A stretch of 64,000 bases of DNA from Nitrospira sp. CR1.3 (lineage in GTDB: Bacteria; Nitrospirota; Nitrospiria; Nitrospirales; Nitrospiraceae): NCBI GenBank assembly GCA_014055525.1, contig WIAH01000009.1, forward strand, positions 1-64,000, read 5' to 3'. Shown piece by piece: positions 1 through 64,000 of this stretch. Position numbers and translations under genes: made by a program. Numbering within the stretch: the first letter of the stretch is position 1; every line of letters begins with the position of its first letter. The notes under the pieces were generated by a model. The model made no database searches, was not told the origin of the DNA, and saw only the letters and a list, made by a program, of their open reading frames with translations.

Positions 1-170
1 ACGACGTCATTCCGGGCCCCAAGGTGTTTGAAACCCAGATTCACGGGAAGCGGTTCGAGATGTACAACGATACCGTCCTGGGCTTCAACAAGTCGGGCAA
101 GGAAGTGGCGCGCATTCAGGTCGAAGAGCCCATCTACGTCCGACCCGCTGAACGGGTCAACTGGCTGTAG
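1..170 (+). CDS. C-terminal fragment of an unidentified protein
   Basis: An open frame enters the window (first full codon at position 3) and stops with TAG at 168-170, giving about 55 C-terminal residues that begin DVIPGPKVFETQIHGKRF and end AERVNWL. The fragment is hydrophilic with alternating beta-like segments and has no motif I can assign. A strong intrinsic terminator lies 53 bases downstream, which supports a real gene end. The rest of the gene is outside the window, so I give no function. Confidence 0.6.
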   Translation, partial: DVIPGPKVFETQIHGKRFEMYNDTVLGFNKSGKEVARIQVEEPIYVRPAERVNWL

Positions 171-222
171 GTTTGGGCTGAGACCGGGCGGTCTTTACTA
201 CGCGTAGAAACCGCCTTCGGGT

Positions 223-257
223 AAAGGGCAGAGTATCGATTGGATACTCTGCCCTTT
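223..257 (+). terminator. Intrinsic terminator after the first gene
   Basis: A 15-bp perfect stem (223-237 pairs with 243-257; arm AAAGGGCAGAGTATC) with a 5-base loop is followed by CCTTTTTC. This is the classical form of a rho-independent terminator on the plus strand. It may also stop minus-strand readthrough from xthA, because the stem is preceded by a short A-rich side. Confidence 0.85.
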
Positions 258-331
258 CCTTTTTCTGGTGAATCCTGCCTCTCCACAGTTGGGGTTACTG
301 ATCCCTCGTTCGATTTCTCTATGGTGGAGCC

Positions 332-351
332 CCACGGCTTGACAGCCGTGG
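332..351. repeat. Short hairpin resembling an IS200/IS605 end
   Basis: The 8-bp arms CCACGGCT and AGCCGTGG (332-339 and 344-351) surround the loop TGAC, inside the context GGAGCC...GGCTTCC. Hairpins built on CCACGGCT/AGCCGTGG are common at ends of IS200/IS605-type elements and beside TnpB genes. No transposase frame is present, so this could be a relic or simply the xthA terminator, although there is no U-tract on the minus strand. Confidence 0.4.
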
Positions 352-407
352 CTTCCTGCGCAGGCGGGTGAATGTAGAGAGATAAACTGCGGGAACACCA
401 CGCGCGG

Positions 408-1181
408 CTAGATCGCGAATTCCGCCCACAAGAATGTATGGTCAGAAGAGTCTTGTCGTCGACGAGGTTCGATGTCGACGTCGGCCTTGACGCATTTTTC
501 GGCCAGCGTCGCCGTTGCCAGGATGTGGTCGATGCGCCACCCTTTATTGGCCTCGAGGGAACCAGGCGCCCGATAGTCCCAAAAGGTGTACTGCCGGCGA
601 TCGGGATACAGCTTCACAAAGACGTCCTGGAACCCCCAGGCCAACGCGGCTTCATATGCCTTTCTGGCGTCTTCATGGTAGCAGACGTGCTTGAGATGCT
701 TCTCCGGGCTATGGACATCCATCGGTCGTGGCGCCACATTCATGTCTCCGCACCAAATGGCAGGTCGGTCCGGCGAAAGATGCGTCTCGAAATAACGGCG
801 CAGACGCTTGTACCACTCGAGCTTGTACGCGTATTTCGGCGAGTCAATTTCGAATCCCTGCGGGATGTAGGTATTGACGATCGGTATTCCATCGATCACC
901 GCATGAAGGAGGCGCGGTTCGTCCGGTTCGTCGCCGTCATCGAGGCCTGCACGGACCGCTTCCGGTTTCTTCCTGCTTAAGATTGCGACACCATTGTAGG
1001 ACTTCATGCCGCGAAACGTGATGTCGTAGCCTGAGGGCGCCAGGGCGAGGAGCGGAAACTCGCTGTCCTGCACTTTGGTTTCTTGCAGGCACAGCACATC
1101 GGGTTTCTCCTGTTCCAGCCAGTTCAGAACGACCGGGAGACGTTTGCGAAGGGAATTGGCGTTGAAGGTGGCGATCTTCAT
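408..1181 (-). CDS. xthA: Exodeoxyribonuclease III
   Basis: A 257-residue protein of the exonuclease III/AP-endonuclease family, close to the usual 260-270. It would cleave DNA 5' of abasic sites and degrade 3' ends in base-excision repair in the cytoplasm. The family signatures are visible: Asn7 in TFNANS, the metal-binding Glu34 in LQETK, GDMNVAP in the middle, WRIDHIL, and the catalytic SDH at about 246-248 near the C-terminus. The start is MKIATFN, as is usual for this family. The next gene upstream on the same strand ends 108 bases away, so it may have its own promoter. Confidence 0.95.
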   Translation of the reverse strand: MKIATFNANSLRKRLPVVLNWLEQEKPDVLCLQETKVQDSEFPLLALAPSGYDITFRGMKSYNGVAILSRKKPEAVRAGLDDGDEPDEPRLLHAVIDGIPIVNTYIPQGFEIDSPKYAYKLEWYKRLRRYFETHLSPDRPAIWCGDMNVAPRPMDVHSPEKHLKHVCYHEDARKAYEAALAWGFQDVFVKLYPDRRQYTFWDYRAPGSLEANKGWRIDHILATATLAEKCVKADVDIEPRRRQDSSDHTFLWAEFAI

Positions 1182-1289
1182 CCTGGCCGCGCGGAGGATT
1201 TCGGAATGCTACCAGATGATGCGGACGGGAACAAGCCGACGGCGCCGCAATTCTTGTCGAGAGTGGCGCAGGAGAGCATGAACTACAGA

Positions 1290-2105
1290 TCAAGGAAGGA
1301 ATCGACGAAGTATCGCCTGCTCGATCCGTGAGCGGCCGCGGTCCGGCGCCGGGAATCGCAACACCAAGTGGACGCGTCCCGAATCGGACAATTGAATCGT
1401 AATGCGGGGCTCGGGAGAAGGAGCTTCAAGCAAGTTCGTTTGTTCAAGCAACTTCATCTGGCGGCTGGCTTCCTCCATAAACGGCGAGCATTCCGCCTTG
1501 GCGGCTTCAAGCAACCGCCGTTCCGCTTCGCGCCACTCCCCTCCCGCTTGAAGCGGCACGGTCAGGGTATAGAGTCCGTATTCCTGCCCGGGATTCTCTT
1601 TGACCAGAGGATTGGTAAAGAGCAGGCTATTGGGAAACACGGTCACGCGACCCGTGTACAGGTGTGCCGACTGACCGGGTCCGATCTCCAGAAGCTTGGT
1701 GGCGAAAATATCGTGGTCCAGCACAACGCCTCGATGGCCGGCAATCTGGATCCGGTCGCCGACGGAGTAGACCTTCCCGCCGACCCGCAGGGCAGATCCG
1801 CTCCAACAGAGAATCAGCTCCTTGGTCGCCAGCACGAGCGCCGCCGCCAACGCGACGAGGGAGACGGCAAAGGCTTGGAGCTCGTGCGCCCAGATGACAA
1901 CCAGACCGATCAGAAACGCGAAGACGATGGAATTCCTGGTGGTGACGACCCAACGTCGCTTCGATTCCATCGACAGCGCGGTATTACGGGAGATCCACCT
2001 CACGACCAGGGTGCGGATAATCAGAAGGGACACCAGGAGGATCAGCGACTTGAGGCTGTCCCAGCCTACCGAGCTGTCGAAGCGAATCCATTCGAGTTGC
2101 GTCAT
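1290..2105 (-). CDS. MscS-family mechanosensitive channel-like protein
   Basis: A 271-residue membrane protein. The N-terminus holds about three hydrophobic segments (roughly residues 17-37, 58-75 and 78-98), the last being the Ala/Gly/Leu-rich pore-type helix. It is followed by the small beta domain (VGDRIQIAGHRGVVLDHD) and the VFPNSLLF motif that typify MscS channels, which release solutes on hypo-osmotic shock. I start at MTQLEW because the longer frame would run 38 bases into the lipoprotein gene just upstream. It probably forms an operon with the two or three preceding minus-strand genes (gap 11 bases). Confidence 0.82.
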   Translation of the reverse strand: MTQLEWIRFDSSVGWDSLKSLILLVSLLIIRTLVVRWISRNTALSMESKRRWVVTTRNSIVFAFLIGLVVIWAHELQAFAVSLVALAAALVLATKELILCWSGSALRVGGKVYSVGDRIQIAGHRGVVLDHDIFATKLLEIGPGQSAHLYTGRVTVFPNSLLFTNPLVKENPGQEYGLYTLTVPLQAGGEWREAERRLLEAAKAECSPFMEEASRQMKLLEQTNLLEAPSPEPRITIQLSDSGRVHLVLRFPAPDRGRSRIEQAILRRFLP

Positions 2106-2116
2106 GGCCGAAAGTC

Positions 2117-2542
2117 TCATTCGTTCTGTAGTAGGGCTTCGCGGGTTCCCGGCACGCACTCTTCACGTTTCCATTGCTTGAGTATCTTCTGTTCGTTGAA
2201 CGTCAACGTGTAGCGATAGCAGTAGAGTATTTCCTTGGGACCTTCGCCCGGTTTTCCCAAGAGCGATGTGGCCTGCTTTGTGGCATCGGAAAGACCTGAA
2301 AAATGCAGCGGACTGAGTTCTTTTTCGGTCAGCGGCACTCGATAGGTCCACACCGTATCTCCGCCGAGCGCGGGGGTCTTGGCCGTGTGGGGCGGACCCA
2401 GCTTCTCGGTCACCTCGTCTTGGGTGAGTCGATTGACCCCTTTCTTGAAGTAGCCGTCGCGCCAGGGGCCGCCGCAGGCTACGAGCAGGGATGAGACCCA
2501 CAGCAGAGTCAGAACGGCCCCGATGTGCGACCGCTCCTTCAT
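2117..2542 (-). CDS. Small lipoprotein with a BamE/SmpA-like region
   Basis: A 141-residue protein. The N-terminal signal ends in a lipobox (LLVAC, Cys23), so it should be lipidated and membrane-anchored in the envelope. The stretch after it, NRLTQDEVTEKLGPP followed by a VWTYRV strand, resembles the 'threshold-turn' pattern of the SmpA/BamE fold, but similarity is weak and the function is not assigned. Its ATG overlaps the stop of the preceding gene (ATGA), which argues for translational coupling with the two-helix membrane protein. A much longer upstream start is possible in the frame but would bury the signal peptide. Confidence 0.75.
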   Translation of the reverse strand: MKERSHIGAVLTLLWVSSLLVACGGPWRDGYFKKGVNRLTQDEVTEKLGPPHTAKTPALGGDTVWTYRVPLTEKELSPLHFSGLSDATKQATSLLGKPGEGPKEILYCYRYTLTFNEQKILKQWKREECVPGTREALLQNE

Positions 2543-2778
2543 GACTTCGGCCGGTCTTGAAGTTCTTGCATCCGCTTGACCGAACAGTACAACGCGTAGC
2601 CCTGGGCCAGCATGCCGGTCACCAGGAGCCCCAATGCCGTCTGGAGCCAACGCGATCCGGCATCATCCAATCCGTAGATTCCGATCACGAATCCGAGCGC
2701 GATTGAGACCATGCCGACGAATCGGGCCACCATGGCGTTTACCCGCCAATTGACAGGGGACGATTGCGAGGAAGACAT
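2539..2778 (-). CDS. Small two-helix membrane protein, unknown function
   Basis: A 79-residue protein with two predicted transmembrane helices (about residues 18-36 and 44-65) separated by a short DDAGSRW loop, and a charged C-terminus. I do not recognise a family. It is the first gene of a tightly coupled set: its stop overlaps the start of the lipoprotein gene by four bases, and the MscS-like gene follows. This suggests a joint envelope function for all three. Confidence 0.65.
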   Translation of the reverse strand: MSSSQSSPVNWRVNAMVARFVGMVSIALGFVIGIYGLDDAGSRWLQTALGLLVTGMLAQGYALYCSVKRMQELQDRPKS

Positions 2779-2811
2779 GCTCAGTACGCTACACTGGAAG
2801 GCGGGAACGGT

Positions 2812-3489
2812 TCAACTCCGCGCGGCTCTAAGTTCGCGGGCGCGCATTTCCAACGCCAGGGCCTCTTCCTTCCGCCCTAGTTTCTTCAGGACATTGGCCA
2901 GATCTTCAAGGGTTCTTGCGACCTCGGGATGGGACTGTCCCAACGCATGTTCGCGGATGATCAACGCTCTCCGATACAGCGGCTCCGCCCGGTCCGGCTG
3001 CCCCTGAGAGACGCGCAGCTGGGCCAAATTGACCAGGCTCAATGCGACGTCGGGATGGTCGGGGCCCAGGAGTTTCTCTTTGATCGCCAATGCTCTGGTC
3101 AGCAGGGGCTCGGCCTGAGCATATTGTCCATACATCCGATGCAGGACTCCGAGATTGTTGAGCGTGGCCGCCACATCCGGATGGTTTTCTCCGTGCACCG
3201 CTTGATAGATGCTCAAGGCTTGCAGATAGACCGGCTCGGCTTCGACATGTTTCCCCTGCCCAGCATAGACCTGCGCAAGTTGTGACAGGCTGACGGCGAC
3301 ACGACGGTCCTGAGGGCCGAACTCTTCCGCCTTCTGCACCGCAACAAGGAAAATCCGTTCGGCTTCAGCATAGTTTCCCTGCTGCGCTGCCTGCTGTCCG
3401 GCCGCCATAGCGGATTCCCATGTCAGTTGCTGGCAGGCGACCGGCACCGCCAACAAGAAGAGGCCGGCCGGAATGATCCATTTAAGCAT
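2812..3489 (-). CDS. Exported tetratricopeptide-repeat protein
   Basis: A 225-residue protein with an N-terminal signal (MLKWIIPAGLFLLAVPVAC) that could be a plain signal peptide or an atypical lipoprotein signal at the Cys. It is followed by four to five 42-residue TPR units of the kinesin-light-chain type, with recurring motifs such as HPDVAATLNNLGVL and HPDVALSLVNLAQL. TPR arrays bind other proteins; no enzyme domain is present. It lies on the same strand as the following envelope genes with a 33-base gap, so it may head the same transcription unit. The partner is unknown. Confidence 0.8.
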   Translation of the reverse strand: MLKWIIPAGLFLLAVPVACQQLTWESAMAAGQQAAQQGNYAEAERIFLVAVQKAEEFGPQDRRVAVSLSQLAQVYAGQGKHVEAEPVYLQALSIYQAVHGENHPDVAATLNNLGVLHRMYGQYAQAEPLLTRALAIKEKLLGPDHPDVALSLVNLAQLRVSQGQPDRAEPLYRRALIIREHALGQSHPEVARTLEDLANVLKKLGRKEEALALEMRARELRAARS

Positions 3490-3578
3490 CGGTCTTTACC
3501 CGTCTATTAAAATTCATACAACCCCGTCCTGTGATTGCGCGGTCGATTACCGTATACTGGGCGCTGAAAGGATACATG

Positions 3579-3797
3579 ATGGTCCGGCCTGGCCGCTATC
3601 GTCACTACAAGGGCGGAGAATATGAGGTCTTCGGGGTGGCGCGCCATTCGGAGACGGAAGAGGAATTCGTGGTGTATCGTGCTCTCTACGGGGAGCAGGG
3701 CTTATGGATCAGATCGCAAGCGCAGTTTGAAGAACAAGTGACCGCGGAGGGAGGATCGGTACCTCGATTTCAGCTTCTAGAGCCTGGTCCATTGTGA
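3579..3797 (+). CDS. DUF1653-family protein
   Basis: A 72-residue protein with the signature of DUF1653: GRYRHYKGGEYEVFGVARHSE, then a VVYRALYG core, and a WIRSQAQFEEQV end (motif given in pieces). The function of the family is unknown. I choose ATG 3579 because AAAGGA sits six bases upstream and a good -10 box (TATACT, 3553-3558) lies inside the longer open frame. Its 3' end overlaps the convergent MEKHLA gene by 21 bases. Confidence 0.8.
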   Translation: MVRPGRYRHYKGGEYEVFGVARHSETEEEFVVYRALYGEQGLWIRSQAQFEEQVTAEGGSVPRFQLLEPGPL

Positions 3798-4244
3798 GAA
3801 GCTCGCGGCCTGCCCGACTGTTGATCCCGCTGTATCCATGACCGTCCAGATGAGCGCATTCTCGACGAGAAATCGGCGTCCGGTCATCGATACACGCACG
3901 CCTCGATAGTCGTCGAAAAATCCGCGCGACTTTGCCGCCTCCAACATCCGCTCCCGCTCCGGCTGGTTGACCGGTTCAGCGGTGAGCCGGGACGGCGTCC
4001 CCACCAACTCGTTCCAGGTGGCCTCCCAGAGATCCAGAGCACGCTGGTTTCCATAGTTCAGAATTGGATCCGCCTCTACCCCGTGTGAAACCACTATGAA
4101 GGGAGCATCGAAGAGCATTCGTGACTGGGCTTCCGAGCTCCCCGATCGCTCGATCAGCTCCCGTCCTGTCCAATGGCGATAACTGTCCAGGAGCCACCGG
4201 CTCCATTGCACCGCGGATGGCGTCATCCAAATCAAGGTCGCCAC
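3777..4244 (-). CDS. MEKHLA-domain protein
   Basis: A 155-residue protein that fits the MEKHLA family, a PAS-like domain also found at the end of plant HD-ZIP III proteins. Diagnostic parts are the N-terminal LLDSYRHWTGREL region, NYGNQRALDLWE in the centre (about 63-74) and the conserved TGRRF...NALIW stretch near the end. Family members may bind a small ligand, but no reaction is known. There is no clear ribosome site before the ATG, so the exact start is uncertain. The gene converges with the DUF1653 gene. Confidence 0.75.
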   Translation of the reverse strand: MATLIWMTPSAVQWSRWLLDSYRHWTGRELIERSGSSEAQSRMLFDAPFIVVSHGVEADPILNYGNQRALDLWEATWNELVGTPSRLTAEPVNQPERERMLEAAKSRGFFDDYRGVRVSMTGRRFLVENALIWTVMDTAGSTVGQAASFSQWTRL

Positions 4245-4317
4245 AGGAATACGTCCCGGTCAGCGGATCGGTGGTATCACGTCCCCCTCGGTGAAGCAAG
4301 CAGGAGGAAACGCGCTC

Positions 4318-4348
4318 TTGTAAATCCCATGGGCGACCTCTGTATAAT
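4318..4348 (+). promoter_or_regulatory. Sigma-70-type promoter of leuC
   Basis: A perfect -10 box TATAAT (4343-4348) with TTGTAA 19 bases upstream (4318-4323). Transcription would start near 4355, giving a short 30-base leader before the leuC ATG. The -35 spacing is longer than ideal, so the -10 box carries most of the support. No leader peptide or riboswitch fits in this short leader. Confidence 0.6.
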
Positions 4349-4384
4349 AGTCTTCCCGGTCTCGAGGAGCGAAGGAGCGCGCGC

Positions 4385-5788
4385 ATGTCAGGCCAGACCC
4401 TCTTTGACAAAATCTGGGATTCTCACGTCGTGAGAGCGGAGCCGGACGGGACGACGCTGCTTTATATCGATCGACAGTTGGTACATGAAGTGACGTCGCC
4501 GCAGGCTTTCGAAGGGTTGAAGCTGGCAGGCCGCCGGCCGCGTCGCCCTTCCGCCACGCTGGCCGTCCCCGATCACAATGTGCCGACGACGGATCGCCGT
4601 CTCGCGATCGCCGATCCGATCAGCGCAAAACAGATTCAAACGCTCGAAGACAATTGCCGGGAGTTTGGGATCACGCTCTTCGGCATGAACGACATCCGTC
4701 AGGGCGTGGTGCATGTGATCGGACCGGAGCAGGGTTTCACGCTGCCCGGCACGACGATCGTTTGCGGTGATTCGCACACGTCCACCCATGGCGCCTTCGG
4801 CGCGCTGGCCTTCGGCATCGGGACGAGTGAAGTGGAGCACGTACTCGCGACCCAATGCCTCGTGCAGAAACGACCGAAGACGATGGAGATCAGAGTCGAC
4901 GGCACGCTCTCGGACCGCTGCTCGGCCAAAGACGTGATCCTGGCGATTATCGGAAGGATCGGCACCGCCGGGGGCACCGGCTACGTCATCGAGTACACCG
5001 GATCCGCAATCAGCGCGCTCAGCATGGAAGGTCGCATGACTCTCTGCAACATGTCGATCGAGGGCGGCGCACGAGCCGGGATGGTGGCCCCGGATGACCG
5101 GACGGTCGCCTACATCAAGGGACGTCCCTTGGCTCCGAAAGGAGACCTGTTTGATCAGGCGGTCAAGGCTTGGCGTCAGTTGAAGACGGACGCCGATGCC
5201 AAGTATGACGCCACGGTAACCCTGCGGGCCGACGATATTGCTCCGCAAGTCAGCTGGGGGACAAGTCCCGGGATGGTGACCGGCGTCGATGGCCGGGTCC
5301 CAGACCCCCGGACGATGGGGGACGAAAAGACACGGAAAGCTACGGAACGGGCGCTTGAATATATGGGCTTGACAGCGAACATGCCCATAACCGACATCAG
5401 GATCGACAAGGTCTTCATCGGATCCTGCACGAACTCTCGGATCGAAGACCTCCGTCTGGCTGCCGGATTTGCCAAGGGGAAAAAGGTCGCCAAAACCGTC
5501 CACGCGATGGTGGTGCCCGGATCGGGACTCGTCAAGCAACAGGCCGAAGAGGAAGGGCTTGACCGGGTCTTTCGAGAGGCCGGATTCGAATGGCGGGAGG
5601 CCGGCTGCAGCATGTGCCTCGCGATGAACGCCGACGTGCTTCAGCCCGGTGAACGTTGCGCATCGACGAGCAACAGAAACTTCGAAGGACGCCAGGGCGC
5701 CGGTGGACGGACCCATCTGGTCTCCCCCGCTATGGCAGTGGCCGCGGCAGTCGAAGGCCATTTTGTCGACATCAGAAATTGGGGATAG
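4385..5788 (+). CDS. leuC: 3-isopropylmalate dehydratase, large subunit
   Basis: A 467-residue aconitase-family protein that, with LeuD, isomerises 2- to 3-isopropylmalate in leucine biosynthesis. The three cysteine ligands of the [4Fe-4S] cluster are at 348 (GSCTNSR), 408 and 411 (GCSMC). Other signatures include [21 protein letters not shown] and GRVPDPR (part of the substrate region). A good ribosome site (GAAGGAG) sits eight bases before the ATG. leuD follows after 11 bases, so the two subunits are co-transcribed. Length matches the usual 465-470. Confidence 0.97.
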
Positions 5789-5799
5789 GTTCAGTTTTT

Positions 5800-6423
5800 A
5801 TGCAGGCATTTACGCAGATGACCGGTCTCGTCGCGCCGCTTGACCGAGTCAATGTCGATACGGATCAGATCATCCCGAAGCAATTTCTGAAGACGATTAA
5901 GCGCACCGGCTTGCGCGAAGGACTCTTTTACGATTGGCGGAGGCGGAAGGACGGATCTCCGGATCCCTCCTTTTTTCTCAATCAGCCCCGTTATCAGGGT
6001 GCGACGATTCTCCTGACCCGGGACAACTTCGGCTGCGGATCTTCGCGCGAGCATGCTCCCTGGGCCTTGCTCGACCAGGGGTTTCGCTGCGTCATCGCCC
6101 CAAGCTTCGCCGACATTTTTTACAACAACTGCTTCCAGAACGGCATCCTTCCGGTGGTGCTGAAATCCGATGAAGTCCAATCGCTGATGAAGGACGCTCT
6201 GGGCTCGGAGGGCTACGGGCTCTCGGTCGATCTCGGCCTTCAAACCGTCACCACGCCGGCCGGCAAACAACACCGTTTCGAGATCGATCCCTTCCGGAAG
6301 GACTGTCTCTATCGAGGTCTGGACTCGATCGGCCTTACCTTGCAACACGAGCCGGCCATCGCCGTGTATGAGGCCCGGCGAAGGTCTGAAGCGCCCTGGC
6401 TGTTCGTCGATCTCAGTTCCTAG
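5800..6423 (+). CDS. leuD: 3-isopropylmalate dehydratase, small subunit
   Basis: A 207-residue swivel-domain subunit that pairs with LeuC. The family signatures [14 protein letters not shown] (about 19-32) and [15 protein letters not shown] (about 75-89) are both present. The start MQAFTQMTG is chosen because the open frame extends far into leuC and only this ATG gives normal family length. The ribosome site is weak, which suggests coupling to leuC translation. Confidence 0.96.
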
Positions 6424-6438
6424 CCGAGGAGGTATTTC

Positions 6439-6807
6439 GTGAACTGGTCTCCGATCCTGTTTCCCTTCAAGCTGTTTCTCTGGCTCGTCGTCTTCATTGG
6501 CGCCGCCTACCTGCTGGTGGCATTCAACTACAGCTATTCAGACGGCAGTCGAGCCGGCTATATCCAGAAGCTGTCGACCAAAGGCTGGCTCTGCAAGACC
6601 TCAGAAGGAGAGCTGGCCATGACGACGGTGCCGGGAGTTGCCCCGGTGCTGTGGGATTTCACGGTGTGGGACGAGAAGGTCGCGTCGCAACTGTCGCAAT
6701 CGATGGGGAAGCGGCTGGTGCTGCATTACAAGGAATATCGATATCTTCCGACCTCCTGTTTCGGTGAAACGCCTTACTTCGTGGATCGCATCGAGATGCA
6801 GGAGTAG
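6439..6807 (+). CDS. Conserved single-helix membrane protein
   Basis: A 122-residue protein with one N-terminal transmembrane helix (about residues 9-29), followed by a soluble domain containing YIQKLSTKGWLCKTSEGELAM and a C-terminal YRYLPTSCFGETPYFVD region. Proteins with this pattern are widespread as uncharacterised small membrane proteins; I do not know a function. It starts with GTG, with a strong AGGAGG seven bases upstream. Only 15 bases separate it from leuD, so it is probably in the leu operon by readthrough. Confidence 0.75.
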   Translation: MNWSPILFPFKLFLWLVVFIGAAYLLVAFNYSYSDGSRAGYIQKLSTKGWLCKTSEGELAMTTVPGVAPVLWDFTVWDEKVASQLSQSMGKRLVLHYKEYRYLPTSCFGETPYFVDRIEMQE

Positions 6808-6816
6808 ACGCCTCTG

Positions 6817-7872
6817 CTACAGCCAGCGTTTGTTGCGAAAGACGACCAGCATCGCGATGCCGACCGCCGCCATCACGCCTAAGACCATAGGGTAGCCCCA
6901 TTCCGATCTCAGCTCCGGCATATGCTCGAAATTCATCCCGTAAATGCTGGCGATGAAGCTGAGCGGCATGAAGATCGTGGTGATCACCGTCAGCACCCGC
7001 ATGACGGTATTCAACCGGTAGCTGACGCTGGATAGATAGATATCGAGACTGGCCGACACCATCTCACGCAATGTTTCGATCGTATCGACAATTTGGACGA
7101 CGTGGTCATACACGTCGCGAAAAAACACCTTGGTCGCATGCTGCAGGAAAGGGCAGTCGGATCTCGAGAGATTGTTCATCACGTCCCGGAGCGGCCATAC
7201 CGCCCGGCGCAGAAAGAGCAGCTGACGTTTCAGCGCATGGATCTCCCGAAGCGTTTCGGGTTTGGGATCGGAGACGACGAGCTGCTGTAGGGATTCAATC
7301 TTCTCACCGACCATCTCGAGCACGGCGAAGTAATGATCGACGATCGCGTCGATCAACGCATGAAACAGGTAGTCGGCGCCGGACTGTCGTAGGCGACCCT
7401 TGCCTCCTCGGAGCCGTTCGCGCACCGGCTGAAAGACGTCGGTCCCGTTCTCCTGAAACGACAGCACGAAGTTCCGGCCCAGGACCAAGCTGACCTGTTC
7501 GACAAGCACATCCTGACGCTCCGTGAGGGTCAGCATTTTCGTCACGAGAAAGAAGTAGGTCTCGTAATCGTCGAGTTTCGGCCGCTGGTCGGTATTCGCG
7601 ATGTCCTCGAGCAGCAGCGCGTGAAGACCGAACTGCTTGCCGAAGGATTCCAACACATCCATCCGATGCACGCCGCCGACATTGGCCCAGACCACGGACT
7701 CGTCCGTCGGAGGCGCGAGGAGATCCGGCTGATCCAGCTGCCGCTCCTCGCAATACCCGTCGGCGTAGTGGAACGTGGTAATCGTGACCTTGTCCGACTT
7801 CTTCTCGCCGATATGGACAAGGGTGCCTGGAGGGAGACCGGTCTTCTTCGAGCGTTTCTGAACGAGCTTCAT
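6817..7872 (-). CDS. corA: CorA-family magnesium/cobalt transporter
   Basis: A 351-residue protein. It has a long cytoplasmic N-terminal domain, a helical stalk, and two C-terminal transmembrane helices; the first ends in the invariant YGMN motif (near residue 315) and is followed by an acidic loop FEHMPEL. These define CorA channels that import divalent cations, mainly Mg2+. The start MKLVQKRSKK was preferred over the longer frame, whose first 59 residues would come from the adjacent intergenic repeat. It converges with the leu operon at a gap of only nine bases. Confidence 0.92.
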   Translation of the reverse strand: MKLVQKRSKKTGLPPGTLVHIGEKKSDKVTITTFHYADGYCEERQLDQPDLLAPPTDESVVWANVGGVHRMDVLESFGKQFGLHALLLEDIANTDQRPKLDDYETYFFLVTKMLTLTERQDVLVEQVSLVLGRNFVLSFQENGTDVFQPVRERLRGGKGRLRQSGADYLFHALIDAIVDHYFAVLEMVGEKIESLQQLVVSDPKPETLREIHALKRQLLFLRRAVWPLRDVMNNLSRSDCPFLQHATKVFFRDVYDHVVQIVDTIETLREMVSASLDIYLSSVSYRLNTVMRVLTVITTIFMPLSFIASIYGMNFEHMPELRSEWGYPMVLGVMAAVGIAMLVVFRNKRWL

Positions 7873-7890
7873 GGCTAGTACGTTGACTCC

Positions 7891-8013
7891 AGGATGTTCA
7901 AAAAGGCCGTCCAGCGCGGCCACAGCGAGCGATGAGGCGAGGCATACTGTTCGTCGTATGTCGAGCCTCTGAGCGATGCGAGAACAAAGCTGGCGGCCTT
8001 TTTCAACATATCT
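7891..8013. repeat. Long imperfect palindrome (REP/MITE-like intergenic repeat)
   Basis: The outer arms AGGATGTTCAAAAAGGCCGT.. (7891-7915) and its near-complement ending in GCCTTTTTCAAC.. (7989-8013) match over about 25 bases with few mismatches. A nested inner pair occurs (GAGGCGAGGCATAC against GTATGTCGAGCCTC, about 7932-7968). The whole can fold into one long cruciform or hairpin. It lies just upstream of corA and contains no gene. A short relative occurs at 15068-15103. Confidence 0.75.
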
Positions 8014-8139
8014 GCCAGTGCTTGTACGCAGGTTTTGGCCGATGGTCAAGAGGCACGGACCAGCTCAGACGGCGTCTTTCCGCTTTGAAGGCGAGCGGGG
8101 ACCTGTTAGGCTGACAACACAACCCAGAGAGTATCGGTT

Positions 8140-8943
8140 ATGGAAAGAGAATTGCGCCTGTTGGTCGAATCGGTCCGCGAAGCCGGGGCTCGCGCCCTTG
8201 AGCTGGCCCGCAGCGGTTTCGAAGTGAAGACGAAGAAGGATCGCTCTCCGGTCACGACAGCCGACCTCGAAGTCGACCGCATCCTGCACGAGATGCAGCA
8301 GACGCATTTTCCGGAGGACGGCTGGCTCTCGGAAGAATCGCCCGACGACCTGGGGCGGCTGGACCGGGAACGTGTATGGATCGTCGACCCGATCGACGGC
8401 ACAAGGGCCTTCGTGAACAAGCTGCAGGAATTCTGCATTTCCGCGGCGTTGGTCGAGAAAGGGGCTCCCCTCGCCGCCGTCATTTTCAATCCTTCGACCG
8501 GCGAGTTGTTTTCCGCCATCAGGGGCCAAGGTCTGCTCGTGAACGGCGCCCCCGCCGCCGAGCCCAGGTCGCATGAATGCTCTCCTCTCGTTCTGGCCAA
8601 CCCGCGGGAACTCCAAAGCGGCCGATGGGCGGTCTTGGACGGGACAGCCCGTTGTCGCCCGATGCATTCCATCGCCAACGCGCTGGCGCTTGTCGCGGCA
8701 GGCCGCGTTCAGGCAACGATCACCGCCGAACCAGAAAACGAATGGGACATCGCGGCGGGAGTCCTGTTGATTCAGGAAGCAGGCGGCACGATCACTGATG
8801 CGGACGGCAACCCGTTTCGCTTCAATCGACCGAAGCCGGTATTCCGCGGCGTGGTGGCCGTAGCCGCCACAACCGATCGGCAAATGCACCGGCTGTTGCA
8901 GGCCCACGTCGGCAAGGCCGCCCCTCAGCGGGAGCCTGTATGA
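8140..8943 (+). CDS. Inositol-monophosphatase-family phosphatase (CysQ-like)
   Basis: A 267-residue Mg2+-dependent phosphatase of the IMPase superfamily. The metal-binding motifs are in order: EE at 65-66, DPIDGTRAF at 83-91, and NEWDIAAG near residue 200. Members dephosphorylate inositol monophosphates, 3'-phosphoadenosine 5'-phosphate (CysQ) or histidinol phosphate, and the sequence alone does not decide among these. DPIDGTRAFV and the LSEES run lean towards CysQ/HisN-like members. It is separated from corA by the divergent intergenic repeat. Confidence 0.85.
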   Translation: MERELRLLVESVREAGARALELARSGFEVKTKKDRSPVTTADLEVDRILHEMQQTHFPEDGWLSEESPDDLGRLDRERVWIVDPIDGTRAFVNKLQEFCISAALVEKGAPLAAVIFNPSTGELFSAIRGQGLLVNGAPAAEPRSHECSPLVLANPRELQSGRWAVLDGTARCRPMHSIANALALVAAGRVQATITAEPENEWDIAAGVLLIQEAGGTITDADGNPFRFNRPKPVFRGVVAVAATTDRQMHRLLQAHVGKAAPQREPV

Positions 8944-9013
8944 GCCGACGGAGAACGATCACAGTGATCGGCGCAGACCTCCCGGGACAGATCATCCCCC
9001 AACGATTGCTGGC

Positions 9014-10909
9014 TTGTCAGTAGCCGATCGGCCGATCCAGATAGATACTCTCCTCGCATCTCTTCGTAAATTTCTTGTAGATCACTGGGAATCTCTTATA
9101 CTGGAAATAGTCCAAACCGATAACGAAATCATAGCGATCGGCAATCACGGACCCTTCGTGCAAAAGACCGTTAAGTCATCCATTAATCCCGAAGCCTTCG
9201 ACCCTCTGGTAAGCGAAGGGCTCATCCGCCAGGCGGATTTGGTCAAGGCTTTTCAGGCCGCACTTGCCGGAACCGCGGACCTCGAATCACTCTTGCTGGA
9301 CAAGTACAGGGTGCCGAAGGCCGAGCTTGGAAAGGCGCTGAGCGTTTACTTCGGCTGCCCCTACGTGCCTTTCGATGAGCGGACTGTCGCAGATCCCACG
9401 CTCCTTAAAGATCTCAGCTACGACTATTTGAAGAAATATCACTGGATTCCGTTCAAGCGCTACGACCAGGTCATCGATGTGCTGATCGACAATCCTCACG
9501 ATCTGGAAAAAGGGCATGACATCCGGCGCGCCTTTCCCGGACTCACGATTCGGTTTTCCGTCAGCCTCCAGCGCGATATCGAGCGATATCTCCTGCTGGC
9601 CGGCGGTGAGAATGACATGGGGTCGATTTCCGACACCCTGGGGGAACTGCGGCTCGAAGCCCGGTCGGAGCGGGATACTGATGAAGAAGGGAACTCCATC
9701 GACGAGAATAATTCCGCGATCGTCCGGCTCGCGAATCAGATCATCGTCGAAGCTTACCGTAAAGAGGCGTCCGACATTCATATCGAGCCTTACTCGGATC
9801 GCAAGGAAACGGCAGTACGCTTCCGAGTCGACGGCACCTGCTCCACCTACATGCGCGTCCCTGCCGCATACCGGCGCGCCCTGGTCTCGCGCATGAAGAT
9901 CATGGCCAATCTCGACATCGCCGAACGGCGGAAACCGCAAGACGGAAAGATCCGGTTCAAACTGGGCGACGATCGCCTCATCGAACTGCGAGTTGCGACC
10001 CTCCCGACGGCCGGAGGGAACGAAGACGTCGCCCTCCGCATTCTCAGCGCCAAGGACCCTTTGCCGCTCGAAGCCATGGAGTTTTCTCCGCGCGACTTGA
10101 CCGCTCTCCTCGATCTGGCTGAAAAGCCCTACGGCCTCATCCTGTGTGTCGGGCCGACCGGTTCGGGGAAAACGACTACTTTGCACGCGATCCTACGGCA
10201 TCTCAACACGGATGAACGCAAGATCTGGACTGCTGAGGACCCCATTGAAATCACACAGGAAGGGCTCCGGCAGGTTCAGGTGCATCCCCGGATCGGATTC
10301 ACGTTTGCATCGGCCATGCGCTCTTTCCTTCGCGCCGATCCCGACGTCATCATGATCGGAGAGATGCGGGACAAAGAAACGGCCGACGTCGCGATTGAAG
10401 CCTCCCTGACCGGACATCTCGTGCTCAGTACGCTGCATACCAATAGCGCCGTCGAAACCATCTCCCGCCTGCTGGATATGGGATGCGATTCGTTCAACTT
10501 CGCCGATTCGATGCTCTGCGTGATCGCCAAGCGTTTGTGCAAGCGGCTCTGCGCTCTCTGCAAGCAGACGTACCATCCCACGAGGCAGGAGTATGATGAG
10601 CTGGCTCTCGCTTACGGCAATCACTTGTGGGAAAAGCTGGAGATTCCGTATGACGACGCGTTCCTGCTCAGCAGGAATCAGGGATGCGAAGCCTGCCACC
10701 AGACCGGCTTCAAGGGCAGGGTGCCTCTGCACGAGTTGTTTTGCAACTCGGAGGACATGAAGAACATGATTCAGGGCCGTTCGAGGACGGCCGAAATGCT
10801 GCGGGCCGCCATGGACGCCGGAATGACCACGCTGATGCAGGACGGAATACGAAAGGTGGTGGCTGGCGTCACGACGTTCAAGCAGGTGCGGGGCGTAGCG
10901 ATGAAATAA
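9014..10909 (+). CDS. PilB/GspE-type secretion or pilus assembly ATPase
   Basis: A protein of about 631 residues. An N-terminal MshEN-type domain (about 60-190, containing YFGCPYVPFDE and LIDNPHDL) precedes the ATPase core. Walker A is GPTGSGKTTT at 380-389, the Asp-box/Walker B region DVIMIGEMRD at about 444-453, and two CxxC pairs near 515 and 555 (LCALC and CEAC) form the zinc element typical of extension ATPases. It would power type IV pilus or type II secretion assembly at the inner membrane. No pilin, PilC or secretin gene is nearby, so it is an orphan. The TTG start is the first available and has a weak ribosome site, hence uncertain. Confidence 0.88.
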   Translation: MSVADRPIQIDTLLASLRKFLVDHWESLILEIVQTDNEIIAIGNHGPFVQKTVKSSINPEAFDPLVSEGLIRQADLVKAFQAALAGTADLESLLLDKYRVPKAELGKALSVYFGCPYVPFDERTVADPTLLKDLSYDYLKKYHWIPFKRYDQVIDVLIDNPHDLEKGHDIRRAFPGLTIRFSVSLQRDIERYLLLAGGENDMGSISDTLGELRLEARSERDTDEEGNSIDENNSAIVRLANQIIVEAYRKEASDIHIEPYSDRKETAVRFRVDGTCSTYMRVPAAYRRALVSRMKIMANLDIAERRKPQDGKIRFKLGDDRLIELRVATLPTAGGNEDVALRILSAKDPLPLEAMEFSPRDLTALLDLAEKPYGLILCVGPTGSGKTTTLHAILRHLNTDERKIWTAEDPIEITQEGLRQVQVHPRIGFTFASAMRSFLRADPDVIMIGEMRDKETADVAIEASLTGHLVLSTLHTNSAVETISRLLDMGCDSFNFADSMLCVIAKRLCKRLCALCKQTYHPTRQEYDELALAYGNHLWEKLEIPYDDAFLLSRNQGCEACHQTGFKGRVPLHELFCNSEDMKNMIQGRSRTAEMLRAAMDAGMTTLMQDGIRKVVAGVTTFKQVRGVAMK

Positions 10910-10939
10910 CCGGCCGGATCGATTGGACGAGAATCCTCG

Positions 10940-11269
10940 TCAGTATCCAGGGGATCGCTCGAGCATGGCCATGAAATTCTTGAGCCGTTCCCGCTCATCC
11001 AACCCGACCTTGATATACTCCAGCCCGAACCGATTCCGGACGGACCATCGGACGGCGGCTAACCCTACTTGGACCGGTGGTTGTCCTTCGATGAGATCCA
11101 TGTCGAGCTGCAGATAGGCCGACTCGTCCGGCGTTCGCGTCGCGGTGATCATACAACCGTCTTCGGAGATATTCAGAATTGTTCCGCCGGTTTCACGACT
11201 GTCCTCCGTGAAGCGGATGGGGAGTTGGACGGCAAACCGCGGAGACTTTCTCGGTACCACAAGCACCAA
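10940..11269 (-). CDS. PilZ-domain protein
   Basis: A 109-residue stand-alone PilZ domain. The cyclic-di-GMP binding signature is present as RKSPRFAVQLP (RxxxR, residues 7-11) and NISEDGCMI (D/NxSxxG, about 34-42). Such proteins transmit the c-di-GMP signal to motility, pili or polysaccharide machinery. It converges with the pilus-type ATPase gene, a plausible but unproven partner. Confidence 0.85.
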   Translation of the reverse strand: MVLVVPRKSPRFAVQLPIRFTEDSRETGGTILNISEDGCMITATRTPDESAYLQLDMDLIEGQPPVQVGLAAVRWSVRNRFGLEYIKVGLDERERLKNFMAMLERSPGY

Positions 11270-11294
11270 CCCTTTAGCTCTCAGAGTCCTGCGT

Positions 11295-11744
11295 TCAGCG
11301 CGCCGGCGCGGTCGACCCGTTTTTTCTCGTCAGGTGAAATGTCCCGCCTTTCTGCGACGGGGAACGATCCTCGCCGATCCTTGTGTACCACCACCGGCCC
11401 TCGCCTTCTGAAAAATCAGGCGAGAACTCCACGCTGAATCCACCCTCGCGATCGTTTTCCCGCTGCGACCAGAGACCCTGCCATATCCTGCCGGTCAGCT
11501 CGGTGGTATCAAACCGACCATCTTTCCAGGCATAGGTGCCGCGACCGCGCTCGTCAAGCGTGAGTATGACGACGGCGCCATCCTCGTACTCCCATTCGCC
11601 GGCCAATATCCGCCGGTCGTCCGAGGGGCCGGATGGAATGCTCGCCTGTTCCCGTGCGGAGTCCTTCACCATCGGTTGAGCACATCCGGCACCCCAACAG
11701 AGGGCGACCGACACGAGAAGGGTCCGGCTCATTGACGGTTGCAT
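11295..11744 (-). CDS. Hypothetical lipoprotein
   Basis: A protein of about 149 residues with a lipoprotein signal: MSRTLLVSVALCWGAGC, where the lipobox GAGC is followed by AQP. The mature part is rich in Gly and Trp (LAGEWEYEDG, GRIWQGLWSQ, RWWYTRIGED), suggesting a small beta-barrel or lipocalin-like fold, but no family is recognised. The start may be at 11744 or 11732; neither has a clear ribosome site. It sits between the PilZ gene and an aminotransferase on the same strand. Confidence 0.6.
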   Translation of the reverse strand: MQPSMSRTLLVSVALCWGAGCAQPMVKDSAREQASIPSGPSDDRRILAGEWEYEDGAVVILTLDERGRGTYAWKDGRFDTTELTGRIWQGLWSQRENDREGGFSVEFSPDFSEGEGRWWYTRIGEDRSPSQKGGTFHLTRKNGSTAPAR

Positions 11745-11795
11745 AAGAGCTTTTTGTACCACCGCGGAGGCCGTCGGGCAAGTGTTCATCACGGT

Positions 11796-12956
11796 TTACG
11801 CCAGACGCGCCAAGCGCCGGCAAGCCTCGTCGATATCGGAATCCGTTTTGGCATAACTGAATCGAATGAAGCGCCGCCCTTCCGATCCGGAAAAGAAGGC
11901 CTCGCCCGGCACGCCCGCCAGGCCGATCTTCTCTAATATATGCATCGCGCGCTCCTTGCCCGTGTTCCCCGGCAACTTAGTCGCGTCGGCCAACACGTAG
12001 TAGGCCCCGTTTGGAATTGACGGCGTCAGGCCTGCTTTTCCCAACGCCGCGCAGAACTGATCGCGCTTATCCTGATAGGCCTTCGCAAGTTTCTGATAAA
12101 ACGAGGCTGGCAATTCCCGGATCCCCGCGGCCACCCCGGCCTGCAGCGGCGTCGGCGCGCAAACGTAGAGCAGGTCGTTCATGGCGCCGATCGCCTGTGC
12201 CCATCGTTCTGCCGCAACGGAATAACCGATCCGCCATCCGGTCACGCTGAAGGTTTTTGAATAGCCTCCGATCGTGATCGTCCTCTCGGCCATATCCGGC
12301 AAGGACGCCATACTGACGTGCGCCAGTCCATCGTAGAGAAAATACTCATAAATCTCATCGGTGATGACAAGGAGATTGTCGCGACAGGCAAGAGCCGCGA
12401 TTCCTTGAAGTTCCTCCCTGCTGAAGACTTTTCCCGATGGATTGCCCGGCGAGTTCACGACGATCGCCCTGGTTCTGGGCGTGACTGCTCGCTCGATATC
12501 GCGAATGGAGAAATTCCAATCGGGCGAATGCATGGCGACGATGACCGGCACCGCTTCGACCGCGAGCAACGCGCTGACGTGGTACTGGTAGTACGGCTCG
12601 AAGAGGATGACCTCGTCGCCGGGACTCAAGAGGGCGAGGCAGGCGCAATGGAAAGCTCCGGTTGCGCCGGCGCTGACCGTGACTTCGCGCTCGGCGTCAG
12701 CCTTCACGCCGTTGTCTCTCGCCAGCTTCTCGGCGATCGCCTCACGAAGTTCGGCTAATCCGTCGAAGCGGGAATAAACGTTGTTTCCGGCATTCATCGC
12801 CCGTCCCGCCGCCTCGATGACGACGGCGGGAACCGGCGTATCACAGACGCCCTGCGCCATGTTCAACCCGTTCATCCTTGCGCAGGCCTGGGTCATGGCT
12901 CGAATCTCAGAGTGCCCGAGCCGAGCCAGCCGCCGGTTGATGAATCTCGCCTCCAT
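11796..12956 (-). CDS. Class I/II pyridoxal-phosphate aminotransferase
   Basis: A 386-residue fold-type I aminotransferase of normal length. Recognisable elements are the GATGAFHCA cofactor region (about 97-105), the NSPGNPSGKVFS loop (168-179), DEIYEYFLYDG (200-210), the Schiff-base lysine Lys234 in GGYSKTFSVTGWRIGY, and the C-terminal RFSYAK arginine. It transfers amino groups between an amino acid and 2-oxoglutarate-type acceptors. The substrate (aspartate, aromatic or alanine) cannot be fixed from sequence. No pathway genes are adjacent. Confidence 0.9.
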   Translation of the reverse strand: MEARFINRRLARLGHSEIRAMTQACARMNGLNMAQGVCDTPVPAVVIEAAGRAMNAGNNVYSRFDGLAELREAIAEKLARDNGVKADAEREVTVSAGATGAFHCACLALLSPGDEVILFEPYYQYHVSALLAVEAVPVIVAMHSPDWNFSIRDIERAVTPRTRAIVVNSPGNPSGKVFSREELQGIAALACRDNLLVITDEIYEYFLYDGLAHVSMASLPDMAERTITIGGYSKTFSVTGWRIGYSVAAERWAQAIGAMNDLLYVCAPTPLQAGVAAGIRELPASFYQKLAKAYQDKRDQFCAALGKAGLTPSIPNGAYYVLADATKLPGNTGKERAMHILEKIGLAGVPGEAFFSGSEGRRFIRFSYAKTDSDIDEACRRLARLA

Positions 12957-13236
12957 CGGATGCCTCCCGCCGATGCCTGGTCACTTCTGGCAGAAGGCTG
13001 CGGGAAAGGTCAAGATCCAGATATGGGCCGCCGATAGGAAAGGTCGGGGCAATTACGTGTTTTTAGTTAGATGGCACGCGCGCCTGTGATACAGTGCCTT
13101 TGAGAGAGCTTCGTATTCCTCTTCAGAGGTCGCGCTCCTGAGGAATGCTGACCGCCAATGTAACACATAGGCTTGACTCAGCTCGACCGGAGAAGGATGG
13201 ATTGAGGCCTGTTTATTGAAAGGATCGCGTGTCGCA

Positions 13237-13563
13237 ATGAGCGAAGCTCAAGGACAGGAGCGCCGGGGGCGACGGTTGAAGGTCAGCCACCGGCTCTTCT
13301 TTTTCGGCGAGGACGAGTTTGAGGGTGAAGCGACGATCCTTGATATTTCGACCGGCGGGTGTCAAGCCACTTCCGTGACGGAGGTGAAGGTCGGAATGAT
13401 CTTGAAGCTGTCTCTCTTCCTTCAGGATCAACCCTGGCCGCTTCGAATCGATGACAGCATCGTACGATGGGTCAAGGATCAGGCGTTCGGGCTTGAGTTC
13501 ACCGGAATCAGGCCCGCTCAGCGTGAGCGACTGCGAGCGATTCTGATGAAGGTGAAAGGATGA
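13237..13563 (+). CDS. PilZ-domain protein (second copy in the region)
   Basis: A 108-residue PilZ-like protein. It shows the ERRGRRLKVSHRLFF start (RRxxR-type motif) and DISTGGCQATS (D-x-S-x-x-G), then the typical VRWVKDQAFGLEFTGI strand near the end, so c-di-GMP binding is likely. The ATG at 13237 is preferred to an upstream TTG; GAAAGGA is a little distant. The last 56 bases overlap the convergent lytic transglycosylase gene. Confidence 0.8.
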   Translation: MSEAQGQERRGRRLKVSHRLFFFGEDEFEGEATILDISTGGCQATSVTEVKVGMILKLSLFLQDQPWPLRIDDSIVRWVKDQAFGLEFTGIRPAQRERLRAILMKVKG

Positions 13564-14197
13564 TCGATCCGATTTCTGCGCCTTTCCGGGAATCAACAAT
13601 AGCAGGCGATTGGTGCGGTTGATATCGGCGATAGTACTTGAGCACTTTTCTGACATAGACCCTGGTTTCCCTGATGCGCGGGACATGGCGACCCTTCACA
13701 CGGTTGATCCCCGCATTGTAAGCGGCAAGCGTCAAGGAGAGATTCCCTTTGTAGAGGTTCAGCAGACGGCGGAGCTGTTTGGCGCCGCCTCGGATATTTT
13801 GGATGGGATCGTGGATGTCGGCAACCCGCAATGTCGCCGCCGTGTCCGGCGTAAGCTGCATCAGGCCTACAGCTCCTTTGCGTGACACGACGTGCGGACG
13901 GAAGTCGGATTCCACCTTGATCACAGCCCGCAAGAGAGCCGGATCCAACCTGTACCTTTTCGCGTAATAGCTGATGGCGCGATGGATCTCCTGTTTGCTG
14001 TATCGCGGTTGTCCCTCGAAGTCCGACATGGTCGTCTCCGGAAACGCGGTGATGAGAAGGCACAACAGCGAGAAACCGGCAGACAGTTGAGCGGCCTGCC
14101 CGCGGCACCGGCGCCACCATCGGGATATGGCTGCGAGTGATCGCGCGCGCGAGGGAGTCATTCCCCTGAAAAGGGTCAACATCCGTGCCAGGAACAT
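13508..14197 (-). CDS. Lytic transglycosylase (SLT domain)
   Basis: A protein of about 229 residues that cleaves peptidoglycan glycan strands in the periplasm. A hydrophobic N-terminal segment (about 37-52) acts as signal or anchor. The SLT domain shows ALLRAVIKVESDFRP with the catalytic Glu96, GAVGLMQLTPDTA, and LAAYNAG. The start is one of three nearby ATGs (14197, 14182, 14161). Its coding end overlaps the convergent PilZ gene by 56 bases, more than is usual, so one of the two ends may be the less conserved. Confidence 0.85.
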   Translation of the reverse strand: MFLARMLTLFRGMTPSRARSLAAISRWWRRCRGQAAQLSAGFSLLCLLITAFPETTMSDFEGQPRYSKQEIHRAISYYAKRYRLDPALLRAVIKVESDFRPHVVSRKGAVGLMQLTPDTAATLRVADIHDPIQNIRGGAKQLRRLLNLYKGNLSLTLAAYNAGINRVKGRHVPRIRETRVYVRKVLKYYRRYQPHQSPAIVDSRKGAEIGSIILSPSSESLAVAHAERA

Positions 14198-14339
14198 GGG
14201 AATATAAGTCTTTACGTGGTCGTCAAAAGTGGAAGGCTGTGACAGAAATGACGCACGAAGGGATTGTTCAACCGCCGTCGATCGCGAGTCATTTTGGGGC
14301 GGTGATGGGCGGGGGATTCCGGAACCGAATAAAGATAAG

Positions 14340-14963
14340 TTACTGACCGCCGCCCCACAAGACTTCAAGCCGCTGAGCTCGGCCGCAGTTGTACTTGTAA
14401 AATTTGTACCGAATAGGATTCTTCTTATAGAAATCCTGATGGTACTCTTCGGCGGGATAGAACTCTCCTGCCGGCGTCAGTTGCGTCACAATCGGCTCCT
14501 TGAACCGCTTCGACTGTTCGATCGCCCGCTTGGAATCCTCCGCCGCCTGTTTTTCTTCCTCGTTCCGGTAGAAGATGGCGGCCCGGTATTGACTGCCGTG
14601 ATCGCAGAATTGCGCGTTGGCCGTTACGGGATCGACGTTCCGCCAAAAGGCTTCCAAGAGCTGGCTGTAGGACACCTTCGACGGCTCATACTGCACCTCC
14701 ACCGATTCGGCGTGACCGGTTCGTCCGGATGACACGTCTTCATAACTCGGGCTTTTGACCGTCCCGCCCATATAGCCTGATACCACTGCCGTAACCCCCG
14801 CGACTTTCTCGAAAGCCTCCTCCATGCACCAGAAACAACCCCCGGCAAAATAAGCCTTGGCCAAGACGGGAGAATCCGCCGCCTGTCCTGCCGGAGACCG
14901 GAGGGAGACGGCTCCCATGACGGCGAGGACGACGCATGCGGCAACCCATCGTGACGTGATCAT
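14340..14963 (-). CDS. msrA: Peptide-methionine (S)-S-oxide reductase, exported
   Basis: A 207-residue MsrA. The catalytic Cys43 lies in YFAGGCFWCMEEAF, and the family motifs GYMGG, GHAESVEV and CDHGSQYRAAIFY follow. It reduces methionine sulfoxide in proteins. An N-terminal signal peptide (residues 1-29, ending GQAADS) indicates function in the periplasm, unlike the usual cytoplasmic MsrA. No MsrB is adjacent. A terminator-like inverted repeat sits upstream of its start. Confidence 0.93.
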   Translation of the reverse strand: MITSRWVAACVVLAVMGAVSLRSPAGQAADSPVLAKAYFAGGCFWCMEEAFEKVAGVTAVVSGYMGGTVKSPSYEDVSSGRTGHAESVEVQYEPSKVSYSQLLEAFWRNVDPVTANAQFCDHGSQYRAAIFYRNEEEKQAAEDSKRAIEQSKRFKEPIVTQLTPAGEFYPAEEYHQDFYKKNPIRYKFYKYNCGRAQRLEVLWGGGQ

Positions 14964-15067
14964 GAGATCCTCTCCACTATCTGTCGTGCCAGAGAACCAG
15001 ACCTTACATGAATTCTACGGCCCTCGCGATCAATCGGATTTTAGTTCGCGACCTTCTCGTAGAATCC

Positions 15068-15103
15068 CAGGCTGTTCAAACAGCGGGGCTTTTCAACAGC
15101 CTG
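15068..15103. repeat. Short inverted repeat related to the 7.9-kb palindrome
   Basis: The arms CAGGCTGTTCAAA (15068-15080) and TTTTCAACAGCCTG (15090-15103) form a stem of about 12 pairs with a GC-rich loop. The TGTTCAAA...TTTCAACA core resembles the outer arms of the repeat at 7891-8013, as though the middle had been lost. It lies immediately after the stop of the LOG-like gene and could terminate it. Confidence 0.6.
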
Positions 15104-15104
15104 C

Positions 15105-15638
15105 CTAGAATCGCCCCCACGGCTGAGGTCCCTGCATGTCCTGCGCATCCCGATGTTGAAACCGCTTCAAAATCACATCAATCGCATCTTCAGGTGTCTG
15201 CACGCTGGAGATGAGCGGTCCCCCCAGCTTCCTGAAGAACTTCTCTTCGACCGGCGTAGCCCCGAGCAGAACCACCTCTTTGCCGGCTTTGAGCGCCAAC
15301 GCCACTTCCGACACGGTCCCGGAACCGCCGAGCCCGCAGGCGACGATAACCTGGCTCGACAGCACGCAGATATTGTTGCGCGCGCTCCCCATTTCGGTGA
15401 TGACGGCCAGATCGACGTATTTGGAGACACGGTCGCGTGTCGAGGGCAAGACGCCGACGGTAAGGCTCCGCGGCACTTTCTTCGCCCCTTGATTTGCGGC
15501 ATGCATGACGCCGACGTCGCGGCCTCCGGTGAGCAAGACCCACTCGCGACGCGCGATGAGCTCGCCGAGGACTCGCGCGTTTTCGATGTCCTTCTTCCTC
15601 GCCTTCGCCGGTCCCATGACGCCCACGATGTAGCGCAC
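15105..15638 (-). CDS. LOG-like Rossmann-fold nucleotide-binding protein (TIGR00725 type)
   Basis: A 177-residue single-domain protein. It has an N-terminal YIVGVMGPAKA strand-loop, LLTGGRDVGVMHAANQGAKK (about 35-54), and the phosphate-binding loop CGLGGSGTVSEVALALKAGK near residue 120. This is the SLOG/lysine-decarboxylase-like superfamily, whose LOG members hydrolyse nucleotides to cytokinin bases; this subgroup has no proven reaction. The GTG start at 15638 follows GAGGAG with eight bases of spacing and is better than the longer frame. Confidence 0.8.
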   Translation of the reverse strand: MRYIVGVMGPAKARKKDIENARVLGELIARREWVLLTGGRDVGVMHAANQGAKKVPRSLTVGVLPSTRDRVSKYVDLAVITEMGSARNNICVLSSQVIVACGLGGSGTVSEVALALKAGKEVVLLGATPVEEKFFRKLGGPLISSVQTPEDAIDVILKRFQHRDAQDMQGPQPWGRF

Positions 15639-15724
15639 GACAAATTCTCCTCGGTCCACATGACGGCGAGATTGTAGCCGGTCGCTTCCCTCAGTTGTCA
15701 AAGAAATGAAGCGGAGCCCGCCTT

Positions 15725-17371
15725 CTAGAATCGAGACGACGCCAGCGTTACGTCGGCGTACGCCCAGGCCGTTTCGAACCGGGTTTCCACCACTCTGGCC
15801 TCATCATGCTTCTGCTGGGCTTTCAGGCTCTGCGCCAAGCCGAAAAGCGCCCAGCCGTTCTCGGGGAATCGTTTCAGGTCGGCTCGATATTCCCTCTCGG
15901 CCTCCGCCGGACGATGAGCCATCAGAAGCACCGCGCCGTGATACTGCCTGGTGGACAGCGGCCAGAGCGGGGGCTCGGAATACTGCAGTGCGTCTTCAAG
16001 CTTGACGGCTTCTTTCAGCGCCTTCACAGCTTCGTCGTAGCGCCCATGATGGGCGGCAAGATCCCCGGCCAGTAATCGTTCCGCGACCTTGAGCTGTTCC
16101 CGTTCGATCTTCTCCTCCGGAGAACGGGTGCGTCTCAGCTGCTTGGTGAGACCGGCCAACGCATGATGTTCCCCCGCTGCGCCCGGCAAACGTCCTGTCG
16201 CCGCCAAGGCCAGTCCTCGGCCCAGCCTCCAGACTCCCTCCATGAGGAGAAATCCTTTGGGCGGCGCCGGTTCCTTGAGAAGCTCATCCCAGCGACCGAA
16301 CCGGATCAACGAAAACAGCTTGGTCGGCAAATACTGCTCTTTGATACGATCCTTGCGGGCTTCGTCCTCGGTGATCGTCGCAAGCAGCGTACGCGAAACC
16401 TTGATCGATTCAACGCTCCGTCCTTCCATCATCAGAGAAGCCCATAAGAAGTGGAGGTTATGGCTGTAGTATCCATCCGCATAGTCGCCGGTGAGATGAT
16501 GATTGGCCAAATACTGCTCGTCGACTTGCGCGGCCTGCGCGTTGCGCTCAGCTGAGTCGTGGTACTTTCCAACCCTGGCATACACATGCGCGGGCATATG
16601 AACAAGATGGCCGGCGCCCGGCATAAGTCCCGGCAGCTTCTCAGCGCAAGGGAGGGCCCGCTCTGGTTGCGGCGAGGCTTCCACTGCATGGATGTAGAAA
16701 TGACAGGCTCCGGGATGGTCCTGATGGCTGGCCAGAACCGCTTCGAGTGTGGCGACGATTTCTTCCGTCCCGGACTTCGGCTTGCCGTCCGCCGTCCAGA
16801 GGTCCCAGGGCCGGAGATTCATCAAGGCTTCGGCAAACAAAGCCCCCGCGTCAGGATCTTCCGGGTACTTCCGCCAGACCACTCGCATCGCGTCGGCATA
16901 GCTCCTGTCCAGCGCGGCGCGCTTGAGGCTTTTTGTGGCGACATACCGTTTCGTCAGCGCATCAATGTAGGCGCGCTCGGAGTCGCCCGCTCTGTCGAGA
17001 CGGGCCCGTGCCTGCTTGACGGCGTCGACGGCGCGGCGCTCGTTTTCCTTCGACATGGCTGCGTTAATATTGGGTCCCAGCGCCAATGCGATTCCCCAAT
17101 GGGGCATCGCGGCCTGAGGATCCTGCCTGGCGGATTCCTCGAACGACCGGATGGCCTCCTCGTGGTTGAAGGCATAGACCAGCCGCAATCCTTGGTCAAA
17201 ATACTGCTGGGCCGTCTCCGAAGTCGTGGAGATCGGATGATGAAGTGTCCCGAGATTCTCGAACAGCGGAGGAGCGGCTTGAGCGCGTCCACAAGCGATC
17301 AGCAGGAATCCCACAATCAGGATCAGGGTGGGAAAACGCGGGCTGGCGGAATGTGGGCTGCTTGTCGACAT
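15725..17371 (-). CDS. Exported tetratricopeptide-repeat protein, about 550 residues
   Basis: A 548-residue protein with a signal peptide (about residues 1-32, ending in AQAAP) and TPR-type helices through the mature part. Notable are YFDQGLRLVYAFNHEEAIRSFEESARQDP at 57-85 (quoted in part), the MPHWGIALALGPNIN loop, and ACHFYIHAVEAS followed by GHLVHMPAHVYARVG. The latter His-rich stretches are characteristic of an uncharacterised bacterial family. It acts outside the cytoplasm; partner unknown. It is last in the TldD/TldE minus-strand run. Confidence 0.8.
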   Translation of the reverse strand: MSTSSPHSASPRFPTLILIVGFLLIACGRAQAAPPLFENLGTLHHPISTTSETAQQYFDQGLRLVYAFNHEEAIRSFEESARQDPQAAMPHWGIALALGPNINAAMSKENERRAVDAVKQARARLDRAGDSERAYIDALTKRYVATKSLKRAALDRSYADAMRVVWRKYPEDPDAGALFAEALMNLRPWDLWTADGKPKSGTEEIVATLEAVLASHQDHPGACHFYIHAVEASPQPERALPCAEKLPGLMPGAGHLVHMPAHVYARVGKYHDSAERNAQAAQVDEQYLANHHLTGDYADGYYSHNLHFLWASLMMEGRSVESIKVSRTLLATITEDEARKDRIKEQYLPTKLFSLIRFGRWDELLKEPAPPKGFLLMEGVWRLGRGLALAATGRLPGAAGEHHALAGLTKQLRRTRSPEEKIEREQLKVAERLLAGDLAAHHGRYDEAVKALKEAVKLEDALQYSEPPLWPLSTRQYHGAVLLMAHRPAEAEREYRADLKRFPENGWALFGLAQSLKAQQKHDEARVVETRFETAWAYADVTLASSRF

Positions 17372-17407
17372 GGGATGCGCGCGCCGGTAATGGACCGTCG
17401 ATCTCCG

Positions 17408-18748
17408 TCAGAATTTCGTCACGCTGGAGAAGTTGAAGTCCCGGATCAGCATCGCCGGTACGAGCAGCTTGCCTGTTTCCGAAGTCACCGCTTCGGCCGG
17501 TTCCGTCCAGGCCTCCAACTGGTTGAAGGCCCGTAGCGGACTCTCGTGAAACCGAAAGTTCTTCACCGCGGCGACGATCTGACCGTCTTCCACCAGAAAG
17601 GTACCATCTCTGGTCATGCCTGTCAGCGTCAAATCGGCGGGGTTCACAGTCCGGACGTACCAGAAGTTCGTGACGAGAATCGCGCGGTCCGCTTGTTTCA
17701 CGAGATCCTGAATTCTTGGAACCGACGGTCGCGTGGCGGACAGGCAAGGGGCTTCCATCGTGGGGATCGTCTTCACTCCGTGATTCCTGGCGGTAAAGCG
17801 GTCGTACGCCAGCTGCTTCAGTATGCCCTGCTCCACCCAGGTCGACATTTCGCTGGGCAGCCCTTCCGAGGTGAACCCGACCCCGAACAGATCCGAATGA
17901 TCCGGCAGATTCTGAAGGGTGAGCCGTTTGTCGAAGACCGCCCGACCGAGTTTTCCCGCGAACGGACTCGTCCCCTTATCGTGGGACTTCGCATCCAGCG
18001 TCCAGAGGACCCAAGTCAACAAACCCGCGACGGCCGCCGGCTCGAGGATCACGGAATAACGACCCGGCGGCAATTCACGAAGTTCGCCGCTGCGCTTGGC
18101 CTTGCCGATGGCCACGAGTGTGCGTTCCTGAATCCTGAGATGGTCGAGCGACCGGTGGGCTGCGGCGCTCCATCCCGTCGCATCTCCCGCCTGAACCGTC
18201 AGGCTGAATCGCGCATCCGTCCGTTCTTCGAAGGCAAAGAGTCCGTTGCCCGCCGCGATGCCGACAGACGACAGCGATGAGGACACGATGCCGGCCGTCT
18301 GGAGATTTTCAATCCGGCACTGCCCGATCGCCTCGTTCGCATACTCGAGTCGTCGCGCCGGTCCTGCCGCCACCGTTTCCGGCCGCGCTGTCGCTCGATG
18401 GGGAAAGGACCGGCCCTCGGGCGGCGGCAGATACTCCGGATCCTTCGGAGAGAGTTTCGCGGTACGCTCGGCCCTGTCCACGACATTCTGCAGCGCACCG
18501 GCCGTGAAATCGGTCGTGCTCGCCGTGCCCCGCCGGCCGTCGAAGGCGACGGTGACCGTCAGTGTTCCCCGTCTCGAATCGACGTTTTGGGTGACTTGAC
18601 TGTTGGCAAACCGTGTGGTGCCGCTGTGTTGATCCTGGAGCGCGACGATCGTGTCGTCGCCGGTCGAACGACGGAGCACGAGATCGGCGAGAAAGCGGAA
18701 CTCCTCACGACCGGTCATCTTGGGCCATGCCTTTCCCGGCGCGATCAT
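17408..18748 (-). CDS. TldE/PmbA-like protein
   Basis: A 446-residue member of the TldD/PmbA family lacking the HExxxH metal site, as expected for the non-catalytic TldE partner. Conserved parts include the C-terminal TNFWYVRTVNPADLTLTGMTRDGTFLVEDGQI region (cited in pieces) and FHESPLRAF. TldD and TldE form a metalloprotease heterodimer that trims peptides such as microcin precursors and CcdA. It begins seven bases after tldD, so both are co-translated. Substrate here unknown. Confidence 0.9.
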   Translation of the reverse strand: MIAPGKAWPKMTGREEFRFLADLVLRRSTGDDTIVALQDQHSGTTRFANSQVTQNVDSRRGTLTVTVAFDGRRGTASTTDFTAGALQNVVDRAERTAKLSPKDPEYLPPPEGRSFPHRATARPETVAAGPARRLEYANEAIGQCRIENLQTAGIVSSSLSSVGIAAGNGLFAFEERTDARFSLTVQAGDATGWSAAAHRSLDHLRIQERTLVAIGKAKRSGELRELPPGRYSVILEPAAVAGLLTWVLWTLDAKSHDKGTSPFAGKLGRAVFDKRLTLQNLPDHSDLFGVGFTSEGLPSEMSTWVEQGILKQLAYDRFTARNHGVKTIPTMEAPCLSATRPSVPRIQDLVKQADRAILVTNFWYVRTVNPADLTLTGMTRDGTFLVEDGQIVAAVKNFRFHESPLRAFNQLEAWTEPAEAVTSETGKLLVPAMLIRDFNFSSVTKF

Positions 18749-18755
18749 GATGAAT

Positions 18756-20201
18756 TTACCCTTTGATCACATCGACCCGCCTGAAGCGGGCCGGAGAAGC
18801 CGCATGCGTCATCCAGCCGGACTGACCGGGCTGCCCTTTGCCGCACGTGATGAAACCGAATCGGCGGCGGTGCGCCCGGTCAGCCACCCCGTCGCAACTC
18901 CTCCAAAAATCCGGCGTGATGCCGTGATAAATCACGTCCCGCAACATGTGCGTGCGCTTTCCGTCCTCGATCAGCCAGAAGGCATCCCCGCCGAACTGGA
19001 AGTTATACCGCCGCTGGTCGATGCTGTATGACCCGTGGCCTTCGATATAGATGCCCCTCTTCACATCGCTGATGAGATCCTCGAGCGATTCCCCGCCCGG
19101 CTCCAATCCGATGTTCGCAATCCGCACCATCGGCACGGTTCCCCAGCCGTCCGCTCGATTGGAGCCTCGGGATCTGGTTTCACCGATCCTCGCCGCTGTT
19201 TCACGGTTCGTGCAGTACCCGACAAAAACCCCCTCTCTGACAATATCCCACTTCTGACATGCCACTCCGTCGTCGTCATAGCCGGTCGCAGCCAAGGTTT
19301 CCGGCTCAGTGTTATCCGCGACGAGATTGACGAGCGGAGAGCCGTATCGGAAGGTGCCGCGTTTGTCCGGAGTCAGGAAACTCGTGCCGGCGTAATTGGC
19401 CTCATAGCCTAGTGCGCGATCGAGTTCGCTCGGATGACCGCAGGATTCGTGCATCGTCAGCGAGAGATGTTCTCCATCGAGCACGAGGTCGTACCGGCCA
19501 GGCTGCACCGCTGGAGCCTTCACCTTTTCAACGGCCTGCGCCGCAACGCGCGGGGCCTCTGCCAGAAGTTGTGCGTCTTCGATCAACTCGTAGCCGGTTC
19601 GCAGATGCGGCGTGCTGAAACTGCGTGACGCAAAACGCCCGTCATGCTTCGCGGTCGCCGAAAATTCCCCCTGCACTGCCAGCAGATCAAAGTCCAGCTG
19701 TGACCCTTCGCTCGACATGAAGAGTTTCCGATCCCGACGGGCCCAAAGACTGGCGCGGCTCCGGACCACTTCGGATTGGCGCTGCACATAGTCCATGACT
19801 TCGCACAACAATGCCGACTTTTGCTCCAGTGAAACGGCAAAGGGATCAATGCGGTGAGCGGTCACGACGCGGTCTCGATGAACCGGTTCTTCCACCAAGA
19901 TCACTTTTTCACGGGCCAACGACGCAGAGCCGCGGGCGATGTCCACCGCGAGGTCCGCCACACGCGGGACTTCTTCGAGCGACAGAATCGAACTCGCGGC
20001 AAATCCCCATCCGCCGTGGTAGAGCACGCGGATACCGAACCCCTTGTCTTCAGCGTCGCGAATCGATGCGATGCGGCGATCCTCGCCCTCGATGGTCTGT
20101 ATGGTGCTGTTCTGTACCCGGATATCGCCGTAGTCCGCGCCGGCCGCGCGAATGCGGTTCAGTGCGAGCTCGGCAAGTTCAGCCCAGTCCGATGTGCTCA
20201 T
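18756..20201 (-). CDS. tldD: TldD metalloprotease
   Basis: A 481-residue zinc protease subunit. The HExxxH motif is HESCGH at 251-256, within LSLTMHESCGHPSEL, and downstream GYDDDGVACQKWDIVREGVFVGY and the FGGDAFWLIEDGK and FITCGKGQPGQ motifs match TldD. It should function with the TldE-like protein immediately downstream to degrade unfolded or leader peptides in the cytoplasm. No peptide-maturation genes are seen beside it. Its length is as usual. Confidence 0.93.
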   Translation of the reverse strand: MSTSDWAELAELALNRIRAAGADYGDIRVQNSTIQTIEGEDRRIASIRDAEDKGFGIRVLYHGGWGFAASSILSLEEVPRVADLAVDIARGSASLAREKVILVEEPVHRDRVVTAHRIDPFAVSLEQKSALLCEVMDYVQRQSEVVRSRASLWARRDRKLFMSSEGSQLDFDLLAVQGEFSATAKHDGRFASRSFSTPHLRTGYELIEDAQLLAEAPRVAAQAVEKVKAPAVQPGRYDLVLDGEHLSLTMHESCGHPSELDRALGYEANYAGTSFLTPDKRGTFRYGSPLVNLVADNTEPETLAATGYDDDGVACQKWDIVREGVFVGYCTNRETAARIGETRSRGSNRADGWGTVPMVRIANIGLEPGGESLEDLISDVKRGIYIEGHGSYSIDQRRYNFQFGGDAFWLIEDGKRTHMLRDVIYHGITPDFWRSCDGVADRAHRRRFGFITCGKGQPGQSGWMTHAASPARFRRVDVIKG

Positions 20202-20278
20202 CGTCCCAACGTCGAATCGACCGGTTTGTCAGCACCAGTATACCAAGGCGTGCGAGCATGCGGCGCCGGAAACCGACG

Positions 20279-21823
20279 CTAGAGACTGTTTCCCGTTCTG
20301 GTAGCCTCGATGAACTGCTCGGTCGAGTCATCGAGGGCGCGCCCCCTCCGTCCTTTCGGCGGGAGGATGTACAGGAGCTTCGAGTTCGTAGGCTTCCGGA
20401 CGACTGGTGGAAGGGACATTTCATACGACAACGGACGCTGGTGATCGGCCATCTGCAGTTTCGGGTCATACACGCTGTTGAACTTCCACAGCATCTTTAC
20501 AAAGTTGGTCTGCCCGCGCATCAGATGTTCTGCCGCGAGTTTCGCCGTCGATTTAAGCGCAGCCCAACCGAGGTGCTTCTTGTTGAGAATTTGCTGAGTC
20601 CTCACCAGCTCCTCATAAAATTCCGGAAGCGGGAGCCTGGTCGGCAACACGGCATGCTGAATATCGAAGAGACGGTAGTCCCGGGTCTGGAACTTGCGCG
20701 ACTCCGTGTGCCAGCTCTCGGTTCCGGGGTACGGAGTGTTGACGCTGATGTTCACGATCTCCGGGATGTCCAAGCACCATTGGCGAATCACCTCGAATCG
20801 CTTACGATCCCAGTCGGGATCAGCGATCAAATTGATGGCCACGGTGATGCCGAGGGAACGGGCACATTCCAGCGCCTCGAAGTTCTTCCCCAGCGAGATT
20901 CGCTTTCGATGCATCCGGAGCCCTTCCTCATCGATTGCTTCGACGCCCAAAAACATGTACTGCAGTCCCAGCGTCTTCCAAAACTTAAACACCTCCTTGT
21001 TGCGCAACAAGACGTCGCCGCGCGTTTCCATGTAGTACTGTTTCTTGATCCCCCGCCGCGCGATGGCTTCGCCGATTTCCAGTCCCTGCTTGGCCTGAAT
21101 GAAGGCGACATCGTCGACCAGGAAGACTCCGGGTTCCCGGACCCGTTCCAGCTCTTCCACGGCTTTTCCCGGGCTGACCATCCGGTAACTGCGACCATAA
21201 AACGTCCAGGCGCTGCAGAAGGAGCAATCCCAGGGACAGCCGCGTGCGAATTCGACGGAGGCGCAGGGGTCCAGAACGCCGATGAAGTACTTGCGCCGGT
21301 GTCTGAGCAGATCGCGCGCGGGGCGCAGATCGTCGAGGCTCTCGACGAACTGTGGCGCAGGCCCCTCACCGTCGAGGGTCACGACCCCGGGAACGCTCAT
21401 GATCGCCTTGCGGTCATGCTCCACCGCCGACAACAGTTTGGGAACTGAAACCTCCCCTTCGCCCTTGAGCACGCAATCGATCGCGCCTTCCGCGTGTTCC
21501 AGAAGCTCCCGCGCCACAAAAGACGCGCTGTGCCCGCCCGCGAAGACGAACGCGTTCGGATGCTCTTTCCTTGTCGACTTGGCAAGATCCACGATCTCCG
21601 GCACATTCGCCAGGTAGTTGCATGAAAAGGCGATGACGTCGGGTTTCCATGTCCGGACGAGCGCCAGATAGTCCTTCCAGGTTTCGACCTGAAGATCGAT
21701 GAGGCGGACGTCGTGACCCGCTTCGCGAACCGCTTGGGCCACCAGTTCAAGCCCGAGAGGCTCGAGGCGGAGGTAGATCTTGGTGTACATGAGAGGGCCG
21801 GGATGGACGGCTAGGCATTTCAT
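20279..21823 (-). CDS. hpnR: Radical SAM hopanoid C-3 methylase-like protein
   Basis: A 514-residue B12-binding radical SAM enzyme. It opens with LAVHPGPLMYTKIYLRLEPLGLELVA (first part quoted), which I recognise as the HpnR N-terminus. A cobalamin-type domain fills about 20-140. The [4Fe-4S] motif is Cys196-xxx-Cys200-xx-Cys203 (RGCPWDCSFC). HpnR adds a methyl group at C-3 of hopanoids, which stabilise membranes. The ribosome site GGGAGGAGG and a promoter lie upstream. No other hopanoid gene is nearby, so the substrate assignment rests on family likeness. Confidence 0.85.
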   Translation of the reverse strand: MKCLAVHPGPLMYTKIYLRLEPLGLELVAQAVREAGHDVRLIDLQVETWKDYLALVRTWKPDVIAFSCNYLANVPEIVDLAKSTRKEHPNAFVFAGGHSASFVARELLEHAEGAIDCVLKGEGEVSVPKLLSAVEHDRKAIMSVPGVVTLDGEGPAPQFVESLDDLRPARDLLRHRRKYFIGVLDPCASVEFARGCPWDCSFCSAWTFYGRSYRMVSPGKAVEELERVREPGVFLVDDVAFIQAKQGLEIGEAIARRGIKKQYYMETRGDVLLRNKEVFKFWKTLGLQYMFLGVEAIDEEGLRMHRKRISLGKNFEALECARSLGITVAINLIADPDWDRKRFEVIRQWCLDIPEIVNISVNTPYPGTESWHTESRKFQTRDYRLFDIQHAVLPTRLPLPEFYEELVRTQQILNKKHLGWAALKSTAKLAAEHLMRGQTNFVKMLWKFNSVYDPKLQMADHQRPLSYEMSLPPVVRKPTNSKLLYILPPKGRRGRALDDSTEQFIEATRTGNSL

Positions 21824-21870
21824 CGTCTGAAACCTCCTCCCTTGAAGCTAGTCGAACCGCCGAGAGGAGG

Positions 21871-21900
21871 ATTCTAGCCAGACCGATCAGCCCGCTTCAA
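21871..21900 (-). promoter_or_regulatory. Candidate promoter of hpnR
   Basis: On the minus strand TTGAAG (21895-21900) is followed after 18 bases by TAGAAT (21871-21876), a good sigma-70 match. Transcription would start near 21865, leaving about 40 bases of leader that carry the GGAGG ribosome site. It overlaps the gap after the GDPD gene, so hpnR may be transcribed separately from it. Confidence 0.5.
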
Positions 21901-21921
21901 CTAACTAGTAAGGGGGACTCT

Positions 21922-23004
21922 TCAGTACCCTATTCTGTTCCACAGTTCTTCAAGATCGCCGTGCGCCGTCCTGCCATAAAGAGAGAGAGCCAGTTCGGTT
22001 CGATCAGTAAAGAGACCGTCCGCGCCGCTCAATGTCGCCATCCACATTTCCCACCGATCGTTGATGGTCCAAGGATGGACGAATAGTCCGGCCCGATGCG
22101 CCATGCCCGTCTGCCAAGGCCAGGTCGTCATGTACCGTCGTGGCGCATCCTCGACCGACCAATGAGGACCGAAGGCCCGGCGGGATCCCCAGGTCCCGAT
22201 CCCCGCGCCGAGTTCGGCCGCCCTCCTGATAAGGGAATCCAATCCCTCTTTGCTCACCATGATTTCATCGATGAGAAGCGTGCGGGGGACCTGGGGAACA
22301 AGTTCCTTGAGCCGGACCAGACTCTCCGGTTCAAAGGACTGAAAAATCACCCGTGACCCGACCACGGACCCGGTCCGACCTATCCAGCCTCGATCGACCA
22401 GCGATTCGACCAGTTGCCGTTCGATACCTGGAAAGAGGTGCGCGGCCTTTGTCTCGATGTACAGGCCTGGCCGGTGCGAGCCGGACTCGGCCGCTTCGAT
22501 CACTTCCTCCAACCGAAGAATTCGAAGACCGGTGAACGAACGACGCGCTCGTTCCGGAAATTTCCGGTTAAACCAGGAGCCGGCATCGAGCCGCTGGAGT
22601 TCTGCAAAGGTGAAGGTATCGATCGCATCTTTCTCGCGCCCTGGAAAGACTTCCGCCGCATCCGTCGTTCGGGAGAGGTCATGGTCATGCAGGGCGATAA
22701 GGATGCCGTCCTTCGTGCGCTGAAGGTCGATTTCAAGATAGTCCGCGCCCAGCTCACGGGCCATGAGGAAGGCCGGGAGCGTTCCTTCCGGTGCAAGGTA
22801 GGAGGCTCCGCGATGCGCGATAATGGCGGGACGGGGAATGCCCAAAGCCCTGACCACCTGCTTCCCACGCCAAGGCGCGCTGAGCAGTCCGGAAGCCACC
22901 AGCGTCGCTGTGGCCATGAGCGCGAGACCGGATGCCGCCGCAAGAAGAATCTTGATTCCGTCCGTCACGGGCGTCTTCTTCGACCATTCCGGACTTTCTG
23001 TCAA
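21922..23004 (-). CDS. Glycerophosphodiester phosphodiesterase
   Basis: A 360-residue GDPD-family enzyme that hydrolyses glycerophosphodiesters to glycerol 3-phosphate and an alcohol. The active-site motifs are IIAHRGASYLAPEGTL (about 62-76) and LEIDLQRTKDGILIALHDHDLSRTTD (about 91-115, quoted in part). An N-terminal transmembrane segment (about 17-43) anchors the catalytic domain, probably facing the periplasm. It is divergent from the Zn-ribbon regulator gene and upstream of hpnR by 98 bases; both concern lipids, a possible but unproven link. Confidence 0.88.
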   Translation of the reverse strand: MTESPEWSKKTPVTDGIKILLAAASGLALMATATLVASGLLSAPWRGKQVVRALGIPRPAIIAHRGASYLAPEGTLPAFLMARELGADYLEIDLQRTKDGILIALHDHDLSRTTDAAEVFPGREKDAIDTFTFAELQRLDAGSWFNRKFPERARRSFTGLRILRLEEVIEAAESGSHRPGLYIETKAAHLFPGIERQLVESLVDRGWIGRTGSVVGSRVIFQSFEPESLVRLKELVPQVPRTLLIDEIMVSKEGLDSLIRRAAELGAGIGTWGSRRAFGPHWSVEDAPRRYMTTWPWQTGMAHRAGLFVHPWTINDRWEMWMATLSGADGLFTDRTELALSLYGRTAHGDLEELWNRIGY

Positions 23005-23086
23005 GGAGCACGATCTCGAAATCGATCAAGCGGTCCGGGGGATTGCTTGGCTTTTGAGCGCGAAATGCCTATCATCTTTCGTCAAG

Positions 23087-23389
23087 ATGCTGCGACCGGA
23101 ACAGACTGTGCGCCAACGGATCATGGACCTCCTTACCGGCACGTTCCGGTCCTCGCGACAACTGGCCGAGCTGTCGGGCATCAGCGAGCGGCAGGTAGAG
23201 GAACATCTCGGTCACATCGTGAAATCGGTCGCGCGCGACCGCTCCCGCCGGTTCATGCTGCAGCCCTCCGGATGCCAGAACTGCGGCTTTCTGTTCCGCC
23301 AGCGCACACGCCTGACGCGTCCCAGCCGATGCCCGCAGTGCCGGAATGAATCGATTTCTGCGCCACGGTATAAGATCGAGACCGGTTGA
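23087..23389 (+). CDS. HTH/zinc-ribbon regulator (COG3357 type)
   Basis: A 100-residue protein. The N-terminal half is a winged-helix-like HTH (SRQLAELSGISERQVEEHLGHI, about 21-43; quoted as a range), and the C-terminal half a zinc ribbon with CQNCG and CPQC pairs (about 64-90). This matches predicted archaeal/bacterial regulators of an HTH fused to a Zn ribbon. The start MLRPEQ was chosen because the longer frame is the antisense of the GDPD gene. The target is unknown. Confidence 0.75.
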   Translation: MLRPEQTVRQRIMDLLTGTFRSSRQLAELSGISERQVEEHLGHIVKSVARDRSRRFMLQPSGCQNCGFLFRQRTRLTRPSRCPQCRNESISAPRYKIETG

Positions 23390-23496
23390 TCGTTGCGCCT
23401 TCGCTGCTTTTCTCATTTCTCTAGGGCCGGTCCGCAACTTCGTTTACGTTAAGGAAACAGCGGTTCTGACCAGTCTGAATTCAGCCGAGGGCACCA

Positions 23497-25059
23497 ATGA
23501 AATTCGATCTTCGCCTCTCTTGGGATACCCTCAGACATGACCTGCTGGCCTCGGTCGTCGTATTTCTGGTCGCGCTGCCTCTGTGCATGGGCATTGCCGT
23601 GGCATCCGGCGCTCCTCCCGCCAGCGGCATCATCACAGGCATTATCGGGGGGCTGGTGGTCGGCGCCCTTGCCGGCTGTCCGCTGCAGGTAAGCGGGCCC
23701 GCCGCCGGCCTTACGGTCATCGTCTACGAGATTATTCAAGAACAGGGAATGGAGAGGCTGGCCGTGATCGTTCTGCTCGCCGGCATCATTCAAATGAAAT
23801 GGGCCTGGCTTCAACTGGGGCAGTGGTTTCGTGCGATTTCTCCAGCCGTCGTGCACGGCATGCTGGCCGGAATCGGCGTGCTGATTTTCGCCAGTCAGTT
23901 TCACATCATGATCGACGACGTGCCCAAGGGCTCCGGTTTGGAGAATCTGGTGACCTTGCCTTCGGCAATATGGAAAGGTCTGGTGGAAGACGACAGCACC
24001 CCGATGAACCATCACCTCGCGGCGCGGATCGGGGTCCTGACCATCGCCGGCATCGTCTTTTGGAATCTTTACGCTCCTCGAACGCTCAAGGCGATTCCCT
24101 CGGTCCTGCTCGGTGTGTCGCTGGCAACGGCGACCACGATCCTATTGGGTCTCGATATCACGCACATCCAGGTTCGAGACAATCTGCTCACCATCGTTCA
24201 ACCGCCCTCGTTCGATTCGCTTCGTCATCTGCTGGATCCCGCCGTGCTCGGTGAGGCCTTGGCCCTGGCGCTGATCGCCAGCGTGGAAACGCTGCTCTCG
24301 GCGACGGCGGTGGACCAGCTCCACCACGGCCCCCGTACGCGCTACAACAAGGAACTCTTCGCGCAGGGCTCCGGCAACGTACTGTGCGGGCTGTTGGGCG
24401 TGCTGCCGATGACGGGCGTGATTGTCCGAAGCGCAGCCAACGTCGAGGCCGGCGGACGCACGCGCGCCTCCGCCATGATGCACGGTGGGTGGCTCCTGCT
24501 CTTTGTGTCGCTTCTCCCCTTCATTCTTCGGCTCATTCCCACAGCATGTTTGGGCGCCGTGCTCGTCTTTACGGGATACAAGTTAATGAACGTCAAGGCC
24601 GTGAGAGAACTCCAGCGGCATGGACGAAGCGAAGTGTTGATCTATGCCGCCACGCTCGGCATGATCGTCGCCACGAATCTGTTGACGGGCGTGCTCGTCG
24701 GGGTCGGGCTGGCGATCGCCAAGCTGCTCTATACGACTCAGAATCTCGACACGTATCTGGAACACGACACGGACAACGGGAAGCTGACGCTGAATCTACA
24801 AGGGATTGCGACGTTCGTCAGCCTGCCTCGCCTGGCCACGGCGCTCGAACAGGTGCCGACGTTCGCCGATCTCCAGGTCCGGTTCTCGTCGCTCCGCCAT
24901 ATCGATCATGCCTGCTTGAATCTTCTCGAGTCCTGGGCGAAACTCCATCGGGCATCCGGCGGGAAAGTCGACCTGGATTGGGACAAGCTCAACGGGTTGT
25001 CGTACCACGCGAGAAAGGACGTCCGCCAAGCCACGGGCTGGCGGAAATGGATTCAATAG
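23497..25059 (+). CDS. SulP-family anion transporter
   Basis: A 520-residue membrane protein with about 10-12 transmembrane helices. It shows the SulP opening VVVFLVALPLCMGIAVASGAPP and the LQVSGPAAGLTVIV motif, plus the conserved ASVETLLSATAVD and GVIVRSAANVEAG region. The C-terminal 90 residues form a shortened STAS-like domain. SulP proteins carry sulfate, bicarbonate or other anions. In an autotroph a bicarbonate role is plausible, but the sequence does not decide. A small lipoprotein gene follows after 7 bases. Confidence 0.88.
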   Translation: MKFDLRLSWDTLRHDLLASVVVFLVALPLCMGIAVASGAPPASGIITGIIGGLVVGALAGCPLQVSGPAAGLTVIVYEIIQEQGMERLAVIVLLAGIIQMKWAWLQLGQWFRAISPAVVHGMLAGIGVLIFASQFHIMIDDVPKGSGLENLVTLPSAIWKGLVEDDSTPMNHHLAARIGVLTIAGIVFWNLYAPRTLKAIPSVLLGVSLATATTILLGLDITHIQVRDNLLTIVQPPSFDSLRHLLDPAVLGEALALALIASVETLLSATAVDQLHHGPRTRYNKELFAQGSGNVLCGLLGVLPMTGVIVRSAANVEAGGRTRASAMMHGGWLLLFVSLLPFILRLIPTACLGAVLVFTGYKLMNVKAVRELQRHGRSEVLIYAATLGMIVATNLLTGVLVGVGLAIAKLLYTTQNLDTYLEHDTDNGKLTLNLQGIATFVSLPRLATALEQVPTFADLQVRFSSLRHIDHACLNLLESWAKLHRASGGKVDLDWDKLNGLSYHARKDVRQATGWRKWIQ

Positions 25060-25066
25060 GAGAGTC

Positions 25067-25288
25067 ATGCATCTCTTGCTCGCCGTCGTCCTCTGCGCCG
25101 TAGGGTTTCTTGCATCAGGCTGTACCGGCGACAAGCCGAAGGAGCTGCTGGACACCGCGGAGTTCGAAGAACGGCAGATGAACCTGCCCCACGCGAAACA
25201 ACTCTACGAAGACATCATCCGATTATATCCTTCGAGCAAGGAAGCCGACGTCGCGCGCACGCGACTGACCGCGCTTAATCGCGAGTAG
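25067..25288 (+). CDS. Small lipoprotein with one TPR-like unit
   Basis: A 73-residue protein. The signal MHLLLAVVLCAVGFLASGC ends in a textbook lipobox (LASGC), so the mature protein is about 54 residues and membrane-anchored. The rest, FEERQMNLPHAKQLYEDIIRLYP (given in part), resembles a single TPR hairpin of the BamD/YbgF sort. AGGAG precedes the ATG. It is probably co-transcribed with the SulP gene. The end overlaps the convergent DUF1295 gene by 14 bases. Confidence 0.75.
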   Translation: MHLLLAVVLCAVGFLASGCTGDKPKELLDTAEFEERQMNLPHAKQLYEDIIRLYPSSKEADVARTRLTALNRE

Positions 25289-26087
25289 CCGGTCGCGGCC
25301 TGGGAAACCCCGGTACAAACGCGTTTGTCGTTCGCTGATAGATCCTGTACTCTTCCCCTCGGCTCGCAAGCGCCTGCCGCTCCGCCAAAGGAATCCCAGT
25401 CACTTTCAGGAGCGCCCAACCCATCGCGATCGGCCCGATCAGCGTGAGCGGCCAGCCCGGCGCTCCGATCGCCATCACAACGTAGGCCCACCAGTGAAGC
25501 CACTCGAAAAAATAGTTGGGGTGGCGTGAATAGAACCAGAGCCCGTCGCGGCAGACTCGATCATGATTCCAAGATTTCGCGCGGAAGCGCGCGAGTTGCC
25601 GGTCTGCGGCCGCCTCTCCGGCCACCCCCATAATCCAGATCAGCAGCCCCCCGAGTTCCCACAGGCTGAACGGAGGCCGCGGATTCTGAATGACGACCAG
25701 AAAAGGCAGGGAAAAGACCGCGATCGCGACGGCCTGGAGCTGGAAATATCCGAACATCATGGATCGTTCCGAATCGCCCCATTGCATGCGCAAATACCGA
25801 TAGCGGGCATCCTCTACTTTTCCGATCACTCGATTGATGAGAATATGACCTCCGAGCCGCCCCGCATAGATCAACACCATCACGACGATCAGCGCCTTCC
25901 GCTCGAGATCGCCCGAGGCCCGCGAGACATACCAGAGCACGGTGGCGATGAGTCCCGCGCACCATCCCACGTCGGCGATGGAGGCGTTCCGAATCCTGAT
26001 CTGAAGGAGCCAGAGTCCTGCCATCGTCGCGATCATCGCGAGATAGCCTGTGAGGATGAGCACCAGCGGATCAGAGCCAATCATCAT
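25275..26087 (-). CDS. DUF1295-family membrane protein (steroid-reductase-like)
   Basis: A 270-residue protein with six to seven transmembrane helices. The C-terminal part has the DUF1295/ICMT-like signature: RDGLWFYSRHPNYFFEWLHWWAYVV (given in part) and LAERQALASRGEEYRIYQRTTNAFVP. Relatives reduce or methylate lipid substrates, with the NADPH or SAM site in this C-terminal region; the reaction here is unknown. It may be the last gene of the ettA-sugar reductase transcript (gap 39 bases). Confidence 0.82.
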   Translation of the reverse strand: MMIGSDPLVLILTGYLAMIATMAGLWLLQIRIRNASIADVGWCAGLIATVLWYVSRASGDLERKALIVVMVLIYAGRLGGHILINRVIGKVEDARYRYLRMQWGDSERSMMFGYFQLQAVAIAVFSLPFLVVIQNPRPPFSLWELGGLLIWIMGVAGEAAADRQLARFRAKSWNHDRVCRDGLWFYSRHPNYFFEWLHWWAYVVMAIGAPGWPLTLIGPIAMGWALLKVTGIPLAERQALASRGEEYRIYQRTTNAFVPGFPRPRPATRD

Positions 26088-26126
26088 CCGGCCTCAATGG
26101 ACTGCCTGCGCGTCAGGTCTTGCGGG

Positions 26127-27002
26127 TTACGAAGTCATATAGTCCCAGAGGTCCGCGTCGCGTCGAGGACGCTCCGCCAACCACTCCAGGAATCCGGGGA
26201 GGGGAAATGAAAGGAGCTGTTGGATCTTGTCGCAGCGCAGCGACAGATCCGCGGGTCTCGGGCCTCCGACATGGTCGCGACTCAAGCCCTTGACGAGATG
26301 CCCTTCCAATTCCGGATGCCAGGAACGCAGCGCCTCTGCGATCTCCCAGCGCGAGAGTCGTTCTCTCCCGCCCAGGTGATAGAGACCCGGCAGTGCGTGA
26401 TCGATCAATTCCCAGATCGCCCGTGCAATCGCACCGGCCGGGAGCGGACAACGGAATTCATCTACGTAGAGCCTTACTTCTTTGCCGGCGCTGGCTGTGC
26501 GACACATGTCCTCCACAAAGCTCCGGTTTCCCTGCCCGGACGTCCCGGCCGTCAGGACGATGCGAAGGACTGTGTGGCGAGGATTCTGCAAGACGATCCG
26601 CTCGGCTTCGAGTTTGGTCTTGCCGTAGACATTGATCGGCGCGGCTTCGTCCGTCTCCTCATACCAGCTTCGTCGGCCGTCGAAGACTTCACCGCTCGAC
26701 AGAAAGAAGAAGGGAATATCTTGAGAAAGCCTCGCCACATGCGCCGTGGCCTGCACGTTGACGAGACGCGCCCTGTCGGGATCGCGCTCACAGTCCTTCG
26801 TCCGGCTGACGGCGGCGCAGTGAATGACCGCGTCGGGATCGAGCGCCCTCCATCTGGCATCGACGGCGGAAAAATCGGTCAGGTCGACGTCCTCGCGGGT
26901 AATTCCCCGCGCCTCCCAATGAGGCGCCCAGCGGGAAGCGGTTTTCATCAGGTACTGCCCGATCAATCCGGCCGCCCCTGTAATGATCACGCGGCGCGGC
27001 AT
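26127..27002 (-). CDS. SDR-family sugar-nucleotide reductase (RmlD-like)
   Basis: A 291-residue extended short-chain dehydrogenase. NAD(P) is bound at GAAGLIGQYL (residues 9-18), the catalytic motif is YGKTKLE (Tyr about 125, Lys about 129), and VIHCAAVSRTKDCERDP and SSGEVFDG match RmlD, which reduces dTDP-4-keto-rhamnose. No RmlA, RmlB or RmlC is near, so dTDP-rhamnose synthesis is not certain. It starts 11 bases after ettA ends and is probably in one transcript with it. Confidence 0.82.
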   Translation of the reverse strand: MPRRVIITGAAGLIGQYLMKTASRWAPHWEARGITREDVDLTDFSAVDARWRALDPDAVIHCAAVSRTKDCERDPDRARLVNVQATAHVARLSQDIPFFFLSSGEVFDGRRSWYEETDEAAPINVYGKTKLEAERIVLQNPRHTVLRIVLTAGTSGQGNRSFVEDMCRTASAGKEVRLYVDEFRCPLPAGAIARAIWELIDHALPGLYHLGGRERLSRWEIAEALRSWHPELEGHLVKGLSRDHVGGPRPADLSLRCDKIQQLLSFPLPGFLEWLAERPRRDADLWDYMTS

Positions 27003-27013
27003 CGTCGGTCGAG

Positions 27014-28696
27014 CTACTGGCGGGTCAGCTTGCGGTACCGGATCCGGTGCGGCTGGTCGGCTTCCTTGCCGAGGCGTTTCTTGCGATCCGCCTCGTAGTC
27101 GCTGTAGTTGCCTTCAAACCAGACGACCTTGCTGTCGCCCTCGAACGCCAGCATATGCGTCGCAATGCGGTCGAGGAACCAGCGGTCGTGGCTGCTGATC
27201 ACGGCGCAGCCGGCAAAATTCTCCAGCCCTTCCTCCAGCGCGCGGAGCGTGTTCACATCAAGATCGTTGGTGGGCTCGTCGAGGATGATGAGGTTCGCCC
27301 CTTCCTTGAGCATGCGGGCCAGATGCACCCGATTGCGCTCGCCGCCCGACAGATCTTTCACCTTCTTCTGTTGATCCGTTCCGGCGAAGTTGAAGCGAGC
27401 GCAGTACCCGCGCGCGTTGACCTCGGCCTTGCCCAGCTTGATGGTCTCCTGTCCGTCTGAGATGATCTCATACACGGTCTTGTTGCCGTCCAAACTCCGG
27501 TCCTGGTCGACATAACCGAGCTTGACCGTCTCGCCGATCCTGATCGCGCCGGCATCCGGCTTCTCTTTGCCGATGATGATCTTGAAAAGGGTCGTCTTTC
27601 CGGCGCCGTTCGGTCCGATGACACCGACGATTCCACCTCTCGGCAAGCTGAAGCTCACGTTCTCGTACAGCAGCTTGTCGCCGAATCCCTTGGTCAACCC
27701 CTTGGCCTCGACCACGACATCGCCCAGCCGGGGGCCGGGAGGAATGTAGATTTCCAGCTCGTCGGACCGCTGCTCCTGTTTCTGGTTGACGAGTTCTTCG
27801 TAGCGGTTCAGGCGCGCCTTGCCTTTCGACTGGCGGGCCTTGGGCGACATCCTGATCCATTCCAGTTCGTGTTCGAGGGTTTTTTTCCTTTTCGATTCCG
27901 CCTTCTCCTCCTTCTCCAGCCGTTCCTGCTTCTGCTCCAGCCAAGAGGAATAATTTCCCTGAAACGGAATGCCATGGCCGCGGTCGAGTTCGAGAATCCA
28001 CCCGGCCACGTTGTCGAGAAAGTAGCGGTCGTGCGTGACGGCGATGACGGTGCCTTGGTACTGTTGGAGATGTTGCTCGAGCCATTGCACCGACTCGGCG
28101 TCGAGATGGTTCGTCGGCTCGTCGAGAAGGAGGATGTCGGGCTCCTGGATCATCAGACGGCACAGGGCCACGCGGCGCTTCTCACCGCCGGAGAGCGTGT
28201 CGATTTTCTGATCGGACGGCGGGCAGCGGAGCGCGTCCATGGCGATGTCGAGTTCGTTTTCCAGCTCCCAGCCGTTGGCTGCTTCGATTTTTTCCTGCAG
28301 CTGTGCCTGCTTATCCAGCAACTTTTCCATATCGTCCGGCGAGGCCTCGCCGATCCTGTTGCTGACGTCCTCGTATTCTTTCAGGAGCGCTACGACTTCC
28401 TTCCGCCCCTCTTCGACCACCTCCTTGACGGTCTTCTTGGGATCAAGCTGCGGCTCCTGTTCGAGAAGTCCGACGCTGTATCCTTTCGATCGCGTAATCT
28501 CACCGATATAGTTCTGATCGACCCCTGCGATGATCCTGAGCAGCGAGCTTTTTCCGGAACCGTTCAATCCCAACACGCCGATCTTGGCGCCGTAGTAGAA
28601 ACCGAGATAGATCTCCCGCAACACCTGCTTCTTGGGCGGATAGACTTTCCCGACATTGACGAGAGAAAAAATCACCTGTTTGTCGTTCGTGGCCAT
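27014..28696 (-). CDS. ettA: Energy-dependent translational throttle EttA (ABC-F)
   Basis: A 560-residue ABC-F protein with two ATPase domains and no membrane part. Walker A motifs are GLNGSGKS (43-50) and GPNGAGKT; signatures are [13 protein letters not shown] and [13 protein letters not shown]; Walker B motifs end in DEPTNHLD and DEPTNDLD. The inter-domain linker [19 protein letters not shown] is typical of EttA. It binds the ribosomal E site and gates the first peptide bond according to energy state. ATG 28696 with AAGGAG four bases upstream is better than the frame's earlier Met. Confidence 0.95.
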
Positions 28697-28877
28697 AATC
28701 TCCTTGGATGTGTAATCGGGAAAGGCCCACACCTTAACAGAGCGAGGTGGAAAACCTCAATTGACGCCGTCTCATTGAGGACGGCGAGGCCGCGGCCGGC
28801 AGTTTGACGGTGACCGGCAGCGGGGCTTTATGGTACATGAAGGCCGCCGACCGATGAATTCTCCGCCCGGGAGTGTC

Positions 28878-29663
28878 ATGATGGCCGAGGATGCGCGATC
28901 CGTAAAGATCTGGTATCAGAGCTTTGTCGACCCTGTTCAGCAGGCTCCCTACTTCGGAGAGTTGGCCCGGGCGCTCCACGATATGGCCGGTCATGCCGTG
29001 ACGTTCGACATCCACGGCATCGTGCCGCCGGACCTTGAGCTCCATCGATTGACAGAATTCCGCTGCGCCAGGCAGGTCGTTCGCAACGCCGTCGAGGCCC
29101 AACGCCAGGGCTACGATGCCTTTGCGGTCGGACATTTCCAGGACGGCGGGCTCTATGAAGCGCGGGCCGCCGTGGATATTCCGGTGCTCGGTCTGGGCGA
29201 AGCCGCCATGCTCTATGCCTGCATGTTGGGGAGGAAGATCGCGCTGGTCACGATCAACCCGGTCTTTATCCCGATGCATGAGGAACAGATCCAGCGGTAC
29301 GGTCTCTCAAGCCGCGTGGTGGCCGTCAAGGCGATTGAGACCGATCCGGCCTTGCTTGTCCGGGCTTTCACTGAAGCAGGCACCTTCGACCAAGTACTGC
29401 AGCAGTTCCGCAATCAGGTCCAGCCGTTGGTGAATGAAGGGGTGGAAGTGATCGTTCCCTCGGGCGGCCTTCCTTCTCTCCTGTTCTCGCGCCTGAAACA
29501 GTTTACGATCGGCAACGCGCTCGTCCTCAACTGCATCGCCGTTCTGGCCAAAATGACGGAAACCGCGGTCGGGCTCAACCGGCTCGACGGCACCGGAGCA
29601 AGCCGTGCTGCCACCTTCCAGAAACCTTCCGCCAAGGCGCTGCAGGAATTTCTCGACCACTAA
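28878..29663 (+). CDS. Asp/Glu/hydantoin racemase-fold protein without the usual cysteines
   Basis: A protein of about 261 residues that fits the Asp/Glu racemase superfamily: VKIWYQSFVDPV start, IPVLGLGEAAMLYACMLG (about 101-118), and NCIAVLAKMTETAVGLN near the end. In active racemases a Cys follows the third strand and another lies in the second half. Here those places appear to be His86 (AVGHFQDGGL) and Ser195-Gly196 (VPSGGLPSLL), so the usual two-base Cys chemistry seems absent. It may use another chemistry or bind a ligand. GGGAG before 28878 supports this start. Confidence 0.7.
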   Translation: MMAEDARSVKIWYQSFVDPVQQAPYFGELARALHDMAGHAVTFDIHGIVPPDLELHRLTEFRCARQVVRNAVEAQRQGYDAFAVGHFQDGGLYEARAAVDIPVLGLGEAAMLYACMLGRKIALVTINPVFIPMHEEQIQRYGLSSRVVAVKAIETDPALLVRAFTEAGTFDQVLQQFRNQVQPLVNEGVEVIVPSGGLPSLLFSRLKQFTIGNALVLNCIAVLAKMTETAVGLNRLDGTGASRAATFQKPSAKALQEFLDH

Positions 29664-29692
29664 GACAAAGACCGCGGCAGAAAATCCATCGA

Positions 29693-29863
29693 TCAGATCC
29701 CGAGATCTTCGGAAAGGCGCAGCTCCGATTCCTCGAGAATGTCCTCCAGACAGGTGAAGCAGGAGAACGGAAACCGCTCGACAGGAAGAGCGCACACTTC
29801 TCCGATGGCGGTGTTGGCTTCCAGCGCCGGACCGCCGCAGGCTTTGTGAATCACGGTCAGCAT
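29693..29863 (-). CDS. Small Cys-rich hypothetical protein
   Basis: A 56-residue frame, or 64 if translation begins at 29887. It has five cysteines, including a SCFTCLED pair and an ACGG element, that could bind a metal. There is no clear ribosome site, and I know no family. It lies 43 bases after an esterase gene on the same strand and may be the last cistron of that unit. The ordered Cys spacing and the absence of another gene in this gap are the only support. Confidence 0.4.
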   Translation of the reverse strand: MLTVIHKACGGPALEANTAIGEVCALPVERFPFSCFTCLEDILEESELRLSEDLGI

Positions 29864-29906
29864 CGTGCGCGCTCGAGCTGCGAACATCCAGAGCGAAATT
29901 TCAGAC

Positions 29907-30626
29907 TTATGTCTTGGTCGTGACTCTCGTCAGGAAGAGGCTCAACTGGCGAAGGACCGGCTCCGGAATCTCGTGCCCGCCTCGGAAGCTGTGCCATTCT
30001 ACCGAGAGGCCGGCTTGCTTCAATTCCTCGCGCAACCGCTCGGCCATCATGTAGGGCAGAAGTTGATCCTGCACGCCGTGGCTTTGAAAGACCGGCAACC
30101 CCGTCCGTTTGCCCAGAGCGGGCCGCCAATCCTGTCTGGCCAGAAGGGTTCCTGAAAGCTGGACCAGGGCGGCGAACGGAAACGCCGTGCGCATGACGAT
30201 ATCGCAGGTCAGCATGGCGCCCTGCGAAAAGCCGCCGATGATGGTCTTCTTGTGGTCGATCGGCATCGCGCGCGGCAGTTGAGTCAGAAAATTCTCAACA
30301 ACCTCCCGGGCCTGCGGGAGGCCCCTCGGCACCTCGTTCGACAGGTCTCGCACGCGTCCTGCCGCCCGATCCGCCTCGAGCCGCGCCATGTCGATCAGCC
30401 ACCAGGCCCGTGCGTCGCCGTAGCCGAAGCTCAGCGAAAGCGGGCCCTCGGGAAAGAGAAACCTTGTGCCTTTTGGGACAGTCAACGCTTCGGCGAGCGG
30501 AACCAGATCTTCGCCCGGCGCACCGAATCCGTGCAATAGGATCACTGCGAGGCCACTGCCTCCGCCGGACCCATCGGTCCCGCCCGCCAGCCTCACGTCC
30601 AGGCTTCCGATCTTCTCTCGGCGCAT
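29907..30626 (-). CDS. Alpha/beta-hydrolase, carboxylesterase/phospholipase type
   Basis: A 239-residue serine esterase. Features are the oxyanion strand VILLHGFGAPGEDL, the nucleophile elbow GGFSQGAML (Ser about 150), a downstream Asp in SHGVQDQLLPY, and His in FRGGHEIP, in correct order for the YpfH/carboxylesterase family. It hydrolyses esters or lysophospholipids in the cytoplasm; there is no signal peptide. The frame opens 14 codons earlier, but MRREKIGSLD begins the family's N-terminal strand. Confidence 0.85.
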   Translation of the reverse strand: MRREKIGSLDVRLAGGTDGSGGGSGLAVILLHGFGAPGEDLVPLAEALTVPKGTRFLFPEGPLSLSFGYGDARAWWLIDMARLEADRAAGRVRDLSNEVPRGLPQAREVVENFLTQLPRAMPIDHKKTIIGGFSQGAMLTCDIVMRTAFPFAALVQLSGTLLARQDWRPALGKRTGLPVFQSHGVQDQLLPYMMAERLREELKQAGLSVEWHSFRGGHEIPEPVLRQLSLFLTRVTTKT

Positions 30627-30707
30627 GGCCGCACTGTACACCAAGACTTGCCACTCTGGGCAGCCCATCTGTCTCGGCTTCTTGAGGAGGGTTTCTTCTT
30701 CGGAGAA

Positions 30708-32573
30708 TTACTGCGGGATGATCCGATAGATGCCGCCGGCGTTGGAGACATAGACGTAGCCGTCGGCGCCGAGCATCAAGCTCAGCAGTCCTCCCTGTCC
30801 GCCGTTATAGGAGGTGCTGGACGTGCCCAATTGAGTCAGGTCGGCGCCGCTCAGCACAATTCGACGGATCCTTCCGTCGTTCCAAGCAGTGAACAAGAGA
30901 TTGTTTCGGTAGGCGGACGGATAGACCGTCGAGTTCTCCGGGATCGCGAGAATTCCGGTCGGGGCGATGGTCGGTGTATATGACAGGATCGGATCGAGGA
31001 AGCTGGGATTGCCCGCGATGCCCCGCACGGTCGGCCAGCCGTAGTTCCCACTGGAAGTGATGCGATTAATTTCGTCGCTGTCGCCTGGCCCATTCTCCGT
31101 TTGCCAAAGATGGCCGGTATGTCCATGGAAGGTAAACCCGTAGCTGTTCCGAATGCCGAGCGCAAAGACCTTCTTCGCGTTGGCATTGACGTTCGAGAAA
31201 AAAGGATTGTCGCTTGGAGCACTGCCGTCAGAATTCACCCTGAGAATCTTCCCTGCCAGAGAGGCAAGACTCTGGGAATTCGCGCTGTTGCCCGCATCTC
31301 CGATGACGACGTACAGTTTCCCATCTGGTCCGAACTGGATGATCCCCCCATTATGAATGCTGTTCACGGGGAGACTATCCAGAATCACGGTTTCCTGGGA
31401 ACAGAGTCCGCTCGATTCCGTATAGCGGACGACGCGGTTCATCGTCGCTCCGGACGCCGTGTAATAGACATACACGAAGTGATTTTGCGTGAAAGCGGGG
31501 TCCAGCGCCAGTCCAAGCAGCCCCTGCTCCCCGCTGGTCGCGACCGAGATCTGGCAGAACGGGGTGTTCACCAGCTGCCATTGCTGGTTGATGATCCGGA
31601 TGTTGCCCGTCAGCCGCTCGTTGAAGAACAGGCGGCCGTCCGGCGCGAGCGCCAATCCCACGGGAAAATTGAGGCCGGTCAGGACAGGCTGTAACTGGAG
31701 ATCTCCGCTTGGCGGCAGTTGGACGGTGAAGATACGGGTCGTTGCGGCTTCAGGATTGGTCAGTTCTGCGTGGCTTCCATCCGCAAGGATCAGACGGACC
31801 TGATGCGATCCTGATGGAAGCCCGAAGATCTCGAAGGATGCGCCCGTGTTCCAATGGACAAAGTGAGTATGGACGCCGTTGTAGAGCACGCCGTTGTCCA
31901 CGTCGATGCCGGTTCCTCCGTAGAAGTGGTACGCGACGGGATCGTTGTCGAGATAGATGTGCAGATGGGAGCTGCCGGGATTGCCGATCGTGTGGTGCTG
32001 GACGGCAAAGGACAGGGACACAGGACCAACCGGTACCGAGGCTCCGGGTAATGGACTCGCGACCGAGACGGTCGGGACCGCAGCAGGGATGAGACCGGGC
32101 GGCAGGCTCGGATTTTCAGGCTTGGTGGTGAAGTTCTGTGGAGGAAATTGCGGCGTCGAACGGCCGGTTGCCATATTCATCGTGACGAACCCGAGGTTGC
32201 TCTGCCCGCCGGCATTGAACGAAAACACGTTCGTCGAGCCGAGGTAGAACGGAAACACCATGCCATTGCTGACGAAAAACAGGCGCAGGTTCTGGGCGGT
32301 CAGAAGATCGATCAGGGTAAAGGGGAATTGACCTGGCGCGGTTGCAGCGCGCCCGGCCGTGTCGTCCTGGGCGAGAATCTGATCATTGTCATTCATCGCG
32401 ACGATGCGCGTACCGGCAACGGTCCCGCTCACGGCCACTGATGCCGTCACCGATGGAGAGCTCGACTCGCCTCCGCCTCCGGGACAGGCGGTCAAAGAGC
32501 CTACCAGCCCAGCGGCGGCAGTGAGGTAACACAGGATCGCTCTGGCCTTGAGAGAGATGAGATAGTGCATCAC
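30708..32573 (-). CDS. PQQ-dependent sugar dehydrogenase-like lipoprotein
   Basis: A 621-residue exported protein. A signal ends in the Gly-rich Cys region SLTACPGGGG, likely lipidated. The N-terminal 280 residues include a His-rich region (SSHLHIYLDND, VHTHFVHWNTG) of unknown role. From about residue 300 it is a soluble-glucose-dehydrogenase beta-propeller: PVGLALAPDGRLFF, GEQGLLGLALDPAF, HNGGIIQFGPDGKLYVVIGDAG and ENGPGDSDEIN. Such proteins oxidise sugars with PQQ, feeding electrons to the respiratory chain, or lack the cofactor. No PQQ synthesis genes are seen. Confidence 0.85.
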   Translation of the reverse strand: MMHYLISLKARAILCYLTAAAGLVGSLTACPGGGGESSSPSVTASVAVSGTVAGTRIVAMNDNDQILAQDDTAGRAATAPGQFPFTLIDLLTAQNLRLFFVSNGMVFPFYLGSTNVFSFNAGGQSNLGFVTMNMATGRSTPQFPPQNFTTKPENPSLPPGLIPAAVPTVSVASPLPGASVPVGPVSLSFAVQHHTIGNPGSSHLHIYLDNDPVAYHFYGGTGIDVDNGVLYNGVHTHFVHWNTGASFEIFGLPSGSHQVRLILADGSHAELTNPEAATTRIFTVQLPPSGDLQLQPVLTGLNFPVGLALAPDGRLFFNERLTGNIRIINQQWQLVNTPFCQISVATSGEQGLLGLALDPAFTQNHFVYVYYTASGATMNRVVRYTESSGLCSQETVILDSLPVNSIHNGGIIQFGPDGKLYVVIGDAGNSANSQSLASLAGKILRVNSDGSAPSDNPFFSNVNANAKKVFALGIRNSYGFTFHGHTGHLWQTENGPGDSDEINRITSSGNYGWPTVRGIAGNPSFLDPILSYTPTIAPTGILAIPENSTVYPSAYRNNLLFTAWNDGRIRRIVLSGADLTQLGTSSTSYNGGQGGLLSLMLGADGYVYVSNAGGIYRIIPQ

Positions 32574-32698
32574 AACCTGCGATGACCCCTGATTTCGGAG
32601 ACCGCTCTGAGAAGCCGCTGTGCATCGACTCTGGCAGCCTCCCAGAGGAAAATTCTATCCCCCGAAAGAGCATAAAGAGTGCCGAGTCACCGCTGACG

Positions 32699-34174
32699 TT
32701 AGGAAGAGCAACTCACCGCTAAGTGCTTGCCCCAATTGGGGGGCGGGGCGGCATAGCTCTCCATGCCGGGATGTTCACTGTAGGGAGATTGCAGCAGAGT
32801 GAGCAGTCTCTCGATCTCTGAAAAGTCCTTCTGCTGGGCCTTTTCAATAGCGGTCTGAGCGAGGTAGTTGCGCAGAACGTACCTGGGATTGACCTCGTTC
32901 ATCCGCACGCTTCGTTCGTCGTCCCGACTGCATTCGCCTCGTACCCGCGCCCCATACCGCGCGGCCCACTCATCGAATCGATCTCGGTTCAGAAAGTGCT
33001 CGCGCAGCCGTTCGTTCGGCGCCCCGGGATTGGAAGAAAAGGTTCCCAGTTCCCGGAACACGATCGTGTAATCGGCGTGACTTTCTTGGAGCAGCCCCAG
33101 GAAGTCACGGATCAGTTCATCGTCTTCTGCTCGCTCCTCCTGCAATCCCAACTTCGCGCGCATGCGCTTCAGATACTCCTGCTCGAACAGCGGCGTGTAC
33201 ATGTCCAGACCGGCTTTCAGGACGTCCTTTTCCGCCAGCGGCAACAGGGTCTGCGCGAGACAGCTGAGATTCCATAATCCAATATAGGGCTGCTGATTGA
33301 AAGCGTAGCGACCATTGTGATCGGAATGATTGCAGATGAAGCCGGCATCATAGTCGTCCATGAAGCCGAACGGTCCATAGTCGAGCGTAAGGCCCAGGAT
33401 CGACATGTTATCCGTATTCATCACCCCGTGCGCCCAGCCGACTGCCTGCCACTGCGCGATCAGTTTCGCCGTCCGCTCGACGACTTCGGCGAAGAAGCGG
33501 CCGTACCGATCCCCGGCCAACCGGAGGTGAGGGAAATGCTGATCGATGACGTAGTCCGCCAGGACCTTCAGCTCCTCATGCTGCTTACGGTAATAGAATA
33601 TCTCGAATGTGCCGAAACGGACATGCGAGGGCGCCATGCGCAGCAGCATCGCTCCCGTCTCGATTTGCTCACGATAGATCTTGTCGTCGCTGCCGACGAT
33701 GCAGAGCGCTTGGGTCGTCGGGATACCGAGGCCTTGCATCGCAACGCAGCAGAGATACTCGCGGATCGTCGATCTCAGGACCGCCCGCCCGTCCCCGTCC
33801 CGTGAGAAGGGCGTCAACCCCGCGCCCTTGAGGTGCAAATCCCAGCGGTCGCCTCGGTCGCTCTTCACTTCGCCCAGCAGGATGGCGCGCCCATCGCCGA
33901 GCTGCGGCACGTAGACGCCGAACTGATGGCCCGAGTAGACCATCGCGAGCGGGTCCATGCCCGGCGCCAACATGCCGCCGCCGAAGACACCGGCGAATTC
34001 CGGTCGCTTCGCTTCGCTCGGATCGAGATCGATGAGTGCGGCGGCGGCGGGATTGAAGCTCACGAGATACGACGGCGACGAAAACGTCGTCGGATTCAGT
34101 TTCGCGTAGAAGGCGTCGGGAAGACGCGCGTAGCTGTTGTCGAAGGGCAGAGTTTCAAGCGTGCGACCGGCCAT
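32699..34174 (-). CDS. selO: Protein adenylyltransferase SelO
   Basis: A 491-residue pseudokinase-fold enzyme that transfers AMP from ATP to Ser/Thr/Tyr of target proteins, part of redox control. The family signatures are present: YSGHQFGVYVPQLGDGRA (80-97, in part), HLKGAGLTPFSR (114-125), and MNTDNMSILGLTLDYGPFGFMDDYD (about 252-276), which contains the Asn and Asp metal ligands. The length matches E. coli YdiU. A C-terminal Cys pair found in some members ends here in AVSCSS, only one Cys. Confidence 0.93.
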   Translation of the reverse strand: MAGRTLETLPFDNSYARLPDAFYAKLNPTTFSSPSYLVSFNPAAAALIDLDPSEAKRPEFAGVFGGGMLAPGMDPLAMVYSGHQFGVYVPQLGDGRAILLGEVKSDRGDRWDLHLKGAGLTPFSRDGDGRAVLRSTIREYLCCVAMQGLGIPTTQALCIVGSDDKIYREQIETGAMLLRMAPSHVRFGTFEIFYYRKQHEELKVLADYVIDQHFPHLRLAGDRYGRFFAEVVERTAKLIAQWQAVGWAHGVMNTDNMSILGLTLDYGPFGFMDDYDAGFICNHSDHNGRYAFNQQPYIGLWNLSCLAQTLLPLAEKDVLKAGLDMYTPLFEQEYLKRMRAKLGLQEERAEDDELIRDFLGLLQESHADYTIVFRELGTFSSNPGAPNERLREHFLNRDRFDEWAARYGARVRGECSRDDERSVRMNEVNPRYVLRNYLAQTAIEKAQQKDFSEIERLLTLLQSPYSEHPGMESYAAPPPNWGKHLAVSCSS

Positions 34175-34257
34175 GGCTTAGGATGCCAGGGCTAGTTCGT
34201 CGCTTTCAAGCGCTGCGGCGCTTCCTCCGCTGGGCGCAGTTTACGCGTGATTCTATG

Positions 34258-34632
34258 TCATGATTTCGCGGGAGGCTCTAAATCGCGATCCGCCGTAAAC
34301 ACAAAGACCTTCTCACCGATCTGCGCATCGATATCCATAAAGAGGGCCAGCACCTTGGCCTTGATGATGTCGGCGACTTGTTCAAAGAGCCGATCGCGCC
34401 CCTGAGCAATGAGCGTTTGGCGGATTCGTTTGACCATGTCCACGCCTTCGGGCGTCTTGGCTAATTGCCGCTCGGCTGGCGTGAGCACGCCCTTCAGGCG
34501 CACGACCACGAGATCTCGCACGATAAATGCCCGCACGTCGCTGGGGCCCCGCCCCATGAACTCCTGCTCGAACTTGATGATGGCGGTGCGGATCGCGCCT
34601 TCGGTCTCGCCCTTGGTCCGTTCATTGTCCAT
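34258..34632 (-). CDS. DUF2294-family protein
   Basis: A 124-residue soluble protein recognised as DUF2294 by the order FEQEFMGRGPSDVRAFIVRDLVVVRLKGVLTPAERQL (cited in part) and ending in FVFTADRDLEPP. No function is established. The start is ATG 34632, preceded by GGGGAG; the much longer open frame (to about 35085) is antisense to the NuoL-like gene. It is divergent from the carbon-concentration operon with about 370 bases between. Confidence 0.82.
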   Translation of the reverse strand: MDNERTKGETEGAIRTAIIKFEQEFMGRGPSDVRAFIVRDLVVVRLKGVLTPAERQLAKTPEGVDMVKRIRQTLIAQGRDRLFEQVADIIKAKVLALFMDIDAQIGEKVFVFTADRDLEPPAKS

Positions 34633-34779
34633 CACACTCCCCTCTTGGTCGAATGGCCAAGGCCGATTATAGGAGGATCGCGGAGAGAGCCACAAGGACA
34701 ATGTCGGCTCCTGCTGAGCCGAAAGGTGGGGTTCGTGGGCCCGAAGGCCTAGATCCCCGCGGGCAATGTACCCGATGTC

Positions 34780-35003
34780 TTGACTCTGTCGAGACACATG
34801 CCGGATAAGGGACTGCATATTCGTCCGATGGTGTTCCCTGTCCGCGATGGCATGAGACAGGCAGAACCATCGTGATGGATGCAACCAAGGCCGTAGGGTG
34901 ACCAGTTCGCGTGAGACGCGAGACCGGTTGCAGTACAAGCCAACCAAGCGTCTCGACGAGCAGTCGAGCCTGCGGTTGGCTTTCGTGTTTTCGGGGGTGT
35001 GCA
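34780..35003 (+). promoter_or_regulatory. Promoter and structured leader of the DAB-type operon
   Basis: The candidate promoter TTGACT (34780-34785) is followed after 18 bases by GATAAG (34804-34809). Downstream is a nested hairpin: AAGCCAACC (34937-34945) pairs with GGTTGGCTT (34974-34982), and CTCGAC/GTCGAG (34952-34957/34963-34968) pairs inside. It is followed by TTTCGTGTTTT, then GGGGGTG and the ATG at 35004. The stem plus U-rich tail could be an attenuator. From 34633 to 34779 I see no other element. Confidence 0.5.
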
Positions 35004-36710
35004 ATGCCGATGTCAGCCGTGCTGCTTGTGCCGCTGCTGCCTCTGCTGGCCGCACTGATGGTCTCAGCGGGCGGTGAGGCGTCACAACGAACGCGCGCGA
35101 TGCTCGCCGCCGTGCCGATCGGCACGGCCTTCGTCGGTGCGGTCGGCACGCTCTATCTGGTCGCCACGCAAGGTCCGATCACGATCCGATTTTACGATCC
35201 GGCGTCCCTGGCGTCGCTCGCGTTTCCCATCGGGTTCTACGTGGATCGGCTGAGCGCGGTCATGATGGTCTTGATCTCCGCGGTCGGGACGATCATCTAT
35301 ACCTATTCTCTCCGCTACATGTATCAGGAGGCGCACGAGTTCCGGTATCTCGCGCTGATCGGGGTTACCACGTTCGTGCTGCTCTGCCTGGTCTCCAGCG
35401 CGAACCTCATGATGCTGTTCCTGCTGTGGCAGGTCCTTAGCTATCTGCTGTATCTCCTCATCCACAACCACACACACGCCGGCACCCTGGAGAGCGCGTT
35501 CCGCATGTTCGCCATCTTGAGGATCGGCGACGTCGCTTTTCTCGCCGGCCTCGCGCTGGCCCATTCGCTGTACGGCACCCTGGAGTTCCACGAGTTGTTC
35601 GAACGGGCGGCGGCCTCTACGGCGACGGTGTCGCTGCTGCCGGGGATTGATCTCGACGGCACGACCGCCGTGACGCTGCTGCTCTTCATCGGCGGCATGA
35701 GCAAGTCGGCGCAGTTTCCTCTCTTCGTCTGGCTCCCCCGTTATCTCTATGCACCCACGCCGGTCACGGCGCTGCTGCACGCCGGCATCATCAATGCCGG
35801 CGGCTTTCTGATCAACCGCTTGGCGCCGCTGTTCGGCCTCAGTCCGACGACGTTGCACATCGCCTTCGCTATCGGCACGCTCACGGCCATACTCGGCGCT
35901 ACCATGATGCTGACCCAGAGCGACATCAAGAACCAGCTCGGCTTCTCCACGATCGGTCAAATGGGCTATATGATCATGGAATGCGGCCTCGGCGCCTTTT
36001 CGCTCGCGGTGTTCCATCTGATCGCCCACGGGCTGTTCAAGGCCACGATGTTCCTGAACAGCGGGAACGTCATCCAGAAGGCGCGCCAAGAACCTCATTT
36101 CCCCCACGCGGACCACGAGGAGGAAGAACGAAGCTTCTCTCGCCTCACCTGGACGACCGGATTTGCGACGACGCTGTTCATTCCGCTGGTAATCTTATTG
36201 GTCACGCATGGTCTGCTGCGCATCCCGCTGCTGGAATCCCAGGGGACCGTCATCTTCCTCTTCTTCATTTGGGTCACGTCGTCGCAGGCCATCTTGACAC
36301 TGACGCGCCTTCGGCAGGTCGAGTCGTGGAAGGTGTCCGTTGCGATGCTCGTCACGCTCTTGTTCGTCGTCTTCATCTATCTGTTCGCCGTCGAGTCCTT
36401 TACGGCGTTCCTGTACCCCGATCCAGAAGAAGTCGCCTCCTACTTCAAGGCCGCCGCGCTGCCGAGCTGGCTCTTCGAGTTGATGGTGGTCTTCGCCACC
36501 GTGCTGACCGGTCTCGGTTGGGCCTACCTCTACTTGCGTGCCCACGGTCAGACGATGCGGATGCCCGTCTGGATTGAGGCTATGAGGCTCCGCCTCTACG
36601 TGCTGTTCATGCATCGGCTCTACGCAGACCAGGCCTATGAACGACTGGGCCGCACCGCCATCCAATTCCTCAATCGCTTCGACAAGCGTGCGCAGGGACG
36701 GGTGCCTTGA
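35004..36710 (+). CDS. NuoL/DabB-like antiporter subunit, copy 1
   Basis: A 568-residue polytopic protein (about 14-16 helices) related to the complex I subunit NuoL and to DabB, the membrane partner of DabA. Conserved channel parts include LLFIGGMSKSAQFPLFVWLP (about 228-247), LLHAGIINAGGFLI and STIGQMGYMIMECGLG. It would couple proton or cation flow to CO2 hydration by DabA. An in-frame extension of 31 residues upstream lacks a ribosome site, whereas GGGGGTG precedes this ATG. It is the first gene of the set and is closely similar to the next. Confidence 0.88.
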   Translation: MPMSAVLLVPLLPLLAALMVSAGGEASQRTRAMLAAVPIGTAFVGAVGTLYLVATQGPITIRFYDPASLASLAFPIGFYVDRLSAVMMVLISAVGTIIYTYSLRYMYQEAHEFRYLALIGVTTFVLLCLVSSANLMMLFLLWQVLSYLLYLLIHNHTHAGTLESAFRMFAILRIGDVAFLAGLALAHSLYGTLEFHELFERAAASTATVSLLPGIDLDGTTAVTLLLFIGGMSKSAQFPLFVWLPRYLYAPTPVTALLHAGIINAGGFLINRLAPLFGLSPTTLHIAFAIGTLTAILGATMMLTQSDIKNQLGFSTIGQMGYMIMECGLGAFSLAVFHLIAHGLFKATMFLNSGNVIQKARQEPHFPHADHEEEERSFSRLTWTTGFATTLFIPLVILLVTHGLLRIPLLESQGTVIFLFFIWVTSSQAILTLTRLRQVESWKVSVAMLVTLLFVVFIYLFAVESFTAFLYPDPEEVASYFKAAALPSWLFELMVVFATVLTGLGWAYLYLRAHGQTMRMPVWIEAMRLRLYVLFMHRLYADQAYERLGRTAIQFLNRFDKRAQGRVP

Positions 36711-36830
36711 CGAAAGTTCTGACAGCGTATTAATGATGAGCTATTCTATGATCAGACGGAGCGTGCTCGTCCCGACGACTTCCGTCGTGATGCGAATCGT
36801 CATTCCCTCTCGTAGGGCTGCGAGGTCATC

Positions 36831-38531
36831 GTGCTGCTCGTGCTGGCCATTCCGCTGCTGCTGTTTTTGGCCGCAAGCCTCGTGCTGATCGGCCCCGATC
36901 GCTCGCGGTATGCACGCGCGCAGATCGCGGCCTATTTCGTCGGCGCCGCCTTCGTCAGCGCCACTGTCCTGCTATTCGTCGTCGCCAACCGGGGCCCGCA
37001 AACCCTTCGTTTGTACGAACCCGCCTCGCTCAGCTCCCTCGCATTTCCGATCGGCTTCTACGTCGATCGGTTGAGCGCCGTCATGATGACGTTGATCACG
37101 GGCGTCAGCACCGTCATTTATTGCTACTCGACGGGCTACATGTACCAGGATCGCCACTTTCGCCGGTATTTGGCGATGATCTGCTTCACCGATTTCGTGC
37201 TGCTCTGCATGGTCTCCAGCGCGAATCTCATGATGTTGTTTCTGTTCTGGCAAATCCTCAGCTACCTGCTCTACCTCTTGGCGCACAACCACGGACATGC
37301 GGGCACACTCGAGGGGGCGTTCAAGACCTTTACGCTGCTGCGCGTGGCCGACGCCGCGTTCCTCACGGGGATCGTGCTCGCCTATCACCTCTACGGGACG
37401 CTCGAATTCCAGGACCTGTTCGCACGGGCCGCCGAGACGCCGATCACCCTGTCGTTCTGGCCCGGAGGGGAGATCAGCGCCGCAACGGCCGTCGCCCTGC
37501 TGCTGTTCGTCGGTGCGATGGGAAAGTCGGCGCAGTTTCCGTTGCATCTGTGGCTGCCGGGATCGCTGTACGCGCCGACTCCTGTGCACGCGCTGCTGCA
37601 CGCCGGCATCATTAATGCCGGCGGCTTTCTGATCAACCGCTTGGCGCCGCTGTTCGGTCTCAGTCCGACGACGTTGCACATCGCCTTCGCCATCGGCACG
37701 CTCACGGCCATCCTCGGCGCCACCATGATGCTGGCGCAAAACGACATCAAGAAGACGCTCGGCTTCTCCACGATCGGCCAAATGGGCTATATGATCATGG
37801 AATGCGGCCTCGGTGCTTTCTCCCTCGCCGTGTTCCATCTCATCGCCCACGGATTGTTCAAAGCCACCGTGTTCCTGAATTGCGGGAACGTCATTCACAA
37901 GGCCAGGCTGGAGCCGCACTTGCCCCATGGGGACCACGAGGAAGAAGAGGAGGCTTTCTCCTGGCTGACGTGGACGACCGGCTTCGTCACCACACTGTTC
38001 ATCCCGTTGGTGATCCTCCTCGTGACGCACGGCGTCCTGCACATTCCGCTGTTGGAGTCGCAGGGCAACGTCATCCTCTTGTTCTTCATTTGGATCACGT
38101 CGTCCCAGGCGATCCTGACGCTGATGCGCCTGCGTGCCGTGGCGTCCTGGAAGGTGTCGGCCACGATGCTGGCCATCCTCTCCTTCATCGTCTTCATCTA
38201 TCTATTTGCCGTGGAATCGTTCACCGCGTTTCTCTATCCAGACCCGGAGGAGGTCGCCTTCTATTTCAAGGCCGCCACGCTGCCGAGCTGGATCTTCGAG
38301 TTGATCGTCGTCCTCACCACGCTGCTGACCGGTTTCGGCTGGTCGTACCTCTATCTGCGGGCCCATGACCGGACGGTGCGAATGCCGGATTGGATCGACG
38401 GACTGCGGATCCGTCTCTATGTGCTGTTTATGCACCGGCTGTACGCGGACGAGTTCTACCGAAAGCTCGGCCAGTTCATGCAACAGGCGGCGCATCGAGT
38501 CGATAAGCGTGCTCAAGGATGGGTGCGATGA
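36831..38531 (+). CDS. NuoL/DabB-like antiporter subunit, copy 2
   Basis: A 566-residue paralogue of the preceding gene, aligned end to end. It has the same LLFVGAMGKSAQFPLHLWLP, LLHAGIINAGGFLINRLAPLF and IGQMGYMIMECGLGAFSLAVF regions, and the DPEEVAFYFKAATLPSW segment near the end. The middle part is almost identical to copy 1 even in DNA, while the ends differ more. It starts with GTG (GAGG six bases upstream) after a 120-base gap. It probably forms a complex with DabA, perhaps as a heterodimer with copy 1. Confidence 0.88.
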   Translation: MLLVLAIPLLLFLAASLVLIGPDRSRYARAQIAAYFVGAAFVSATVLLFVVANRGPQTLRLYEPASLSSLAFPIGFYVDRLSAVMMTLITGVSTVIYCYSTGYMYQDRHFRRYLAMICFTDFVLLCMVSSANLMMLFLFWQILSYLLYLLAHNHGHAGTLEGAFKTFTLLRVADAAFLTGIVLAYHLYGTLEFQDLFARAAETPITLSFWPGGEISAATAVALLLFVGAMGKSAQFPLHLWLPGSLYAPTPVHALLHAGIINAGGFLINRLAPLFGLSPTTLHIAFAIGTLTAILGATMMLAQNDIKKTLGFSTIGQMGYMIMECGLGAFSLAVFHLIAHGLFKATVFLNCGNVIHKARLEPHLPHGDHEEEEEAFSWLTWTTGFVTTLFIPLVILLVTHGVLHIPLLESQGNVILLFFIWITSSQAILTLMRLRAVASWKVSATMLAILSFIVFIYLFAVESFTAFLYPDPEEVAFYFKAATLPSWIFELIVVLTTLLTGFGWSYLYLRAHDRTVRMPDWIDGLRIRLYVLFMHRLYADEFYRKLGQFMQQAAHRVDKRAQGWVR

Positions 38532-39832
38532 TGGGGACCACTACCGCATCCCTCATCGCGGTCGGCATTCCCCTCGTGGGCGCGCTGCTGAGCTTCGCCT
38601 GCTGGTCGATTCCGGACTGGCTCAAGGTCTGTGCGATCGCGACGGCCGTGGTCAGTCTGGGCGCGATCGGAGGGCTGGCGGGATTTCTGGCTGGCCCGAC
38701 CGAGGGATTCCTTTTCCTCGTGCTCTTGCCCCTCGCAGCGGTCGTCTCGCTCCTCGGCCAGCCTGTCCATCCCCTCTATCGATCGTCCTCGGTGATGACG
38801 TTGCTCTTCCTCGGATTGGGCCTCGGTGTCCTGACGCAGAACGGACCGGTAGGACACATCCTGCTGGCCACGATCGGTGGGCTCATCGGCCTGCTGCTCT
38901 ACCGCCACCATTCGCCGCTCTGGCCGATGTCCTGGTGGGGCATCGGGACCTTTGGGTTCAGCATGGTGATGGCGGTTGCCGCCGCGTTTGTCTATCCGTC
39001 CCTCTCGGCTATCGCGTCCCTGTTGGCCGGCGCCGTCTTCCTGCCGCTGGCCCCATTGCACGGGGGGTATTTGGCGGCGCTGACAAGATTGCCGGGTAAC
39101 CTCCCCTCGTTTTTGTCGGTTTTGCTCCCGGTCATCGGCCTTCACAGCCTCACCGCGACGATCGGGGTTGTGCCGGATGGTCTCGCCAGCGCCGTCTCGG
39201 TGACGGCAGTCGTCGGTTCGCTGTACGGAGCCGTGAAAGCGCTGGCCCAATCGCGCGTGCGGTTACGCCTTGCCTACGGCAGTCTCTCTTTTCTGTGCCT
39301 GCTGTGGTGGTTCGCAGCATCGGCACGGGGTACGGGACCAGGCGCCGCGGTCTTTACCGCCGCCGTGGCGCTCGTGACGAGCGGACTGCTGATCGCCTGG
39401 CAGGTAGTCCGTTCGCGATACGGCGACGATGTGGACCCGCAATCGATCAGCGGGCTGGCGGCGGGTATGCCGCACTACGCGGTCCTGCTCTCGCTGCTTG
39501 GATTGGCCGCGATCGGGTTGCCGCCGTTCGGCGTCTTTGCCGGTTTTATCGGGCTGCTGCTGGCTCCGACGGTGTCCTTTTCGATCGCACTCGTCTGTGT
39601 CCTGCTCGTCTGGCTCGCCGCATCGTGGTACATCCTCGACCTGGTGCAACGGCTGCTCTTTGGGCCGCGCCGATCGGACCTCCGGCTTGCCGATCTGGGT
39701 TGGGCCGAATTCGCTTCTCTGCTCCTCGTCGTGCTGGCCTTGGTCATGCTGGGCGTGCTCCCCGCGCATCTGTTCGGACCAGGGGCAATGCCGACGACCG
39801 CTGAAACAGGATGGTTCGCATGGATGAAGTAG
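38528..39832 (+). CDS. NuoM/N-like membrane subunit
   Basis: A protein of about 434 residues with roughly 12-14 helices. It is a diverged antiporter-like subunit: VFLPLAPLHGG (about 175-185) takes the place of the usual PFHxWLP, and LLGLAAIGLPPFGVFAGFIGLL (about 323-344; cited as a range) recalls the NuoM/NuoN GLPPFxGF motif. It starts ATG 38528 inside the stop of copy 2 (ATGATGA), so it is translationally coupled. A third antiporter-like protein is an addition to the simple DabA-DabB pair. Confidence 0.8.
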   Translation: MMGTTTASLIAVGIPLVGALLSFACWSIPDWLKVCAIATAVVSLGAIGGLAGFLAGPTEGFLFLVLLPLAAVVSLLGQPVHPLYRSSSVMTLLFLGLGLGVLTQNGPVGHILLATIGGLIGLLLYRHHSPLWPMSWWGIGTFGFSMVMAVAAAFVYPSLSAIASLLAGAVFLPLAPLHGGYLAALTRLPGNLPSFLSVLLPVIGLHSLTATIGVVPDGLASAVSVTAVVGSLYGAVKALAQSRVRLRLAYGSLSFLCLLWWFAASARGTGPGAAVFTAAVALVTSGLLIAWQVVRSRYGDDVDPQSISGLAAGMPHYAVLLSLLGLAAIGLPPFGVFAGFIGLLLAPTVSFSIALVCVLLVWLAASWYILDLVQRLLFGPRRSDLRLADLGWAEFASLLLVVLALVMLGVLPAHLFGPGAMPTTAETGWFAWMK

Positions 39833-42800
39833 CCCGCTCGATCGACATCGAAACCAGACGGATGGAGCTGCGCGGCGTGGTCAAGCTCGCCGGCGAAGTC
39901 ATCGCGCAATATTGGCCCATGCGGACCTTCGTCCATCACAATCCACTCCACAGCCTTGAATATCTGCCGTTCGAAGAAACCGTGCGGCGCGGCAAGCAGT
40001 TCATGGGCGGCGACGGTTATCTGCCCAGCCATCAGTATCGCGCGTATCTCCGGTCGGGCCGCATCAGGATCCAGGACCTCGACGCGGCATTGACGCCGCT
40101 CGTCCGGGACAAACAGGTCTCGATCGGATCGCGCACGCTGACCCACGGCGAGGTGCTGCGGGCCTGTCTCTCGGAGGGACTCTGTACGCCGGTCGTCGAA
40201 CCGCTCGACGCGCCGTTGGCCGAATCCTCGCAGGAGCTGATCGACCGGCTCGCCGAGAAATTGGCTCCCGTCGCGACATTTCCGGATCTGCGCGAGCGTG
40301 TCCGGGCCATCGCAGAAGGCGATCAGGCGGCACTCGGCCGCTGGTTGACGCTCTCGCACTGGTGCGATGACACGTTCGGGACGGACATCGTCCGGCAGAT
40401 CAACGACCAAATGATCAAGTGGTGCGAGGCTTTCCTGGACGAGGGCCATGCGACCTGGCCCATGCCGGGGCGGGAAAAAGGATTGTACGACGCGTGGAAG
40501 GCGCTCGCGGTACACGAGTGGTCTCCCTGCGGCATCGCGGACAGCAAACGCAAGATCAAGCAACTCCCCGAGTACCCGGAAGACGCGCTGCTCGAAAGCC
40601 TCGACCTGCTCGGCATCCCTGCCAAGCTGCGACAGGATTATCTGTCGCTGCAGTTGACCGCGCTGCCAGGCTGGGCCGGCTTCATCAAGTGGCGCGCAGA
40701 GGAGCGAGATTATCCCTGGCAGCAACTGTACCCTGTCGGTCTCGTGAAGTTTCTCGCGATTCGCCTTTGGTACGCACGCGAGCTGGTGCAGAAGACCTGC
40801 CAAGAGGAGCTGGGCATCGCGGGGCGTTACGACACCGTAACCGCGTACATGCGGACCAATCCAGACGAATACTATCTGAGACGGCAGCGCGTGGCGGGGC
40901 GGTTGCCCGCGCTCTATGCGGAAGAAGTCGATCGGCTGCGGCACCAGAAACATGACGGATGGGGCAGGGTGATTGAGCGGTACCGGGCCGAGGTCGTCCC
41001 ACGCCAGCACGCCGCGGCCAGGCGAGGCATGGCGAAACGGCTGATCGCCTTGGTTCGGTCGTTCGAGATCGATCCCGTGGTACTCGCCGACCAAGCACCG
41101 AGCGATCTCAAACAGCTTATCGACTGGATCGAAGCGTTCCCAGAGTCCGACCATGGTCCGGTCTGGCTCAAGGCTTTTGAAGCGGGCTATCAGGAATCGC
41201 TAATTGGAAAACTCGCGCGTAACGCGCGTGAGGGGGAGGCGACGCGAGCCCCTATGATCAGTCGTCCCTACTCGCAGTCGGTCTACTGCATCGACGTGCG
41301 ATCGGAGCCATTCCGCCGCCATCTCGAATCGGTCGGGCCCCACGAAACCTTCGGCTTCGCCGGATTCTTCGCGGCCTTCATCCGCTATCGCGCCTGGGGC
41401 AAGGAGCACGAGACGGAACAGTTTCCGGTCATCATGCGGGCCAAGAACGAGGTGCGGGAAATCCCCCGAAGCTACTTCGATCAGGCGGTGTCGAAGCACG
41501 AGGTGCGGGCCAAATGGGTTCACGCAGGCCACACGCTCCTGCACGATTTGAAAGAAAACGTCGTCACGCCCTATGTCATGGTCGAATCGTTGGGCTGGTT
41601 CTACGGCCTCCCGATTTTCGGCAAGACGCTGATTCCGTCGCTCTACCGGCGCTGGACCGCTTGGCTGCGGGGCCTGTTCGTTCCGGCGCTGGCCACGACG
41701 CTCACGGTTGACAAGCTCGCGCCGGCCGAAACGGCGGAAATGCTGGCTGCCGAGCAACAGGCCCTCGTCAGAAAAGCGCTTCGGGAACGGATCGGGTTGC
41801 GCAGCTCACGCATCACGCCCGCGTTGGTCGAAGGCCTTAGGCAGCGGGCCTTGAGTGGATCGGACGAATCGGATCCGGCTTTAACGGAAGCCGCGGGCCA
41901 GGCTGGCCTCTCGGCAGAGGCGGTGAACGAGTTGGTCGGCCTCTTGCGCCGCCGCTACGACCTCAACGCGCGGGCCGCCTCGCGGCACAAGGAGCGGATC
42001 ACGCGCACCGGCTTTACGCTCGATGAGCAGACACTGACGGTCGACACGGCCCTCCACATGATGGGGTTGACCAACCACTTCGCGCGCCTCGTCCTGTTCT
42101 GCGCGCACGGCAGCACGTCGGACAACAATCCGTATGAATCGGCGCTCGATTGCGGCGCCTGCGGCGGCAATGAGGGCAGGCCGAACGCCCGCGTCTTGGC
42201 CATGATGGCGAACAACCCGCGTGTCCGCGAGCGGCTGCGCAAGACAGGGATCGAGATCCCGTCGGATACGCACTTCCTCGCCGGCCAAATCGATACGACG
42301 ACGGACGACGTCCGCCTGCTGGACCTCGAGGACGTCCCGCCGACGCATCGCGCGGACCTCGCGCGCCTCCAGGAGGATCTCAAGAAAGCCTCCGCGCTCA
42401 CGAGCCGGGAACGGTGTGCGCGCTTTCCCGACGTTCAGGAAGCCTTGGAGGAAACTCCGGCCGAAGCGCATGTCCGTCGTCGGAGCGTCGATTGGAGCCA
42501 AGTGCGTCCTGAGTGGGGGTTGTCCGGGAATGCGGCCTTCCTGATCGGGCGGCGGGAGCTCACGAAAGGGCTCGATCTGGGCGGGCGCGTCTTCCTGCAC
42601 TCCTACGACCATCGGGAAGACCCGAGCAACCGTCTCCTCGAAGTCCTGTTGACTGCCCCGCAAGTCGTCGCTCAGTGGATCAACATGGAGCACTATTTTT
42701 CGGCGGTCGACAACGAGGTATACGGCAGCGGCAGCAAGATCTACCATAACGTGGTCGGGCGGCTCGGCATCATGTCGGGACCCTGGAGCGATCTCCGCCT

Positions 42801-43029
42801 GGGATTGGCCAGACAGACGGTCATGAATGGGGAGGTCCCGTACCACGAACCGATGCGGCTGTTGACCATCATCGAGGCACCCCGTGAACGGATCGACAAG
42901 CTGATCGTGCGACACGAAGTGTTGCGGCACTACTACCACAACGAGTGGGTGCACCTCGTCGCACTCGATCCGGAAGACCAGGTATGGTATCGGTATCGCC
43001 CGAGCGGGACGTGGCGCCCGATCGAATAG
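39820..43029 (+). CDS. dabA: DabA (DUF2309) inorganic-carbon transporter subunit, long form
   Basis: A protein of about 1069 residues; the characterised DabA has about 830. The beta-carbonic-anhydrase-like zinc site is present: Cys490 and Asp492 (YCIDVRSEPFRR), His763 (CAHGSTSDNNPYES) and Cys778 (CGACGGNEG); the 15-residue His-Cys spacing equals the known protein. It should hydrate CO2 to bicarbonate vectorially at the inner face, driven by the NuoL-like partners. Extra length lies before the Cys and between the two motif pairs. The ATG at 39820 is chosen for its AGGA spacing; 39811 is possible. Confidence 0.93.
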   Translation: MDEVARSIDIETRRMELRGVVKLAGEVIAQYWPMRTFVHHNPLHSLEYLPFEETVRRGKQFMGGDGYLPSHQYRAYLRSGRIRIQDLDAALTPLVRDKQVSIGSRTLTHGEVLRACLSEGLCTPVVEPLDAPLAESSQELIDRLAEKLAPVATFPDLRERVRAIAEGDQAALGRWLTLSHWCDDTFGTDIVRQINDQMIKWCEAFLDEGHATWPMPGREKGLYDAWKALAVHEWSPCGIADSKRKIKQLPEYPEDALLESLDLLGIPAKLRQDYLSLQLTALPGWAGFIKWRAEERDYPWQQLYPVGLVKFLAIRLWYARELVQKTCQEELGIAGRYDTVTAYMRTNPDEYYLRRQRVAGRLPALYAEEVDRLRHQKHDGWGRVIERYRAEVVPRQHAAARRGMAKRLIALVRSFEIDPVVLADQAPSDLKQLIDWIEAFPESDHGPVWLKAFEAGYQESLIGKLARNAREGEATRAPMISRPYSQSVYCIDVRSEPFRRHLESVGPHETFGFAGFFAAFIRYRAWGKEHETEQFPVIMRAKNEVREIPRSYFDQAVSKHEVRAKWVHAGHTLLHDLKENVVTPYVMVESLGWFYGLPIFGKTLIPSLYRRWTAWLRGLFVPALATTLTVDKLAPAETAEMLAAEQQALVRKALRERIGLRSSRITPALVEGLRQRALSGSDESDPALTEAAGQAGLSAEAVNELVGLLRRRYDLNARAASRHKERITRTGFTLDEQTLTVDTALHMMGLTNHFARLVLFCAHGSTSDNNPYESALDCGACGGNEGRPNARVLAMMANNPRVRERLRKTGIEIPSDTHFLAGQIDTTTDDVRLLDLEDVPPTHRADLARLQEDLKKASALTSRERCARFPDVQEALEETPAEAHVRRRSVDWSQVRPEWGLSGNAAFLIGRRELTKGLDLGGRVFLHSYDHREDPSNRLLEVLLTAPQVVAQWINMEHYFSAVDNEVYGSGSKIYHNVVGRLGIMSGPWSDLRLGLARQTVMNGEVPYHEPMRLLTIIEAPRERIDKLIVRHEVLRHYYHNEWVHLVALDPEDQVWYRYRPSGTWRPIE

Positions 43030-43138
43030 GGATGAGACCATTGCAGGTCAAGGTTAAGGTCGAGCAAACATGCCTGTTTGACTCAGCCTGAGCCTCAGCA
43101 TTAACCCTCTGAATGAAGGCCGGGAAAGGAGTTTGTCG

Positions 43139-43477
43139 ATGGGTTTGACATTGCATCCGATGAAGGAAATCCGAGTGATCGTCGCGGGAGAACACCGAGC
43201 GTTCGTGACCGACTTGCTGGATCGGGTCAATGCCACCGGCTACACCATCATCGGGAACGTGTCCGGAAAGGGCCACCATGGAGTGCGCGAGGCCCACTTC
43301 ATGTTCAGCGAGCAAGAGAGCCTCGAGATGATCATGACCGTCGTGCCGGAAGAAAAAGTCGAGCCGATCCTGGCCGGTCTGCGACCGCTGTTCGAACGGC
43401 ACTCCGGCGTCATGTTCGTAGCCGATGTGACGGTCAGCCGGGAGGAATACTTCGGCAAAAAGGGCAAAGGCGCGTGA
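43139..43477 (+). CDS. P-II-like signal protein linked to the DAB operon
   Basis: A 112-residue protein of the P-II-like (SbtB/CPII) group: a short beta-alpha-beta ferredoxin-like fold beginning KEIRVIVAGEH, GYTIIGNVSGKGHHG (T-loop region, about 36-50), and the MIMTVVPEEKVEPILAGLRP segment. True GlnB motifs at the T-loop are missing. These proteins bind adenine nucleotides or bicarbonate and regulate carbon transporters. It follows dabA by 109 bases with AGGAG seven bases before the ATG, so regulation of DabA/B is a fair inference. Confidence 0.8.
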   Translation: MGLTLHPMKEIRVIVAGEHRAFVTDLLDRVNATGYTIIGNVSGKGHHGVREAHFMFSEQESLEMIMTVVPEEKVEPILAGLRPLFERHSGVMFVADVTVSREEYFGKKGKGA

Positions 43478-43562
43478 AGCGCCGCTTCGCCGGACCGCAC
43501 TTGTCTTCGCGACCTGAACCTGGCTAGAATGAGCCCCTCTTGCCGGGCTGAAGGAGTGAAGG

Positions 43563-43832
43563 GTGAAGGGGTTACGCTTTGAAAGAATCGGCCAAGGCCG
43601 GTACTACAACGTGGTGTTCCATCTCGGAAGCACCTATGTGCCGGTCAGCGACGAGACCGTGGAAGAGCTGAAGAAGCAGAGCCTCCTTCCCGCTGAACGA
43701 TTCCTCGACCTCCTCATCGACCGCGTCGGGTACTCGTCCTACCTCAAGGATCAGATCCGGACGGAGCTCAAATCGTCCGGCGATCCGGTCACGCAGATCA
43801 CGGTGCTGCAGGGGGCGATCAGAGAACTGTAG
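43563..43832 (+). CDS. Small hypothetical protein after the DAB operon
   Basis: An 89-residue soluble protein starting with GTG (AAGGAG nearby). The sequence RIGQGRYYNVVFHLGSTYVPVSDETVEELK suggests a beta-rich start, and a helical C-terminal half follows; I recognise no family. It lies 85 bases after the P-II-like gene on the same strand and could be the last cistron of the carbon-uptake operon. Confidence 0.55.
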   Translation: MKGLRFERIGQGRYYNVVFHLGSTYVPVSDETVEELKKQSLLPAERFLDLLIDRVGYSSYLKDQIRTELKSSGDPVTQITVLQGAIREL

Positions 43833-43965
43833 CAAGCCTCTCCTGCTCCCTCTTGGACCCTCCGCGTTCTCCGCCTTCAGATATGCAAACCAGCTCACTC
43901 GACTATAGACGACGAGGGTCTGCCTTGCTGTCAAGACAGACCCTTGGCTCGACCGCCTAGACCGG

Positions 43966-44169
43966 TTACCGACGTTGCGCCTGGACGCCCGTATTCAGCC
44001 CGTGGCTGCGCAGTTCAGAAAATCCCCAAATCAGCGCGCCCAACAGGATCGCAACACCGACTCCGACGTCGTTGTGCATGGCTGGTTCCGTGTTGGCGTA
44101 CCCGAGCACGAACGGTGCTGCGATGAGCCAAATCGCGACGACGGCCAGAGTCCATGGCAGATATTTCAT
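43966..44169 (-). CDS. SPW-repeat-like two-helix membrane protein
   Basis: A 67-residue protein with two transmembrane helices. WTLAVVAIWLIAAPFVLGY resembles the first half of the SPW repeat, and a short polar loop is followed by VGVAILLGALIWGFSELR. SPW proteins are uncharacterised inner-membrane proteins. GGAGGTGAG stands before the ATG. It is last in a minus-strand set of small stress-linked genes. Confidence 0.65.
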   Translation of the reverse strand: MKYLPWTLAVVAIWLIAAPFVLGYANTEPAMHNDVGVGVAILLGALIWGFSELRSHGLNTGVQAQRR

Positions 44170-44198
44170 TACTCTCACCTCCTTTGACGTACATGGGT

Positions 44199-44375
44199 TC
44201 AAGCCGCTTTCGGGAGTATCGACCGCTCAGTGCGCGCCGCCTGTCGTCCCGCCTGCTCAGAGTGCGTGGACACGGTGGTGGAATCAGAAGACAACGCGGA
44301 CATCCCCATCATGAGCGTCCCGATGACTCCGGCGACCACCAAGCTCGCATCAACTACGGAGCTTAGATCCATCAT
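44199..44375 (-). CDS. Small hydrophobic protein
   Basis: A 58-residue protein with one N-terminal hydrophobic stretch (VVDASLVVAGVIGTLMMGMSAL) and a polar Ser/Thr-rich tail. The AGGAGG ribosome site eight bases before ATG 44375 argues for translation. There is no family match in my knowledge. It lies between the SPW-like gene and hsp20 genes. Confidence 0.55.
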   Translation of the reverse strand: MMDLSSVVDASLVVAGVIGTLMMGMSALSSDSTTVSTHSEQAGRQAARTERSILPKAA

Positions 44376-44528
44376 CGTGTTCACCTCCTTTCGACTTCAT
44401 GGATAAAACCAATTCATGTAGCGACATCCTCGTACTCAATCAAACGCCTGAATGGCCTCCGCTATCACTGTGAGGCCTCGCCGGCGCCCATTGCCTTTGA
44501 ACCGCCGGCGAGCCTGTCACTCCAGCAT

Positions 44529-44963
44529 TTACTGACACGCAATTGTGATCTGCCGTGACCTCGCTTTCTCTCGCTTGGGAAAAGTGATCGTCAGCAGTCC
44601 CTGCCGATATGAGGCCATGGCCTTCTCCTGGTCCGCATCGTCAGGGAGTCGGAACGAGCAGGAGAATGCCCCCTCCCCAATATCGCGCCTATACCACTTT
44701 CTGTCCTCCGACGCGCTGTTGTTTCCCTCACCTTTCACGTGGAGCACGTTCTTCTCCACCTGTACATCAATGCGATCGGCCTCCAACCCCGGAAGCGCCA
44801 TCTGCACCGTGAAGCCCTGTTCGTCTTCAAAGACGTTGCACCTCGGATCCCAAGCCTGTGACCACTCGGTCACGGATCGAATCGCGTCGTCAAACAGACG
44901 ATCGATTTGCGACTCAACGGAGTCCTTTCGAAAGATAACGGGTAGTTGATTCAAGACCGCCAT
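44529..44963 (-). CDS. Small heat-shock protein (Hsp20 family)
   Basis: A 144-residue alpha-crystallin-domain chaperone that holds unfolding proteins. The domain covers about residues 40-135: FEDEQGFTVQMALPGLEADRIDV (in part), the VEKNVLHVKGEG strands, AFSCSFRLPDDAD, and LLTITFPK in place of the usual GVLTI start. A second hsp20 gene lies upstream on the same strand with 295 bases between, with a hairpin in the gap. The ATG is preceded by GGAGGGG. Confidence 0.9.
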   Translation of the reverse strand: MAVLNQLPVIFRKDSVESQIDRLFDDAIRSVTEWSQAWDPRCNVFEDEQGFTVQMALPGLEADRIDVQVEKNVLHVKGEGNNSASEDRKWYRRDIGEGAFSCSFRLPDDADQEKAMASYRQGLLTITFPKREKARSRQITIACQ

Positions 44964-45187
44964 CGCGATACCCCTCCTTTCACCACATGGGTGAACATGA
45001 TTGATGGTTGGTTGTTTCGAAGAGCTGGAATCGATGAGGAGGTGAGAGGGCCTAGCAGGCTAACCGGCACATGACCGCCATTCCAGACAGTGGGCCCTCC
45101 ACCAAGTCCATCCAGTCCAGCGGTTCAATGGCCCCTCAATAATACCAGTGAAAGAAAAGTCAAGGGGGAGGGTGCGGCGCAGATACA

Positions 45188-45219
45188 GAACAGCCCGTCT
45201 TTTGAGAGACGGGCTGTTC
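45188..45219. terminator. 13-bp perfect hairpin between the two hsp20 genes
   Basis: GAACAGCCCGTCT (45188-45200) and AGACGGGCTGTTC (45207-45219) form a perfect 13-bp stem with a six-base loop. It sits 40 bases downstream of the hsp20 gene at 45259-45708 (minus strand). There is no long U-run, so it might slow or partly end transcription, or protect mRNA, rather than be a strong terminator. The rest of the 295-base gap shows no gene. Confidence 0.65.
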
Positions 45220-45258
45220 TCGTCGGTATCGCGATGCCGGGGCGGGACGGATCAGCCG

Positions 45259-45708
45259 TCAAGCCACTTTGACTTCGATGGCTTTCGGCTTTGCCTTTTC
45301 CGATTTCGGTAGGTGGAGATGGAGCACGCCTTCCTTGAATTCGGCCTTTACCTTGGTATCATCGACTCCATCGGGCAGCGTAAAGCTTCGTACGAACTGT
45401 CCGTACGAGCGCTCGGTTCGGTGGATCTTGCGACCCTTCTCCTCCCGCTCTTCCTTCCGTTCCCCTTGCAGCGTGAGAACACCGTTTTCCAGCGTGACCT
45501 TCACATCTTCTTTCTTGACCTCCGGGAGTTCTGCCGCAATGTGAAAAGCCTCGTCGGTTTCACTGATGTCGACGGAAGGCACCCAATCCGCCACGGTCAT
45601 GACTTCCTTGCCGTTTGATCCACGCGTGTCCTGTCGCGCAATAACCCGATTGAGTCGCTCGGACATTTCTTCCAACTCGCGCAATGGATTCCAACGCACC
45701 AGATTCAT
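45259..45708 (-). CDS. Small heat-shock protein (Hsp20/IbpA type)
   Basis: A 149-residue Hsp20. It begins MNLVRWNPLRELEEM, a common N-terminus of class A-type bacterial sHsps, and has the alpha-crystallin domain (about 43-145): FHIAAELPEVKKEDVKV, the VLTLQGERKEE strand, and EFKEGVLHLHLPKSEKAKPK with the conserved C-terminal IEVKV. It prevents aggregation under heat or oxidative stress. AGGAGGTCTGTG precedes the ATG; the open frame extends 23 codons further without need. Confidence 0.93.
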   Translation of the reverse strand: MNLVRWNPLRELEEMSERLNRVIARQDTRGSNGKEVMTVADWVPSVDISETDEAFHIAAELPEVKKEDVKVTLENGVLTLQGERKEEREEKGRKIHRTERSYGQFVRSFTLPDGVDDTKVKAEFKEGVLHLHLPKSEKAKPKAIEVKVA

Positions 45709-45855
45709 CACAGACCTCCTTTCTTGATGCGTGAGTTTGCTCACGGATGCCCTGCCTCCACACTCGACCTTGAGCAACGACGCCGGAGAAACTCCCCGAC
45801 TCCATCCCTCATTCGGTCGCGATAGCCGGACAGAGACAATCTCTCCGACCGGAAA

Positions 45856-45883
45856 ACAGTAAGTCCTGTTTGGTTGTGGTCAA
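45856..45883 (-). promoter_or_regulatory. Candidate hsp20 promoter in the 351-base divergent gap
   Basis: On the minus strand TTGACC (45878-45883) and TACTGT (45856-45861) are 16 bases apart, about 150 bases before the hsp20 ATG. Nothing typical of CIRCE or a sigma-32 site is evident. On the plus strand TTGACA at 45928-45933 may serve the 46060 gene, though its -10 box is poor. A short hairpin (CGTGAG/CTCACG, 45730-45745) sits in the hsp20 5' leader. Confidence 0.4.
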
Positions 45884-46059
45884 GATCCCCCCCCTTGAAC
45901 TGTTTGGCTCTGGTTCTGGACCCGGTCTTGACATTTCTTGGAGAAGAATTATTTGCACAGGCGTTAGGCGGAGTCGTCATGCTGGTATTGATGATGAGCC
46001 CGCATGACGACCTTCCGTACTTCGTCACAAACCATCACGCATAACCCAAGGAGGGACAT

Positions 46060-46446
46060 ATGAAAGCGACAGCCGTTTTGTGCGCGTTGTCCCTGCTGAT
46101 CGGCGGGATGGCTCTGATGCCGACAGCAGTTCACGCAGCCGGATGGATCTCCGGAGCCGAGGCCGATGCGGCGCCGTGGGTCAAGGACATCGAACAGGAG
46201 CTCTTCAAGAAGGATTATCGGTATGTCTACGCCAATGATCCTCGAACGCCTCAGGCGGTCGTCCTTCGAAAGTTGAATCAAGCGGCTAAGGCCTACGAGG
46301 CCAAGGATCACGCGTTGGCACAACAGCTCGTGCGCGAGGCACTCGCTGTGTTCGAGGAAGGGGTGCGCAAGCACTACTACTCGCAGTCGGATATCGATCC
46401 GATCGTGACGTTCATCCGTCAGCACGTGCCCATCAAGACTAGTTGA
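46060..46446 (+). CDS. Exported hypothetical protein
   Basis: A 128-residue protein with a signal peptide (residues 1-26, ending in AVHAAG), thus periplasmic. The mature part is largely helical and mixed-charge (AAPWVKDIEQELFKKDYRYVY, VREALAVFEEGVRKHYYSQSD). I do not recognise the family. The ribosome site AAGGAGG is strong. It starts the plus-strand part of the stress cluster and is divergent from hsp20. Confidence 0.7.
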   Translation: MKATAVLCALSLLIGGMALMPTAVHAAGWISGAEADAAPWVKDIEQELFKKDYRYVYANDPRTPQAVVLRKLNQAAKAYEAKDHALAQQLVREALAVFEEGVRKHYYSQSDIDPIVTFIRQHVPIKTS

Positions 46447-46520
46447 GAGAAATCTGTGGGGGGCCGCGGCGTGAAGATACGCCCGGCCCCTTCTGGAAAA
46501 AGTGGAAGGGAGGGGTGACC

Positions 46521-46658
46521 ATGTATGCCGCGATTGCACTGATTAGTGTCATGCTCTTCACTTGGGCCGTTGCGGTGTGGGCATCCTATTGCGACGAAAC
46601 ATCCAAGGATCGTGAAGAGCCAACGGACAGGAAAACGATGTTGCGCAAAGTTGCCTGA
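46521..46658 (+). CDS. Very small membrane protein
   Basis: A 45-residue protein consisting of one transmembrane helix (MYAAIALISVMLFTWAVAVW) and a charged tail (CDETSKDREEPTDRK). GGGAGGGG five bases before the ATG suggests translation. Function is unknown. The longer open frame beginning at 46443 overlaps the end of the previous gene. Confidence 0.5.
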   Translation: MYAAIALISVMLFTWAVAVWASYCDETSKDREEPTDRKTMLRKVA

Positions 46659-46874
46659 GGATCAGGTCAAACGCATTCGTCTGATCGAGAAACTTCCCGT
46701 TGGTCCGTTATCCCCGATCCCGCGGTCGGAGGGTGGAGGAAGCAAAGAATCTCGCCTGCTGGGAGAGGCATTCACGGAAGGGTCCGGTGGAGCCAGGTAA
46801 GGGGAAGAATCACGGGAAAGGACGAATGAATCCGGATCGCCAGGGCAACAATGCCGCTCAAGGAGGTGAGGACC

Positions 46875-47102
46875 ATGAAATGCGAACGTTGCGGAGGATT
46901 GACCATTGATGTGTCCTTTTTCGGCGGGGTGACTGCAACCGGCGCGTGGGAATATGACGGATGGAAATGCCTGAACTGCGGCTATGTCACCGATCCGCTC
47001 ATTCTGAAGAACAGAACCGCTCGCTCCCAGCGAATGAGCCGGCGAGACTCTATTCGCAGCGCCGGTCAAAGGAGTCGGACTGCAGCGCAGATTGCAGCAT
47101 AA
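46875..47102 (+). CDS. Small zinc-ribbon protein
   Basis: A 75-residue protein with two knuckles, MKCERCGG at the start and KCLNCGY at about residues 31-37, giving a four-Cys zinc ribbon, followed by an Arg/Ser-rich tail. AAGGAGGTGAG precedes the ATG. The target (nucleic acid or protein) cannot be told. The 216 bases before it carry no gene I can support. Confidence 0.6.
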   Translation: MKCERCGGLTIDVSFFGGVTATGAWEYDGWKCLNCGYVTDPLILKNRTARSQRMSRRDSIRSAGQRSRTAAQIAA

Positions 47103-47165
47103 ACACGAACAGGACGTGGAGGGCGCTGACTCGCGTCGAGTCGTGCGAGTCATGAAGGTGTTGTC

Positions 47166-48677
47166 ATGAACCATTCCGTCAAATTGATCCAATGGGGCCT
47201 CGTGGTTCTATCCGTCGCAGGAATCCTCCTGCTCGTCGCAGGCCCATGGGCCTGTTCTCCGCCGTCGGACACGGCGGTATCGGAACAGACGGCGGTGGCA
47301 GCTCAACCCACCCCGCCGGCGGCGGAGACGGTCGCCTCTTCCCAACCCTTCGTCGCGATTGCGAAACAGGCGAAGGCTTCCGTTGTCAACATCGCTTCTG
47401 TCAAGAAGAGTGCTCCGCGGGGCGACCGGTTCCCAAGCCCGTTCTTCGAGGATCCTTTTTTTCGCCGTTTCTTCGGGGAAGAATTCGAGCGCCGCTTGCC
47501 GGCGCCTCGCGATTACCGCGAGCAGGGACTCGGGTCCGGCGTCATCGTCACATCGGACGGATACATCGTCACCAACAATCATGTTGTCGAGGCGGCGGAC
47601 GAGTTGACCGTCGCCTTACCAGACAAGCGCACCTTCAAGGGCAAGATCGTCGGCACGGATCCCAAGACCGACGTAGCGGTCATCAAGATCGATGCTTCGG
47701 GCCTTCCTGTGCTGGCATGGGGCGATGCCGGACAGTTGCAGGTCGGCGAGATGGTGCTCGCTGTCGGCAACCCGTTTGGACTGAGTCAAACCGTCACGAT
47801 GGGCATCATTAGCGCAGTCGGCCGCGCGAACATGGGCATTGTGGACTATGAGGACTTCATTCAGACCGATGCGGCCATCAATCCTGGCAATTCCGGTGGC
47901 GCCCTGGTCAACTTGAGGGGCGAACTCATCGGCATCAACACGGCCATCTTCACGCAAAGCGGCGGGTATATGGGCATCGGCTTCGCCATTCCCAGCAACA
48001 TGGCCAAGAGTGTCATGGACAGTCTGGTCAAGCACGGGAAAGTGGTGAGGGGCTGGATTGGTGTGTCTATTCAAGAGGTGACTCCGGACCTCGCCAAAGA
48101 ATTCGGCGTCGCCGACGCAAGGGGCGCCTTGGTCGCGGACGTGATGGATGACAGTCCCGCGTCGAAGGCGAAGCTCGAGCGCGGCGACATCATCACGGCC
48201 TTCAATGGGACCGCGATCCGCGATCCCAGTCAATTGCGATCGCTGGTGGCCGACACGTCGCCTGGCACAAGCGTGACGGTTTCCATCATCCGCGACAAAA
48301 AGACGAAGTATCTCACCCTCACGATCGCGGAGCTCCCGAAGGAGCTTGCGAAGACCGGTCGTCGAGACAGCGGGAACAGCAAGGGCGAGCACGCGCTCGC
48401 GGGGCTCACGGTTGAAGACGCCGCGAATCAATCGGAACGATTCGGACGATCGAAAACCCGGTCTGGAGTCATCGTGACGGAGATAGAAGCTGACAGTCCT
48501 GCGGAGCGAGCCGGAGTACGAACGGGCGACGTCATTCGCGAAATCAACCGCAAGCCGGTGAAAGACGTTCGGGATTTTGATCGGCTCACGGGTCAGCTGA
48601 GCCCGAGCTCGCCCGTTCTTCTCTTGCTCAATCGGGGCAATGCCACCATCTTTCTGTCGATTAATCCCGGCAGGTAG
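47166..48677 (+). CDS. HtrA/DegP-type serine endoprotease
   Basis: A 503-residue periplasmic protease. A hydrophobic N-terminal segment (about 9-27) followed by a Cys30 could be anchor or signal. The trypsin-like catalytic triad is His139 (VTNNHVVE), Asp169 (KTDVAVIKID) and Ser243 (GNSGGALV). Two PDZ domains follow (about 290-380 and 400-495). It degrades or refolds damaged envelope proteins. It follows hsp20s and small envelope genes, consistent with a joint stress role. DegP versus DegQ cannot be decided. Confidence 0.93.
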   Translation: MNHSVKLIQWGLVVLSVAGILLLVAGPWACSPPSDTAVSEQTAVAAQPTPPAAETVASSQPFVAIAKQAKASVVNIASVKKSAPRGDRFPSPFFEDPFFRRFFGEEFERRLPAPRDYREQGLGSGVIVTSDGYIVTNNHVVEAADELTVALPDKRTFKGKIVGTDPKTDVAVIKIDASGLPVLAWGDAGQLQVGEMVLAVGNPFGLSQTVTMGIISAVGRANMGIVDYEDFIQTDAAINPGNSGGALVNLRGELIGINTAIFTQSGGYMGIGFAIPSNMAKSVMDSLVKHGKVVRGWIGVSIQEVTPDLAKEFGVADARGALVADVMDDSPASKAKLERGDIITAFNGTAIRDPSQLRSLVADTSPGTSVTVSIIRDKKTKYLTLTIAELPKELAKTGRRDSGNSKGEHALAGLTVEDAANQSERFGRSKTRSGVIVTEIEADSPAERAGVRTGDVIREINRKPVKDVRDFDRLTGQLSPSSPVLLLLNRGNATIFLSINPGR

Positions 48678-48775
48678 GACGGCGTTGATGACGCTATCGC
48701 TACGACTGTGGGCGTATTGAGTTGTGTGGGCGCCTTCCCTACCCCTCGCCGGAGCAAGCAGCCCGACGATCCGCT

Positions 48776-49816
48776 TCACGTATCCCACGTTCCTCCTTCC
48801 TTGTAGAGGTTGTTCATGATCTCGTTCTTTCTCTGCGGGTCCTGCTCGTACTTGATGGCCTTGGTGTAGTTCTCGATCGCCAGCTGCACCTTGCCGCGGC
48901 TCGCGTAGCACTTGGCGACACCCAGGTAGGCTCTCGCATTCTCGGGATCGAATTTCAGAGCCTGGTTGAAGCACTCCATCGCTTCCTCACGGTGGCCGCG
49001 GTCGAAGCGCATCCAGCCGAGCGCCGAGTGGGCCGCTGCGAGGTCCGGCTTGGCCTCGACCGCCGCTCGGTATTCCTTCATCGCCAAATCCGGACGGTTC
49101 TTGGTCTCGTACAGACCGCCCAGTGCGAAATGCACTTCCCCGTCACGCGGATTCAAGCGAAGCGCTTCCTGGTATTCCAAGAGCGCGGCCTGCGTCTTTC
49201 CCTGTTCGGCGAGCGCGCAGGCAAGATTCGCGTGTGCGACGGCGTCATTCGGGTTGAGCTTGATGACCTCCCGGTACTGCGGAATGGCCATCTCCAAACG
49301 CCCTTGTTCCTGATAGGCCACGCCTAGATTGGTTCTGGCCGGCGCGTACGCGGGGTCGAGGCGGACGGCCTCGCGATATTCTTTGATCGCCATCTCAAGA
49401 TGACCGGCCCGTTCGTGAATCTGCGCGAGGAAGTAATGCGGGTAGGCCGATTGCGGCGCCAACCTGGCCGCCTCCTTGTAGCTCTGCAGCGACTGTTCGG
49501 ACTGTCCCGACTGGGCTAAAAATAAGCCCATGATCAGATGCGCAGGCGCGTCGTCGGCATGCTGCGCGAGGAGTCCTTCCACCCACTTCTTGACCAAGGC
49601 GATGTCCTCCGCCCCCTGCAGGCACTCGGCATGGCTCGCCCAGGCCTCGGCGAACCGCGCGTTCATCAGATGCGCGACGTTCAACACAAAATGCGGACGT
49701 GGATCACGCGGATCAACCGAGGCGGGATAGCGCGTCCAGGCAAGGGCCGCCTGGGTTGCGCGCTCCCAATCTCCTGCCAGGAGAGCGGCTTCGCACTGTA
49801 TTTGATACTGGCTCAT
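48776..49816 (-). CDS. Tetratricopeptide-repeat protein
   Basis: A 346-residue protein made of about eight 34-residue TPR units, e.g. AGHLEMAIKEYREAVRLDP and GRLEMAIPQYREVIKLNP with the family pattern of small residues. There is no signal peptide, so it is cytoplasmic. TPR arrays serve as protein scaffolds; the partner is not known. It lies 23 bases downstream of the ThyX-like gene on the same strand and is probably transcribed with it. Confidence 0.85.
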   Translation of the reverse strand: MSQYQIQCEAALLAGDWERATQAALAWTRYPASVDPRDPRPHFVLNVAHLMNARFAEAWASHAECLQGAEDIALVKKWVEGLLAQHADDAPAHLIMGLFLAQSGQSEQSLQSYKEAARLAPQSAYPHYFLAQIHERAGHLEMAIKEYREAVRLDPAYAPARTNLGVAYQEQGRLEMAIPQYREVIKLNPNDAVAHANLACALAEQGKTQAALLEYQEALRLNPRDGEVHFALGGLYETKNRPDLAMKEYRAAVEAKPDLAAAHSALGWMRFDRGHREEAMECFNQALKFDPENARAYLGVAKCYASRGKVQLAIENYTKAIKYEQDPQRKNEIMNNLYKEGGTWDT

Positions 49817-49839
49817 GACGCGCGCGTGATCAAGGACCG

Positions 49840-51327
49840 CTACCGCGTAAGGGTGTCTTCGATGTCGGGTGAGGTGGCTTGCATGTGCATACCGAGGGAG
49901 GGATAGCGTTCGGCGAGCTTCTGCTTCATCAGCCAGGCGATCGTCCGATACGACCAGTGTCCCTTCACGCCGGACCGCAACTTGGCGATGTACTCAGCCT
50001 CGGCGAAATCCATCTTGAACAGACAGCGGACCTTGAAGCCGAAGGGAATGGCATAGAGCGCGGCTTCCACGTTGATTTTTTTTAGTTGATCGATATCGGC
50101 CCGCACCGCATCCATCGCTTGACGATATTCGCCGTCGAGCCCCGCCTGCACGAGCGGCGGGGGGACGTCGTAGCCGTGCACAGTCGTGAAGTTCTGTTGA
50201 ATCTGCTGGCAGCGTCGATGCCGGTGCATGTCGCGCCAGCCGCCGATGTCCATGAGCACGTCAAAGGTGAAAGCGTAGCCGCTGCGGAATTCCTTGATGA
50301 GCTCGTCGTATGTCCCCCGATGGCTGAGCGCCACCGCAATGGTGTCCTGCTTTTGCTTTTCTGTCCACTCGCGGACGACCGCGAGGATTCTCCGGTAGGG
50401 CGCCTGCGACACCCGATAGAGCAATGTGGACACGACCTCATCGAGCGGATCATGCTGGTCTATCAGGTCGACCGGATCCTGCGTTCCCCACGTCGAGGGG
50501 TTCTCAAGCCCCGTTCCGCGCAACGCTTCCTTGGCATATCGCGCCAAGTCCGTATACACCCTCGTCTGGTAATCGTTAGCCCTCGCATGGCGGGCGAGCG
50601 TCGGCGCCATGGGCTCATTCAATCCCGGCGTTTGCCCGTTGAGTTCGCCCCATATATTCATCGGGGACCGTTGACAGGCGTCTTTCAGATCCTCGCCGAT
50701 CATGCGGAGTTCCGGCAGCTGCGAGGAAAGGAGGCGGACGATCTGTTTCTCCAACGTCCTGATGCTGACGACCTGTCCGACATTCGTCCGCGAGGCGAGC
50801 GGCAAGAGATAGCGAGTGACGTCGAAGGCCCTGGCCGCGATGGTTCGTTGATAGTCGCCGGGTCTCATGGACTCCGGCCGGGGCTCGCGCTCGGAGAGAA
50901 ACGCGACGAGCGGGCCGTGGAGTAACCGGTAGATCTCGCCGAGGCTCCGGAGAATGCCCTGATAGGTCCCTTCCGTTTCGCTTCCATGAATGGCATCCGG
51001 CACGTACCAGCCGCTGGAGGCGAAGTTCTGATACCGGCTCGATTTCGCCTGTCCGTCCCATACGGGTTCGTCCTCCAAGCGGATGGCGGCAAGTTCGGTG
51101 ATCTCTTCGAAACAGATGATGACGTGGCCGAGGTCGGCGATGGAGGCGTGGCCATAGTCGAAATAGAACTGTTCCCAGAATTTTTCGGAGGAATGGCCGT
51201 GAACCCACTTGATGCTGTTTTCGATCGAGTCAGGCGAGCGACTATACCGGGCCAAGGCGTAGGCGGATTTCTCCGGCGGCATCGGCGCCACCGCGATCAC
51301 GCGGCGGGTGGGTCGATCGGCGCTCAT
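49840..51327 (-). CDS. Double-length ThyX-like thymidylate synthase homologue
   Basis: A 495-residue protein with two ThyX-like halves; a typical ThyX has 210-250 residues. The first half has HASIADLGHVIICFEEITELAAIRLED and SSRYQNF (96-102), lacking the RHR motif. The second half has the RHR motif (369-371; RDMHRHRRCQQIQQ) and the C-terminal FGFKVRCLFKMDFAEAEYIAKLR region (given in part). ThyX methylates dUMP with FAD and methylene-folate. Whether this form is catalytic, or a related enzyme, is not certain. No thyA is in the window. Confidence 0.75.
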   Translation of the reverse strand: MSADRPTRRVIAVAPMPPEKSAYALARYSRSPDSIENSIKWVHGHSSEKFWEQFYFDYGHASIADLGHVIICFEEITELAAIRLEDEPVWDGQAKSSRYQNFASSGWYVPDAIHGSETEGTYQGILRSLGEIYRLLHGPLVAFLSEREPRPESMRPGDYQRTIAARAFDVTRYLLPLASRTNVGQVVSIRTLEKQIVRLLSSQLPELRMIGEDLKDACQRSPMNIWGELNGQTPGLNEPMAPTLARHARANDYQTRVYTDLARYAKEALRGTGLENPSTWGTQDPVDLIDQHDPLDEVVSTLLYRVSQAPYRRILAVVREWTEKQKQDTIAVALSHRGTYDELIKEFRSGYAFTFDVLMDIGGWRDMHRHRRCQQIQQNFTTVHGYDVPPPLVQAGLDGEYRQAMDAVRADIDQLKKINVEAALYAIPFGFKVRCLFKMDFAEAEYIAKLRSGVKGHWSYRTIAWLMKQKLAERYPSLGMHMQATSPDIEDTLTR

Positions 51328-51466
51328 GACAATTCTCCTGCCATTAGATAGTCGAACGGAAGTTGCGAACTATAGCCTCCGCGCGCCGCTTGACGCAACC
51401 GGCGAGAGTTGCACGTTCACAAGTTAGCAAGTGGAATATTCCCAATGTCTTTACTTGCCAACCTGT

Positions 51467-51485
51467 CACTTTCCAACTTTCAGAC
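51467..51485. repeat. Dispersed short repeat, first copy
   Basis: CACTTTCCAACTTTCAGAC here recurs, in reverse complement with one mismatch, at 62990-63008. Both lie in gaps between divergent genes (before hisS and before smpB). A nearby imperfect inverted repeat GTTAGCAAGT/ACTTGCCAAC occupies about 51424-51462. The origin is not known; both are outside coding regions. Confidence 0.45.
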
Positions 51486-51498
51486 CACGAGCTGCGCG

Positions 51499-51528
51499 TT
51501 GACTTGCCCGTGAGCCCATCGTTATAGT
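51499..51528 (+). promoter_or_regulatory. Sigma-70-type promoter of hisS
   Basis: TTGACT (51499-51504) and TATAGT (51523-51528) are 18 bases apart, a strong sigma-70 promoter on the plus strand. Transcription would begin near 51535, leaving about 35 bases to the ATG, with GGAGGAGG in that leader. Confidence 0.65.
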
Positions 51529-51569
51529 CGCGGCGCGCGGACGGGGGGAGGAGGCCTGGGTCCAACAGC

Positions 51570-52826
51570 ATGATTAAAGGGATTAAAGGCGTCAAAGATA
51601 TTCTGCCGGAAGAAACACCCAGATGGCGCTTCATCGAGGAAACCGCACGTCGTTGGGCCGGTCGCTATGGCTTTCAGGAAGTCCGTATTCCGATATTCGA
51701 AGTGACAGCCCTCTTCGCCCGCAGTATCGGCGCCAGCACGGACATCGTCGAGAAGGAAATGTATACCTTTCCGGATCGCGACGGCACTTCGCTCACCCTG
51801 CGCCCCGAAGGAACCGCGGGAACCGTTCGAGCTTTCGTGGAGCACAATCGCGCCTCTGATCCTTTACCACAAAAATACTACTACCTTGGTCCGATGTTCC
51901 GCCATGAACGGCCTCAAGCCGGGCGGCTCAGGCAATTCCACCAATTCGGTGTCGAGTTTTTCGGCACAGAGGATCCGAGAGCCGATGTCGAGGTGATCTC
52001 GCTGCTCTGGGGCCTGTTATCCGATCTCGTCCTGCCTGATCTGACACTCGAAATGAACAGCCTCGGGAGTTCCACAGACCGGGCCGCGTATTTACCGGTC
52101 TTGGTGTCGTTTCTCAAGGGACGACTCAACCGTCTCTGCGCCAACTGCCAGCGCCGCATCGAGACCAACCCGCTTCGCGTACTTGACTGCAAGGTACCTG
52201 AGTGCCGGGCCGCCACGGAAGACGCTCCAGAGTTGCTGTCTCATATTTCCTCTGAAGCCAGGCAGCATTTTCAACAGGTGCTCGACGGTCTGGCGGCGCT
52301 TGGCATCTCTCACCGGCTCAACCCGAGACTCGTCCGAGGTTTGGACTACTACTGCCTGACCGCGTTCGAGATCACCTCTTCGCACTTGGGTGCACAGAAT
52401 GCCGTGGGCGCTGGTGGTCGATACGACGGCTTGGTTGAAGCATTGGGAGGACCGAAGACGCCCGCAGTCGGATTCGCCGTCGGATTGGAACGGGTATCCT
52501 TGATGCTGCCGGATCGGAGTCTGCCTCCGGGCATTCCACCGGTCTACGTCGCTGCGTTTGGACCTGAAGGAGGACCTGCCGGGATTCGCTTACTCGAAGA
52601 ACTTCGTCGGGCGGGTATTTCAGCGGTGACGGACTACCGGTCCACGACGTTGAAGGCCCATCTCCGTCAAGCAGATCGCGCCGGAAGTCGTTACACTATC
52701 CTCCTCGGAGACGACGAAGCCCGTCGGGGTTCTGTGGTAGTTCGCAACATGGATACGAAGGCCCAAAGTGACGTGTCCTTTGCCGACATTTCACGTTCTC
52801 TTCTGTCACAGATCAGCCCATCCTAG
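51570..52826 (+). CDS. hisS: Histidine-tRNA ligase
   Basis: A 418-residue class II aminoacyl-tRNA synthetase that charges tRNA-His. Signatures are GTAGTVRAFVEHN (motif 1-2 area), GPMFRHERPQAGRLRQFHQFG (motif 2; given in part), the His-A loop LVRGLDYYCLTAFE, and GGRYDGLVEALGG with VGFAVGLERV (motif 3). A C-terminal anticodon-binding domain follows from about residue 325. The ribosome site GGAGGAGG is 15 bases away, a little far. Length is normal. Confidence 0.96.
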   Translation: MIKGIKGVKDILPEETPRWRFIEETARRWAGRYGFQEVRIPIFEVTALFARSIGASTDIVEKEMYTFPDRDGTSLTLRPEGTAGTVRAFVEHNRASDPLPQKYYYLGPMFRHERPQAGRLRQFHQFGVEFFGTEDPRADVEVISLLWGLLSDLVLPDLTLEMNSLGSSTDRAAYLPVLVSFLKGRLNRLCANCQRRIETNPLRVLDCKVPECRAATEDAPELLSHISSEARQHFQQVLDGLAALGISHRLNPRLVRGLDYYCLTAFEITSSHLGAQNAVGAGGRYDGLVEALGGPKTPAVGFAVGLERVSLMLPDRSLPPGIPPVYVAAFGPEGGPAGIRLLEELRRAGISAVTDYRSTTLKAHLRQADRAGSRYTILLGDDEARRGSVVVRNMDTKAQSDVSFADISRSLLSQISPS

Positions 52827-52940
52827 CAGGCAAGTTTTTCATATTGACTTCCTCTGAAAAACCCCGTAGGCTCGCCTCCTGACAATATTGTAACCATTTG
52901 AATAATAAGTGAAGTTTCTTTTTTGTTCACTAATCTCCTT

Positions 52941-53261
52941 ATGGCGTCTCGGAAGCTCGGCCTTCTGTTATCCACACCCCCTTCGCATCCGAGTGTTGAG
53001 ACCGTGGCTCGTCTCGCACAGGCGGCGGTTACGCGCGGAGTAGAGGTCTATCTCTACCTTATCGATGAGGGTGTCAGGAATGTACGGGATGACCGGTATA
53101 TTGGTCTTCTCGATGTTGGTGTGAAGATGTCGGTGTGCGCGTATGGATGCCAGCAACATGGGGTACCGACGAACAACGTAGACAGGCGCGCCTCTCTCTC
53201 AGGACTTGTGGTGTTATCGGGCATTATCGATGGATGCGACCGCTTCCTCGCGTTCACGTAA
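52941..53261 (+). CDS. DsrE/TusD-like sulfur-relay protein
   Basis: A 106-residue member of the DsrE family. Marks are KLGLLLSTPPSHPSVETVARL at the start, EVYLYLIDEGV in the centre and MSVCAYGCQQHGVP (about 65-78) where the sulfur-carrying Cys of DsrE/TusD sits. Such proteins carry persulfide for sulfur oxidation or tRNA thiolation. It forms a trio with the two following genes. A DnaA box (TTATCCACA, 52968-52976) lies inside its coding region. Base composition is lower in GC than the neighbours. Confidence 0.75.
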   Translation: MASRKLGLLLSTPPSHPSVETVARLAQAAVTRGVEVYLYLIDEGVRNVRDDRYIGLLDVGVKMSVCAYGCQQHGVPTNNVDRRASLSGLVVLSGIIDGCDRFLAFT

Positions 53262-53270
53262 GCATGTCAC

Positions 53271-53615
53271 ATGGCTAAGCGAATTGCCGTCGTTATTACT
53301 GAAGACCCCCGTCAAACTCACCGCCCTGTGGAGGCGTTACGGATTGCCCTCGGTTTGTGCGCGGGTGAACATGAGACGACAGTCATCCTGTTAGGACGAG
53401 CGTCTCTTCTCCTCACAGACGATATCGATGAAGTCGTGGATGTGGATGTTCTTGAAAAATATCGTCCTTCTTTTCAGCATCTGAACGTTCCCTTCATTCT
53501 TGAACAGGAGGGTGCGCCCATAGCAGTTATTCCGGCGTTTTCTGTCTCTCGACGGTCCCAGCTTGAGATTAACTCGCTTCTACACTCAGTGGATCGAACG
53601 TTGGTATTCACATGA
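53271..53615 (+). CDS. DsrF/TusC-like protein
   Basis: A 114-residue DsrE-fold protein: KRIAVVITEDPRQTHRPVEALRIALGL (in part) and a typical VILLGRASLLLTDD segment. It lacks a Cys in the likely active region, as expected for the non-catalytic TusC/DsrF subunit. It begins 9 bases after the first gene and its stop overlaps the next start (ATGA). With both neighbours it should form a hexameric relay complex. Confidence 0.7.
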   Translation: MAKRIAVVITEDPRQTHRPVEALRIALGLCAGEHETTVILLGRASLLLTDDIDEVVDVDVLEKYRPSFQHLNVPFILEQEGAPIAVIPAFSVSRRSQLEINSLLHSVDRTLVFT

Positions 53616-53845
53616 ACACATTTCTGTACCTACTTCGACAGCCGATCGATCGTATTCCAGCCTCTCTCTTTCTCCCAACTGAAAACCCAGGGGACGTCGT
53701 GCTGATCGAAGCTGCCGCTGCCGCTCCCCTTTCTCTTGAGAAGGGAACAGTTTATACGATGGTTCGCGAGCAGGATGTTTGGGGATTGACGTATGAAAGC
53801 CTTGTCGACAAGATATTTGAAAGTGATCGTGTGATGGTCATTTAG
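53612..53845 (+). CDS. DsrH/TusB-like protein
   Basis: A 77-residue protein with the DsrH/TusB pattern: a short MNTFLYLLRQP start, GDVVLIEAAAAAPLS and TVYTMVREQDVWGLTYESLVDKIFE (cited in part). It is the third subunit of a DsrEFH/TusBCD set. Translation is coupled to the preceding gene by a 4-base overlap. No dsrC, tusA or tusE lies near, so the sulfur acceptor is unknown. Confidence 0.65.
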   Translation: MNTFLYLLRQPIDRIPASLFLPTENPGDVVLIEAAAAAPLSLEKGTVYTMVREQDVWGLTYESLVDKIFESDRVMVI

Positions 53846-54155
53846 CGCGCAATGCCTACTTCCGATGAATGTGTTGAGAAAGATAAAATCGTCGTAGGAG
53901 TCGGAGTAGTCTTAGGATCTGTGAAGAGAGGGGATTGTCCAGAAAGGCCTGTCCGAACAAGGCCATTTCTTCATAGCTCTCTGTTGATGGCATTGGGGAC
54001 TGGCACTGAGTTCCCCGTGGGTAGAGGGCCACGATCCTCTGGATAGAGAGGAAGTGTTTCTGTTCCATAAGGGCTCCAGAGAGGGGATCGTGTGAGTTCT
54101 TCTCAGAAAGCTGGACGAAATACTGAGTTATCCACAGGTGTGAATAAGCCTGTGT
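53846..54155. other. Probable chromosomal origin region (oriC) and dnaA promoter area
   Basis: This 310-base gap between the DsrH-like gene and dnaA has a perfect DnaA box TTATCCACA (54128-54136) and a near-perfect inverted box, TGTGAATAA (54139-54147; TTATTCACA on the minus strand). Both are directly before the dnaA start. A third, perfect box occurs at 52968-52976. AT-rich stretches lie at 53875-53895 and around 52885-52930. No gene is seen in the gap. Confidence 0.65.
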
Positions 54156-55520
54156 ATGGGCAATGATACGGTGGTTATGACTGTCGCAACTGTCTGGCAA
54201 GAAGCTTTAGCCTACATCCAAGGGAAAGTTCCAAAACAGGTTTATGATACGTGGTTTACGCCTGTTCATCTGGAGCGGATTGAGGATACAACGGCCCAGA
54301 TTGCGGTCCCGAACAAGTTCTTCGGTGACTGGTTAAGCCAACACTATGGACCGCTCTTGGAGGAGGCAGTCTCGACAGCACGAGGAGGGGGGGAAACGGC
54401 TGTGTCGTTTGTGGTCTTTAGCCGACTCCCTGGTAAGGCGGTCGACCCCAACGTGATCGTGCAGGCCGCCCGCACGACCAATACCCAGAGGCCGAAACGA
54501 GGTATTCAGCTTAATCCGAAATATACCTTCAAGAATTTTGTTGTCGGAGCCGGAAATCAGTTTGCGCATGCCGCCTGCATGGCTGTGGCGGAACAGCCGG
54601 CGAAGGCCTATAACCCGCTCTTCATTTATGGAGGAGTGGGGCTCGGCAAAACCCATCTCCTGAACGCCATCGCCAATCATGTAGCGGAACGAACCGATCT
54701 CCGTATTGCGTATCTCACGACGGAGCAGTTCACGAACGAAGTCATCAATTCCATCCGCTATGACAAAATGGCAGACCTGCGGAAGCGGTATCGGCACATC
54801 GACATGTTGATGATCGACGACATCCAATTCCTGGCCGGAAAAGAACGGACCCAGGAAGAGTTTTTCCATACCTTCAACTCGCTGTACGAGGCACATAAAC
54901 AGATCGTGCTCTCCAGCGACCGCTTTCCGAAGGACATGCCCGATATCGAAGAGCGGCTTCGGTCCCGCTTTGAATGGGGGCTGATCGCGGATCTGCAACC
55001 TCCGGACGTCGAAACCCGGATTGCGATTTTGCGGAAGAAATCGGAGGACGAAGGCGTCACGTTGCCCGAAGACGTCATCCAATTCCTGTCGACCACAATG
55101 AAGAGCAACATCCGGGAGCTCGAAGGCTCGTTGGTTCGGCTCGGCGCCTACGCGTCATTGACCGGACAGATCATTACCCTGGACATGGCCAAGAACGTAC
55201 TGCGGGATCTCATCGGGGATAAGAAAAAGATCGTGGCTATGGAGGATATTCAGGAAGTGGTGAGCACCTGGTTTCATGTGAAAATCGCGGACCTGAAGTC
55301 GCGCCGCCGGAGCAAAACTCTCGTCCATCCCAGGCAGATAGCCATGTATCTCTGTCGGGAACTCACCGACGCCTCCTATCCGGAGATCGGGCGGCATTTT
55401 GGGGGGAAGGACCATACGACCATCATTCACGCCTGCCGACAGATTACCAAGGCGCGAGAAGGTGACAGCGCATTGCACGCGACGCTGGACGGCTTGAAGG
55501 ACAAGATCCTCCGCGGCTGA
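54156..55520 (+). CDS. dnaA: Chromosomal replication initiator DnaA
   Basis: A 454-residue AAA+ initiator. Domain I (about 10-80) contains VWQEALAYIQGKVPKQVYDTW; the ATPase has Walker A GGVGLGKTH (159-167), Walker B LMIDDIQFLAGKE, and arginine-rich box VII region; the C-terminal DNA-binding domain includes HPRQIAMYLCRELTDASYPEIGRHFGGKDHTT (in part). It melts oriC and loads the helicase. The start is 54156 or 54177; neither has a clear ribosome site. It heads the dnaA-dnaN-gyrB series. Confidence 0.97.
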   Translation: MGNDTVVMTVATVWQEALAYIQGKVPKQVYDTWFTPVHLERIEDTTAQIAVPNKFFGDWLSQHYGPLLEEAVSTARGGGETAVSFVVFSRLPGKAVDPNVIVQAARTTNTQRPKRGIQLNPKYTFKNFVVGAGNQFAHAACMAVAEQPAKAYNPLFIYGGVGLGKTHLLNAIANHVAERTDLRIAYLTTEQFTNEVINSIRYDKMADLRKRYRHIDMLMIDDIQFLAGKERTQEEFFHTFNSLYEAHKQIVLSSDRFPKDMPDIEERLRSRFEWGLIADLQPPDVETRIAILRKKSEDEGVTLPEDVIQFLSTTMKSNIRELEGSLVRLGAYASLTGQIITLDMAKNVLRDLIGDKKKIVAMEDIQEVVSTWFHVKIADLKSRRRSKTLVHPRQIAMYLCRELTDASYPEIGRHFGGKDHTTIIHACRQITKAREGDSALHATLDGLKDKILRG

Positions 55521-55546
55521 CCGGTGGCTCGAGGGAGAAGGGAACC

Positions 55547-56674
55547 ATGAAAGTTCGAATCGGACGGGATGAACTACTGACAGGCCTGCAACGCGTCCAG
55601 GGCGTTGTGGAGAAACGCAACACCATGCCGATCCTGTCGAACATTCTGATCGAAGCAAAACAGGAAGGGGCCGAGATCGTTGCAACGGATCTGGAGATAG
55701 GCATGCGCGGCCTGTACAAGGCGACGGTGCAAAAGACCGGCGGCGTGACTGTCTCCGCCCGCAAGCTCTACGAAATCATCAAGGAACTGCCGCCGGGTGA
55801 GATCGAGGTCGCGAGCGGAGAAAACAACTGGACGAGCATTCAAGCCGGCAAGAGCCAATTCAAGATCGTGGGGCTTCCAAGTTCAGACTATCCGGCTCTC
55901 CCTACGATTGAACGCGAAGGACTGACGCCGCTCTCGGGAGCCGGGCTTCTTGAACTGATCCGCAAGACGCTCTTTGCCGCGGGTGATAACGACGCCCGCT
56001 ATATCCTCAACGGGTTGCTGGTCACTCTGATATCCGGCGAGAAGAAGACGACGCTGCGGCTGGTCGGTACCGACGGCCACCGGCTGGCCGTGGCGGAACA
56101 GGACTTGGGAAAGGCCGGAGCCAAGGGCACGCCGCAGGAGATCAAGGCCATTATTCCGAAGAAGGCGGCCCATGAAATGCGTCGTCTCTTGGAAGAGGGG
56201 GGCGACAACGAACCCCTGATCGGGTTTACGAAAAACCTCATGATTTTCAGGAAAAGCGGATTGCTGCTGACGTCACGGCTGATGGAGGGCAGCTATCCGA
56301 ACTACCAACAGGTGATTCCGAAGGAGAGTAACAAGAGGATCAACGTCAATCGGCTGGAACTGGAAAGCGCGTTACGGCGCGTGTCGGTCTTATCGAAAGA
56401 CAAGGCCAATGCCGTGAAACTGTCGTTTTCACCGGGCCGCCTCACGCTCTTTTCCAGCAGTCCCGATTATGGCGAGGCGACGGAGGAACTTGCGGCTCGC
56501 TATGAGGGCGAGGCGCTCAACACCGGGTTCAACGCGCGTTACCTACTGGATGTATTCGGTGTGATGGACGGCGAAACCATCTCGCTCCAGATGGACAGTC
56601 CGTTGAGCCCCTGTCTGATTCAAGAGGCGGAGACCCCCGGATTCAAATGTGTTGTCATGCCGATTAAAATTTAG
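55547..56674 (+). CDS. dnaN: DNA polymerase III sliding clamp (beta subunit)
   Basis: A 375-residue clamp with three similar domains. Conserved marks are the N-terminal KRNTMPILSNILIEA, the VGTDGHRLAVAE segment at about 178-189, and the C-terminal PCLIQEAETPGFKCVVMPI. It encircles DNA and tethers the polymerase. It follows dnaA by 26 bases with GGAGAAGGGAACC before the ATG. The usual family length is about 370. Confidence 0.96.
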   Translation: MKVRIGRDELLTGLQRVQGVVEKRNTMPILSNILIEAKQEGAEIVATDLEIGMRGLYKATVQKTGGVTVSARKLYEIIKELPPGEIEVASGENNWTSIQAGKSQFKIVGLPSSDYPALPTIEREGLTPLSGAGLLELIRKTLFAAGDNDARYILNGLLVTLISGEKKTTLRLVGTDGHRLAVAEQDLGKAGAKGTPQEIKAIIPKKAAHEMRRLLEEGGDNEPLIGFTKNLMIFRKSGLLLTSRLMEGSYPNYQQVIPKESNKRINVNRLELESALRRVSVLSKDKANAVKLSFSPGRLTLFSSSPDYGEATEELAARYEGEALNTGFNARYLLDVFGVMDGETISLQMDSPLSPCLIQEAETPGFKCVVMPIKI

Positions 56675-56758
56675 GCAAGAGGCTCAGGGCAAGTGGCGAT
56701 GGAGAGAAGCGCAATGGTTCTGGGCCGCCTGCCCCACCCCCTTAGCTCCTCGCCCTGA

Positions 56759-59263
<2,505 letters not shown>

Positions 59264-59284
59264 CGGGTTCCGTCACAGACGTAA

Positions 59285-59344
59285 GAGACCGTCCGTCCTC
59301 GCACCCCGCCCGGTGTAGGGACCCCGCTCCGGGCGGGCGGTCTC
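59285..59344 (+). terminator. GC-rich hairpin between gyrB and gyrA
   Basis: GAGACCGTCCGTCC (59285-59298) pairs with GGGCGGGCGGTCTC (59331-59344) over about 14 bases with two G-T type mismatches, and a second pair CCCGCCCGG / CCGGGCGGG lies inside. It can fold strongly; no U-run follows, so it may attenuate or stabilise rather than end transcription. It separates the gyrase genes. Confidence 0.5.
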
Positions 59345-59400
59345 CTACATCTGTGCCACCCGTTGCAGTCCTGTGAGAGAAATGGAGAAAAGAGAAAGAC

Positions 59401-61878
59401 ATGCCGCCGGATGAACGCTTAGGCCAGATTGCGATCGAAGACGAGATGCGGTCGTCCTACCTCGATTACGCCATGAGCGTGATCGTGGGGCGGGCGCTCC
59501 CGGATGTCCGCGACGGCCTCAAGCCGGTCCATCGCCGCATCCTCTTCGGCATGAACGAGATGGGCCTGGTCCACAATCGAGCCTACCGAAAATCCGCCAA
59601 GATCGTCGGCGAGATCATGGGCAACTACCACCCGCACGGCGACTCGGCGATCTACGATACGCTCGTGCGCATGGCGCAGGATTTCAACATGCGCTATCCG
59701 CTGGTGGACGGCCAGGGAAACTACGGCTCGATGGACGGCGATTCGCCCGCGGCTATGCGCTATACCGAAGCGCGGATGACGAAGCTGGCCGAAGAGATGC
59801 TGGCCGACATCGACAAAGAAACCGTCGATTTCGGACCGAACTACGATGAGTCGCGGCAGGAGCCGCTGGTTCTGCCGACGAAAGTTCCGAATCTCCTCAT
59901 CAACGGAGCAGGCGGCATTGCCGTCGGCTACGCGACGAATATCCCGACCCACAACCTCGGCGAAGTGGTCGAAGGTCTCCTTCTCTTGCTGGAGAATCCT
60001 GAGGTCACCGTCGCGCAGCTGATGAAGAAGATTCCAGGGCCGGATTTCCCCACGGCGGGATTCATCTACGGCATGAGCGGCATCAAGGACGCGTACGAAA
60101 CCGGCCGAGGGCTCTTAAAACTACGCGCGAAGGTGGTGGCTGAGTCGGATGAGCGCACGGAACGCGAGCGGCTCATCGTGACCGAGATTCCCTATCAGGT
60201 GAACAAGGCCAAGCTGATCGAGAAGATCGCAGAACTGATCCAGGAAGACCGGATCAAGGGCATCTCCGACCTGCGCGACGAATCCTCAGCCCGCGAGGGA
60301 GTGCGGATCGTGATCGAGCTCAAGCGAGGGGAAATCCCGCTCGTGGTGCTGAACAATCTGTACAAGCACACGCAGCTGGAGACGACCTTCGGCGTGATCA
60401 TGCTGGCGCTCGTCAACAATCGTCCGGAAGTCCTGAATCTCAAGCAGATCCTCCATTATTTCATCGAGCATCGGCGCGAAGTGGTGGTGCGGCGGACGGC
60501 CTTCGAGCTGCGCAAGGCGGAAGAGCGGGCGCACATCCTCGAGGGACTCAAGATCGCCCTCGATAATCTCGACGCCGTCATCGCCCTGATCCGGCGCGCG
60601 CAATCGCCGGACGAAGCCAGAGTCGGACTCATGCGGCAGTTCACGTTGAGCGAGATTCAAGCGAACGCAATCCTGGACATGCGGCTCCAGCGGCTCACGC
60701 AGCTGGAACGGACGAAGCTGATTGAGGAATACGCGGAGGTCCTGAAACAGATCGAATATCTGAAGTCCGTCCTCGGCAGCGAGGCGCTGGTGCGCAAGAT
60801 CATCAAGGACGAGCTGACCCAGATCTACGAAGCCTACAAAGACGATCGGAAGACGCAGATCGTCAAGGAAGAGGCCGAGATCAATATCGAGGACCTGATC
60901 GCGGAGGAGGAAGTCGTCGTCACGATCTCCCATGCCGGTTATATCAAGCGTAACGCGGCCTCGCTCTATCGGGCGCAGCGCCGCGGCGGGAAGGGCAAAA
61001 TCGGCATGGGCATCAAAGACGAAGATTTCGTCGAAACGCTCTTTACCGCCTCGACGCACGACTCGCTTCTGTTCTTTACCGATGCCGGGAAGGTGTATTG
61101 GCTGAAGGTGCATGAAATTCCCGAAGCGAGTCGCGCGGCGAAGGGGAAGGCGCTGGTGAATTTGCTCGCGCTGTCCGGCGGCGAAAAGGTGACGGCGACG
61201 CTGCCGGTAAAGGAGTATCGAGAAGATCGATTCGTCATCATGGCGACGAAACGAGGGATCATCAAAAAGACCGAGCTGGCGGCCTACAGCAATCCCCGGC
61301 AGGGCGGCATCATCGCGCTGGGACTGGAAGAAGGCGACAAGCTGATCGGGGTGCATGTGACGGACGGCCAGCGCGAAATCCTGTTGGGCACGAAACAGGG
61401 AATTACGATTCGCTTCAAGGAAGACGAGGTCAGGCCGATGGGCCGGACGGCCTACGGAGTGAAGGGCATCACCCTCGAAGAGGGGAATGAGGTGATCGGC
61501 ATGGAGACGATCACGCCGGACTCGACCACAGCTATTCTTACCGTGACGGAAGGCGGTTACGGGAAACGGACGCCGGTTACGGAGTATCGCGTGCAGGGGC
61601 GCGGCGGCAAAGGCATCATCAGCGTGAAGACCACGGAGCGGAACGGATTGGCCGTCGGATTCCTGCAGGTCAGGGATGGCGATCAGATCATGTTGATGGC
61701 GGCGCAAGGCAAGGTGCTGCGCTGCAAAGTGGACGATATCCGCGAGATCGGCCGCAACACACAGGGTGTCCGGATTCTTGATCTCGACGGCGAAGAAGAC
61801 CGGGTCGTGGCGGTGGCCCGACTTGCTGAAAGCGTCGAGCGAGAGGAAGCGGCCGCAGAGGAAAACACGGGCGCCTGA
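59401..61878 (+). CDS. gyrA: DNA gyrase subunit A
   Basis: An 825-residue breakage-reunion subunit. The catalytic Tyr121 lies in AMRYTEARM. The quinolone region reads HPHGDSAIYD, with Ser82 and Asp86 at the drug-contact positions. The GyrA-box RRGGKGKIG (about 527) marks the C-terminal DNA-wrapping beta-pinwheel, which supports true gyrase rather than ParC. It follows gyrB by 137 bases. Length is as usual for gyrase. Confidence 0.97.
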   Translation: MPPDERLGQIAIEDEMRSSYLDYAMSVIVGRALPDVRDGLKPVHRRILFGMNEMGLVHNRAYRKSAKIVGEIMGNYHPHGDSAIYDTLVRMAQDFNMRYPLVDGQGNYGSMDGDSPAAMRYTEARMTKLAEEMLADIDKETVDFGPNYDESRQEPLVLPTKVPNLLINGAGGIAVGYATNIPTHNLGEVVEGLLLLLENPEVTVAQLMKKIPGPDFPTAGFIYGMSGIKDAYETGRGLLKLRAKVVAESDERTERERLIVTEIPYQVNKAKLIEKIAELIQEDRIKGISDLRDESSAREGVRIVIELKRGEIPLVVLNNLYKHTQLETTFGVIMLALVNNRPEVLNLKQILHYFIEHRREVVVRRTAFELRKAEERAHILEGLKIALDNLDAVIALIRRAQSPDEARVGLMRQFTLSEIQANAILDMRLQRLTQLERTKLIEEYAEVLKQIEYLKSVLGSEALVRKIIKDELTQIYEAYKDDRKTQIVKEEAEINIEDLIAEEEVVVTISHAGYIKRNAASLYRAQRRGGKGKIGMGIKDEDFVETLFTASTHDSLLFFTDAGKVYWLKVHEIPEASRAAKGKALVNLLALSGGEKVTATLPVKEYREDRFVIMATKRGIIKKTELAAYSNPRQGGIIALGLEEGDKLIGVHVTDGQREILLGTKQGITIRFKEDEVRPMGRTAYGVKGITLEEGNEVIGMETITPDSTTAILTVTEGGYGKRTPVTEYRVQGRGGKGIISVKTTERNGLAVGFLQVRDGDQIMLMAAQGKVLRCKVDDIREIGRNTQGVRILDLDGEEDRVVAVARLAESVEREEAAAEENTGA

Positions 61879-61916
61879 CGGCGTTCTCCTGTCCGTATCC
61901 TCACCCGCGCCCGCCT

Positions 61917-62486
61917 ATGAACGACCCGACCCCACAGGCACAGGCTTCTCCAAAAAAGAAACCTCTCGATACAGTAGTCAAACTAGCGCTTGCGGTGTTC
62001 TTCGGCTCGTTCGCCCTGATCTGGGGCGGCATGTACCTCAGCCGGCCGGACCGGTCGATACCGCCCTACAGCATCGGCTCACAGGAAGGGACCGCGGTGT
62101 CCGTGCACGTGCCGGCCTGGACGAGCGACACAGAGATCGAAACGCTCATCCAGCGGTTCCGCAAGGTCGGCCTCGAAACCAGAAACTTCGGCCCTATGAA
62201 GATCAGGCCGACGACTCCGGACGATCCGCGGGGACGGTACCGGCGCATCACCATCTACATCTTCACGCACGATGCCTGGGCCGAGGCGCCCATTCTCCAC
62301 AAGTATCTCACCGGCGAAGATCGTGAGATTCGCGAGGGTTTCCGGCGGGCGCTGCGCGGCTTCTATCACTTGACAGAATCGGAGGAAGAAGGGCGAATCG
62401 GCCCGCTGGTCGATGGGCCGGATTCCGCCGCCACGGCGGCCTACTCGCGACAGCTTTTCAAGGATTCGATTGCGGCAAAGCCTTAG
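61917..62486 (+). CDS. Membrane-anchored hypothetical protein
   Basis: A 189-residue protein with a short cytoplasmic N-terminus, one transmembrane helix (about 20-42, LALAVFFGSFALIWGGMYL) and an extracytoplasmic mixed alpha/beta part with ITIYIFTHDAWAEAP. I recognise no family. It follows gyrA by 38 bases and ends 4 bases into the convergent dciA gene. It is likely in the gyrase transcript. Confidence 0.65.
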   Translation: MNDPTPQAQASPKKKPLDTVVKLALAVFFGSFALIWGGMYLSRPDRSIPPYSIGSQEGTAVSVHVPAWTSDTEIETLIQRFRKVGLETRNFGPMKIRPTTPDDPRGRYRRITIYIFTHDAWAEAPILHKYLTGEDREIREGFRRALRGFYHLTESEEEGRIGPLVDGPDSAATAAYSRQLFKDSIAAKP

Positions 62487-62959
62487 CGAACGGAAGACCG
62501 AGACAGGGCCTCGGCCATCACCTGCGTGAGCCTATCTCGCAGCTCCGGATCCTGCACGGCGGCCGCATGGGCCGAGGCTTCGGTCAAAGCCGCATCGCTG
62601 ACCGCCCGCTTATGGATTGTAGGTGAAGCGGAGGTCTCAGCCTCTCCGGCTGAAGGGAGTTCGCCGACCCGCAAGGCGATCTCAGTGATGAGCGTTGTCC
62701 CGGCCGCTCCATTCAGCTTCGCAAGCAATGCCGGCTTCAAGAAGGTCAATTGCTGCACCCAGACGGAGTTTTGAACAGTCAGGTAGAGTTTCTTGAAGCG
62801 GATTTGGTCCGGCCATGTATGCGAAGCAATCGGTTCACCGACGATGCGGCGCCAGTCGTGCTGGAGACGGTGTTCAAGCAAACGCGATTCCAGGCCAAGA
62901 CGCTTGACCAGCCCCGAAAGGATTGTCCCGAAAGAATCAAGGGGTCGTGACGCGCGCAT
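62483..62959 (-). CDS. DciA-like (DUF721) replicative helicase loader
   Basis: A 158-residue protein with the DUF721/DciA signature: LEHRLQHDWRRIVGEPIASHTWPDQIRFKKLYLTVQNSVWVQQLTFLKPALLAKLN at about 28-83 (quoted in range only), followed by a disordered tail. DciA loads or activates the DnaB helicase in bacteria without DnaC/DnaI. Its position beside gyrA and dnaA fits a replication role. The gene is convergent with the hypothetical gene and divergent from smpB. Confidence 0.8.
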   Translation of the reverse strand: MRASRPLDSFGTILSGLVKRLGLESRLLEHRLQHDWRRIVGEPIASHTWPDQIRFKKLYLTVQNSVWVQQLTFLKPALLAKLNGAAGTTLITEIALRVGELPSAGEAETSASPTIHKRAVSDAALTEASAHAAAVQDPELRDRLTQVMAEALSRSSVR

Positions 62960-62989
62960 GGCGGCATTCTAGCAAAGCAGAGTGGAAAA

Positions 62990-63008
62990 GTCTGAAAGTT
63001 CGAAAGTG
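62990..63008. repeat. Dispersed short repeat, second copy
   Basis: GTCTGAAAGTTCGAAAGTG is the reverse complement, with one mismatch, of 51467-51485. It lies between dciA and smpB. A related phrase, CCAACTTTCAAC, follows at about 63048-63059. Confidence 0.4.
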
Positions 63009-63075
63009 AAAAAGGAAGGGCTCGGACCATGAACGCTTGCACCGTTCCAACTTTCAACTGTACAGCGGTTTTCGC

Positions 63076-63552
63076 ATGACACGCGAGGCGGAAGAAAAGA
63101 AAGAAAGGGCCGTGGCGACCAACCGCAAGGCCTTCCATGACTATTTTATCGAGGAAAAGTTTGAGGCCGGCATCCAGCTGCAGGGCACGGAGGTGAAATC
63201 TCTGCGCGAGGGAAGGGTGAACCTTCAAGACAGTTACGCCGGCGTGAAAGACGGCGAAATCTTCCTCCATCATTGCCACATCAGTCCCTACAGCCACGGC
63301 AATATCATGAATCACGATCCGATCAGGGTTCGTAAGCTCCTCCTGCATCGCAAGGAAATCAACAAGCTTATCGGCAGAACCCAACAGAAAGGCCTCACTC
63401 TCATACCGCTCCGGATCTACTTCTCCAAGCGCGGAATTGCCAAGGTCGAACTGGGACTTGCGAAGGGCAAGAAGCTTTACGACCGTCGCGAATCCATAAA
63501 AGCCCGCGAGGTAGGTCGCGAAGTCGAACGGGCGATCAAAGACAGGAAGTAG
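63076..63552 (+). CDS. smpB: SsrA-binding protein
   Basis: A 158-residue trans-translation factor that carries tmRNA to stalled ribosomes. Signatures are [31 protein letters not shown] (about 16-46, quoted as range), the [14 protein letters not shown] segment, and the C-terminal [21 protein letters not shown] helix. The start MTREAEEKK is chosen because the 13 upstream codons are weak and read partly into the intergenic repeat. No ssrA gene was seen here. Confidence 0.96.
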
Positions 63553-63668
63553 AAACTCTTCAGCTCCCACTTTCTTGCCGCTCGGTCTCTCATCGACCTC
63601 ACAAAGATTCACAAGATGCTGATTGTATTTGTGTAATAGCTCATTGGCTTGCTCAGACCATTTACCTC

Positions 63669-63699
63669 TTGACTTAGTTCTAACTAGAACTATTATACT
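63669..63699 (+). promoter_or_regulatory. DoxX-gene promoter with a palindromic operator
   Basis: A TTGACT -35 box (63669-63674) and a TATTAT or TATACT -10 box (63691-63696 or 63694-63699) enclose the inverted repeat AGTTCTA-AC-TAGAACT (63676-63691), whose 7-bp arms are perfect. A repressor bound there would block polymerase. MarR- or HxlR-type regulators often control DoxX genes by such sites. The rest of the 227-base gap after smpB shows no gene. Confidence 0.6.
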
Positions 63700-63779
63700 G
63701 GGGCACGGAAATGAGGGTGCGGGAGGCGGTCCGATGGGGTGCCGACTCGCTCGCCGCAAATTCAGATAGGAGGTATGCG

Positions 63780-64000
63780 ATGCAAGCGCTCTTTCGGACT
63801 GATGAAAGCTGGACGGGCCTGATTCTTAGGATGACGCTGGGTTTGGTGATGTTTCCGCACGGCGCGCAAAAACTTCTCGGCTGGTATGGAGGGTTCGGCT
63901 TCGACGGGACGATGGGATTCTTCACGCAGCAGATGGGCATGCCGTGGCTCATCGCGTTCCTCGTCATCATCGGTGAATCGTTCGGCAGTGTCGCGCTGTT
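63780..64000 (+). CDS. DoxX-family membrane protein (cut by window end)
   Basis: The first 73 residues of a DoxX-type protein: [33 protein letters not shown], then [22 protein letters not shown]. The PHGxQK element and the four-helix layout are typical. DoxX proteins belong to membrane complexes involved in redox or thiol stress. An ideal AGGAGG ribosome site lies six bases before the ATG. The remainder lies outside the window. Confidence 0.85.

Follow-up and report, generated by a model that had tools for sequence, protein, structure and literature searches.

A DAB1-type operon with two tandem DabB genes in Nitrospira sp. CR1.3

An operon of the DAB family of CO2-uptake systems, recognised by homology, lies within the 64,000 nucleotides of Nitrospira sp. 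CR1.3 DNA analysed here (the window), and its only unusual part is a second NuoL-like gene: what is new is a tandem duplication of DabB. We consider it probable that the operon encodes a variant of DAB1-type inorganic-carbon uptake, with two alternative DabB subunits, P-II control and a non-conducting brace. An earlier note had described two NuoL-like genes, a third subunit coupled by an ATGA overlap, a long DabA and a P-II-like gene in one row; all genes of the operon were intact open frames at the positions it gave, and the row was confirmed by Pfam matches. A small ORF and a divergent MpsC gene upstream complete the set:

34258..34632, minus strand: MpsC-like protein (PF10057, Pfam 2.5e-32)
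35004..36710, plus strand: DabB copy 1, NuoL-like, 568 aa, FIRST lineage (PF00361, 149 bits; PF00662)
35754..36053, plus strand: channel-core block of copy 1, residues 251-350, near-identical to the copy 2 block
36831..38531, plus strand: DabB copy 2, NuoL-like, 566 aa, SECOND lineage (PF00361, 168 bits; PF00662)
37575..37874, plus strand: channel-core block of copy 2, matching the copy 1 block, its gene-conversion partner
38519..39832, plus strand: third membrane subunit (gene 3), NuoM/NdhD fold, start possibly 38528 (PF00361, 28.6 bits, cut-off 21.5)
39811..43029, plus strand: DabA, long type, 1072 aa, start possibly 39820 (PF10070, 895 bits)
41470..41631, plus strand: DabA membrane finger, residues 554-607, Glu592 aligned with DabA2 Glu444
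41704..42003, plus strand: DabA insert, residues 632-731, predicted five-helix bundle (block pLDDT 82-92)
43133..43477, plus strand: P-II-like protein, start TTG 43133 or ATG 43139 (PF00543, 80 bits, 1.4e-22)
43563..43832, plus strand: small conserved protein, 89 aa, with relatives adjoining P-II in other loci

The NuoL-like genes are 120 bases apart, and the second overlaps gene 3 in the ATGA at 38528-38531. This gene spacing suggests a single transcript; a promoter scan was at chance level (3 found, 2.2 expected). The MpsC gene, the single MpsC match in the genome, is on the opposite strand and not within the operon, a divergent placement also found in 8 other tandem loci. S. aureus MpsABC likewise has a DabB-/DabA-like pair and a protein of the MpsC family (PF10057), from which the window differs by the divergent MpsC, the long DabA, the P-II protein and the third subunit.

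The earlier note had proposed an enlarged, new form of the system, taking the characterised DAB to be one NuoL and a DabA of about 830 residues. This premise failed: in H. neapolitanus DAB1 the NuoL gene is followed by one for a transmembrane protein, then by those for a 1046-aa DUF2309 protein, PII/SbtB and a further, small product (PMC4633670), and pFA-DAB1, which carries dabAB1 and the interstitial PF00361 gene, rescues CAfree E. coli (PMC7714395). Given this gene order and this complementation, the long DabA, the third subunit and P-II are ordinary for the DAB1 subtype, and the novelty of a four-subunit system was rejected; the second NuoL-like gene alone stayed unusual. The plan is common in Nitrospira-type bacteria too and is not exotic. 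The window has the DAB1 order of DabB, antiporter-like gene, long DabA and P-II; an H. neapolitanus MAG (L169) and Guyparkeria (L164) carry NuoL, gene 3, an insert-bearing long DabA, then P-II; and the DAB1 plan with the same insert was found in Halothiobacillus, Guyparkeria, Acidithiobacillus and Thiobacillus.

Compared with H. neapolitanus DAB1, the window is alike in gene order, in the membrane gene between DabB and DabA, in the DabA insert (span 153, 146 in L169) and in the downstream P-II. It differs in its MpsC neighbour and in gene 3, which has 437 aa, whereas the interstitial protein of DAB1 has about 250 and covers the C-terminal half only. DAB1 adjoins carboxysome genes (PMC4633670), whereas no RuBisCO was found in the window genome. 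A search of that genome for alpha- and beta-carbonic anhydrases also found none, which fits the CO2-uptake reading. Since the window has two tandem DabB genes and H. neapolitanus DAB1 has one, we class it as a variant of the subtype rather than a plain member, a single DabB being a trait of that example and not a stated requirement of the subtype. Schmid 2021 reportedly distinguishes one-, two- and three-subunit classes.

DabA, 1072 aa from ATG 39811 or, as previously noted, 1069 from ATG 39820, is homologous to H. neapolitanus DabA2 (9rd0_A, E 2.4e-106). It retains C493, D495, R497, H766 and C781, i.e. the Cys2His zinc site and the Asp-Arg dyad; the ligands named beforehand (Cys490, Asp492, His763, Cys778) are Cys493, Asp495, His766 and Cys781 in the longer numbering. 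The finger glutamate is kept as well. The roles of these residues are carried over from PMC13144422. The DAB2 complex (cryo-EM, PDB 9rd0) shares with the window the DabA active site, the finger Glu and the DabB proton path; its DabA is shorter, with no insert and a shorter N-terminal part, and the complex as described has two subunits, with neither a third one nor P-II.

In place of hydrating CO2, the operon might act in membrane potential or in the exchange of sodium and protons, as the MpsABC view has it, or in stress tolerance. MpsC does adjoin the operon, sodium use has been argued for MpsAB (discussed in PMC13144422), and a Leptospirillum DUF2309 (DabA-family) gene was reported to make E. 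coli more tolerant of chromate and peroxide (PMC9080137), which is another function for this family. However, DabA has lost none of its zinc and catalytic residues, DAB2 failed to rescue a sodium-transport-deficient strain (PMC13144422), and DAB1 rescues CA-free E. coli, as cited above, which makes such a role very improbable.

The spacing from Asp to His is 271 in the window DabA and 171 in DabA2 (D353-H524), in agreement with the roughly 100 additional residues reported between the Cys/Asp and the His/Cys pairs; some 140 further residues lie ahead of the zinc Cys, a difference that, like the MpsC gene, the earlier note did not mention. In the AF2 model (mean pLDDT 85.9), the finger helices span 554-580 and 587-607, with low to middling pLDDT (block means 53-84), and most of the extra 100 residues are predicted to form a five-helix bundle behind the membrane finger. 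A longer transmembrane finger was rejected, as the added residues form hydrophilic helices that follow the finger. Foldseek returned nothing significant for the DabA model: beta-carbonic anhydrases appeared only at E 0.9-2.8, and 9rd0 was absent among the 50 matches listed.

Presence of the insert went with that of P-II. After removal of double-listed trims and five identical proteins (from 158 to 152 to 147 rows), P-II was found downstream of 109 of the 128 long-insert DabA, against 0 of 19 short ones. The earlier note was right to place a P-II-like gene with the operon. Nine of the 19 long-insert DabA without P-II are cut by a contig end. Common descent, and not a common function, may underlie the association, as the majority of long-insert DabA fall in a single clade and 7 orphan DabA carry the insert without P-II. 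That the insert serves the third subunit as a landing pad is disfavoured, since 17 NuoL-preceded DabA have insert and P-II with no gene 3 detected, and L179 has a fused gene 3 but neither insert nor P-II. The P-II-like protein itself, a PF00543 member, is identical at 53 of 100 residues to PDB 5d4n; the P-II of 5d4n/5d4l is, we assume, the Thiomonas protein named CPII, which binds bicarbonate. Literature searches for the P-II protein had no result.

Gene 3 has the fold of an antiporter subunit: its AF2 model (pLDDT 92.8) matched NuoM/NdhD chains in Foldseek, with a best E of 4.4e-11 and query-based TM-scores of 0.75-0.81 among the ten leading matches. The ion-path Lys/Glu of a NuoM/NuoN-type pump are absent. 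The TM7 Lys was found in 0 of 34 sequences (column 174 is Leu in 18, Phe in 15 and Ala in 1), as was the TM12 Glu, with no Glu in columns 340-343.

Both NuoL-like proteins fell inside the DabB clade (UFBoot 100), in its DAB1-type branch (96), in a midpoint-rooted tree. In the same tree they did not group with respiratory complex I NuoL, and the NuoL proteins from complex I of this genome (L002, L004) lay outside the group formed by DabB and the MrpA of L146. The two copies are 73% identical. Residues R182, D185, K235, H260, K310, S316, H339, H343 and K347 are kept in 16/16 FIRST and 16/16 SECOND proteins, and those of the inner half-channel are present in both copies. The sole tested path site changed in both window copies is Ser256 (DabB2 numbering): it is Thr in all 16 FIRST proteins (copy 1) and His in all 16 SECOND proteins (copy 2), so that the copies differ in 16/16 pairs. 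Counted from 35004 and 36831, the residues in the window are Thr255 of copy 1 and His253 of copy 2 (His252 from a trimmed start). Of six fixed differences between FIRST and SECOND, only three are at or beside path residues (P = 0.013), a point against the isoform reading.

Within residues 251-350, amino-acid identity of the window copies rises to 98% and 90% in two 50-residue blocks. Fourfold sites of the core are identical at 26/33 in the window (residues 251-300; 100/195, or 51%, elsewhere), 54/58 in L042 (48% elsewhere) and 47/55 in L043 (47% elsewhere), and for these three, selection as the sole cause of the high identity was rejected on this ground. Identity in residues 251-300 was intermediate in L059 (25/35), L066 and L046 (19/31 each), and L044 (15/30), L062 (14/31) and L061 (9/26) had no recent conversion, which argues that constraint acts too. 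We conclude that the DabB copies are, as their sequences indicate, separate lineages sharing their channel core by gene conversion. At the deep nodes, however, FIRST and SECOND have only modest support as groups (UFBoot 53-77). The second DabB might instead provide dosage or redundancy only, kept similar by conversion and with no distinct function, as the overall identity, the converted core and the loss of one copy in some relatives would allow. The persistence of both lineages across genera g1 and g2, and six fixed differences with one at a tested path site, speak against this, and we think it improbable, even more so than the joint complex discussed below.

The tandem pair was found in at least 28 of 118 genomes of the family, a lower bound, as matches were listed down to about E 1e-139; the 28 include three pairs with an incomplete copy (G214, G314, G334) and one in which a copy contains a stop (G216). 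DabB-like genes were conserved together with DabA, and the gene order given in the earlier note recurs in other genomes, but the pair was met only in part of one family. The 16 tandem loci fetched (17 before removal of L065, a single NuoL interrupted by a stop) all have the pair ahead of gene 3 and DabA. Our wider survey covered the best 80 of 580 confirmed places. Single-DabB operons occur both outside and inside the duplicated clade: with MpsC directly upstream, L092, L100 and L119 have the second-type DabB only, and L108 the first-type only. The single copy of L108 may have arisen differently, as its DabA clusters with that of L048 and not with the tandem loci. The literature covered on Nitrospira DAB/bicarbonate transport and on DabA with Mrp, PMC7784846 and PMC8115632 included, described neither a tandem DabB nor a DabA-Mrp arrangement, a partial coverage that does not establish absence from print.

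Could both copies belong to one large complex, DabB1-DabB2-M3 in a row as in complex I, where the finger enters one DabB and the other carries extra protons, spending more proton-motive force per CO2? The constant operon order and the inner half-channel kept in both copies would fit, and COGNAT 2017 (PMC5700660) suggested a possible relation between how many membrane subunits there are and how many ions. NuoL is also fused to gene 3 in nine loci, so these two probably touch. Yet single-DabB operons exist within the duplicated clade, gene 3 has no ion-path residues, and each DabA has one finger, which DAB2 uses for the outer half-channel (PMC13144422). We give such a complex a low probability. 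Since relatives kept just one of the pair, we favour an alternative DabB, over an additional pump in one complex, as the product of the second NuoL-like gene. Retention in at least 28 of 118 genomes implies that the pair is useful, which joint assembly would explain equally.

In the mechanism that we propose, whose vectorial part is borrowed by analogy from the DAB2 work, DabA would hydrate CO2 at its buried zinc site. Inward proton flow through DabB, its outer half-channel completed by the DabA finger (Glu592), would make hydration one-way, and bicarbonate would accumulate for carbon fixation. Homology, residues, phylogeny, gene order and the insert/P-II association are what this analysis contributes, and from them we infer isoform use, P-II docking and the bracing role of gene 3. 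The NuoM-fold subunit would brace the membrane part and conduct no protons; the P-II-like protein would sense cell state and act on the complex, probably by way of the five-helix insert that lies behind the finger. The DabB proteins would be alternative subunits competing for the single finger of each DabA, yielding two pump versions with different proton-path chemistry. A broader idea, which we consider doubtful, makes DabA a transferable CO2-hydrating head, coupled to one DabB, to DabB and a dead NuoM-like brace, to a pair of DabB isoforms that compete and are tuned at Ser256 (the window) or to a whole Mrp antiporter, the insert being a P-II docking arm that gates the head.

With their difference at a known site of the proton path, the natural DabB copies lend themselves to an experiment on the coupling of proton flow to CO2 hydration, and the insert/P-II association offers a candidate docking site through which regulation can be tested. 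Finally, the small 89-aa protein matched no family in Pfam or NCBIfam, and its relatives lie beside P-II in 14 of 60 loci (L042-L101), picked by hand from the search matches and not at random.

The genome comprises 3.46 Mb in 35 contigs, the window being C35:1-64000; judged by its nearest relatives, it would fall in the Nitrospira group. At the left end of the locus lies

34258-34632, minus strand: MpsC, the left-most gene of the locus

followed, from left to right, by NuoL-like 1, NuoL-like 2, the shorter antiporter-like gene (gene 3), DabA, a P-II-like gene and a gene for an 89-aa protein. The earlier note had described the row from NuoL-like 1 to the P-II-like gene correctly, and every frame is intact. 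Its proposal of an enlarged new system was not borne out, as this is an operon of the DAB1 type known from H. neapolitanus, where the printed order is NuoL, transmembrane protein, 1046-aa DUF2309, PII/SbtB and a small protein (passages of PMC4633670). What remains new is a maintained DabB pair in a DAB1-type operon, a real yet modest novelty. Passages of other papers report that dabAB1 with the interstitial PF00361 gene complemented E. coli without carbonic anhydrase (PMC7714395), and note NuoL homologue(s) with YbcC and PII at the 3′ end, with the suggestion that ion number may relate to the count of membrane subunits (PMC5700660). A Leptospirillum DUF2309 gene gave oxidant and chromate tolerance (PMC9080137), which speaks for another role. 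Nitrospira marina is listed with SulP-type bicarbonate transporters and carbonic anhydrases (PMC8115632), and a Nitrospira with BicA and an Mrp locus carrying extra NuoM/NuoL-like genes (PMC7784846); DAB is not named in the passages of these two papers. No tandem DabB was seen in the passages of any of the six.

Genome-wide, DabA and MpsC each gave one match and PF00361 gave ten, of which seven lie on two further contigs and were taken as two complex I clusters. Pfam-level profiles for alpha- and beta-type carbonic anhydrase found none in this genome (completeness 92.65%), and RuBisCO was not found in it either. The carbon fixation route, carried over from Nitrospira papers, would be the reductive TCA cycle (passages of PMC8115632). 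If a cytosolic carbonic anhydrase is absent, this would suit a build-up of bicarbonate. Near-identical GC-rich hairpins at 35780-35802 and 37601-37623, in the core block (residues 251-350) of both DabB genes, were flagged as terminator-like; they are probably merely conserved coding sequence.

On a midpoint-rooted tree that took in DabB2, the complex I subunits of this genome and an Mrp set, both NuoL-like proteins belonged to the DabB clade (UFBoot 100) and, within it, to the DAB1-type branch (96). A tandem DabB pair is present in at least 28 of the 118 family genomes (6 of 7 in the window's genus, 13 in genus g2, 8 in g5, 1 in g144). The gene order was sought in other genomes, as the earlier note had proposed, and in 16 of the 16 tandem loci fetched, window included, the pair is followed by gene 3, then DabA (loci L066 and L145 are nearly alike). 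When the core block was left out, all first copies (FIRST) formed one group and all second copies (SECOND) another (UFBoot 61 and 77). Because these groups span genera g1 and g2, the duplication predates both. Loci L092, L100 and L119, a clade of their own (100) within SECOND, have a single DabB with MpsC directly upstream, meaning that the first copy was lost. In L108, the single DabB falls with the FIRST copies from L059 and L150 (98), and the DabA with that of L048, outside the tandem loci. Placement was weak for L064 and L115, which pair (81) and join SECOND at 53, and for L048, which joins FIRST at 72. In L065 (genome G238), the lone DabB gene is broken by one in-frame stop, its neighbours being otherwise readable. 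The opposite duplication occurs in L174 (Nitrosomonas eutropha), where a single NuoL and gene 3 precede the row DabA, P-II, DabA, P-II. A second, divergent type of DAB locus, made of NuoL, long DabA and P-II with no third subunit detected, was found in L129 (Nitrospira moscoviensis), L049, L051, L052, L057, L087, L089 and L091.

The two DabB copies of the window are 73% identical overall, 98% in residues 251-300 and 90% in residues 301-350. Fourfold sites are identical at 26/33 in residues 251-300 vs 100/195 elsewhere; the corresponding values are 54/58 (residues 251-350) vs 78/162 in L042, and 47/55 (core) vs 81/172 in L043. Agreement is intermediate in L059, L066 and L046, and this sign of gene conversion is absent from L044, L062 and L061. 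Given these differences between loci, conversion is recurrent and takes place separately in individual lineages, in addition to strong constraint. At 11 DabB2 sites chosen from the cryo-EM paper (PMC13144422), all 16 FIRST copies read QRDKTHKSHHK and all 16 SECOND copies QRDKHHKSHHK, DabB2 being IRDKSHKSHHK. The NuoL Glu of site 151 is missing from FIRST and SECOND, as from DabB2. Fixed differences between the lineages occupy 6 positions, of which 3 are at or beside the 11 sites (P = 0.013, against a background of 27/281 conserved columns). One is Ser256, whose change to Ala impairs DAB2 (PMC13144422).

DabA matches H. neapolitanus DabA2 (PDB 9rd0_A) with an E value of 2.4e-106. It possesses all of the zinc ligands, Asp-Arg dyad and finger glutamate defined by cryo-EM in DabA2 (PMC13144422), namely C493, D495, R497, E592, H766 and C781; the earlier note rightly held the zinc ligands to be kept. 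Eight checked residues are identical in 139 of 147 distinct DabA; in 7 the finger Glu is replaced by Asp, and 1 is incomplete. The additional length falls into two parts: the region N-terminal to the zinc Cys is ∼140 residues longer than in DabA2, and 174 residues separate the finger Glu from the zinc His vs 80 in DabA2, i.e. 94 extra. AlphaFold2 (47 sequences, mean pLDDT 85.9) modelled this insert as five helices, residues 638-731 (block pLDDT 82-92), and the finger with less confidence (53-84). A longer finger was set aside: since its residues are hydrophilic, the modelled insert is read as a putative cytoplasmic bundle.

Measured over window columns 596-748, from finger to zinc strand, the span is bimodal, either 60-78 or 138-191 residues, giving 128 long and 19 short forms among the 147 DabA. 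By rule, P-II lies downstream of 109 long forms; 9 run into the end of a contig, and 10 are without. Among these 10, 7 are orphan DabA lacking NuoL, L165 has a P-II that escapes the rule (the match lies in an overlong frame), in L124 (Nitrosomonas nitrosa) a weak match to P-II stands upstream, and L116 has no P-II. None of the 19 short forms has P-II downstream. Insert and third subunit do not go together: gene 3 was not detected for 17 DabA that have a NuoL upstream as well as insert and P-II, and L179, with gene 3 fused to NuoL, lacks both insert and P-II. The DabA tree places the long form mainly in a single clade. Next to it stands the Mrp-linked short group, and L179 falls within it without support; common descent thus accounts for much of the association between insert and P-II. 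The P-II protein is identical at 53/100 residues to PDB 5d4n, which we take to be CPII, a bicarbonate-binding protein. Long-insert DabA adjoined by neither NuoL nor P-II form one clade (L050, L053, L056, L088, L093, L128, L135, L137; L135 is cut), and a ∼465-aa unknown protein lies 3′ of the DabA in L053, L056 and L128.

Gene 3 has a NuoM-like helix pattern (AlphaFold2, 34 sequences, mean pLDDT 92.8), and Foldseek matched the model to NuoM/NdhD chains, with a best E of 4.4e-11 and, among the first ten hits, query-based TM-scores of 0.75-0.81. In complex I, the TM7 lysine and the TM12 glutamate serve the ion path. At the position of this lysine (K204 in the T. thermophilus chain), all 34 sequences have Leu, Phe or Ala. 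Two alignments placed the glutamate differently, at a gap or at Phe343, and columns 340-343 contain no Glu in any of the 34 sequences. We conclude that the product is a NuoM-shaped protein without this ion path. In proteobacterial loci, gene 3 encodes only ∼250 residues, the C-terminal half. It is fused to NuoL in L074, L078, L079, L081, L082, L096, L102 (start cut off), L167 and L179.

The vectorial hydration model of DAB2 is carried over to the operon by homology. In DAB2 the outer half-channel is built with the DabA finger; with one finger per DabA, one DabB per DabA would be expected, and the copies would compete. Relatives living with a single copy support this view. As at least 28 genomes keep both copies, the pair is useful; its value may lie in serving different conditions of pH or proton-motive force.

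The junction of DabA with Mrp may merit a separate look. An Mrp antiporter operon lies directly 3′ of DabA in L146:7962-18981 (Nitrospirales), L147 (Woeseiaceae), L068, L070 and L076, the last four read by ORF sizes and sequence starts only, and L068, L070 and L076 ending within the operon. The Mrp-linked DabA are without insert and have Asp in place of the finger Glu. By Pfam, the L146 Mrp comprises MnhE, MnhG, MbhD/E, MnhB, a 4L-type (MnhC-like) protein and three PF00361 proteins; on the tree, its MrpA-like protein branches as the sister of the whole set of DabB (UFBoot 100).
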